A stretch of DNA of 42,277 nucleotides from Clostridiales bacterium (GTDB lineage Bacteria; Bacillota; Limnochordia; Darwinibacteriales; B1SED10-159), in assembly GCA_003559095.1 (NCBI GenBank), contig PWMW01000283.1, positions 1 to 42,277 of the forward strand. The letters run 5' to 3'. This document shows, in pieces, positions 1 through 42,277 of this stretch (positions are counted from its first letter, which is position 1; every line of letters starts with the position of its first letter). The notes beneath the pieces are model-generated. The model made no database searches, was not told the DNA's origin, and was given only the letters and a program-made list of their open reading frames with translations. Both the position numbers and the translations under genes were made by a program.

Positions 1-245
1 CACGGGACGGGCAGCCCCTTCTCCTCTATTTGGCCTTGCTCCGGATGGGGTTTACCTAGCCGACTGATCACCCAGTCGCTGGTGAGCTCTTACCTCACCG
101 TTTCACCCTTACCCAAATCGGGCGGTATATTTCTGTGGCACTAGCCTTAGGGTCGCCCCCACTGGGTGTTACCCAGCATCCTGCCCGTTGGAGCTCGGAC
201 TTTCCTCGGTGCAAATGCCCGCGATCATCCGGCCCACTCAGTTTC
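1..245 (-). ncRNA. rnpB: RNase P RNA (partial, 3' end beyond window)
   Basis: This is the catalytic RNA of RNase P, which removes 5' leaders from pre-tRNAs. On the minus strand the universally conserved 5' block GAGGAAAGTCCGAGCTCC lies at about 192-209. The block ACAGAAATATACCGCC lies near 121-137. The 3' conserved GGGTAAGGGTGAAACGG followed by the GGTAAGAGCTCACCAG hairpin lies at about 79-115. The order and spacing match bacterial type A/B RNase P RNA. The 5' end is placed near 245 from the promoter just upstream; the 3' end runs off the left edge of the window. Confidence 0.95.
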
Positions 246-251
246 ATGCAC

Positions 252-280
252 ATTGTACCACACAACGGTAGGCGAAACAA
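252..280 (-). promoter_or_regulatory. Sigma-A promoter of rnpB
   Basis: On the minus strand a -35 TTGTTT (280-275) and a -10 TACAAT (257-252) are separated by 17 bases. Transcription would begin around 245, just at the 5' end of the conserved RNase P RNA fold, which supports the call. Confidence 0.7.
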
Positions 281-354
281 GATTAGAAGGCATACTCTTT
301 ACAGGCGGGATGCGCAGGGAGCATAAAGGCTCCAATACCGCTACCTGCCCGCTC

Positions 355-540
355 TTAACTGCGCGTGGCTCCGAGGAGATCCTTATAGGTGTCAGAGTCC
401 ATGCCAATATCGGATTTCTTGACCACCATATCTGAACCATTCTTTTCGGCGCACGTAACGCAGCGTTTGGTTTGAGGAAGAATATCTAGGCGTTCCTTGG
501 GTATCGAAGCACCGCAGAATTCGCATTTACGTTCTAACAT
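355..540 (-). CDS. Short DksA/TraR-type C4 zinc-finger protein
   Basis: A 61-residue protein with two CxxC pairs, CEFCG near residues 7-11 and CVTCAEKNG near residues 27-35, about 17 residues apart. This matches the zinc finger of the DksA/TraR family without the long coiled coil that reaches into the RNA polymerase secondary channel in true DksA. The ATG at 540 is preceded by GAAGGAG at good spacing. It lies 26 bases downstream of the Nif3-like gene on the same strand and is probably cotranscribed with trmK and nif3. Function is unknown: the fold could act as a small nucleic-acid or protein-binding finger. A DksA-like transcription role cannot be assumed because the coiled-coil acidic tip is missing. 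Confidence 0.75.
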   Translation of the reverse strand: MLERKCEFCGASIPKERLDILPQTKRCVTCAEKNGSDMVVKKSDIGMDSDTYKDLLGATRS

Positions 541-566
541 TCGTTCCCACTCCTTCTACCCCACTA

Positions 567-1358
567 TTACAGGGTTTGCCATGGATTGTCACCATCATGT
601 CCTTTGACAATGGTTATTCCATCTTCTCCCATCTCCTGTGTCAAATGTTTGGTAACGAAATCCAACATAAGTTGTTCCGTGGCGAAGTGTCCAGCATCGA
701 TCACGGCCAATCCCAACTGTTCAGCCTCTAGGGCTTCGTGATACCCAACATCCCCAGTAATCAAAACATCAGCTCCACTGGCAAAGGCTCGACCCACCAG
801 CTTGCCTCCTGCGCCTCCGCAGACAGCAATCCGCTTGCAGATGCTGTCCGGCCTGCCGCAGTAGCGGACTGTGGTGTTCCATCTGGATGCCAGCTGCTCT
901 GCAAGTTCACGTACGGTAATGGGATCACACAATCCCACTCGTCCCAGACCTGTTTCCAGCGTATCGTCCCAAGGCTGCAATACCGAAGCGGCCTCCAATC
1001 CGAGGTCTTCAGCCAACCAAGTGTTCAGGCCGTTGGCAGCATGGTCCAAGTTTGTGTGGCTCACGTAAACAGCAATATCGTTCTTTATTAAGTCAGCGAT
1101 CATGCGCCCGCCTGGTGAATCCGTTCGGATGCGCTGCAGAGGGCGAAAGATCAAGGGATGATGGGCTACAATAATGTGAGTGCGCTCGGCAATGGCTCGC
1201 TGGACCAGGGCAGGGGTAACAGTCAATGTCACCATAACCCGGCTCACTGGCTTTTGGGACTCGCCTAACTGCAGTCCCACATTGTCCCACTCCTCGGCTA
1301 GGTGCTTCGGAGCCAATTGCTCCATCACTTGCGCTATTCGTTGAACTGTGAGTGACAC
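567..1358 (-). CDS. Nif3-like dinuclear metal-centre protein (YqfO/YbgI family)
   Basis: A 263-residue protein of the Nif3/DUF34 family, a conserved metal-binding protein of unsettled function, often described as GTP cyclohydrolase I type 2-like. Visible metal-ligand segments are VAHHPLIF near residue 65, SHTNLD near residue 100 and DAGHFATEQ near residue 220. It lacks the extra CutA-like domain inserted in B. subtilis YqfO, so it is the short form. I chose the GTG at 1358 because AGGTGAT precedes it by about 5 bases. An in-frame ATG at 1376 has no ribosome site and would add six residues. It overlaps the end of trmK by 25 bases, the usual trmK-nif3 operon arrangement in Bacillota. Confidence 0.88.
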   Translation of the reverse strand: MSLTVQRIAQVMEQLAPKHLAEEWDNVGLQLGESQKPVSRVMVTLTVTPALVQRAIAERTHIIVAHHPLIFRPLQRIRTDSPGGRMIADLIKNDIAVYVSHTNLDHAANGLNTWLAEDLGLEAASVLQPWDDTLETGLGRVGLCDPITVRELAEQLASRWNTTVRYCGRPDSICKRIAVCGGAGGKLVGRAFASGADVLITGDVGYHEALEAEQLGLAVIDAGHFATEQLMLDFVTKHLTQEMGEDGITIVKGHDGDNPWQTL

Positions 1359-2047
1359 AGCATCACCTGCTTCCATATGCGAATATCATTCTGCAGTTGG
1401 TGATTCTGCCGCCAAAGGTTCTGCGGAAGTGAAGCAGCGAAGGTTTCCAGTCGTCGCAGTCGTTGGGCAAAATATCTCTGGACAACGAGAGCCGGATTCA
1501 GCAAAAGCTTCGGTCCCAATCGCAGAGCTTGCTCATAACTGAGTCCAGGATAATGATACCGCAATCGCGGATCCGGTATCGACGATCCCCAATGGGCGGT
1601 CAAGAAGACATAAAAGCGTTCCTCTTCCTCTACCACCCATTCTCGGGAAACACGCAGACCCCGTTGGCACAGACATTCCCGCAGTGTTTCTGGCCTTGTC
1701 ATAGGCTGGAAGATCCAATGGGGAAAGGTTGTCAGGGCCGCACCCGAACGATTCAGAATCTGCGCCATCGTATCTCCACCCATACCGGCCATTACCACGG
1801 TGTGAACTTCGCCTGGTCGCAGAACGGCAAGACCATCTCCTTGGCGAAGGTCAATCTTGACGCCCCGCCGAGCAGCCCAAGCGCGGGTTTGGCTAAGTGG
1901 TCCGGCAACAATGTCACTGGCCACCACAGAACAGTTCCGCTGCCTGACTGCCTCCACCGCCAAAAACCCATGGTCCGAACCGATGTCTGCCACCGCAACT
2001 GCTCGGGGCAGCGCATTTAACAAACTCTGTAAACGCTTTGAGTTCAA
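1334..2047 (-). CDS. trmK: tRNA (adenine-22 N1)-methyltransferase TrmK
   Basis: A SAM-dependent enzyme that makes m1A22 in the D-loop of bacterial tRNAs. The SAM-binding motif VADIGSDHGFL sits near residue 20, followed by the family segment VVMAGMGGDTMAQIL near residue 88. The best start is TTG at 2047 (MNSKRLQ...), because AAAGGTG lies six bases upstream and TrmK proteins typically begin with a similar SKRL segment. This gives 237 residues, normal for the family. The open frame extends upstream to 2098, but that part lacks a ribosome site. It is divergent from the selenoprotein gene and upstream of nif3. Confidence 0.9.
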   Translation of the reverse strand: MNSKRLQSLLNALPRAVAVADIGSDHGFLAVEAVRQRNCSVVASDIVAGPLSQTRAWAARRGVKIDLRQGDGLAVLRPGEVHTVVMAGMGGDTMAQILNRSGAALTTFPHWIFQPMTRPETLRECLCQRGLRVSREWVVEEEERFYVFLTAHWGSSIPDPRLRYHYPGLSYEQALRLGPKLLLNPALVVQRYFAQRLRRLETFAASLPQNLWRQNHQLQNDIRIWKQVMLCHSQFNE

Positions 2048-2110
2048 AACAATCACCTTTATTAGCCAATTCGACGCGCAGACGGGTCCTTCCTGCAAAT
2101 CAGCAGGACT

Positions 2111-2138
2111 TTGGCCCGCAATATGGTAGTATTATAGT
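2111..2138 (+). promoter_or_regulatory. Candidate promoter of the selW-like gene
   Basis: TTGGCC (2111-2116) and TATAGT (2133-2138) are separated by 16 bases. Transcription would start near 2145, followed directly by GGAGGAGGTG and the ATG at 2163, a very short leader. Confidence 0.45.
2131..2136 (-). promoter_or_regulatory. -10 element for trmK (overlaps selW -10)
   Basis: On the minus strand TATAAT is read at 2136-2131, about 84 bases before the trmK start. The -35 position (AACACC at 17 bp) is poor. The hexamer overlaps the plus-strand -10 of the divergent selenoprotein gene, so the two promoters probably compete for polymerase. Confidence 0.4.
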
Positions 2139-2162
2139 AACCAATATGGAGGAGGTGTTGCC

Positions 2163-2390
2163 ATGCGCCTGCAGATTCATTACTGTACTGCTTGAGGGTA
2201 TTTGCCCAAAGCCGTCAGTTTGGCGGAAAAGCTGTTGAACGAACACAAGAACAACATCGCTGCTCTTGAACTAGTACCTTCGTCTGGTGGTGTATTTGAG
2301 GTATTTGTAGATTCCAAGTGCCTCTTTTCCAAAAAGGAACTGGATCGGTTCCCGGAGGAGGACGAAGTGGAAAGCGCCCTGCGCTCCTAA
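2163..2390 (+). CDS. SelW/Rdx-family selenoprotein with in-frame TGA (Sec)
   Basis: Reading from ATG 2163, which is preceded by a very strong GGAGGAGGTG, gives MRLQIHYCTA, then TGA at 2193-2195, then GYLPKAV and onward to TAA at 2390. Decoding the TGA as selenocysteine yields a 75-residue protein with the CxxU redox motif (Cys8, Sec11) directly after the first beta strand, exactly where Rdx proteins (SelW/SelT/SelH) carry CxxC or CxxU. Downstream, LVPSSGGVFEVFVD and the SKKELDRFPEEDEV tail are hallmark segments of small bacterial SelW-like proteins. The role is inferred as thiol/selenol redox with an unknown partner. Standard ORF calling would report only the 62 residues after the TGA, starting at TTG 2202 with no ribosome site. 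The gene is monocistronic, between its own promoter and a strong terminator. It implies that the genome encodes selA, selB, selC and selD, which are not in this window. Confidence 0.9.
2190..2226 (+). promoter_or_regulatory. Candidate bacterial SECIS hairpin(s) at the Sec codon
   Basis: Two local hairpins can be drawn by eye. One has GCTT (2190-2193) pairing with AAGC (2209-2212) and GGG (2196-2198) with CCC (2205-2207), which puts the UGA at the stem base. The second has GCCG (2211-2214) pairing with TGGC (2221-2224), with loop TCAGTT whose G lies about 22 bases after the UGA. The two share bases and exclude each other. Bacterial SECIS elements lie just 3' of the UGA and carry a guanine in the apical loop, so the second fits that rule better. 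Not energy-folded. Confidence 0.4.
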
Positions 2391-2401
2391 CAGTTTGGCA
2401 G

Positions 2402-2435
2402 AACCCCGAGGCGAGAAGAGCCTCGGGGTTTTTCT
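2402..2435 (+). terminator. Rho-independent terminator of selW-like gene
   Basis: AACCCCGAGGC pairs with GCCTCGGGGTT around a short GAGAAGA loop, followed by a T tract. It begins 12 bases after the stop codon. Confidence 0.9.
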
Positions 2436-2539
2436 GCTATGCATCGCAAAAATTTGGTCGCGGTCGTGTATGCAATGTGCCCAAAAGAAAAAAGCAGCCG
2501 CCCTGGGATCTTGGCTAACCGACGGGCCGCGTTGTCCCC

Positions 2540-2573
2540 TAACAAAGAACCCAGAGGCCTCGGGCTTCTGGGT
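2540..2573 (-). terminator. Terminator downstream of tRNA-Ile2
   Basis: On the minus strand ACCCAGAAGCC pairs imperfectly with GGCCTCTGGGT around CGA and is followed by TCTTTGTT. It lies 14 bases beyond the tRNA CCA end and closes a one-gene tRNA unit. Confidence 0.8.
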
Positions 2574-2586
2574 ACGAGTAACACTT

Positions 2587-2662
<76 letters not shown>

Positions 2663-2676
2663 TAATGACAAACATC

Positions 2677-2705
2677 ATTATACGTCAGCCGGTGAACACT
2701 GTCAA
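2677..2705 (-). promoter_or_regulatory. Consensus sigma-A promoter of tRNA-Ile2
   Basis: TTGACA (2705-2700), a 17-base spacer and TATAAT (2682-2677) on the minus strand: both hexamers are perfect consensus. The start would fall about eight bases before the mature tRNA 5' end. It sits in the 47 bases after the rpoD stop. Confidence 0.9.
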
Positions 2706-2709
2706 CTCA

Positions 2710-3819
2710 CTACTGACCGAGAAAATCCTTCAGCTTCTTGCTGCGACTGGGATGCCGCAGTTTACGCAGGGCCTTGGCCTCGATTTGCCGGATGCGTTCC
2801 CGGGTAACTCCAAAGACTTGACCCACTTCCTCCAGGGTTCTTGTCCTGCCGTCATCGAGACCGAATCGGAGCCGCAGCACCTGCTGCTCACGAGTGGTCA
2901 GCGATTCCAGAGTGGATCCTAGCTGCTCCCGCAGCATGGTAAAGGAAGCTGCTTCCGCTGGCGCCGGAGCATCCTGATCTTCGATGAAATCTCCCAGATG
3001 ACTATCTTCTTCTTCGCCAATGGGCGTTTCCAGTGAGACTGGTTCCTGAGCGATCTTCATGATCTCCCGAACCCGTTCCTCTGGCATCTCCATCTCCTTC
3101 GCAATCTCCTCGGGAGTGGGTTCGCGACCCAGGTCCTGCAGCAGCTGACGGGAAATACGGATCAACTTGTTGATGGTCTCCACCATGTGCACCGGAATCC
3201 GTATGGTCCGAGCCTGGTCGGCGATGGCCCTCGTAATAGCTTGGCGTATCCACCAAGTGGCATACGTACTGAACTTGTATCCCTTACGATAGTCAAACTT
3301 CTCCACTGCCTTGATGAGGCCAAGATTGCCTTCCTGGATCAAGTCGAGGAACAACATGCCGCGGCCTACGTAGCGTTTGGCAATGCTTACGACCAGCCGC
3401 AAATTGGCTTCGGCCAGCCGCCGCTTGGCGATTTCGTCACCATCCTCAATCCGCTTGGCTAAGGCCACTTCTTCTTCGGCCGTTAGGAGTGGGACGCGCC
3501 CGATCTCCTTCAAATACATGCGGACAGGGTCGTCTAGGCCCACACCTTCCGGAACGGAGAGATCAAACTCTTCTTCTTCTTCTTCTTCCGGCTCTGATGA
3601 CGCATCATCATCCGTCTCCAAAACCGCTGCATCTCCGGAATCAGGAATGACCTCGATACCCATTGCGGTAAAACTTTCGTAGATCTCATCAATCTGTTCC
3701 GGTGTTAAGTCCACATCCTGGAGGGCATCCATAATTTCGCGATAGGTCAACATGCCGCGTTTTTTGCCGCGTTCCATTAACTCATTCACAGACTCAAGTG
3801 TTAGTTCTTTTTTGCTCAT
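2710..3819 (-). CDS. rpoD: RNA polymerase primary sigma factor (sigma-A)
   Basis: The housekeeping sigma factor, 369 residues, the Bacillota-type length without the large E. coli insert. Order of domains: region 1.1 in about the first 65 residues; an acidic linker with a run of seven Glu near residues 77-83; region 1.2 beginning [12 protein letters not shown]; region 2 with [12 protein letters not shown] and the -10 binding segment [13 protein letters not shown] near residue 185; region 3; and region 4.2 with the -35 recognition helix [17 protein letters not shown] near residue 340. The start overlaps the dnaG stop as ATGA, and GGGGGGAG lies upstream. It is last in the dgt-dnaG-rpoD operon, the classic macromolecular-synthesis arrangement of Bacillota. 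Confidence 0.98.
3571..3588 (-). repeat. GAA trinucleotide run in the rpoD acidic linker
   Basis: Six tandem TTC units on the plus strand read as GAA codons on the coding strand and encode most of the Glu run between sigma regions 1.1 and 1.2. Unit loss or gain would keep the reading frame. Confidence 0.8.
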
Positions 3820-5642
3820 TTAGACTCCCCCCTTCCCCGTGGGCCTTCATCTTTTATTCGTCTTACCAGATGAAATACCTTTTTTCTAACGGAAAAATAG
3901 CTATAGACCATTTGGAACAATGTATCCTTTGCCGTCACACGTTCTTTGTTTTTCTCCATGGAACTGAGGTTTTCCTCTATTTTGGCCAGCTCACGGGAAA
4001 AAATCGTTGCTTGCATGTGGTCAAGGTATTCCCGCCAGCGACCTTGAGGTGTTTCCAGTTGAAACAAGTCCTGGGCGGCCTTTTCACCCTGGAGATCCCA
4101 AGAACCATCCAATAGGAGCGCGTAGAGATGCCGATAGTCATCGTTTTGAAAGTGACGTGGCAAAATGCCTTCTCGACGCAGTTCGTCTAGGAGCTCAGGT
4201 TGACGGAGGACTCGCCGGAGAACATCACGTTCCACGGACTCGCCCTGATCTCGCAAAGTTCGCGGTACCGTTGGCTGCAGTTTAGCAGCAGCGGACGAGC
4301 CGCCCACCGCTGACCGGCGACCATCGCCTCGGGAATGCACAGGCCTGCTGCTCACACGCTGTGCCACATCGCTGCGCAGTGCTGCAGCATCCACGCCCAG
4401 TGCATCTGCGGCGAACTGAACGTACTCATCTCGCCGCACAGCTTCAGATATGGTGGCTAGAACACCTACTATTTCTTGAGTGGCCCGCAGTTTTCCTTCT
4501 CTATTTTGTATATCATGAAGTTGCATTGCCTGTCGAATGAGATACTCCGGCCACGGCAGTGCTGTCTCCAACCACAGCTGCAGATGTTCCGGATCCGATT
4601 GGCGGGCAAAGGTGTCCGGATCCACGCCAGCTTCCAACGGTGCTACAAAGACCTCCAGTCCATTTTGCCGCAGCAGATGAATACTTCGTACAGCCGCCTT
4701 CTGGCCAGCAGTGTCGCCATCAAAGGCAAGAATGGCTCGACCGGCAAAGCGCTGTAAGAGCCGTGCGTGATCCGCAGTAAAAGCCGTCCCCAAAGAAGCG
4801 GTTGCATAATCGATCCCCTTCGCTGCAAGACTAATGCAATCGGTATAGCCTTCCACCAAGATAGCGGTTCCCTTGTCTTTGATGGCATCTTTGCTCCAGT
4901 TTAGCCCGTAGAGGGCTTGAGCTTTGCGGAATATGGGGCTTTCCGATGAGTTCAGGTACTTCGGTGTCCCCTGCCCGACACTGCGGCCGCCAAAGCCCAG
5001 AAATCGCCCTTGATGATCGCAGATGGGGAAAATGATCCGCTGGCGAAAGCGATCATACAATCCCCGCTCGCCCTGAAGGGACAATCCCGCCTGAACTAGA
5101 AGCTGATCACGAAACCCCTGCTGCCGTAGATACTCGGTCAAAGCATCCCACTGATCCGGAGCATAACCCAAAAAGAAGCGGCGAGCCAGCTCCTTATGGA
5201 TGCCCCGGCCTGCCAGGTATTGGCGGGCGGCCTTGCCTTCAGCAGTTCGCAGAGTTCGATAGAAAAACTCCGCGGCCTTGTGGTTCAAGCGGTACAAAGA
5301 GTCCCGCTCCTGTTGCCGCTGGGTATCCTCGGCCGACCTTTGGGGCACTTCAATTCCCGCCCTAGCAGCCAAGGTCTCCGCCGCCTCGGGAAATGTTAGG
5401 CCTTCAGTCCGCATGAGGAAGTTGAAGATATTACCGCCGGCACCGCAGCCAAAACAATAAAAAAACTGCTTTTCTGGATTCACAGAAAACGAAGGCGTCT
5501 TTTCATTGTGAAAAGGACACAGCCCTGTGTAGTTCTTGCCCGTCTGCTTGAGATCCACTTTGGCACCGACAATGTCGACAATGTCCGACGCGCCCTTGAC
5601 CTTCTCCAACCATTCATCGGAGAACTGAGCCAACCATATCAC
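3816..5642 (-). CDS. dnaG: DNA primase
   Basis: Synthesizes RNA primers at the replication fork. Domains in order: an N-terminal zinc-ribbon with [13 protein letters not shown] near residues 42-54 and [11 protein letters not shown] near residues 61-71; the catalytic core with toprim motifs LVEGYTDC near residue 262 and [12 protein letters not shown] near residue 308; and a C-terminal helicase-interaction region of low conservation. The 608-residue length is typical. The frame opens with GTG at 5642, five bases after the dgt stop. A TTG at 5633 with AGGTG six bases upstream is an equally good start and would shorten the protein by three residues. It overlaps rpoD by four bases. Confidence 0.97.
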
Positions 5643-5647
5643 CTACT

Positions 5648-6658
5648 TTACCTGCGTGACCATCCTTTGGGCAAAAACAACGTCTGAAACTCCGAGATAG
5701 CATAGCCGTCGGTCATCCCGGCGATATAGTCCACAACACCGCGCTTGACTTCTCCTGGTGCCAAGGACTGCCCGAGACGCCTTTCCAGCTCGTCGGGTTT
5801 GGCAAGATAGTATTCGAAGAACATCCGGATAATGTGGTAGACCTTCTGTTCTTCAATCTTGGCTTCCGATCCAATGTAGACATGCCGAAACAAAAATGCC
5901 CGCAGTTCATTCGTAGCCTCGCCCACAGCCGGCGACATCCCGATGGCATCACGATCCGTACTATGGGCAATGATGTCTTTGACCATGGTATCAATGCGCT
6001 GCGAACGAGACCTTCCCAAAACCTCCGTGATCCCCTTGGGAATCAAAGCTTCCTCCAGGACGCCACCCCGAACCGCATCCTCGATGTCGTGGTTGAGGTA
6101 CGCTACGCGATCGCACAACCGCACAACTTGGCCCTCCAAATGCTGAGGAACATGCGACCCCGTGTGGCCCAATATGCCTTCCCGCACTTCCGCCGTCAGG
6201 TTCAATCCCGCATAATCCTGCTTGTGCCGCTCAAGATGCTCCACAACCCTCAGGCTCTGCTCATTGTGGTGAAACTGGCCCATCAACCGTTCCAGAGCAG
6301 CTTCACCGGCATGCCCGAATGGCGTATGCCCAAGATCATGGCCCAGGGCAATGGCCTCAGTCAAGTCTTCATTAAGGCGCAGCGCCCGGGCCACAGTGCG
6401 ACTGATCTGGGAGACCTCCAACGTATGCGTCAGACGCGTGCGATAGTGATCTCCCTCCGGAGCAATGAACACCTGCGTTTTACCCTTGAGGCGCCGAAAA
6501 GCCTTGGAGTGGAGGATCCGGTCCCGGTCTCGCTGAAACGCCGTTCGAACCAGACATTCCGGCTCTGAGAACTGCCGACCTTTGCTGGACGCGGAACAGA
6601 CTGCATGCGGAGACAGATATTGACCTTCCCACTGCTCTGTGCGTTCCCTGAGAATCAT
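5648..6658 (-). CDS. dgt: dGTPase-family HD dNTP triphosphohydrolase
   Basis: Hydrolyses dNTPs to deoxynucleoside and triphosphate, controlling dNTP pools. Visible HD-domain residues: HYRTRLTHTLEV near residue 70, the HD pair in GHDLGHTPFGHAGE near residues 105-118, and the distal Asp in YLNHDIEDAV. N-terminal REDR-type segments RTAFQRDRDRILHSKAF are typical of the deoxyguanosinetriphosphate triphosphohydrolase-like type 2 family. I chose ATG 6658 (MILRERTEQWE), preceded by GGGAGTGG at about eight bases; the ATG at 6673 has no ribosome site. This gives 336 residues. First gene of dgt-dnaG-rpoD. Substrate preference cannot be read from the sequence. Confidence 0.93.
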   Translation of the reverse strand: MILRERTEQWEGQYLSPHAVCSASSKGRQFSEPECLVRTAFQRDRDRILHSKAFRRLKGKTQVFIAPEGDHYRTRLTHTLEVSQISRTVARALRLNEDLTEAIALGHDLGHTPFGHAGEAALERLMGQFHHNEQSLRVVEHLERHKQDYAGLNLTAEVREGILGHTGSHVPQHLEGQVVRLCDRVAYLNHDIEDAVRGGVLEEALIPKGITEVLGRSRSQRIDTMVKDIIAHSTDRDAIGMSPAVGEATNELRAFLFRHVYIGSEAKIEEQKVYHIIRMFFEYYLAKPDELERRLGQSLAPGEVKRGVVDYIAGMTDGYAISEFQTLFLPKGWSRR

Positions 6659-6690
6659 GCGGACCACTCCCATGATTTGTTCTACTTCGC

Positions 6691-6733
6691 GGAGAAAGAA
6701 AGGGACCCATACTTGGTGTAGTATGGGTTCCCC
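6691..6733 (-). terminator. Terminator downstream of ppdK
   Basis: On the minus strand AACCCATACT pairs with AGTATGGGT around ACACCA, followed by CCCTTTCTTTCT. It separates ppdK from the dgt-dnaG-rpoD operon; the dgt ATG is about 33 bases further on. Confidence 0.8.
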
Positions 6734-6776
6734 AATACGCTCACATAATCCTGCAAAGCTCGACGGTCATCGGCTC

Positions 6777-9407
6777 CTATTGGCCGTTGCGGATGGCAGC
6801 TTGAGCAGCAGCCAAACGAGCAATGGGAACACGGAACGGTGAACAACTGACATAGTCGAGGCCGGCACGGTGGCAGAAATCGATGGAATCAGGGTCGCCG
6901 CCGTGTTCGCCGCAAATACCAATCTTGAGGTCACTGCGCACAGCGCGGCCTCGCTCAACACCCATCTCGACCAACTGCCCAACACCTGCCTGATCCAAAC
7001 TCTGGAAGGGATCCTTTTCCAGAATACCCAGTTCCGTATAGGAGGGCAGGAAACGACCGGCATCGTCACGGCTGTAGCCGAATGTCATCTGGGTTAAGTC
7101 GTTGGTGCCAAAGGAGAAGAACTCCGCGTCCTCGGCAATCTGATCCGCAAGCAAGCAGGCCCGCGGAATCTCGATCATGGTACCTACACGGTAATCGAAG
7201 TTCACACCTTTTTCGTCCATGACGGCTTTTGCTTCATTGTCACAGACATCTTTCATCAGCTGCAGTTCCTTGGGTGTACCCACAAGCGGGATCATGACTT
7301 CAGGGATAACGGTGTCACCATCAATGGTCAGCTCTGCTGCTGCTTCAAAGATGGCTCTGGCCTGCATGGCATAGATCTCAGGGAAAGTAACGCCCAAGCG
7401 ACAACCACGGTGGCCCAACATCGGATTCATCTCTGAAAGGGACTCCACGGTAGCCTTCAGCTCGTCAAAGGAGACACCCATATCGTCAGCCAGTTCCTTA
7501 ATGTCATCATCCTCATGGGGAAGGAACTCGTGCAGTGGTGGATCCAGCAGACGAATGGTCACAGGCAGGTCCTTCATGGCCTTGAAGATTCCCAAAAAGT
7601 CGCCCTTTTGATAAGGAAGCAGCTTGGCTAGGGCTTTTTCACGCCCTTCTTGATTACTGGCCAAGATCATCTGTCTCACGGCCTTGATGCGGTCACCTTC
7701 AAAGAACATGTGCTCCGTCCGGCAGAGGCCAATTCCTTCGGCGCCAAACTCACGAGCGGTAGCACTATCGTGGGGAGTATCGGCATTGGTGCGAATGCCC
7801 AACTGGCGGAACTCGTCAGCCCACTCCATTAGGGTACCGAAGTTACCAGTAAGCTGCGGTTCAATCAGATCCACCTTGCCAACCACCACATCACCGGTGG
7901 TACCGTTGAGAGTCAACCAATCGCCTTCTTTGAGGGTCGTGCCATTCATGGTCAAGGTTTTGGCTGCCTCGTTGATCTTGGCATCGCCACAACCAGCTAC
8001 ACAACACTTACCCATGCCGCGAGCCACAACAGCTGCGTGGGAGGTCATGCCGCCACGGGCCGTCAAAACGCCTTCAGCAACGTCCATACCACCGATATCT
8101 TCCGGCGATGTTTCGTTGCGGACCAAGACTACCTTTTTGCCATTGTTGACCCATTCCTCGGCCACTTCGGCATCGAAGACAATCTGGCCAACGGCTGCTC
8201 CGGGGCTGGCCGGCAGACCCTTGGCAATGGCTTCGTATTCGGTGTTCGGGTCAATCATGGGATGAAGCAGTTGGTCCAGCTGGGCTGGCTCAACGCGGTT
8301 GACAGCTGTCTTTTTGTCAATCAGACCTTCCTCTACCATGTCCACGGCCATGCGGACGGCGGCGGCAGCAGTTCGTTTGCCGTTGCGGGTCTGCAGCATA
8401 TAGAGAGTTCCGTCTTCAATGGTGAACTCTAGGTCCTGCATATCCTTATAATGCGACTCTAGATGCTGATAGATTTCAACTAACTGCTTGTAGACCTCAG
8501 CATTATCGTCTTCCAAAGCTTTAATGGGCTTGGGTGTACGGATACCAGCCACAACGTCTTCACCCTGAGCATTCATGAGGTATTCGCCGTAAAAGACGTT
8601 TTCACCGGTAGAAGGATCGCGGGTAAATGCAACACCAGTACCCGAGGTCTGACCCATGTTCCCGAACACCATGGCTTGTACGTTGACGGCGGTACCCCAA
8701 TCACCAGGGATATCGTTCATCTTACGATAGCGAACAGCCCGGGGGGTGTCCCAAGACTCAAATACAGCGTTAACGGCCCCTTGAAGCTGCTCCATAGGAT
8801 CCTCTGGGAACAGCTTTCCAGCGTCCTCTTGGACTACAGCTTTGTACTTGGCGACCAGTTCTTTCAGGTCTGCAGCATCCAACTCCGTATCCAACTCGAC
8901 GCCTTTGGCTTCTTTGACTTCATCCAAAGCCTTCTCGAACTTGGCGTGTTCGACACCCATCACAACGTCACCATACATCTGGATAAAGCGGCGGTACGAG
9001 TCCCAACCGAACCGTTCTTCACCGCTCTTCTTGATGAGGCCTTCCACTGTGGTGTCATTGAGGCCCAGATTCAAGACGGTATCCATCATGCCAGGCATAG
9101 AAACCCGTGCCCCGGATCGAACCGATAACAGCAGCGGATTTTCGGAATCACCAAACGCTTTACCCATGGCCTCTTCAATCTTCTTGACGTTTTTCCTAAC
9201 CTGTTCTTCCAGTCCATCGGCCCAGTTCTTGTCATTGCGATAGTACTCGGTACAAGCTTCTGTGGTAATGGTAAAACCGGCTGGTACCGGGATGCCCATG
9301 TCCACCATCTCGGCGAGGTTGGCACCTTTCCCACCAACTAAGACCTTGTTCCCTACCTGGCCTTCGGTCTTACCGTTGCCAAAGAAGTAAACCCATTTTG
9401 TAGCCAT
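6777..9407 (-). CDS. ppdK: Pyruvate, phosphate dikinase
   Basis: Interconverts pyruvate + ATP + Pi and PEP + AMP + PPi; in anaerobes it often acts as a PPi-linked glycolytic step. The protein is 876 residues, as expected for the family. The nucleotide-binding domain starts near residue 15 ([14 protein letters not shown]). The phosphocarrier histidine is in [19 protein letters not shown] near residue 450, with the regulatory Thr two residues before the His. The C-terminal PEP/pyruvate barrel carries the catalytic Cys in [19 protein letters not shown] near residue 825. I chose ATG 9407 ([12 protein letters not shown]), with AAGGAGG about 11 bases upstream; an ATG three codons earlier is too close to that site. 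The usual neighbour genes for its bifunctional kinase/phosphorylase regulator are absent here. Confidence 0.97.
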
Positions 9408-9578
9408 TCTAAGCATTTCCTCCTTCTTGGTAAACCTTCTATTTCATTCGAGCAGAAGCTGATTCTCCTCGAAAAAAACACCACCACTACTATTCGTGAC
9501 CCGGGAGGATAATCCTCCCTTCCAACAAAAATTTCACAATTGCCGGCCGGCATCGGCAAAATGGCATCGGCCCTGTCG
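9408..9578 (-). other. Intergenic leader between glyS and ppdK
   Basis: 171 bases with several inverted repeats but no confident promoter. A 12-base palindrome TGCCGGCCGGCA lies next to a duplicated GGCATCGGC. GGGAGGAT pairs with ATCCTCCC near 9500-9520. On the minus strand CGAGGAGAA pairs with TTCTGCTCG around TCAGC, about 45 bases before the ppdK ribosome site. No T tract follows the hairpins in the right orientation for a terminator, so ppdK may be read through from glyQS or carry a structured leader. Confidence 0.4.
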
Positions 9579-11648
9579 TCACGCTTCTATGACCAGCTTG
9601 CGGAAATCAGCATATCTTTCACCCAGAGCCGCCACTTGCTTCAACAGTGCCAACCGGTTGTCCCGCAAAGCTGCATTCTTGTCCATAATCATAACAGCAT
9701 CGAAAAACGCTGCCACCGGTTGCTCCAGCCGCGCCATAGCCGTCAGATAACCCTGCCAATCCTGCTTTTCCCAAGCCGCCTCCGTGGCGGACTGGGCGTC
9801 TGCAACAGCGGTTAACAGGGCCCTGTCAGGCTCCGTCAGAACGGATGGATCGATGTCCATTGTCGTGCCCTTGCTGCCGAGATTCGCTGCTCGCTCCAAC
9901 ACCGTGTACAGCTTCATGAAGTCTGGTTTGCTGCGGAACGCCTCCAGCTCCGTCACACGGGCAAATACCTCAGGAACGACCCAAGAATTGGCGGCTAACA
10001 CCGCATCCACCGTATCATAACGATACCCCTTATCCATCAACACGGCACGCAGCCGTTGGCGGAAGAACTCCAACAGTGATCCCACAATTTCCTGCGTGGA
10101 AGCCTTGAAGCCTTGGGTATAACCGCTGAGAGCCCGCTCGCACAGAGTTTCCAGGGAAACACGGACTTCCCGATGCTCCAAAAGCTGAACAACGCCTAAC
10201 GCTTGACGCCGCAGGGCGAACGGGTCCTGGGAACCTGTGGGAATTCGGCCCAGGGCAAAATACCCAGCCAGCGTATCAAGCTTGTCGGCCAAACTGACAG
10301 CGAAGCCTTGACGGGTCTGTGGCAGACGATCCCCTACGAATATCGGAAGATAATGTTCAGCAATGCCCAAGGCATTGTCTGGATCCTCTCCCTGCAGCAG
10401 TGCATATTTCTGGCCCATGGTACCTTGGAGCTCGGGAAATTCATAGACCATCTGGGTAGTCAAGTCGGCTTTCGCCAACTGCGCGGTCCGCTGAATATTT
10501 TCCTGACAATCATGCCAGCCGAGCAGTTCGGAAAGGGAGGCTGCCAAGGACACCAGGCGCTGTACCTTTTCAGCCATGGTTCCCAAACCTTCCTGGAACA
10601 CCACATCCACTAGCCGTTTTCCATGCTCTTCCAGGGACTGCTTTTGATCTTCATCGAAGAAAAACTTGGCATCAGCCAAGCGGGCTGTCAGAACCTTTTC
10701 GTTGCCCGCAATCACTACGTCGAGACTATCGTCGGTACCGTTGCGAACACCGATGAATAGGGGCAGCAGCTCTTGGTCCGTGTTAACCACGGGAAAATAA
10801 CGCTGGTGCTCCTTCATGGCCGTGACCAGCACCTCATTGGGCACGGTCAAGTACTCCGGAGCAAAGGAGCCGCAAAAAGCCGTGGGGTACTCCACCAGAT
10901 CACAAACTTCATCTAACAATGCATCGTCTACCAAGGCCTGTCCACCGTGGGCGACAGCCGCATCAGCGACCTGCTGGGCGATGCGACGCCGGCGCTCATC
11001 TCGCCTGGCAATGACAAAGGCGGCGGTCAGGCACTGCTCGTAAGCCGCCGGATTGTCAATACACACCGGTTGTTCAGCCAACTGCCGATGGCCTTGGCTT
11101 ATGCGACCGGCCTTCACATTCGCAACGGTCACAGGCAGTATCTCGCTGCCAAATAGTGCAACTAACCAGCGAATCGGTCGCGCGTAACGAATATCATAGG
11201 TCCCCCAACGCATGTTCTTGGGAAACGAGATGCTCCGAACGGCTGCCTCCAATACTTCTGGAAGTACTCCTTCTGTGGCTCCCCCGGCCACAAACTTATG
11301 CGCGAACACATAATCATTCCCATCCAGTTCCCTGCGGATGAGCTCTTCGCCAGTGATACCTTGGGAGCGGGCAAACCCCTGACCGGCTTTGGTCAAATTT
11401 CCCTCACCGTCATAGGCAATGGCGGCTGGCGGCCCCTTAACATCCTGCTCTAGATCTTCCTGCCGTTCAGCCACGCCCTGCAGCCGAACCGTCAAACGTC
11501 TCGGTGTTGAGAAAACCTCAACGTGTTCGAAGCTAATTCGCTGTTCGCCCAGGGCCTGCTGAATGGTCTCAGACAACTGCGTCACCGCCGGCACAATGAA
11601 CCGCGCTGGCAGTTCCTCCACGCCGATTTCCAATAATAGATCCCTCAT
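9579..11648 (-). CDS. glyS: Glycyl-tRNA synthetase beta subunit
   Basis: The tRNA-binding subunit of the alpha2-beta2 bacterial glycyl-tRNA synthetase; 689 residues, normal length. It starts [18 protein letters not shown], the characteristic N-terminus. An HD-like segment is near residues 330-400 and an anticodon-binding DALR-like region forms the C-terminal 120 residues (near [14 protein letters not shown]). The ATG overlaps the glyQ stop by four bases, so translation is coupled. Under the glyQ T-box. Confidence 0.97.
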
Positions 11649-12529
11649 GACGTCTGCTTCCCCTCCTTTAGCATTGGGAAACCAAGGCGTTCCCGTTCAG
11701 CCAGGTACCCTTCGGCGGTCAACCGGGCTAACGAACGTACCCGTCCAATAAACCGCTGCCGCTCACTGACGCTGATCGCGCCTCGAGCATCCAATAGGTT
11801 AAACGTATGGGAACACTTCAGAACATAATCATAGGCTGGAAGGACCAATCCCGTATTCACCAAGCGCCTGGCCTCAACTTCATACATGTCGAACATTGTG
11901 AACAGACCTTTGATGTCGGCCTCTTCAAAGTTATAGCGGGAAAACTCCACTTCGTTTTGGTGAAAAACATCACGGTAGTGAATGCCATCTACCCATTCTA
12001 GGTCAAAAATGCTATCCACCTTCTGGATAAAGGTGCCCAATCGTTCAACACCATAGGTGATCTCTGCCGCCACTGGCTTCACGTCGATGCCGCCCACCTG
12101 TTGAAAGTACGTGAACTGCGTAATCTCCATGCCGTCCAGCCATACTTCCCAGCCCAAACCCCAAGCACCTAAGGTGGGTGATTCCCAATCGTCTTCCACA
12201 AACCGCACGTCATGCTGCTTGAGGGGAATGCCAAGAGCTTCTAGACTTCCCAGATATAGCTCCTGGACATTGTCGGGTGATGGCTTCAAAATTACTTGGT
12301 ACTGGTAGTAATGCTGGAGGCGGTTGGGATTTTCGCCATAACGACCGTCGGTGGGACGCCGACAAGGCTGAACGTAGGCTGTGTTCCAAGGTTCGGGCCC
12401 CAACGCTTTCAGAAAGGTGGCCGGCGACATGGTTCCAGCCCCCATCTCCGTATCGTAAGGCTGAACAATAATGCAGCCCTGTTCTGCCCAGTATTGCTGC
12501 AGTGCCATTAAGATCTGCTGTAGGTTCAC
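11645..12529 (-). CDS. glyQ: Glycyl-tRNA synthetase alpha subunit
   Basis: The catalytic class II subunit that activates glycine. 294 residues starting [19 protein letters not shown], with motif-like segments [19 protein letters not shown] near residue 30 and [19 protein letters not shown] near residue 55, both signature regions. I chose GTG 12529 because AGGAGG lies seven bases upstream; the GTG six bases earlier is almost on top of the ribosome site. First gene of glyQ-glyS, controlled by a T-box whose specifier reads GGC. Confidence 0.97.
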
Positions 12530-12553
12530 GTACACTCCTCCTCAATTTGCCGC

Positions 12554-12776
12554 AAAAGAAAACCTTCCACCCCTGTAAAGCAGGGACGAAAGGTTCTTCC
12601 GCGGTTCCACCCTGGTTGACTGCCTCCGACAGTCCACTCCGTTGGCGCAGCTCCAAGACGCCTTCCAACACGGCTCCGCTCCCGGTTCTCAGCATCCCGG
12701 GTTCTCTGATGACGGCCAGCCTATGCTGTACTCCTTCTTTTCAATGCTGCTATCTTCTGATGTCATGAATCAATCT
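12554..12776 (-). promoter_or_regulatory. T-box riboswitch, glycine (glyQS leader)
   Basis: The conserved T-box GGGTGGAACCGCGG lies at 12612-12599 on the minus strand. It is followed by a terminator in which AACCTT...CCCTG pairs with CAGGG...AAGGTT and then TTTTCTTTT (12595-12554). In Stem I, AAGA (12739-12736) pairs with TCTT (12658-12655). The specifier loop has AGGAGTA on its 5' side and GGAA-GGC-G on the 3' side, so the specifier is GGC (12662-12660), a glycine codon. Uncharged tRNA-Gly would favour the antiterminator and readthrough. Confidence 0.95.
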
Positions 12777-12782
12777 ACGGTA

Positions 12783-12811
12783 AATATAGCAGAGCAGCGC
12801 ACTGTTGTCAA
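12783..12811 (-). promoter_or_regulatory. Sigma-A promoter of glyQS
   Basis: TTGACA (12811-12806), a 17-base spacer and TATATT (12788-12783) on the minus strand, ending a few bases before the T-box leader. Confidence 0.88.
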
Positions 12812-12848
12812 TCTCCCACCGATCAAGGAGCGGTTCTGGCCGCCACCA

Positions 12849-13589
12849 TTAAGGCTGCGGTTCTAGAGATTGCAGAAACTGCAGGGATTTCAAAGGACGA
12901 TCCAGACGGAATGCAATGTACTCAGCCATGACTGTCTGGATCTCCTGGAGAACGGCTGGCGATGGATGCAAAATCGCCGCTCGCTCCAGATCCCACTGCG
13001 ACAAGCGCTTCATCCACTCGTACGTCCCTTTCCCTATGGAACGAATACGAGAGACCTGCGAGCGACAATTTTCGCAGACCACACCGCCCTCTGCACTAAA
13101 GGCTACCGCATCCATGACCTGCGACCCGCAGCTCAAACACTGCTGCAGCTGCGGCTCATATCCCAGCAGTGCCATGAGTCGAAGTTCGAAGATACGTAGG
13201 GCCAAGGGGAAGCGGCCGGCCGAGCCCAGCTGCAGGGTCATCTGCAGCAACTGGAATAGGTCAGGACTGGGTTCGCCGTCCTCCAAAAAGAGATCCATCA
13301 GCTCAGTCAAATACATGGCCGCTGCCATATCATCGAGATCCTCCCGCAGTTTTTGATAGGAGTGGATGATCTCACCCTGACTCAAGGTATCCAGCTGCCT
13401 GCCCTTGAACAGCATATAACGGCCATGAGTGAATACCTGCGTTGGACCCAAAAGTCGGCTGCGCGGCCGCCGGGCCCCGCGGGCGGCCGCTGAAACTTTT
13501 CCGTGATCCCTGGTATAAAGCGTCACAACCTTATCCGCTTCACCCATGTTCCGCGTCCGCAGCACAATGCCTTCCGTATTATATACCAC
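12849..13589 (-). CDS. recO: DNA repair protein RecO
   Basis: A recombination mediator that loads RecA with RecF and RecR at gaps and anneals strands. 246 residues. The N-terminal OB fold begins VYNTEGIVLRTRNMGEADKVV, a typical RecO opening. The C-terminal helical part carries a four-Cys zinc site, CLSCG near residue 150 and CENCR near residue 170. The start is GTG 13589 with GGAAGG upstream. It lies 93 bases after ruvB on the same strand and before the glyQS promoter; no clear promoter was found in that gap, so it may be read from ruvCAB. Confidence 0.95.
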   Translation of the reverse strand: MVYNTEGIVLRTRNMGEADKVVTLYTRDHGKVSAAARGARRPRSRLLGPTQVFTHGRYMLFKGRQLDTLSQGEIIHSYQKLREDLDDMAAAMYLTELMDLFLEDGEPSPDLFQLLQMTLQLGSAGRFPLALRIFELRLMALLGYEPQLQQCLSCGSQVMDAVAFSAEGGVVCENCRSQVSRIRSIGKGTYEWMKRLSQWDLERAAILHPSPAVLQEIQTVMAEYIAFRLDRPLKSLQFLQSLEPQP

Positions 13590-13682
13590 GAAACTTCATC
13601 CTTCCCATCACCCAAAAGACCAAGTCCCGACTCCTTGCAGCGAGATGACCAACGATGGGCTGTAATCATCCCGGAGCCAGGC

Positions 13683-14693
13683 TCACAGCTGGAGATCTGG
13701 ACGAGGCAGTCCTAGGTAATCGTAACCCGGTCCAGTAACCATGCGTCCTCGGGACGTCCGCTGCAGAAGTCCCAACTGCATCAGATATGGTTCATAAACA
13801 TCCTCGATGGTCCCAGCCTCTTCCCCGATGGAAGCCGCCAGCGTATCGACGCCCACTGGTCCTCCGGAGTACGTGTGAATAATGGTCTCCAACAAACGCC
13901 GGTCCACAGGGTCTAACCCGCGGTTGTCAATATCGAACAATGCCAGCGCATCCACAGCGGTGGGGTGTGTGATGCAGTTGTCCGCGTGCACCTGGGCATA
14001 GTCCCGGACACGCCGGAGCAGCCGGTTGGCCACTCGCGGTGTTCCGCGCGAACGGCGAGCGATCTCGTGGGCTCCATCATCGTCGATATCCACATCCAGG
14101 ATGCGGGCAGCGCGTCGGATAATAATGCTCAAATCTTCTTCGCGGTAAAACTCCAAACGATGGATCACGCCAAAACGATCCCGCAGCGGTGATGTAAGCA
14201 TACCGGCCCGAGTAGTTGCTCCCACCAGGGTGAATGGTGGGAGATCGAGGCGTACTGAACGCGCACCGGGCCCCTTACCAATAATGATATCCACCGCCCG
14301 ATCCTCCATGGCCGGATAAAGGACTTCTTCCACACTGCGACTGAGGCGGTGAATTTCGTCCACAAACAGGACATCGTTGGGCTGAAGATTTGTTAGAATG
14401 GCCACCAAATCCCCCTGCCGTTCCACGGCCGGACCGCTGGTGGTGTGAATCCCAACACCCAGCTCATTGGATATGATGTGGGCCAAGCTGGTCTTCCCCA
14501 ATCCCGGAGGCCCGTAGAGGAGAACATGATCTAGAGCTTCGCCCCGCTGGCGCGCCGCGGTGATAAACAGCGCCATCAGCTGCTTGACTTTGGTTTGACC
14601 AATATATTCGTCCAACGTGCGCGGCCGCAGCGTTGTGTCCAAATCCCAATCATCCGGCCGCTTCCAGCCGCTGACTAAGCGTTCTTCTTCCAT
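13683..14693 (-). CDS. ruvB: Holliday junction branch-migration helicase RuvB
   Basis: The AAA+ motor that, with RuvA, drives Holliday junction migration. 336 residues. Opening segment [15 protein letters not shown]; Walker [14 protein letters not shown] near residue 63; Walker [10 protein letters not shown] near residue 112; sensor/arginine-finger region [20 protein letters not shown] near residue 160; and a C-terminal winged helix ending with [17 protein letters not shown]. It follows ruvA by three bases, in the order ruvC-ruvA-ruvB. Confidence 0.98.
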
Positions 14694-14696
14694 AAT

Positions 14697-15314
14697 CTAT
14701 CGACCTCGCTTTGATGCTTGCTTCGTCAGTGCTGCCTTGAGCAGAGCCTGAAGATCGTAGAACTCAGCCACATCAGGACCAACCCTCTGCAGCATGGCAT
14801 CGGTCTCTGCCTGACTGTACCCCAAAGCCTGCAGAGCCTCACTGGCGTCTTCAAGCAGACCACCCTTGGGCACCGGTGGTGGTTGGCTGTCCACCCAATC
14901 CTCCCCGGAGAAAGCTTCAGCAGCATCCGCCAGTTCCAAGATAAGTCGCTCAGCGGTCTTTTTGCCTACCCCGGAGATTCCCGTCAAGCGTTTGGCATCC
15001 CGCTGTTGAATGGCTCGCACAAACTCCACGGGACGCAGAGCGGTGAGAATAGCCAGGGCGGTCTTGGGTCCCGCACCGGATACGGAGATGATCCTCCGAA
15101 ATAGGTCTTTCTCGTCGATGGCAGCAAATCCGAATAAAACGACGCCATCATCTTTGACCTGCATATATGTATGAATAGACACTTCCTCACCCACTGTACC
15201 ACACGTGCCCAGACAGGCACCGGTAACGAACATTTCAAAGCCGACACCGTGGACGTCTAGAATCAGTTGGTTCCCATGGACTTCCAGAACCGTTCCTCGC
15301 AGCAAAGCTATCAT
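14697..15314 (-). CDS. ruvA: Holliday junction DNA-binding subunit RuvA
   Basis: A tetramer that binds four-way junctions and recruits RuvB. 205 residues: an N-terminal OB domain (MIALLRGTVLEV), two helix-hairpin-helix motifs around FRRIISVSGAGPKTALAIL near residue 75 and LTGISGVGKKTAERLILEL near residue 108, a Pro-rich flexible linker near residue 150, and a C-terminal RuvB-binding domain with EALQALGYSQAETDAML. I chose ATG 15314, which overlaps the ruvC stop as ATGA; an ATG five codons earlier is unlikely. Confidence 0.97.
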   Translation of the reverse strand: MIALLRGTVLEVHGNQLILDVHGVGFEMFVTGACLGTCGTVGEEVSIHTYMQVKDDGVVLFGFAAIDEKDLFRRIISVSGAGPKTALAILTALRPVEFVRAIQQRDAKRLTGISGVGKKTAERLILELADAAEAFSGEDWVDSQPPPVPKGGLLEDASEALQALGYSQAETDAMLQRVGPDVAEFYDLQALLKAALTKQASKRGR

Positions 15315-15802
15315 TGTACCGCACCCCATCCTCGCCCATTAAAAGCATGGCAAATCCCTACGGCTAAGGCATCTGCCGTATCGTCCGGTTTGGGAACAGC
15401 CTGCAGGCCCAACAACAACCGAACCATATAACCAACTTGATCCTTGTCGGCGCGTCCTTGACCTGTGACAGCTTGTTTTACCTGTAAAGGCGTATACTCC
15501 GCCACAGGTATGCTTCGCTGCGCCGCAGCCAGAATCACCACACCACGGGCTTGACCCACCGCTAGGGCAGTAGTTACATTGCGGTTAAAGAATAACTGCT
15601 CAATGGCCAGAGCATCTGGTTCGAACTCATCTAACAGCTTGTCGATCTGCTGGTAAATGCTTCGCAGGCGCAGATCCACTGGCTCATTGGCCGGTGTTCG
15701 AACCGCACCAAACCCCAGGGCGCGCACCTGCCCGGAGCGATTGGTCTGAATCACCCCGTAACCGGTGATGGCTGTGCCCGGATCAATCCCTAAGATAATC
15801 AT
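15311..15802 (-). CDS. ruvC: Crossover junction endodeoxyribonuclease RuvC
   Basis: Resolves Holliday junctions by paired nicks. 163 residues of RNase H-like fold: the first catalytic Asp is in MIILGIDPGTAITGYG, then the Glu in ALAIEQLFFNRN near residue 66, and the terminal Asp pair in KPDDTADALAVGICH near residue 140. I chose ATG 15802 because RuvC proteins begin directly before IDPGT; the open frame runs 57 bases further upstream. A LexA-like box sits 16 bases before the start. Confidence 0.97.
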   Translation of the reverse strand: MIILGIDPGTAITGYGVIQTNRSGQVRALGFGAVRTPANEPVDLRLRSIYQQIDKLLDEFEPDALAIEQLFFNRNVTTALAVGQARGVVILAAAQRSIPVAEYTPLQVKQAVTGQGRADKDQVGYMVRLLLGLQAVPKPDDTADALAVGICHAFNGRGWGAVQ

Positions 15803-15818
15803 ACATCCCATACCTTCC

Positions 15819-15832
15819 CGTACATATATTCG
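15819..15832 (-). promoter_or_regulatory. Candidate LexA (DinR-type) SOS box upstream of ruvC
   Basis: On the minus strand CGAATATATGTACG matches the Gram-positive LexA consensus CGAACATATGTTCG at 12 of 14 positions, with the CGAA half-site intact. It lies between the yebC terminator and ruvC. RuvAB is LexA-regulated in B. subtilis, which fits the context. Confidence 0.5.
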
Positions 15833-15867
15833 ACACCTTACCATAGACTTCCCTGCCAAAGTCTAAG

Positions 15868-15895
15868 AGAAAAACACGGTTCCACACCGTGTTCT
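15868..15895 (-). terminator. Terminator of yebC
   Basis: AACACGG pairs with CCGTGTT around TGTGGAA and is followed by TTTCTC on the minus strand, starting right after the yebC stop codon. It separates yebC from ruvCAB, which implies a distinct ruvC promoter. Confidence 0.85.
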
Positions 15896-16618
15896 TCAGC
15901 CTGCTATTTCATGGTTGGTATATACCTCTTGAACATCGTCCAGGTCATCAAGACTATCAATGAGTTTTTCCAAGGTCGGCCACCGCTCCGCTTCCACAGC
16001 CACTGTATTCTGTGGAATCATGGCGATTTCCGCTGCTAAGAATGTCAAGTCGGCATCCAGTGCTTGTTTGACGCGTTCAAAGGCACCGGGTTCAGTATAA
16101 ATCTTGAACACACCGTCTTCGCGAACCACGTCCTCAGCACCCGCCTCAAGAGCGGCCATCATGACCTCGTCCTCATCGTGGCCCTCTTCATCCAAAACCA
16201 GCAGCCCCTTCTTGTCAAACATCCAGGCAACGCATCCGGCTTCACCCAAGTTGCCACCGTACTTCGAAAAACGATGACGCAGTTCACCGGCGGTGCGATT
16301 GCGATTGTCGGTCAGTACATCCAGCAAGATGGCTACGCCGTTGGGCCCATATCCTTCATACACTACTTCCTCGTAGTTATCGCCGTCAAGTCCGCCAACA
16401 CCGCGAGCGATGGCACGGTCGATGTTATCATTAGGCACGTTTTCGGCCTTGGCTTTATCAATGGCCAAACGCAGCTTAAAATTAGTCTCCGGATCACCGC
16501 CACCTTCTTTGGCCGCCACTGTGATCTGTCGCGCTAGCTTGGTAAAGGCCGCACCTCGTTTGGCATCTTCTTTCATTTTGCGATGTTTGATATTCGCCCA
16601 TTTGGAATGTCCTGCCAT
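15896..16618 (-). CDS. YebC/PmpR-family regulatory/translation protein
   Basis: 240 residues beginning MAGHSKWANIKHRKMKEDAKRG, the diagnostic N-terminus of the YebC/PmpR (TACO1) family. A second signature, GGDPETNFKLRLAIDKAKAENVPNDNI in part, is near residues 40-66, with YEGYGPNGVAILLDVLTDNRNRT near residue 84. Family members have been described as transcription regulators (including of ruv genes) and as factors that relieve ribosome stalling at proline stretches. Location directly upstream of ruvCAB is conserved in many bacteria. Confidence 0.96.
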   Translation of the reverse strand: MAGHSKWANIKHRKMKEDAKRGAAFTKLARQITVAAKEGGGDPETNFKLRLAIDKAKAENVPNDNIDRAIARGVGGLDGDNYEEVVYEGYGPNGVAILLDVLTDNRNRTAGELRHRFSKYGGNLGEAGCVAWMFDKKGLLVLDEEGHDEDEVMMAALEAGAEDVVREDGVFKIYTEPGAFERVKQALDADLTFLAAEIAMIPQNTVAVEAERWPTLEKLIDSLDDLDDVQEVYTNHEIAG

Positions 16619-16641
16619 AGACTCACATCCTCTCCTTCGTT

Positions 16642-16671
16642 ATTTTAGCATACGAAGATATTCTTTGCCAA
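16642..16671 (-). promoter_or_regulatory. Sigma-A promoter of yebC
   Basis: TTGGCA (16671-16666), an 18-base spacer and TAAAAT (16647-16642) on the minus strand, about 24 bases before the yebC ATG. Confidence 0.65.
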
Positions 16672-16771
16672 CACCATGACACGGGGATTTCCCTCTGTGT
16701 CCCTGGGCGTGCAGTACTGCCTTTGAACGCGCAATGCAACGGTTATCGCCTCAGCTGTCACAGCCTGCCGG

Positions 16772-16800
16772 TTGCCATTCGGGCAAGATATGGGTATTCT
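16772..16800 (+). promoter_or_regulatory. Sigma-A promoter of the MATE/MOP-like gene
   Basis: TTGCCA (16772-16777), a 17-base spacer and TATTCT (16795-16800), about 32 bases before the GTG start. Confidence 0.6.
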
Positions 16801-16832
16801 AGACTAAGACAGAGTTTTTAGGAGGCCCTGCC

Positions 16833-18188
16833 GTGACTGCCAAAGCGCCTAACTTACCCACATACCGCCAAATTGCCGGTTTTTTTCTGCCGCTTTCCCT
16901 AACCAGCCTGATCATAACCCTATCACACTCCGTGGTCAATGCGGGTGTAGCGCGCACGCCCGAACCTGAACTGGCCTTAGCAGCCTACGCCCTTGCCCGC
17001 AGTCTTGTTATGCTCATCGAAAACCCCATGTTTATGGTGCGCCAAACAGCCGCATCCTTGGTTCGGGATCTAGAATCTTTTGAGCGCGTGCGTCGATTCG
17101 TCTATGCCCTGTCAGCGATCATTACCGGAATCTTGGGCATTATGGCTTTTACCCAGGTTGGTTATTGGATTCTAACGGACGCTATGGGAGCATCCCATGA
17201 CATTGCACACCAGGCACATGCGGCTTTGATGGTCTTGTTCCTCTTGCCTGTATTTACTGTTTCGCGCAATCTCTACCACGGTGTGGCCATCGTCGCCAGG
17301 CAGACCCTCCTGGTTCCCCTGTCGACCATGGTCCGACTGGTGGTGATGTCCAGCGTTGTCTTTGGACTGGCCCGTTTCACGGCCCTGCCTGGTGCGGTCA
17401 GTGCCAGCTTTGCCTTTACCTCTGCATTTTTGGTGGAATCTGCGGTGATGCGTTGGAAGGCCAAACCTCTACTGCGGTTACGCAATCGGTTTCCCAAGAC
17501 CAGTGAACAGCCAGCGGTGACATACCCAGATATCAGCCGTTTCTTCTTTCCTCTGGTAATAACCACATTCGTCGCCACATCCTTCGGGCCCTTGATCAAC
17601 ACCGGGTTGGCCAGGGCCGAAGGGCCAGAGATTGCTTTGGCCGCCTATTCCGTGGGGCACGGCTTGGCCATGATGATTCTAGCGCCCATCGGCATGCTGC
17701 ATCAGTGTACCCTTACCTTCACCAAGGTGTCGCTGCCCGAGACATTCCGGATCACCAAACGCTTTACAGCAGCCTTTTCCGTCCTAGCCTCGGTACTGTT
17801 GGCCCTGATAAGCTTTTCGCCCATGGGTCCGTGGGTCCTGACGCACCTCATGGGAGTTACACCAGCCGTCCGCGATGCGGCTCTTCCGGTTATGCAGGTT
17901 ATGAGTATGTTGCCGCTGCTCTTCGGCTGGCGAGAATACCTTTGGGGCATCTTGATGCAGCATCGAGCAACCAAACTCATTGGAGCAGGAAAGGCCGTGA
18001 ACTTAGGTGTTGTTGTGGCATCACTGATCGGCCTTTTGGCTGCCGGAATCCAAAATCCCGCCAGCGCCGGAGCATGGGCTATGGTCCTTGGTGAACTGGC
18101 TGACTGTATCATCCTGCACATTTACTATCATCGCACAGACATTTACGCCAAACGCCGCCGAGCTCTGCTGCTCGAACAAGAGCATTAG
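16833..18188 (+). CDS. MATE/MOP-superfamily-like multi-pass membrane protein
   Basis: 451 residues with about twelve hydrophobic segments and a basic C-terminal tail. The two halves repeat: FFLPLSLTSLIITLSHSVVN near residue 17 matches FFFPLVITTFVATSFGPLIN near residue 236, each followed by an NAGVAR or NTGLAR segment and then ELALAAYALARSL or EIALAAYSVGHGL. This internal duplication is the hallmark of the MATE/MOP flippase fold. It could be a drug/Na+ antiporter, a lipid-linked flippase or an ANK-like transporter; the substrate is not readable. The start is GTG 16833 behind AGGAGG. A plus-strand island with the superoxide reductase gene, but 278 bases separate them and each may have its own promoter. 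Confidence 0.75.
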   Translation: MTAKAPNLPTYRQIAGFFLPLSLTSLIITLSHSVVNAGVARTPEPELALAAYALARSLVMLIENPMFMVRQTAASLVRDLESFERVRRFVYALSAIITGILGIMAFTQVGYWILTDAMGASHDIAHQAHAALMVLFLLPVFTVSRNLYHGVAIVARQTLLVPLSTMVRLVVMSSVVFGLARFTALPGAVSASFAFTSAFLVESAVMRWKAKPLLRLRNRFPKTSEQPAVTYPDISRFFFPLVITTFVATSFGPLINTGLARAEGPEIALAAYSVGHGLAMMILAPIGMLHQCTLTFTKVSLPETFRITKRFTAAFSVLASVLLALISFSPMGPWVLTHLMGVTPAVRDAALPVMQVMSMLPLLFGWREYLWGILMQHRATKLIGAGKAVNLGVVVASLIGLLAAGIQNPASAGAWAMVLGELADCIILHIYYHRTDIYAKRRRALLLEQEH

Positions 18189-18466
18189 ACGTCACCTTCA
18201 CATTCGCAGGCTCTTGCGAACGGCCTTTGATGAGCTTCATAGGGTTTCCTTCCCGCAGAAGCTTTGTGACCTACGCCAGTCAGACTTGATCCCCGTATCC
18301 TGCACGGGCAGAGGCCGACAGCGCCCAACACTGGTTAAGCGGCGGTTGATCATCCACATTACAACCCAGCTTCTCGCGATTGATGGTAGGAACTCGCAAA
18401 GCATTAGCGAATTAATATACTAGATGATCCTTGGATCATCAACATTTTTTGGGAGGCGGTTTGTTC
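18189..18466 (+). other. Intergenic region upstream of superoxide reductase
   Basis: 278 bases. A small hairpin, TTCGCA/TGCGAA with a six-base loop near 18204-18221, follows the transporter gene but has no T tract. A -10-like TATACT lies at 18416-18421 without a convincing -35. It is followed by the 18-base palindrome described separately. No coding frame in it looks real. Confidence 0.4.
18423..18440 (+). promoter_or_regulatory. Perfect 18-bp palindrome in the superoxide reductase leader
   Basis: GATGATCCTTGGATCATC is a perfect inverted repeat with eight-base arms and a two-base centre. It starts two bases after a TATACT -10-like hexamer and 26 bases before the ATG. TTTTTT follows four bases later. 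It may be an operator for a redox or iron regulator, or an RNA hairpin acting as an attenuator or as the upstream gene's terminator. Confidence 0.5.
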
Positions 18467-18859
18467 ATGAAGAAATTCGGCGATATTCTGCGCAGTGGTG
18501 ATTGGAAGAACGAAAAGCACGTACCCGTCATCACGGCCCCGGAGACGGTCACAGCTGGAGAAGCCTTTGAGATCACCGTTGAAGTTGGCGCCGACATAGC
18601 CCACCCTAACACCACAGAACATCATATTCGTTGGATCAAGCTGGTATTCCAACCCGACGATGGTTTCGGCTACGAACTGGGCGATGTCCAGTTCACGGCT
18701 CACGGTGAAGCTGTAAAAGGTGCCAACGAAGGGCCGGCTTACACGGAACCTAAAGGCCTCTTCAAAGTGCAGTTGAAGCAAAGTGGAACACTTATGGCCA
18801 CGAGCTACTGTAACATCCATGGCATATGGGAGAATGCCAAAGCTATAGCCGTCAAGTAA
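18467..18859 (+). CDS. Superoxide reductase (neelaredoxin type)
   Basis: Reduces superoxide to hydrogen peroxide without making oxygen, using a mononuclear Fe(His)4Cys centre; rubredoxin is the usual donor. 130 residues with all ligand motifs: NEKHVPVI near residue 16 (Glu/Lys/His), HPNTTEHHI near residue 46, and the C-terminal CNIHG near residue 118 giving Cys and His. There is no N-terminal desulforedoxin Cys4 domain, so it is the one-iron class II type. The ATG at 18467 follows GGGAGGCGG. The frame opens earlier at 18431, but that would translate the palindrome. Marks the organism as an anaerobe with an oxidative-stress response. Confidence 0.95.
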   Translation: MKKFGDILRSGDWKNEKHVPVITAPETVTAGEAFEITVEVGADIAHPNTTEHHIRWIKLVFQPDDGFGYELGDVQFTAHGEAVKGANEGPAYTEPKGLFKVQLKQSGTLMATSYCNIHGIWENAKAIAVK

Positions 18860-18875
18860 CGCGAATCACGGCTAT

Positions 18876-18908
18876 AAAGAACCTGCCTTTTGCTAGGCAG
18901 GTTCTTTT
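18876..18908. terminator. Bidirectional terminator between superoxide reductase and murG
   Basis: AAAGAACCTGCC pairs with GGCAGGTTCTTTT around TTTTGCTA. The A and T runs on both sides serve both strands, ending the plus-strand superoxide reductase and the minus-strand murG. Its 3' arm encodes the last murG codons. Confidence 0.9.
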
Positions 18909-19960
18909 GCGTACGCCTGCAGAATATCCAAAATGACAGCAGTTCCATCACTGGCCGGCCACGCGGCCATGGCCGCCCTTTGAGACTCTCGCTGTTCCCA
19001 ACCAGCAGCGATCTCCGCAGCCAACACTTCCGCGGTCAAATCTTCTTCGGCTAAAACACGACTGAAGCCCTGTTTAGCAAAGGAGGCGGCATTGGCAATC
19101 TGATCGCCGCGACTGGACTTGCGCGACAAAGGCACCAGCAAATTCGGCTTCTTGAGGGCCAATAACTCGAACAGAGAATTGGCCCCGGCCCGACTGACCA
19201 CGAAGTCCGCCGCCGCCAAAAGATGCGGCAAGTCCTCAGCGGCATACTCGAACTGCCGATAGGCTGGATGTCCCTCAAGACTGCCATCCAGATTTCCCCG
19301 ACCGCACAGATGGATGATTTGATAGGTCCTGGTCAGAACATCCAGTGCCTGGCGCAGAACTCCATTGAGCACGGCCGAGCCCGAACTACCGCCCATGACT
19401 AAGAGCACAGGACGTCCAGGGGTGAACTGGCAGATGGCTAACCCTTGCGGGCGGTCGCCGGCAAACAAGGCCTCCCGCAGAGGTGTTCCCGTAACCGTAA
19501 CCTTGTTCTCTGCAAAGTGGGCGGCAGTTTCGGGAAAGGTCACGCACACTCGATCAGCGAAGGGCAGGACCAGACGATTGGCCAAGCCGGGCGTGATATC
19601 GGATTCATGGAGGACCACCGGGATCCGCCGCAGTTTCGCCGCCACCGCCACAGGGACGGAGACGAACCCGCCTTTGGAGAACACCACGGTGGGACGTATG
19701 CGCCCCAGCAGGACAAAGGCCTGGACCGTGCCCAGCAGTACACGGAGAGGATCCACGAAATTCCGCCAATCAAAATAGCGCCGCAGTTTCCCCGTGGCCA
19801 CCGGCGAATACGGGATGCCCGCGACCAAGGAACGCTCAATACCTTCTTTGCTGCCGATATAGTGCACATCCCAGCCCTGTTCCTTAAGCCTGGGAAGCAG
19901 TGCTAAGTGCGGAGTGACGTGGCCAGCGGTTCCCCCACCGGTCAAAACAATCACTGGCAT
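18893..19960 (-). CDS. murG: MurG-family UDP-GlcNAc:lipid I N-acetylglucosaminyltransferase
   Basis: Adds GlcNAc to lipid I to form lipid II at the cytoplasmic membrane face. 355 residues, GT-B fold: Gly-rich GGGTAGHVTPHLAL at residues 8-21, FSKGGFVSVPVAVAA near residue 95, HESDITPGLANRL near residue 120, and the donor-binding GGSSGSAVLNGVLRQ near residue 190. It stands alone rather than in a dcw cluster. The HESDxTPG motif, instead of the HEQNxxPG seen in dcw-type MurG, is a variant I associate with stand-alone MurG copies of Clostridia, so a second murG elsewhere is plausible. GAGGTGG precedes the ATG. Confidence 0.9.
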   Translation of the reverse strand: MPVIVLTGGGTAGHVTPHLALLPRLKEQGWDVHYIGSKEGIERSLVAGIPYSPVATGKLRRYFDWRNFVDPLRVLLGTVQAFVLLGRIRPTVVFSKGGFVSVPVAVAAKLRRIPVVLHESDITPGLANRLVLPFADRVCVTFPETAAHFAENKVTVTGTPLREALFAGDRPQGLAICQFTPGRPVLLVMGGSSGSAVLNGVLRQALDVLTRTYQIIHLCGRGNLDGSLEGHPAYRQFEYAAEDLPHLLAAADFVVSRAGANSLFELLALKKPNLLVPLSRKSSRGDQIANAASFAKQGFSRVLAEEDLTAEVLAAEIAAGWEQRESQRAAMAAWPASDGTAVILDILQAYAKEPA

Positions 19961-20293
19961 GCAGCCACCTCATTTCCTTTGCTGAAGAGGTATTTCCTTT
20001 CCTAGCGTACCAGATGGGGACAGCTTTTTGAACCCTGTTATGAAACATCGTACTCAGCTAACGAACACCCCCTGCAGACCTTGATGTACACGACTGGCAA
20101 GTGGATTGGCGTCTAGCTCGATGTTCCATCGTTAACGCGGCGCGTCTCTTCGCCGATCATCTCTCAACATATTCTCGCTTTCGGCGACCGCCCACCTGTG
20201 GTAAACTACAAGTAGATTATAAGCAATGGCCTTTGGTTTTGCTGGGGCGCTTGCGATGCCCGTGTTGGCCGTTGCTTGAGGAGGTCCTCGTTC
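19961..20293. other. Divergent intergenic region between murG and the ATP-grasp-like gene
   Basis: 333 bases holding the divergent start regions. On the minus strand TTCAAA and TACGCT with 17-base spacing may be a weak murG promoter. On the plus strand a -10-like TAAACT near 20201 with a poor -35 may serve the ATP-grasp-like gene. A short open frame (20226-20279) encodes a hydrophobic 17-residue peptide ending at the next ribosome site. No RNA gene or repeat was recognised. Confidence 0.35.
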
Positions 20294-21703
20294 TTGAATA
20301 GCCAATGTTGTGCCCAATCAATAACACACGCAGAAAGCACGTTGACGGAAGCCATTGCCGAAGCCAACCTCTATGCGAACCAGGATGATGTGGCTCCATT
20401 TCGTGTGGCCGCCGAGCCATTCCAGCTTGACGACGACAGCATGCAGGCCATTAGGACGTTGGGTCCGGCACTGTACCGTTTCAACGCCGCGGTGCAGGAA
20501 CTTTATTACGAGTCCAAGGAAGATCGGCAGCCTTCCTTTATCGCAGACTATCTAGATAAGGGAAAACCCGATCTTGTGAAAGACTATGCTCGTATGCGTC
20601 GTTTCCGCCCAGATGTACCGCGTATCATCCGACCGGATCTCATTCTGACGGAGACCGGGCTGGCGGCCACAGAATTGGACTCTGTCCCGGGCGGATTCGG
20701 CCTGACATCCAGCTTAGCCCAGCTTTACCATAAGCGGGGGTATCCTGTGGTAGGCGGCGCCGACGGCATTCCCCAAAACTTCATCGCAATGATCAAGGAT
20801 GTTTCTGGCATGGATCGGCCGACTACGGCCATCGCTGTTTCCGATGAAGCCGCAGACTATCTGGGAGAAATGCAGTGGCTGGCGTCCCACCTCAGACAAG
20901 AGGGATACGATGTTGAGGCTATCCATCCCAGGGATATTCAGTTCCAAGAAGATGGCCTGTACATGGGCACGGGTAAGCAGCGGCGGCGGATTCATGCCGT
21001 GTATCGCTTTTTTGAGCTCTTCGATCTCAAGAATATCCCCAAGATAGACCTGATTCTTTATGCAGTTCGCAAGCAGCTGGTGGCGATCACGCCCCCCATT
21101 AAGCATGTCTTCGAAGAAAAGCTGCTGTTCGGTCTGTTCCACCACCCACAACTGCAGAAGTATTGGCAGAAAAGTTTGGGCAGCGAAGTGTACCAGTTGC
21201 TGCAGCAGGTCTTTCCAGAAAGTTGGATCGTCGATAATCGGCCTCTGCCACCACACGCTATCATCCCCGGGCTCGAACGAGGCGGTGCACCGATTAACCA
21301 ATGGTCCCAATTGTTCGATGCCAGCAAGAAAGAGCGGGAACTGGTGCTCAAACTGAGCGGCTTTTCGCCTAATGCCTGGGGCAGCCGCGGCGTTACCATG
21401 GGCCATGACGTCAACGGCCAACAGTGGCGCGAAGCATTGCAGGACGCCCTAGATTCCTTCGACCAAGGCTCTCCCTTCGTGCTCCAACGCTTTCATAAGG
21501 GCAAGAAGGTGCAGGTGCGCTACCATCACGATAAGACCAACGATGTACGCACCATGAATGGCCGTGTCCGACTCTGCCCCTACTATTTCGTTAGGGGTGA
21601 AGACGTGGAATTGGGTGGCATTTTGGCAACTATTTGCCCTCTGAACAAAAAACTGATTCACGGAATGAGCGATGCTGTGATGGTACCCGTAAGGCAAACT
21701 TGA
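20294..21703 (+). CDS. ATP-grasp-like protein of unknown function
   Basis: 469 residues; I do not recognise a named family. Features suggest a carboxylate-amine ligase of the ATP-grasp superfamily, possibly the circularly permuted or glutathionylspermidine-synthase-like type: LTETGLAATELDSVPGGFG near residue 120; a Lys-rich middle; LKLSGFSPNAWGSRGVTMG near residue 355, which resembles a Gly-rich ATP-binding loop; FVLQRFHKGKKVQVRYHH near residue 395; and a C-terminal VRLCPYYFVRGEDVELGG then KKLIHGMSDAVMVP, which could hold metal or substrate residues. No signal peptide or membrane segment. The start TTG 20294 is chosen because GAGGAGGT precedes it by eight bases. It is 12 bases from lgt and clearly cotranscribed with it. 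Substrate unknown. Confidence 0.55.
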   Translation: MNSQCCAQSITHAESTLTEAIAEANLYANQDDVAPFRVAAEPFQLDDDSMQAIRTLGPALYRFNAAVQELYYESKEDRQPSFIADYLDKGKPDLVKDYARMRRFRPDVPRIIRPDLILTETGLAATELDSVPGGFGLTSSLAQLYHKRGYPVVGGADGIPQNFIAMIKDVSGMDRPTTAIAVSDEAADYLGEMQWLASHLRQEGYDVEAIHPRDIQFQEDGLYMGTGKQRRRIHAVYRFFELFDLKNIPKIDLILYAVRKQLVAITPPIKHVFEEKLLFGLFHHPQLQKYWQKSLGSEVYQLLQQVFPESWIVDNRPLPPHAIIPGLERGGAPINQWSQLFDASKKERELVLKLSGFSPNAWGSRGVTMGHDVNGQQWREALQDALDSFDQGSPFVLQRFHKGKKVQVRYHHDKTNDVRTMNGRVRLCPYYFVRGEDVELGGILATICPLNKKLIHGMSDAVMVPVRQT

Positions 21704-21715
21704 TGGAGGTGACCT

Positions 21716-22462
21716 ATGTTCTTTGATGCTGATCCTGTAGCGTTTACCGTCGGTTCCTTGTCCATCTACTGGTACGGTATCTTCATGGCCATCACGTTTG
21801 TGACAGGCTATGCGGCCGTTCGACATTTGGCCCTTCATTACGGAATGAAACCAGCAGCTGTTGACGATGTGATGTTCAAAGGCGCTATTACGATCTTCGT
21901 TGGAGCTCGTTTGGGTGTTGTGGTCACCAACCTCCCGTATTATCTTTCTAATCCTCTGGAGATTGTCGCCAGACCGGGTCTGGGGTCCCATGGAGCCGTC
22001 ATTGCCGTGATGATCGTAGGTTTGTACCTAGTGCGCAGAGCTAACCTTAACTATTGGCGCATGGCCGATGCAGCGGCGATTCTCTTCCCCATCGGCCACA
22101 TCTTCATCCGCTTGGGTAACTTTGTCAACGGTGAGCTTCACGGCACGGCCACGGGTCTGCCTTGGGCGGTGCAGTTCCGAACCACTATCGAACCGGTCCA
22201 CCCCGTACAGCTCTATGAAGCGGGCTTTTCCCTGCTGTTCCTGCCTCTGGCGTGGTACTGGGCAAAGAACCCGCAGTACCCTGGCTACGCGTTTTTCCGG
22301 ATTGTCCTTGTGCACTCCCTGGTTCGTCTGGGGCTGGACTCCCTCCGTCCCCACACAACCCTGATCGGACCCTTCGTCTTGACGCAGTGGCTTGCATTGA
22401 CCTTGGCCATCTTCTGCGCAGTAATGATCGCCTATAAAGAAAAGAACCCTTCCCGGGCTTGA
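21716..22462 (+). CDS. lgt: Prolipoprotein diacylglyceryl transferase
   Basis: Transfers diacylglycerol from phosphatidylglycerol to the lipobox Cys of prelipoproteins, the first step of lipoprotein maturation. 248 residues with about seven membrane spans. Recognisable segments: IYWYGIFMAITF near residue 17, GARLGVVVTNLPYYL near residue 62, LGSHGAVIAVMIVG near residue 88 (the essential His), the Lgt signature RLGNFVNGELHG near residue 132, and HPVQLYEAG near residue 157. The ATG follows GGAGGTGACCT. Second gene after the ATP-grasp-like gene. Slightly short but complete. Confidence 0.93.
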   Translation: MFFDADPVAFTVGSLSIYWYGIFMAITFVTGYAAVRHLALHYGMKPAAVDDVMFKGAITIFVGARLGVVVTNLPYYLSNPLEIVARPGLGSHGAVIAVMIVGLYLVRRANLNYWRMADAAAILFPIGHIFIRLGNFVNGELHGTATGLPWAVQFRTTIEPVHPVQLYEAGFSLLFLPLAWYWAKNPQYPGYAFFRIVLVHSLVRLGLDSLRPHTTLIGPFVLTQWLALTLAIFCAVMIAYKEKNPSRA

Positions 22463-22481
22463 ACGGTGAAGGGTTCTTTTA
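22441..22481. terminator. Bidirectional terminator between lgt and leuS
   Basis: AAAGAACCCTTC pairs with GAAGGGTTCTTTT around a CCGGGCTTGAACGGT loop, with A and T runs on each side. It ends the converging lgt and leuS transcripts and overlaps the last lgt codons. Confidence 0.88.
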
Positions 22482-24878
22482 TTAGCGTACCACGAGGTTC
22501 AAGATGCGTCCGGGTACGTAAATAGCCTTGACGATCTGTTTTGTGGCCAGAGCATTGGCCACAGCTGTTACACCTTTGGCGGTGGCCAACACATCAGCCT
22601 CACCAGCAGTGACCGGGACCGTCACTGTACCTCGGGTCTTACCGTTTACCTGCACCGCTACCGTCACTTCATCTTCCACCAACTTAGCAGGATCTGCTTC
22701 AGGCCAATCAGCGGTGAACACCGAGGATTCGTGACCCATGTGGGCCCATACTTCCTCAGCCAAGTGAGGGGCCATGGGTGCCAGCAGAATGGTAAACGTC
22801 TCGAGACTTTGGCGATCCACGGTCTGACCCGTCTCGTTCAAGTACTCCATAAAGGCACTAACAGCCGTATTGAGCTTGAAGGACTCGATCCGTTCGCTCA
22901 CAGTTTTGATCAAGCGATGCAGCCGCTTCTCTCCGGCAGTAGTTGGTTGGGGCTGCTCTTGAACGCTGCGCACAGCCAAATTCCACACCCGTTGGATGAA
23001 ACGATGAATGCCTTCAATACCACCGTCCATCCATTCTGCATCCACTTCTGGAGGGCCAATGAACAATTGGTACATCCGCAGTGCGTCTGCACCGTAATGC
23101 TCGACCAACTCGTCGGGATTTACGACGTTGCCCTTGGATTTGCTCATCTTGGCACCGTCTTTGCAGATCATACCCTGGTTGAAGAGACGCTTGAAGGGCT
23201 CATCAAAGCCCACCACACCAATGTCCTTGAGAAACATAGTGTAAAAGCGCGAATAGAGCAAATGGAGTACAGCGTGTTCCACACCACCCACGTACAGATC
23301 CACCGGCATCCAATACTTCAGAGCTTTCTCCGAGGCCAGTTCGGCATCATTGCGGGGATCGGTGTAGCGCAAAAAATACCAGCATGAGCCCGCCCACTGC
23401 GGCATGGTGTTCGTTTCTCGTTTGGCTGCGCCGCTGCACTGAGGGCATGTGGTATTAACCCAATCGGCGATGGCGGCCAAGGGCGATTCACCGGTTCCAG
23501 TGGGCTGGTAGCGCTCCACCTCAGGCAGACGGATAGGCAGTTCCGCTTCGGGTACCGGCACTTCTCCGCAATCTGGGCAGTGAACGATGGGAATGGGTTC
23601 ACCCCAATATCGCTGGCGGGAAAATACCCAATCCCGCATCTTGTACTGTACCTTGGCTTCACCTAGACCTCCCTCGGCCAACAGCGCAACCACTTTGGCC
23701 TTGCCTTCCTCACTGGCCATACCGTCAAACGTACCGGAGTTGACCATAATACCATCCATAACAAATGGCAGCTCGGGAATGGTCCCGTCTCGGTGGGCAA
23801 TGACCGGACGAATGGCGAGATCGAATTTCTGAGCGAACTCGTAGTCCCGCTCATCATGGGCCGGCACGGCCATAATGGCCCCGCTGCCGTAGTCGATCAA
23901 CACGTAGTCACTGATCCAGATGGGAATTCGTTCGTCATTGACGGGATTGATGGCGTAAGCGCCGGTAAACACACCGGTCTTTTCTTTGGCCGCCATGCGC
24001 TCCACAGAGGATTTGCTGGCTGCTTCTTCAATGTAAGCGGCCACAGATTCCCGCTGGTCGGGCGTGGTAATTTCATTGACCAATGCATGTTCTGGAGCCA
24101 AAACCATATAGGTGGCGCCAAACAGTGTGTCTGGCCGCGTGGTGAAGACCTCCATCGTATCCGGACGATCCTCCACGGCAAAGTGAATGACAGCCCCTTC
24201 GCTGCGGCCAATCCACGACTCCTGCATGCGCAGAACTTTGTCGGGCCAATCCAAGGTTTTGAGACTATCCAACAGGCGGTCGGCATAGGCGGTGATTTTC
24301 AGCATCCACTGTTTGAGATTCTTTTTTTCCACTTCGGAGCCACAGCGCTCACACTGCCCGGCCACCACTTCTTCATTGGCCAATCCCGTCAGACAGGATG
24401 GACAGAAGTTGATGGGCATCTCCTTCTGGTAAGCCAAGCCCTTTTTGTACATCTGCAGAAAAATCCACTGTGTCCAACGGAAGTAGTCCGGATCGGTGGT
24501 GCTGACTTCCCGTGACCAGTCATACATAGCTCCGATCTCGTACAGTTGCCGCTTGAAGTTTTCGATATTTTGATCCGTCGAAATGGATGGGTGAATGCCC
24601 TTCTTGATGGCATCATTCTCAGCCGGCAGTCCGAAGGCATCCCAGCCCATGGGATGGAGAACCTGAAAGCCCTGCAGGGTCTTGTAGCGGCTCCAGACGT
24701 CACTCAGTACGTAGCCTCGCCAATGCCCCACATGGAGCCCAGACCCAGAAGGGTATGGGAACATGTCCAAACAGTAGAACTTCGGTTTCTCCGTTTCCAT
24801 CTTCACTTCATGGGCGCCCGTATCTTCCCAATGTTGGCGCCAGCGCTTTTCCACTTTCTTGTGATTGTACATCGCCAT
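22482..24878 (-). CDS. leuS: Leucyl-tRNA synthetase
   Basis: Class I synthetase, 798 residues. HIGH-type motif HVGHWRGYVLSD near residue 48; zinc/CP segments with CPSCLTGLANEEV and CERCG near residues 158-180; the CP1 editing domain with FTTRPDTLFGATYMVLAPEH near residue 245; a second Cys pair set, CPDCG and CPQCSG, near residues 430 and 490; the KMSKS loop KMSKSKGNVVNPDELV near residue 575; and a C-terminal anticodon-binding and tail region. The ATG at 24878 follows GGGGGGAGAT; an ATG two codons later is the only alternative. Controlled by its own promoter and a Leu T-box. Confidence 0.98.
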   Translation of the reverse strand: MAMYNHKKVEKRWRQHWEDTGAHEVKMETEKPKFYCLDMFPYPSGSGLHVGHWRGYVLSDVWSRYKTLQGFQVLHPMGWDAFGLPAENDAIKKGIHPSISTDQNIENFKRQLYEIGAMYDWSREVSTTDPDYFRWTQWIFLQMYKKGLAYQKEMPINFCPSCLTGLANEEVVAGQCERCGSEVEKKNLKQWMLKITAYADRLLDSLKTLDWPDKVLRMQESWIGRSEGAVIHFAVEDRPDTMEVFTTRPDTLFGATYMVLAPEHALVNEITTPDQRESVAAYIEEAASKSSVERMAAKEKTGVFTGAYAINPVNDERIPIWISDYVLIDYGSGAIMAVPAHDERDYEFAQKFDLAIRPVIAHRDGTIPELPFVMDGIMVNSGTFDGMASEEGKAKVVALLAEGGLGEAKVQYKMRDWVFSRQRYWGEPIPIVHCPDCGEVPVPEAELPIRLPEVERYQPTGTGESPLAAIADWVNTTCPQCSGAAKRETNTMPQWAGSCWYFLRYTDPRNDAELASEKALKYWMPVDLYVGGVEHAVLHLLYSRFYTMFLKDIGVVGFDEPFKRLFNQGMICKDGAKMSKSKGNVVNPDELVEHYGADALRMYQLFIGPPEVDAEWMDGGIEGIHRFIQRVWNLAVRSVQEQPQPTTAGEKRLHRLIKTVSERIESFKLNTAVSAFMEYLNETGQTVDRQSLETFTILLAPMAPHLAEEVWAHMGHESSVFTADWPEADPAKLVEDEVTVAVQVNGKTRGTVTVPVTAGEADVLATAKGVTAVANALATKQIVKAIYVPGRILNLVVR

Positions 24879-24893
24879 TGTCGATCTCCCCCC

Positions 24894-25141
24894 AAAAATA
24901 AAAGGACCTCTTCGACTCTGTTCGAGGCGAAGAGATCCGCGGTACCACTCGATTTGGTGCAGCTATGCACCCACTCCATTCCGGTAACGGCGGATGCCGC
25001 CCAAGCCTACTGACCACAGGGTTCAGCCGGGACTCCGAGGTGAGTTCATCACTTCTCCAGTACCGCTTCGCAGCGTTCCGCGGCTCTCTGCAACTGGCAG
25101 AAATGAATACTATTCCTCATCAGCGTTTTCGTATAGGTCTA
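24894..25141 (-). promoter_or_regulatory. T-box riboswitch, leucine (leuS leader)
   Basis: The T-box GAGTGGTACCGCGG lies at 24950-24937 on the minus strand. The terminator GATCTCTTCG...CGAAGAGGTCC runs into TTTTATTTTT (24937-24894). In Stem I, GAGG pairs with CCTC. The specifier loop shows AATAGTA on the 5' side and GATGAA-CTC-A on the 3' side, so the specifier is CTC (25044-25042), a leucine codon. Confidence 0.95.
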
Positions 25142-25146
25142 AAGGT

Positions 25147-25175
25147 ATTATACGGCAATCCGTTCCCATTGACAA
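25147..25175 (-). promoter_or_regulatory. Sigma-A promoter of leuS
   Basis: TTGTCA (25175-25170), a 17-base spacer and TATAAT (25152-25147) on the minus strand, starting transcription at the T-box leader. Confidence 0.9.
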
Positions 25176-25242
25176 GCACTGCCGGCCGATTTTGCCAGCC
25201 GATTTTCGCCGCACCACCACAGGCCGTTTGCCTAGATGCGTC

Positions 25243-26469
25243 TTATCCCAAGCGAATCTTGGCAAAACGGCGTTTGCCCACCTGTAGGATGGCTCCATCC
25301 ATTACCGGCCAATCAAACCCGGCATCGGTGATGGTTTCGCCATCGATCCGCACGCCCCCCTGGGTCACCAGCCGTCGCGCCTCACCGCTGGAGTTGGCAA
25401 AGCCCACATCGCGAAGGAGCTTGGCGATCCAGATTTTTCCATGCTCTATTTGCTCCGCCGACAAAACCACCTCGGCGATGTCTTCAGGAAGCTCCCTTTG
25501 GCTGAAAACCCGGGCAAAATGCGCTTCTCCGGCGGCTGCGCCCGCGTGACCATGGAAACGGGCCGTTACCAACGAAGCCAATCGCTTTTTGACGTCCATG
25601 GGATGGACTTCGCCCGCCTGCATCTGTACTTCCAGTGCGTCCAGTTCGGTCAAGGGTATCTCGGTTAGAAGCTCGAAGTACATGCGCATCAAGCTGTCGG
25701 GAATGGACATTGTCTTGCCAAACATGTCCTCGGGGGCCTCGTTAATGCCGATGTAGTTGCCCAAGGATTTGCCCATCTTTTCACCGCCATCGGTGCCCAA
25801 TAGGATCGGGTTACACACACCAACTTGGGGTTCCTGACCCATGTCTTTTTGCATGTCTCGACCCACAAGGATGTTGAACCTCTGGTCGGTGCCTCCCAGT
25901 TCCACATCGGCTCGGATCATGGCAGAGTCATATCCCTGCATGAGAGGATATACCAGCTCATGGAGGCTGATGGGAAGTTGGGATTGGTAACGCTTGGCAA
26001 AGTCTTCTCGCTCCAGCATCCGGGCCACAGTCATCTTCGACAGCATGCCTAGAACATCCTGAAAACCCATGTCTGCAAACCATTGGCCATTGTAGACCAC
26101 TTCCGTCTTCTCCAGGTCAAGGATGGAAAACACCTGCTCCTGGTATGTCTGGCAGTTCTCCATCACTTCAGCATGCTGCAGTTGCGGACGGGTTTTATTG
26201 CGCCCACTGGGATCACCTACCATGGCCGTATAGTCGCCAATGATCAATATGCAGTGATGGCCCAAATCTTGAAACTGTTTCATTTTCAATACGGGAATGA
26301 TATGACCAAAGTGCAGGTCGGCCCCGGTGGGATCAACGCCCAGCTTAACACGCAGCGGTTTGCCTTCCTTAATGGATCGTTCCAACTTGGTGCGAAGTTC
26401 CGCTTCGGGAAAAATATCTTCAGCACCCCGGACAATGACGTCCCATTGGGTTTTCAGACTGGTCTCCAT
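25243..26469 (-). CDS. tyrS: Tyrosyl-tRNA synthetase
   Basis: Class I synthetase, 408 residues, of the TyrS type with HFGH (not HIGH) in DLHFGHIIPVLKMKQFQDLGH near residue 43. The KMSKS loop reads KMGKSLGNYI near residue 230. GGTDQRFNILVGRDMQ near residue 195 binds tyrosine and ATP. A C-terminal S4 RNA-binding domain is seen at FANSSGEARRLVTQGGVRIDG. I chose ATG 26469 because upstream in-frame codons to 26565 lie inside the T-box terminator and antiterminator. AAAGGTG is about 11 bases before it. No clear terminator follows; the leuS promoter lies within the next 70 bases. Confidence 0.97.
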   Translation of the reverse strand: METSLKTQWDVIVRGAEDIFPEAELRTKLERSIKEGKPLRVKLGVDPTGADLHFGHIIPVLKMKQFQDLGHHCILIIGDYTAMVGDPSGRNKTRPQLQHAEVMENCQTYQEQVFSILDLEKTEVVYNGQWFADMGFQDVLGMLSKMTVARMLEREDFAKRYQSQLPISLHELVYPLMQGYDSAMIRADVELGGTDQRFNILVGRDMQKDMGQEPQVGVCNPILLGTDGGEKMGKSLGNYIGINEAPEDMFGKTMSIPDSLMRMYFELLTEIPLTELDALEVQMQAGEVHPMDVKKRLASLVTARFHGHAGAAAGEAHFARVFSQRELPEDIAEVVLSAEQIEHGKIWIAKLLRDVGFANSSGEARRLVTQGGVRIDGETITDAGFDWPVMDGAILQVGKRRFAKIRLG

Positions 26470-26491
26470 AGTATGTTCAACACCTTTCGCA

Positions 26492-26752
26492 AATATAAAA
26501 CGGCCTGCCTCCCCAAGGGACGACAAAGCCGCGTTACCACCCAAATTCAGTGAACATGCGCTCACTGCACTCGCATCCCGTTAACGGAGGATATACCGAA
26601 GCGGGCCTACATAGCTGCACTGTTTGGCCCCTTGGGTCCCGGAGGTAACTTCACTGTACACTGGTACCAGCTCACACCAACCGCTGGCTCTCTGCAAAGG
26701 CAGCGTGCAGCTACTTCATCCGTTCATGCCCTCTGCAATAAGCTTCATACTG
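26492..26752 (-). promoter_or_regulatory. T-box riboswitch, tyrosine (tyrS leader)
   Basis: The T-box GGGTGGTAACGCGG lies at 26542-26529 on the minus strand, followed by a terminator with CGGC pairing to GCCG and an inner GTCCC/GGGGA hairpin before TTTTATATTT. In Stem I, CGGA pairs with TCCG, and the specifier loop holds GAAGT-TAC-C. TAC (26647-26645) is a tyrosine codon. Confidence 0.92.
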
Positions 26753-26757
26753 CCGTA

Positions 26758-26786
26758 ATTATAGCATAGGACGTCTGCAGCGGCAA
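26758..26786 (-). promoter_or_regulatory. Sigma-A promoter of tyrS
   Basis: TTGCCG (26786-26781), a 17-base spacer and TATAAT (26763-26758) on the minus strand, directly upstream of the T-box leader. Confidence 0.82.
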
Positions 26787-26857
26787 GGTAAAGCTGAACA
26801 GCCCGTCGAAAAAAGCTCACACCATTGCGAAGTCTATAGGCGCTACCTAGGTTTGCC

Positions 26858-26888
26858 TTGCCCTATGCCGCAAAATCTGTGGTATAAT
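26858..26888 (+). promoter_or_regulatory. Candidate promoter of the penicillin-binding protein gene
   Basis: A perfect -10, TATAAT (26883-26888), preceded by TTGCCC at a long 19-base spacing. It lies 36 bases before the ATG. Confidence 0.5.
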
Positions 26889-26924
26889 GGACTTTGTACT
26901 GTAAGTTTTGGAGGTGTCCATGCC

Positions 26925-28925
26925 ATGGCGCGATCAAAACCTCGCCGTATTATGTTATTCATGTTTGTCATTGTTGTTTCCATCGTTCTGGGTGGAACCT
27001 TTGGCGTGTTGACCGCGTACTTTCGCACCACACCGGATCTGGCAGACGTGCGGATTCACCAAAACTTCACTACACACATCTTCGATGTGAACGGTCGTTT
27101 GATCACGGACCTTTTCCGGGAACACCGGGTCCCGGTCTCCATTCATGACGTACCTCAGCATGTCAGACAAGCAGTAATTGCCATCGAGGACGACCGCTTC
27201 TATGAGCACCACGGTGTGAACTTCTATGCATTTGGCCGTGCCATCATCGTCAACCTACGCGAACAGCGGTTTGCCCAGGGTGGCGGCACGATTACCATGC
27301 AGTTGGCCCGCAACGTCTTCCTTACGCAAGACAAGACCATTGTCCGTAAGTTAGAAGAGTTCCTGTGGGCTTGGCAGATCGAACGCAAATACTCCAAAGA
27401 AGAAATCCTTGAAGCTTACCTCAACGAAGTTCATGTGGGCCATGGAGCCAATGGTGTCGAAGCCGCAGCTCAGCTCTACTTCGGGAGATCAGTGAATCAG
27501 TTGACGCTGAGCGAAGCAGCCATGATTGCGGGAGTGATTCGCTGGCCCGTTCGTTATTCGCCCTTTAACAATCCCGATATCGCGGTGGAACGAAGGGATT
27601 TTGTTCTCAGCCGCATGCAGGAACTTGGGTACATTACTCCTCAGGAAGCGCAGCAAGCTCGAGCCGAAGAACTTAATCTAGCCACGCGCACTGGTCGCGT
27701 AGTTAATGCACCGTATTTCGTCGACTATATCATCTCCGAACTGACCCCGGTGTTCGGTGAGGATCGCATCTTTGGTGGTGGACTGCGCATCCATACCACT
27801 CTGGATCTGGATATGCAGAAGGCCGCTGAAGAACATCTTGTCAATGGACTTCCCCGGGGCGGCACAGATGCCAACGGCTTACTGCAGCCCCAAGGAGCTC
27901 TAATTACCCTGGATCCCCGTTCGGGACAAATCCGCTCCATGGTGGGTGGACGGGGCGATGATAAATTTAACCGGGCTGTTCAAGCTCTGCGTTCGCCAGG
28001 TTCGGCCATCAAGATCTTCCCCTATACAGCTGCCATCGACAAAGGCATCACCGCCGCCGACGTGTACGTAGATGAACCGACGGAGTTCGTTCTTTCTACG
28101 GGACAGCGCTGGAGTCCGCAGAACTATTCCGGCAACTTCCTTGGCACCATGACCATTCGTGAGGCCGTTGAGCGTTCGAACAACATTATTGCGGTTAAGG
28201 TTGTGCAGGAACTTGGCTACCAGACAATCCTAGATTACGGCAAGCGGATGGGTATATCCACCTTTGTGGAGCAGGGACGCACCAATGACTTAGGCCTTTC
28301 GCCCTTGGCGTTGGGTGGATTGACCCGAGGCATTTCGCCGCTGGAATTAGCTGCCGCCTACGGAATCTTGGCTAATCAAGGTATTTATGTGAAGCCCACG
28401 GCCGTACTGCGGGTGGAAGACGCCTTCGGCAATGTTCTCTATCGTCACCAACCCCAGCAAACTGTCGTACTCAATGAGACCACAGCCTACTTGATGACGG
28501 ATATGCTGCGTGGGGTCATTGAACGGGGAACAGGCACTAACGCCCGCATCGGACGACCGGCCGCAGGCAAGACAGGTACCCACCAAAACTATCAGGACGC
28601 TTGGTTCGTAGGTTACACACCGGAGTTGGTAACCGCCGTGTGGTTTGGCGCCGACATCCAGGAGCGCATGGTATACAGCGGTGTTCGCTATGGGTCGTGG
28701 AATGCTGCCACCATCTGGGGTCACTACATGCGAGAGGTCACCCGTGACCTGCCGGCTTCGGATTTCGCCAAGCCTGACGGCCTTGTGGAAAACGTTTCCA
28801 TTGACATCAAGACCGGTCTCTTGGTGCCCAATAACTGCAATCTACCGCAGGATGAGGTGCGTCTCGAAACGTTCATTCGCGGTACAGAACCAACAGCCTA
28901 TTCACCACGTTGCAGCACGCGCTGA
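26925..28925 (+). CDS. Class A penicillin-binding protein (PBP1A-like)
   Basis: A bifunctional peptidoglycan synthase, 666 residues. A short basic cytoplasmic tail (ARSKPRR) and one membrane anchor near residues 10-32 come first. The GT51 transglycosylase has AIEDDRFYEHHGVN near residue 87, GGGTITMQLARNVFLTQDKT near residue 122, and RKYSKEEILEAYLN near residue 155. The transpeptidase has the SxxK nucleophile in PGSAIKIFPY near residue 358, SxN in VERSNNIIAVK near residue 418, and KTG in AAGKTGTHQNYQDAWFVGY near residue 549. I chose ATG 26925 behind GGAGGTG; the open frame extends to 26853, but that part contains the promoter. Plus-strand single gene with its own terminator, divergent from tyrS. 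Confidence 0.95.
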   Translation: MARSKPRRIMLFMFVIVVSIVLGGTFGVLTAYFRTTPDLADVRIHQNFTTHIFDVNGRLITDLFREHRVPVSIHDVPQHVRQAVIAIEDDRFYEHHGVNFYAFGRAIIVNLREQRFAQGGGTITMQLARNVFLTQDKTIVRKLEEFLWAWQIERKYSKEEILEAYLNEVHVGHGANGVEAAAQLYFGRSVNQLTLSEAAMIAGVIRWPVRYSPFNNPDIAVERRDFVLSRMQELGYITPQEAQQARAEELNLATRTGRVVNAPYFVDYIISELTPVFGEDRIFGGGLRIHTTLDLDMQKAAEEHLVNGLPRGGTDANGLLQPQGALITLDPRSGQIRSMVGGRGDDKFNRAVQALRSPGSAIKIFPYTAAIDKGITAADVYVDEPTEFVLSTGQRWSPQNYSGNFLGTMTIREAVERSNNIIAVKVVQELGYQTILDYGKRMGISTFVEQGRTNDLGLSPLALGGLTRGISPLELAAAYGILANQGIYVKPTAVLRVEDAFGNVLYRHQPQQTVVLNETTAYLMTDMLRGVIERGTGTNARIGRPAAGKTGTHQNYQDAWFVGYTPELVTAVWFGADIQERMVYSGVRYGSWNAATIWGHYMREVTRDLPASDFAKPDGLVENVSIDIKTGLLVPNNCNLPQDEVRLETFIRGTEPTAYSPRCSTR

Positions 28926-28940
28926 AGCGAAACTAGTTAG

Positions 28941-28980
28941 AAGCTCTTCCGCCCGAGTTGGCTGCGGAAGAGCTTTCTTG
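28941..28980 (+). terminator. Terminator of the penicillin-binding protein gene
   Basis: AAGCTCTTCCGC pairs with GCGGAAGAGCTT around CCGAGTTGGCT, followed by TCTTG. It starts 15 bases after the stop codon. Confidence 0.85.
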
Positions 28981-29020
28981 TATGCTCGTTGCTGCTTTCT
29001 TGTGCACAGTGTCTGCCCTT

Positions 29021-31372
29021 CTACTGGTTTTTGGCCAACTCTACGCTGGTGACACCGCTGCCGCCTTCATTGGGATTACCCAACCGGAAGGACTTGACCA
29101 GAGGATGGGCCTGCAGTTGCTGGGCTATGGCGTCACGCAGAGCTCCTGTTCCCTTACCGTGAATCAAGTTGATGCGGTTCAAAGAAGCCAAAAATGCATC
29201 ATCCACATATTTGTCTACCAAAGGCAGTGCCTCATCGACGGTCATGCCGCGGAGGTCCAACTCCGAAAGAATGGACTCGCTCTTCGCTTTGCCTACACCG
29301 GATGAAAGCCTCCGCTGGGCCGGTGCCTTCGAGTTCTTTTGCCCTTCGATACGTTCGAGATCACTGGCCTTAACAGTGACTTTCATGATGCCCGCTTGGA
29401 CCAGTACCTCCCCTGAACTGTTAGGACCCTCGAGAACGTGGGCATTCTGACGCAGACTGATGATGCGTACAGGTTCTCCGGGCTTCAACTGCTTGGGGCC
29501 GCCGCTGGCAGCTGTTTGCTCTTCGTCCCTCCGGAAGCGCTCCTGGAGTCGGCTCATTTCGGCTCGCGTTTCCAGGGCCACCTGTTCTAGTTCGCCGCGA
29601 TGCTGACGGCGAAGTTGACCAATGAGTTGATCCATTTCACTCCGCGTTTCATGCAAGAGAGCTGCGGCTTCATCCTGTGCTTGGCGCAGTATCTGCTGCC
29701 GCTCCTGCTCAATGTCCTTCATCTTCTCATCGTAGCGCTGTTTTAACTGATCATAGCGGCGCCGTAATACTGCCGCTTCATCCCGATCCTTCACGGCCGA
29801 AGCACGGCTGGACTCGATTTCTAAGATAAGATCGTCCACCAGGACCTGATCTTCCGTCAACAGGGACTTGGCGATGTCAATGACGTCGTTTTGAAGTCCC
29901 AGCCGAGACGCGATGGCGAACGCATTACTGCGGCCGGGTACACCGATGGCTAAGCGATAGGTTGGACGCAGCGTCTGGATGTCAAACTCGACACTGGCAT
30001 TCTCCACATCGTCGTTACTGTAGGCGAAGCTTTTTAGCTGCGAATAGTGCGTAGTGGCGATACAGCTGGCTGCTCTCTCTTTAAGAAATTCGAGGATGGC
30101 CTGGGCCAGCGCAGCTCCCTCCGTGGGGTCTGTCCCCGCTCCAAGCTCATCCAACAAGACCAGACTCTGCTGGTCAGCCCGATCGAGAATGTCCACGATG
30201 TTCGTCATGTGCGATGAGAATGTGCTCAGGCTCTGCTCAATGCTCTGCTCGTCACCGATATCTGCATAGACCCCTTGGAACAAAGCCATGGCGGTCCCAT
30301 CGGCAGCGGGTACATGCAGACCGGCCTGCATCATGATGGTGAAGAGGCCGACGGTCTTGAGAGTCACTGTCTTACCACCGGTATTTGGCCCGGTAATGAC
30401 CAGAATGCGAAAGTCATCGCCCAGCCAGATGTCGATGGGAACAACATCATCGCCCAATAGCGGATGCCTGCCCTGCTTAATATTGATATTGCCCGAATCG
30501 TTGAGCTTGGGGCGTACACCCTTCATGGCCCGACTCAGCTTAGCCCGGGCGAAGATAGCATCCAGCTTTCCAAGTACGTCCAACGAGGTCAAAAGAGCAT
30601 CGTTCTCATTTTGAATCCACCCACTGAGCCGCTGGAGGATGCGGATAATTTCGCGCTGTTCTTCCTGCTCCGCTAAGCGGAGTTGGTTATTCAGCTCCAC
30701 CACCGCCGCCGGTTCCATGAACAACGTAGCGCCGCTGGCCGATTGATCATGGACAATCCCAGAAAAGTGGTTCTTGTATTCTGCCTTCACGGGGACCACA
30801 TAACGATTGCTGCGAATGGTGACGATGGATTCCTGCAGTTGCTTTTGGACGGAGGCATTGTGGATCAACGAGTCTAACTTATCCCGAACTTTCTGCGCCA
30901 AGCTGCGCATTTTCACCCGAATCTGGGCCAACTGCGGCGATCCTTGGTCCCGCACCCCACCATCCTCATCAATGCAGCGCGTGATCTCACCATATAGTTC
31001 CGGCAAAAGAGCCAACTGCACCGTGAACTGCTGCAGCGACGGTGGCCCCTCTGTAAGGTACTCAACCATATTCTGCGAACAGTAGATAACCCCTGCACAC
31101 TCCAACAACTGACTGCCGTCGAGCATTCCCCCCACGGCCGTACGTTTGAGCAGAGCTCCGATATCTTTGGCCCCGCCGAATGGAGGGCTGCCCTCACGCC
31201 ACAATAGGGCCAAGGCATCGCTGGTCAGCTCCTGCTGGGCCTCCACGGCGGCTAAATCGAACTGCGGCTGCAGGTTTTGAACGTGTTCAGCCCCCAGGGA
31301 AAAACTGGTCTCCCGCTGGAGGCGTTCTTTGATCTTGGGCCATTCTAGTACCCGCATGCTCCGTTCATTCAT
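29021..31372 (-). CDS. mutS2: MutS2 family protein (DNA/ribosome-associated ATPase with Smr domain)
   Basis: 783 residues. MutS-like core and clamp in the N-terminal half, then the ABC ATPase with Walker A GPNTGGKTVTLKTVG near residue 333, Walker B LVLLDELGAGTDPTEGAALA near residue 408, and TTHYSQLKSFAY near residue 440. A long charged coiled coil runs from about 515 to 640, followed by a KOW-like linker. The C-terminal Smr nuclease domain has LDLRGMTVDEAL and HGKGTGALRDA. MutS2 suppresses recombination in some bacteria and rescues collided ribosomes in B. subtilis; which role applies here cannot be told. The start overlaps the U32 stop by eight bases. Last gene of the pheS-to-mutS2 run. Confidence 0.96.
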   Translation of the reverse strand: MNERSMRVLEWPKIKERLQRETSFSLGAEHVQNLQPQFDLAAVEAQQELTSDALALLWREGSPPFGGAKDIGALLKRTAVGGMLDGSQLLECAGVIYCSQNMVEYLTEGPPSLQQFTVQLALLPELYGEITRCIDEDGGVRDQGSPQLAQIRVKMRSLAQKVRDKLDSLIHNASVQKQLQESIVTIRSNRYVVPVKAEYKNHFSGIVHDQSASGATLFMEPAAVVELNNQLRLAEQEEQREIIRILQRLSGWIQNENDALLTSLDVLGKLDAIFARAKLSRAMKGVRPKLNDSGNINIKQGRHPLLGDDVVPIDIWLGDDFRILVITGPNTGGKTVTLKTVGLFTIMMQAGLHVPAADGTAMALFQGVYADIGDEQSIEQSLSTFSSHMTNIVDILDRADQQSLVLLDELGAGTDPTEGAALAQAILEFLKERAASCIATTHYSQLKSFAYSNDDVENASVEFDIQTLRPTYRLAIGVPGRSNAFAIASRLGLQNDVIDIAKSLLTEDQVLVDDLILEIESSRASAVKDRDEAAVLRRRYDQLKQRYDEKMKDIEQERQQILRQAQDEAAALLHETRSEMDQLIGQLRRQHRGELEQVALETRAEMSRLQERFRRDEEQTAASGGPKQLKPGEPVRIISLRQNAHVLEGPNSSGEVLVQAGIMKVTVKASDLERIEGQKNSKAPAQRRLSSGVGKAKSESILSELDLRGMTVDEALPLVDKYVDDAFLASLNRINLIHGKGTGALRDAIAQQLQAHPLVKSFRLGNPNEGGSGVTSVELAKNQ

Positions 31373-33794
31373 GACAATTCCTCCTTAACGCCGTTGACGC
31401 TTGCTCATGGGCATCCACACCACGCTGGAGATGCCCGCGCGTGTGCAGCGAACCGTCCCAGGGTGCTCGCTGCATACTGCCCTCCAGACGCTCCCGATAC
31501 CACGATACCCACTGTCCGATGCTTTCCGCGTCCCAAAGCCGCGCGTCCAACTTTAAGGCCGCAGCCAGGGGGAGAACCTGGGCCAGTTCCGCATGTAGGT
31601 TCAGTTCCTTTGCATTGAATATGTGCATGCGACAGTACCGATCCACGACCACCGGAAACCGCATTCCCTTGCGGTCCTCCCAGGCTATGGCAGTTTGGGG
31701 ACATGTACCATGGCATTGGCCTCCCCTCATCTGACCAAAGGGACAGTACTCTGTGACCATCAAGGGTGTGCGGCCATGGACAACCAGACCCATGGGCACC
31801 GTTCCCCTCGCAGCAATTTCAGCCATCTGCGAGCGATTGACTTCCGGAGAAAAATATACAAGATCGGCACCCATTCGCTGCAGCTCTGCAGCAGTCCCGT
31901 GGTTCAACGTGTTGAGGGACCAGTCGGCAGCGATTCGCCACTCTGCCTGACGACGCTGCTGCGCCTTAACCAGAGTACCCACATTGCCCGCCGTTACACC
32001 CGCTAATCCAGAAAGCTCCATCATTTCCAGTAGTATCGGCCACTGGGCGTTCCTAACAATGCGATCGAAGCCCACGGCCAAGGCGGCGCCCTGTTCTCGC
32101 GCCAGGCGCAGGGCTGCCTGAAGATCCTCCACTCCGTACGGCTGCTTGGCATCCCAAAGAGGACCGTAGTACGTGACATGTCCTGCACCGGCCTTCAAGG
32201 CCGCTCTAAGTTGGGCCTGATCGCAGACGGCCACATGCAGTTCAGGCTGCTCGTGCCTGCAGTACGGGTCCGCCGTCCGGCCCACCACCTCTGGACGAAC
32301 CGCTGCTCGGGGCTGGGCATTGGCCAGCCGCTGCTGGCGCCATTGCTCAAGCAGGCGGCGCCGTGTCTGGTTTATATCGCTCCAGGGAAGCATCAAGCCC
32401 GGCTGCCACTGAATCTCCAGTCCTTCCACGGTCGCCGGCCAATCTCCCAAACGCAAAAGCTGTTCGGTCAACTTTTCTCGGGTTAAGGCCTGTGTCCGGG
32501 CTGTTTCGGCCGCCTTTTGCGAATGGACAGTAACACTCAGGCCATCCCCATCCAGCAGGGTCAATTCCAAAGGTTCCCCCAACCGCAGGGTAGCATACAG
32601 GTGAATGCCCATGCGGCGCCGGTATTGGTTAGGGGCAAAACTCGCTGCCACTTCGGTATGGAGGCGGGCATCCTTGGTTTGGCGGATGGCACCACCCAGT
32701 GCCGCCACATCCTGCAGCTCCACCCAAACAGCATTACCAGCGGTTGTCTTGCTCTGCCATGTGATGCCTGCCGCACTACCGTCGCGCAGTGGAACTTCGA
32801 TACCATCACCCGGCGCCACTGCTGCGCTAAAATGCAGCAGAGACCGCCTGCCATGGCTCTCCTTCACTGTCCCCACCACAGGCCCCCTGTGTTTGGGACT
32901 TTCGGTACTCATCATCTCAAGGTCTGCAGGCGCAAACATGGGAGCCTCCGTGAAACCACGCTGGAATACTTTTTCCAGTTCCGGTGCCCGTTCCAGATTG
33001 CCGTCTATAGCGTCTCGATAAGCTCGCACCACTGTCGCCACATACTCGGGCCGCTTCATACGCCCTTCAATTTTGACCGAGTCTACGCCAGCGTCGCGCA
33101 GCTCTTGTATCCGATATACGAAGTTTCGATCTTTAGGGGATAAGCCATAGGGTCCGGGAATCTGTGGTTCCTGCAGGGCCCGGCCATCGGCGGTAACCAA
33201 GCGCCAAGGCAGACGGCAGGGTTGGGCACATTGGCCGCGATTACCACTGCGCCCACCAATCATGCTGCTCATGAGACACTGGCCCGAGTAACAGATACAG
33301 AGAGCACCGTGAACAAACACCTCCACAGGTACACCGGTGGCCTGTCGGATCGCACCCACCTCTGCCAAAGATAACTCGCGCGCCAAAACAACCCGCTCCA
33401 CTCCCAGCTGCTTAACGGCTGCTACATCGCAGGTGCTGTGAAGGGACATCTGCGTACTGGCGTGAATAGACAACTGCGGCACGGTATCTCGTATTTGAGC
33501 AGCGAAACCAATGTCCTGAACAATCACGGCATCCACAGCCATGCGGGACAGTTCTTCAGAATACTGCAAGGCTGCCCCCAACTCTCCGGGTAGGAGCAGC
33601 GTATTCACCGTCACATAAACTTTGACACCGCGCAGATGGCAGTACTCCACAGCTTCTTGCATCTGCCGTGGTTCGAAATTACCGGCGTGCGCCCGGGCTG
33701 AATAGCGGGTCCCGCCGAGATACACAGCATCGGCGCCATTCTCCACAGCGGCTCGCAGGGCTTCTGGTGTACCAGCAGGCGCTAATAGTTCCAC
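31365..33794 (-). CDS. U32 peptidase-family protein with C-terminal DUF3656-like extension
   Basis: 809 residues, of the long type. The N-terminal U32 barrel begins ELLAPAGTPEALRAAVENGADAVYLGG. The cluster segment CICYSGQCLMSSMIGGRSGNRG followed by QCAQPCR near residues 165-195 gives four Cys that bind iron-sulfur in characterised relatives. These relatives (TrhP/YegQ, RlhA/YdcP) hydroxylate tRNA or 23S rRNA rather than act as peptidases, so an RNA-modification role is more likely than proteolysis. After about residue 380 comes the beta-rich extension and a second barrel-like part. A late Cys pair, CPFGQMRGGQCHGTC, is near residue 690. The start GTG 33794 follows GAAGGAGGT. Confidence 0.9.
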   Translation of the reverse strand: MELLAPAGTPEALRAAVENGADAVYLGGTRYSARAHAGNFEPRQMQEAVEYCHLRGVKVYVTVNTLLLPGELGAALQYSEELSRMAVDAVIVQDIGFAAQIRDTVPQLSIHASTQMSLHSTCDVAAVKQLGVERVVLARELSLAEVGAIRQATGVPVEVFVHGALCICYSGQCLMSSMIGGRSGNRGQCAQPCRLPWRLVTADGRALQEPQIPGPYGLSPKDRNFVYRIQELRDAGVDSVKIEGRMKRPEYVATVVRAYRDAIDGNLERAPELEKVFQRGFTEAPMFAPADLEMMSTESPKHRGPVVGTVKESHGRRSLLHFSAAVAPGDGIEVPLRDGSAAGITWQSKTTAGNAVWVELQDVAALGGAIRQTKDARLHTEVAASFAPNQYRRRMGIHLYATLRLGEPLELTLLDGDGLSVTVHSQKAAETARTQALTREKLTEQLLRLGDWPATVEGLEIQWQPGLMLPWSDINQTRRRLLEQWRQQRLANAQPRAAVRPEVVGRTADPYCRHEQPELHVAVCDQAQLRAALKAGAGHVTYYGPLWDAKQPYGVEDLQAALRLAREQGAALAVGFDRIVRNAQWPILLEMMELSGLAGVTAGNVGTLVKAQQRRQAEWRIAADWSLNTLNHGTAAELQRMGADLVYFSPEVNRSQMAEIAARGTVPMGLVVHGRTPLMVTEYCPFGQMRGGQCHGTCPQTAIAWEDRKGMRFPVVVDRYCRMHIFNAKELNLHAELAQVLPLAAALKLDARLWDAESIGQWVSWYRERLEGSMQRAPWDGSLHTRGHLQRGVDAHEQASTALRRNCHE

Positions 33795-33830
33795 AAACGT
33801 ACCTCCTTCAACCGTACCTGAACCTCAAGT

Positions 33831-35543
33831 CTACTTCCCGATATACGCCAGCAAATCCTGCAGAGGCCAGGCGTTGGCCACATGCTGTGGTTCCAGCCAA
33901 GCTCGGCGTGCATATGCCACACCTAGGTCCATATAGTCCAGTTGATCTGTACGATGGGCATCGGTATTGATGGCGACGGGAACAGCATTCTCGCGACAGA
34001 GAGCTGCGTAGGTTTCGTTGAGATCCAACCGTTCCGGCGTTGCATTGATCTCAAGAATTTTGCGATGCTGCTTGGCCGCTGCAATCACAGACTCCATATC
34101 CACTGGATACGGCTCTCGCTGGCCGAGCATTCTGCCCGTGGGATGGCCAATAATATGGACGTGGGGATGCGCAATTGCCCGCAGTAAGCGCCGGGTCAAT
34201 TGGTGTTCTTCCTGTTGAAATCCAGAGTGAATGCTGGCCACCACAATATCCAATTGGGCCAGAAGCTCATCGTCATAGTCGAGAGATCCATCGGCCAAGA
34301 TATCGCATTCCACACCAGCCAAGATCGGAAAATCCAGCTGCGCAGCCAGCGTGCGGACTTCTTCCACCTGCCGCAAAAGTTTCTCGGCACTCATGCCGTT
34401 GGCCACTTTCAGAGAACGGGAGTGATCGCAGATGGCAATGTAGGTGCGGCCTTTGGACCTGGCGGCCTCTGCCATCTCAGCCACCGTGTTCACACCATCG
34501 CTGTAAACTGTGTGCATGTGCAGATCTCCTCGGATATGCTGCACTTCCAACCGCTTGGGCAGCGCCCCCTTCTGCGCCGCTTCGATTTCGCCCCGATCCT
34601 CGCGCAGCTCCGGCTCAATGTATGGTAGATCCAGGGCAGCATAAAGCTCATGCTCGTCGGCTATGGGCACTGCGTTATGGGTCTCACCGTGGGTCAGGCT
34701 GTATTCATTCAGGACATAGCCGTTGTCCTTAGCGACTTGCCGCATACGAATGTTGTGCGCCTGAGATCCGGTGAAATAATGTAGGCCACAGCCATACTGT
34801 TCCTGATTGAGAACACGAACATCCCCGTTGAGGCCAGCTCGAAACACAACACTGGCTTTGCTGGTACCCCGTGCTGTAATTTCCTTGACGGCCGGGAGGG
34901 AAACGAACACCTCAATGACCTTGGCTGGCTCGTGACTGATCACCAAAAAATCCAAGTCCTTGACGGTATCTCGCTGACGCCGGAGGCTGCCCGCAATGGT
35001 GCATGTCTCCACAAAAGGAAGGGCTTGCAGCATCTCCCGCACTTCCTCGGCCAGAGGCCGGGCAATGGCCGTACTGGTGCGGCCAGACCGCTGCCGCATG
35101 CGCTCGATTCCCCGCAGGAGACCCATCTCTGTCTTGCCGCCGAGCCCTTTCAGCTCCCGGACCTTTCTGGCTCGAGCAGCATCTTCCAGCTCTTCCACTG
35201 TGGTTACACCCAACTGCTCATAGAACAAACGGGCCATTTTCGGACCCACGTTGGGGATATTGAGAAACTCAACAACGCCCTCGGGTATTTCCTGCTGCAG
35301 TTCTGCCAAAGCGGGAAGAGTTCCGTTGACTGCGTATTTCTCAATCTGGCTGAGCAAGCCCTTACCAATACCTTGAACTTTGGCCAGTTGCCCGTTCTGC
35401 AGCATCTGTCGGTAAGATTGCGGCAGGCTGCTGACGGCCCTGGAGGCATTTTGGAAGGCCCGCACTTTGAATGGGTTTTCTCCCTTAATTTCCATTAGCG
35501 CGGCCGCCTCCTCAAGGAGCCAGGACAAGCGCAGATTTTCCAT
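33831..35543 (-). CDS. polX: Family X DNA polymerase with PHP exonuclease domain
   Basis: 570 residues, the same size as B. subtilis PolX (YshC). The N-terminal helix-hairpin-helix 8-kDa part has NPFKVRAFQNASRAV near residue 22 and a VEFLNIPNVGPKMA segment near residue 93. The polymerase palm shows TIAGSLRRQRDTVKDLDFLV near residue 180, with the Asp pair for metal. The C-terminal PHP domain (from about 335) has HMHTVYSDG, ICDHSRSLKV, AGVECDIL, VASIHSGF, AHPHVHIIGHPTGR and INTDAH metal-ligand motifs, giving Mn-dependent 3'-5' exonuclease and AP-endonuclease activity. I chose ATG 35543 (MENLRLSWLLEEAAALME), with AAGGGAGAT upstream; the open frame runs further only over the cvpA 3' end. Confidence 0.96.
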   Translation of the reverse strand: MENLRLSWLLEEAAALMEIKGENPFKVRAFQNASRAVSSLPQSYRQMLQNGQLAKVQGIGKGLLSQIEKYAVNGTLPALAELQQEIPEGVVEFLNIPNVGPKMARLFYEQLGVTTVEELEDAARARKVRELKGLGGKTEMGLLRGIERMRQRSGRTSTAIARPLAEEVREMLQALPFVETCTIAGSLRRQRDTVKDLDFLVISHEPAKVIEVFVSLPAVKEITARGTSKASVVFRAGLNGDVRVLNQEQYGCGLHYFTGSQAHNIRMRQVAKDNGYVLNEYSLTHGETHNAVPIADEHELYAALDLPYIEPELREDRGEIEAAQKGALPKRLEVQHIRGDLHMHTVYSDGVNTVAEMAEAARSKGRTYIAICDHSRSLKVANGMSAEKLLRQVEEVRTLAAQLDFPILAGVECDILADGSLDYDDELLAQLDIVVASIHSGFQQEEHQLTRRLLRAIAHPHVHIIGHPTGRMLGQREPYPVDMESVIAAAKQHRKILEINATPERLDLNETYAALCRENAVPVAINTDAHRTDQLDYMDLGVAYARRAWLEPQHVANAWPLQDLLAYIGK

Positions 35544-35560
35544 GACTAAACATCTCCCTT

Positions 35561-35590
35561 GAAAAGGCCCCGCTTTAAGATGCGGGGCCC
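35561..35590 (-). terminator. Terminator overlapping the cvpA 3' end
   Basis: On the minus strand GGCCCCGC pairs with GCGGGGCC around ATCTTAAA and is followed by TTTTC. Its first arm encodes the last cvpA codons. It lies before polX and may partially separate pheST-zapA-cvpA from polX-U32-mutS2. Confidence 0.8.
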
Positions 35591-36141
35591 ATACTATGAT
35601 CCAATGGCATACTGGGGTCTGGGAACAGCCAGCTAGGCTGATTCCAGGTGTCGGGCCATAACTCCTCGGCATAGCGATACACCAACGGACGCAGCAGCAG
35701 AAGCTGCTGTGTAACGTGCGAATCTTCCAGGAGAATGTTGATGTTGGGAATGCCCAACGACCACACCACGCTGAGAATCAGCATGGCTGCAAGAATCACT
35801 TTAAGGCTGCTGAAGGCAGCCCCTGCCAGACGGTCAAAGAAGGCGAATGGCGTCAGCCGAATCACGCGCACCCAGATGTGCGTGATAAAAGCAGCCAACA
35901 GACCAACAGCTACGGCAATTAGTGTAAAGGCAATGATCTGCGCCTGCCACTCCAATACGGGGTAAGCAGCGGCCAGATATACAGCCACTTCCTGGTACCA
36001 GTAAAATGCAGCCATCACCGCCAAAACCAATCCTACCAACCCAAAGATTTCCCGGAAGAAACCTCGAATAAACCCCCGCACGACGGCAAAGGCTACCAAG
36101 ATCACCAAGATAAGATCAACCCAGTGATTCAGAACAACCAC
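35575..36141 (-). CDS. CvpA-family membrane protein
   Basis: 188 residues with four predicted membrane helices: HWVDLILVILVAFAVVRG at the N-terminus, GLVGLVLAVMAAFYWY near residue 35, IIAFTLIAVAVGLLAAFI near residue 68, and LKVILAAMLILSVVW near residue 113. The GFIRGFFREIFGLVG and RLTPFAFFDRLAGAAF segments between them fit the CvpA (colicin V production) family, whose biochemical role is unclear. The start GTG 36141 is the first possible in frame; it lies within a G-rich run (GGGGGGTGG) and its ribosome site is poor, so the exact N-terminus is uncertain. Gene order zapA-cvpA-polX is common in Bacillota. Confidence 0.87.
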   Translation of the reverse strand: MVVLNHWVDLILVILVAFAVVRGFIRGFFREIFGLVGLVLAVMAAFYWYQEVAVYLAAAYPVLEWQAQIIAFTLIAVAVGLLAAFITHIWVRVIRLTPFAFFDRLAGAAFSSLKVILAAMLILSVVWSLGIPNINILLEDSHVTQQLLLLRPLVYRYAEELWPDTWNQPSWLFPDPSMPLDHSMGPAS

Positions 36142-36262
36142 CCCCCAACAGCATGCAGGCAGAGATTCCAGTCAACCGAAGCAGAGCATGTTCTGATTCG
36201 CCGAGCCCGTTCGGCCGCATCCTTGCGGCCATCAAACTGCAAGGAAATCGCAGTTCCGTTCG

Positions 36263-36520
36263 TCAACGGGCTTCTTCCATCAGCTGCACCAGCTCCTGGT
36301 ACTCTTTCTTCAATCGCTCCAACTCATCGGCCATGTTCAAACAGACCAAGATCGCGGCGCGGGTCTTGGTCAAATTCGGCGTTTGGCGCTGGATCGCCTG
36401 GATCTGCCGGTCCACCTGCTGCGCCAAATGTTCCATGTACTCGCGACTTGCTTCACCACGAATGCGGTGTTCGGCGCCACCAATGCGGACGGTAACAGTC
36501 TTGATCTCTCTCGATGCCAC
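36263..36520 (-). CDS. zapA: Cell-division protein ZapA
   Basis: 85 residues. The N-terminal beta part (TVTVRIGGAEHRIRGEASREYM) leads into a long helical coiled coil (HLAQQVDRQIQAIQRQ... then MADELERLKKEYQELVQLMEEAR). This is the ZapA fold, which bundles FtsZ filaments at the Z-ring. The start is GTG 36520 with GGGAGGAA upstream. It lies between pheT and cvpA, its usual place in Bacillota. The 121 bases between zapA and cvpA have no convincing gene. Confidence 0.9.
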   Translation of the reverse strand: MASREIKTVTVRIGGAEHRIRGEASREYMEHLAQQVDRQIQAIQRQTPNLTKTRAAILVCLNMADELERLKKEYQELVQLMEEAR

Positions 36521-36585
36521 AGCAGTTCCTCCCTGCCCATAGACTTGATGCTGTTACCTTCTCCTTAATCTACTTCGAATCCTGC

Positions 36586-40040
<3,455 letters not shown>

Positions 40041-40043
40041 TCA

Positions 40044-40300
40044 TAAAAAAAACACTACGTGCGCCCCAAGGGACGCAAATAGTGCGCGGTACCACCCAAA
40101 TTGATCTCTGCCTTAGGCAGACGATCCTCTTGATCCGATAACGGCGGAGACCGGCTGCGCCTACTGTCAGTTCAGCGCGCGGCTTCGGAGGGAATTTCCC
40201 CGGCATTTCATGAAAGAAGCTTCCAGTCAGCGGCTTCTTCTCCCTGTCACTGCCTGCCGTGTACTTATCTCCATCATTGCCAATATGTATGGCCGTGCGG
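40044..40300 (-). promoter_or_regulatory. T-box riboswitch, phenylalanine (pheST leader)
   Basis: The T-box GGGTGGTACCGCG lies at 40097-40085 on the minus strand. The terminator CACTA...GCG...CGC...TAGTG is followed by eight T (40084-40044). Stem I pairs GGAG (40272-40269) with CTCC (40190-40187). The specifier loop has ATAAGTA on the 5' side and GGAAA-TTC-C on the 3' side, so the specifier is TTC (40194-40192), a phenylalanine codon. The 5' boundary is approximate. The nearest good promoter is 160 bases further upstream, beyond a small gene. Confidence 0.94.
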
Positions 40301-40314
40301 GTAACGCTTCCTGC

Positions 40315-40422
40315 TTAGTCCTTCTGCAGTCGATCCTGAAGAAGCTGTCGGTAAAGGAGATAGGCTCCCACCGATCCCGTATGACGAAACCATTCCCAAA
40401 CTGCATCCGAGGTTACCTTCAC
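40315..40422 (-). CDS. YqzL-like microprotein
   Basis: A 35-residue open frame, GTG 40422 to TAA 40315, with AAGGGTG about nine bases upstream. The segments AVWEWFRHTGSVGAYLLYRQLL match the pattern of small YqzL-like proteins of Bacillota (a Trp-x-x-Phe near the N-terminus, TGS/TGD, then AYLLYK/R). YqzL function is unknown; the B. subtilis gene lies between era and recO. Here it sits 34 bases after a consensus -10 and just before the pheST T-box, so it would be the first cistron of that transcript. Too short for routine ORF calling; assignment rests on the motif only. Confidence 0.6.
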   Translation of the reverse strand: MKVTSDAVWEWFRHTGSVGAYLLYRQLLQDRLQKD

Positions 40423-40455
40423 CGCTGTGCCCACCCTTCTTAGGATGTTACAACA

Positions 40456-40484
40456 ATTATAGCACAGGGGCTTCACCGTGACAA
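40456..40484 (-). promoter_or_regulatory. Sigma-A promoter upstream of yqzL-like/pheST
   Basis: TTGTCA (40484-40479), a 17-base spacer and TATAAT (40461-40456) on the minus strand. Both hexamers and spacing are identical to the leuS promoter. No comparably good promoter is seen between the yqzL-like frame and the T-box Stem I. Confidence 0.85.
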
Positions 40485-40594
40485 CGGCGGTCTTGACGAG
40501 GTGGTTTTGCTCGGCTCTCTCATTGCAGGGTGCGCCTGCGGACCGGGGCTCCAAGTCCTTCCGCCGCACAGTACCCAGATTTCCAAACATGACC

Positions 40595-41413
40595 TTATGA
40601 TGGGATAACGGGAGGCGACGCCGCGTCCCGCTGACGACGACACTCGTAGAGAAGGATCGCGGCGGCCACAGAAGCATTAAGGCTCTCAACACCCGCTGCC
40701 ATGGGCAGCATGATGCGCGTATGGGCCCGGGCCAAGGTGTCCTCATGTACGCCGGTGGCTTCGTTACCGACCACGATAACTGTGCGTCCACGGAGATCCA
40801 CTTGATGATATGCCTGTGCATCACGGATGTCGGCGGCCATAATGGCAAACGACAGCGATGCGAAAAGCTCCAGCAGCTCCCGTCGAGGCGCCTGCAGAAG
40901 AGGTATTCGGAAGGCTGCACCCATCGCCGAACGAACAACCTTGGCGTTCCAGGGATCCACGGTACCCGCGCTCAGGGCTACCGCTGCGGCTCCAGCTGCG
41001 GCTGCTGTGCGAATAATGGTGCCGAGGTTGCCAGGATCGGCCAATCCATCGGCCCATACGACGAAGGCATCGGTGGCCATGGGCTCGGCCAAGGTAGCCC
41101 ATGGTGGAATGGCTGCTACGGCAATCACTCCAGTGTTTGCTGAGGTCTCGCCTGCTTTTTGCAGAACATGGGGTGCACAATACCACACAGGAATCTGGTG
41201 CCCAACGGCCGTCTGGATTAAGGACCGTCCCCGCTGAGACTCAGCCAAGGCGGGCGTGATAAAAAGGTCCTGAATCAGTCCCGCGGCAAAACCTTCTTCC
41301 ACCAAGCGCACGCCTTCCAAGGCCATCCGACCTTGCCGATCGCGGACTCGCCGTCGCTGCAGCTTAAGCAGGTCTTTAATGCGCTGATTCTGATCGCTGG
41401 TAATGGTATCCAT
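40595..41413 (-). CDS. SpoU/TrmH-family RNA 2'-O-methyltransferase
   Basis: 272 residues. An N-terminal substrate-binding domain (RIKDLLKLQRRRVRDRQGRMALEG) and a C-terminal SPOUT knot with motif 1 DGLADPGNLGTIIRTAAAAG near residue 120, motif 2 VVGNEATGVHEDTL near residue 217, and motif 3 IMLPMAAGVESLNASVAAAI near residue 235. Target is likely a 23S rRNA or tRNA ribose; in Bacillota this paralogue often precedes pheS, as here. The ATG is one base after the ktrA stop, so the two are coupled. Confidence 0.92.
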   Translation of the reverse strand: MDTITSDQNQRIKDLLKLQRRRVRDRQGRMALEGVRLVEEGFAAGLIQDLFITPALAESQRGRSLIQTAVGHQIPVWYCAPHVLQKAGETSANTGVIAVAAIPPWATLAEPMATDAFVVWADGLADPGNLGTIIRTAAAAGAAAVALSAGTVDPWNAKVVRSAMGAAFRIPLLQAPRRELLELFASLSFAIMAADIRDAQAYHQVDLRGRTVIVVGNEATGVHEDTLARAHTRIMLPMAAGVESLNASVAAAILLYECRRQRDAASPPVIPS

Positions 41414-41414
41414 C

Positions 41415-42089
41415 CTAGGTCTGCTCTCCGAGACGTTCTAACTTATCGTCTCTGCCCATGGCCACAAGGATATCCCCATCTTGGAATAAGAAATCGGCGC
41501 CCGGAACAACTTCAATCTCGTCACCGCGGCGCACGGCGATGATGTTGATGCCATACTTGGCCCGAAGATCCACCTGGCGGAGAGTCTGTCCCACATAATC
41601 CGAAACCACTCGCACTTCCACAATGGAATACCCGGGAGCCAGTTCAATGTAGTCGATGAGATTCCCTGAGACTAAATTATGAGCCATGCGATGGCCCATA
41701 TCTCGCTCCGGATAGACAATGCGATCAGCGCCCAATTTCGTCAAAACCTTGCCGTGGACATCAGATACCGCTTTACAGACTACATAGGGTACTCCCAACT
41801 CCTTCACCAACATCGTTGCAAGGATGCTGGTCTGCAGGTCCCCGATACTGATGACACAAGTATCGACATTGCGAATACCCAAGGATCGCAGAGCATTCTC
41901 ATCCGTGGCATTGGCTTGGACAACCTGGGTCAGATAGTTCGCCATGTCCTGCACCGACTCTTCATTTTTGTCGACGCCAAGGACCTCATACCCCATCTCA
42001 AACAGCGTTCTGGCCAAACTGGATCCGAATCGTCCGAGACCCATGACAGCGAAGGTTTTGGGTATTTTGGGTTTTCGTTTCGTGGGCAT
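41415..42089 (-). CDS. ktrA: KtrA-type potassium channel gating subunit (RCK)
   Basis: 224 residues. The N-terminal TrkA-N Rossmann fold has FAVMGLGRFGSSLARTLFEMG near residue 13 (GxGxxG), the acidic residue VDKNEESV near residue 39, and ANATDENALRSLGIRN near residue 59. A C-terminal RCK-C domain (YSIVEVRVVSDYVGQTLRQVDL) follows from about residue 140. It forms the nucleotide-gated cytoplasmic ring that controls KtrB. GAAGGAG precedes the ATG. It lies 108 bases downstream of the ktrB 3' end on the same strand. Confidence 0.94.
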   Translation of the reverse strand: MPTKRKPKIPKTFAVMGLGRFGSSLARTLFEMGYEVLGVDKNEESVQDMANYLTQVVQANATDENALRSLGIRNVDTCVISIGDLQTSILATMLVKELGVPYVVCKAVSDVHGKVLTKLGADRIVYPERDMGHRMAHNLVSGNLIDYIELAPGYSIVEVRVVSDYVGQTLRQVDLRAKYGINIIAVRRGDEIEVVPGADFLFQDGDILVAMGRDDKLERLGEQT

Positions 42090-42197
42090 GGGTACAACTC
42101 CTTCACAGACCCCTGTCAGGGGAAACTTTGAGACTATTGTTCGCCGCCGGGTACGGCAATCCTGCTGACGGCGGTCTCACATCGATGGAACAACCAC

Positions 42198-42277
42198 TTA
42201 ACCTAACCCGATGCGCTCCTCTGGCATCCGGATGGCTGCTGTTTGATGCCGCCGTTGGCCCAAAGCAAGAGCCAAGG
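42198..42277 (-). CDS. ktrB: KtrB/TrkH-type potassium transporter, C-terminal end only
   Basis: The right edge of the window, read on the minus strand, gives LALALGQRRHQTAAIRMPEER then IGLG and TAA at 42200-42198. The PEERIxxG ending after a basic stretch is the characteristic C-terminus of KtrB-type K+ transporters, and ktrA follows directly, as in ktrAB or ktrCD-type pairs. Only 26 codons are inside the window; the rest, including the four pore loops, lies beyond it. Confidence 0.7.
   Translation of the reverse strand, partial: LALALGQRRHQTAAIRMPEERIGLG

Follow-up and report, generated by a model that had tools for sequence, protein, structure and literature searches.

The window, that is, the whole stretch of 42,277 nucleotides that was analysed, contains a putative SelW-like selenoprotein gene of the Rdx family on the plus strand at positions 2163–2390. 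The frame opens with ATG at 2163, runs through ten codons (MRLQIHYCTA), meets TGA at 2193–2195 and remains open up to the TAA stop at 2388–2390, so that the gene comprises 75 codons. With selenocysteine (Sec) assigned to the TGA at codon 11, the product has 75 residues: MRLQIHYCTAUGYLPKAVSLAEKLLNEHKNNIAALELVPSSGGVFEVFVDSKCLFSKKELDRFPEEDEVESALRS. The CxxU redox motif is encoded at 2184–2195 (+) by TGT ACT GCT TGA and corresponds to C8-T-A-U11; both position 8 and position 11 are invariant in the alignment of homologues. This interrupted and continuing frame had been described in the original prediction, together with a good ribosome site at the ATG, a promoter and terminator fitting the longer frame, and a 62-residue fragment as the outcome of standard annotation.

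Under the standard code, the sole listed ORF in this frame does encode 62 aa, with a TTG start at 2202. Being open under that code, it could be taken for the real gene, with the upstream codons and the TGA as non-coding sequence. However, this ORF has no ribosome site of its own, and the strong site GGAGGAGGTG (2148–2157, +; 5 nt upstream of the ATG) serves the start at 2163, as had been claimed. Two defining features of the Rdx family, the first strand and the redox motif, are also missing from the short ORF, and the codons upstream of it are conserved as protein across phyla. On the grounds of this conservation and of the ribosome-site position, the TTG-start reading was rejected as very improbable. 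The annotation of the locus needs correction, since standard gene callers would lose or truncate the SelW-like gene.

Downstream of the TAA, an intrinsic terminator at 2400–2432 (+) fits the longer frame, as expected; it consists of a 13-bp stem and a 7-nt loop with a T-rich 3' arm, and its stem (−24.9 kcal/mol) was equalled in stability by none of 200 shuffled sequences. The promoter proved weaker than claimed: a single sigma-70-like match (TTGGCC-16-TATAGT, 2111–2138, +) agreed at 9 of 12 positions, with 0.4 such sites expected by chance, and by itself it cannot be told apart from a chance hit.

In the window, the gene is isolated, flanked by trmK (minus strand) on one side and a tRNA-rpoD-dnaG stretch on the other. 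At the loci of the homologues L036 and L037, the order of rpoD and the Nif3-like and trmK-like genes agrees with that of the window, and a ribosome-binding site is also located upstream of both of these SelW-like genes. In some other lineages, the SelW-like gene adjoins selenium genes, namely yedF and the gene of a Se/S-carrier protein (L038) or selD (L046 and L070), and these neighbourhoods link it to selenium metabolism at the genomic level. The window also contains three T-box leaders (24920–25132, 26513–26736 and 40066–40286, minus) and, at 1–240 (minus), a cut-off RNase P RNA gene.

Rdx family assignment and conservation of the UGA codon

The read-through protein was compared with family profiles, and residues 2–74 of its 75 matched the Pfam family Rdx (PF10262; E = 3.5e-22, 78.8 bits, cut-off 22.6). 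The NCBIfam models NF041051 (SelTWH_Campy; 91 bits, cut-off 88) and TIGR02174 (63.2 bits, cut-off 34.2) were matched as well. Because the Rdx match runs across the TGA, the residues on either side of it form one protein, which confirms the claim of a continuous Rdx-family protein with a CxxU motif. Solved Rdx proteins were matched by sequence, including the mouse-type selenoprotein W (PDB 2npb, E = 1.4e-5). Homology to these structures suggests a thioredoxin-like (Rdx) fold, and the protein is most likely a CxxU thiol/selenol redox protein of the thioredoxin fold.

A UGA at the same codon was found in 37 distinct homologous sequences. The identity of the TGA-bearing homologues to the protein of the window was 87% within the same genus, 82% within the same family and 62% within the same order, falling to 36–59% in other classes and phyla. 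The named records with TGA belong to a Limnochordia MAG, Anoxynatronum, Acetoanaerobium, Desulforadius, Pirellulales, a Verrucomicrobia MAG, Gammaproteobacteria and Desulfobulbus. The Rdx match extends to either side of the TGA, and dozens of other genomes contain this frame interrupted by the same TGA; the frame is therefore real and not a product of chance. In the relatives, the residue at the Sec position was only Sec (UGA) or Cys, the two residues that the proposed alignment at residue 11 had been meant to look for. Loss of the N-terminal strand and CxxU motif in close relatives would have spoken against the prediction; both are kept there, with TGA at the same codon.

An early in-frame stop is usually read by annotation software as a sign of a pseudogene or of a sequencing error, so that a former Cys or Trp codon would now be nonsense in a dead gene, or a base would be wrong; the draft quality of the assembly is in keeping with this. 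Against it, the 37 sequences with TGA at the same codon come from independent assemblies, including finished genomes, the remaining protein is conserved and open, and silent-site conservation and covariation are found right after the TGA (see below). In view of this conservation, the explanation was rejected, and we consider it highly improbable.

Among 101 sampled genomes of relatives, a homologue was found in 13, with TGA in 11 and with Cys in two (G054 and G072). All 11 genomes with the TGA form carry selA and/or tRNA-Sec at strict thresholds; at the same thresholds, neither was found in the two genomes with the Cys form. This association of the TGA form with the machinery is informative, though the Cys cases are few (two) and the machinery is present in roughly half of the genomes sampled.

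A SECIS-like hairpin inside the coding sequence

A candidate upper hairpin of a bacterial SECIS (bSECIS) was located by comparative analysis at 2212–2226 (+). It has a stem of 5 bp (2212–2216 with 2222–2226) and a 5-nt loop, AGUUU (2217–2221), which starts 21 nt after the UGA and has G as its second base. These values fit the published bSECIS geometry, namely a loop of 3–9 nt, a stem of 4–16 bp, G in the first two loop positions and a spacing of 16–37 nt (PMC13188914).

The comparison covered 51 nt from the UGA onward in the 37 distinct Sec homologues, which were aligned without gaps, the stem being formed by columns 20–24 with 30–34. The hairpin count excludes one locus, L069, as its UGA was not picked automatically by the motif filter. 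It was found that 93.5% of the stem cells were paired, compared with 81.7% in shuffles and 22.7–63.8% in slid controls. Two-sided changes were observed in 19 cells, compared with 4.0 in shuffles, and none of 500 shuffles reached 19; the shuffles do not remove relatedness among the sequences. A pure ancestry artefact seems unlikely as the source of the covariation, because independent pair types occur across phyla. In two of the five stem pairs, both partners are third codon positions; of all third-position pairs tested, these two have the highest and second-highest mutual information, and one of them, pair 1, shows all four Watson–Crick types (CG, UA, GC and AU). Covariation at third positions is not attributable to protein constraint. 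In addition, a run of ten codons spanning the hairpin is identical between the window, L036 and L037, in which most other codons differ, silently or not. In the Cys homologues L028 and L034 the stem is absent. The hairpin with its compensatory changes at third positions thus presents a clean comparative case of an RNA element within a coding sequence.

Taken alone, the hairpin of the window is weak (−6.1 kcal/mol for the local 23-nt piece, z = −0.96; the published bSECIS limit is −7.5 kcal/mol, PMC13188914). Energy folding of the window RNA alone did not single out the SECIS, which is not the minimum-energy fold of a 64-nt stretch. At the same stem position, values of −10 to −18 kcal/mol were obtained for the homologues L026, L027 and L029. 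Competing constrained hairpins proposed for individual loci were dropped, as only the hairpin at 21 nt recurs with covariation. Four clostridial sequences (L038, L039, L040 and L061) do not have the exact stem and carry strong hairpins with GU-containing loops 17–18 nt after the UGA, which would correspond to a one-codon shift of the SECIS.

Residue 19 of the protein is encoded by loop nucleotides (columns 25–27; window positions 2217–2219). Of the 37 Sec homologues, 36 have Ser, Arg or Gly at this residue, each from a codon whose central G is also the G of the SECIS loop; the two Cys homologues have Gln and Lys. We lean slightly towards the view that the SECIS of the SelW-like genes is an old element peculiar to this family, whose form and position (5-bp stem, loop N-G-U/G-N-U, 21 nt after the UGA) have been preserved in Firmicutes, Planctomycetes, Verrucomicrobia and Proteobacteria. 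Such an element would also have shaped the protein, residue 19 being nearly always Ser, Arg or Gly because the middle G is the loop base read by SelB.

Selenocysteine machinery and further candidate selenoproteins of the genome

The original prediction implied a Sec machinery in this organism and proposed a search for its genes. The genome from which the window comes (G000) is a draft of 4.18 Mb in 421 contigs, with a completeness of 95.0% and a contamination of 5.2%, and selA, selB, tRNA-Sec (selC) and selD were all found in it. The genes selA and selB (487 and 335 bits) lie side by side with tRNA-Sec (anticodon TCA) on contig C167, and selD (391 bits) is located directly behind yedF on contig C306. 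In G001, a genome of the same genus, the stretch with selA and selB is collinear, with nucleotide identity of about 71% over 3 kb, and the sequence upstream of it has counterparts in both G001 and G002; this agreement speaks for C167 as a genuine part of this lineage and against contamination. tRNA-Sec was not detected in G001 and G002, which could have spoken against the prediction; the reason is that both assemblies break off before the selC place known from G000, the contig of G001 at 4170, just behind selB, and that of G002 within selA.

Reading through UGA in the SelW-like gene would also be expected if this codon were reassigned throughout the organism, for example to Trp or Gly. Such a reassignment is at odds with the normal use of TGA as a stop, since this codon terminates 11 of the 26 long ORFs retained in the window, as well as with the presence of tRNA-Sec, selA, selB and selD and with the restriction of the homologous residue in relatives to Sec or Cys. 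This possibility was rejected as extremely improbable.

With these four genes, the frame, the conserved UGA and the hairpin with compensatory changes all seen at the sequence level, strong comparative evidence points to actual Sec insertion at codon 11. Thus, the prediction of a SelW/Rdx selenoprotein hidden by an in-frame TGA is supported by the machinery, the UGA conservation and the SECIS hairpin. We are nearly certain that the locus is a single-gene unit for a 75-residue SelW-like protein, in which UGA at codon 11 would be read as Sec by means of SelA, SelB, SelD and the hairpin, and Cys8 and Sec11 would form a redox pair. In the proposed mechanism, SelA would make Sec-tRNA(Sec), drawing selenophosphate from SelD, and SelB would bring it to the ribosome, docking on the hairpin at 2212–2226 just downstream of the UGA. 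The CxxU pair would be placed between the first strand and the first helix, and the product is most likely a thiol/selenol oxidoreductase that reduces or detoxifies some substrate with the aid of small thiols or thioredoxin.

SelW-like CxxU selenoproteins in bacteria have been known since 2005 from the Sargasso Sea and genome surveys (PMC1088965, PMC1794560), and reviews of 2022 and 2026 list them as predicted with high confidence. The family and its use of Sec are already described, and the present gene is a further member. It shares with the bacterial SelW-like (SELENOW-like) proteins (PF10262/TIGR02174/NF041051; PMC1088965, PMC1794560, PMC13188914) the fold family, the size, the CxxU motif with Sec at the second redox position and a SECIS just downstream. 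It differs from them only in its host, an uncultured Limnochordia-like lineage, and in its setting, as it stands alone between trmK and the tRNA/rpoD region and not beside selenium genes. Mammalian selenoprotein W (PDB 2npb) has a homologous Rdx domain with CxxU; however, the eukaryotic SECIS lies in the 3' UTR, whereas here the element is inside the coding sequence right after the UGA. Rdx proteins with Cys (PDB 3dex and 2fa8; L028 and L034) have the same fold and carry CxxC at the same place, with Cys instead of Sec, and L028 and L034 lack the SECIS stem. A literature search for Limnochordia and selenocysteine revealed nothing specific.

Other genes with Sec were also sought in G000. The alpha subunit of formate dehydrogenase is the commonest bacterial selenoprotein; none was found in G000 by a search that works in control genomes. 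Searches for GrdA and GrdB gave no match in G000, but the control genomes were likewise without a match, so that this negative result carries no weight. A search for AhpC-TSA domains revealed three further genes with in-frame TGA, all of the peroxiredoxin (Prx) superfamily. In the first (L083; G000:C217:40942-41337, minus strand), a peroxiredoxin gene, the TGA occupies the position of the peroxidatic Cys (FTFV-U-ATE) and a strong hairpin with an AGUU loop is present; this gene likely encodes a second selenoprotein of G000. The other two, L085 (G000:C244:468-839, minus strand) and L086 (G000:C370:61-432, plus strand), are Prx-like and have UxxC motifs (RGFM-U-PFC and RGFA-U-PFC, respectively) and AGUU-loop hairpins. 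In all three genes, the AGUU loop follows soon after the UGA and has the same loop core as that of the SelW-like gene. The Sec trait in G000 may be kept by SelW-type and Prx-type redox proteins, and this uncultured Limnochordia-like lineage would make at least one, and probably four, selenoproteins, with no formate dehydrogenase alpha subunit found among them. The genes L085 and L086 are close copies of each other and could be either two paralogues or strain variants.
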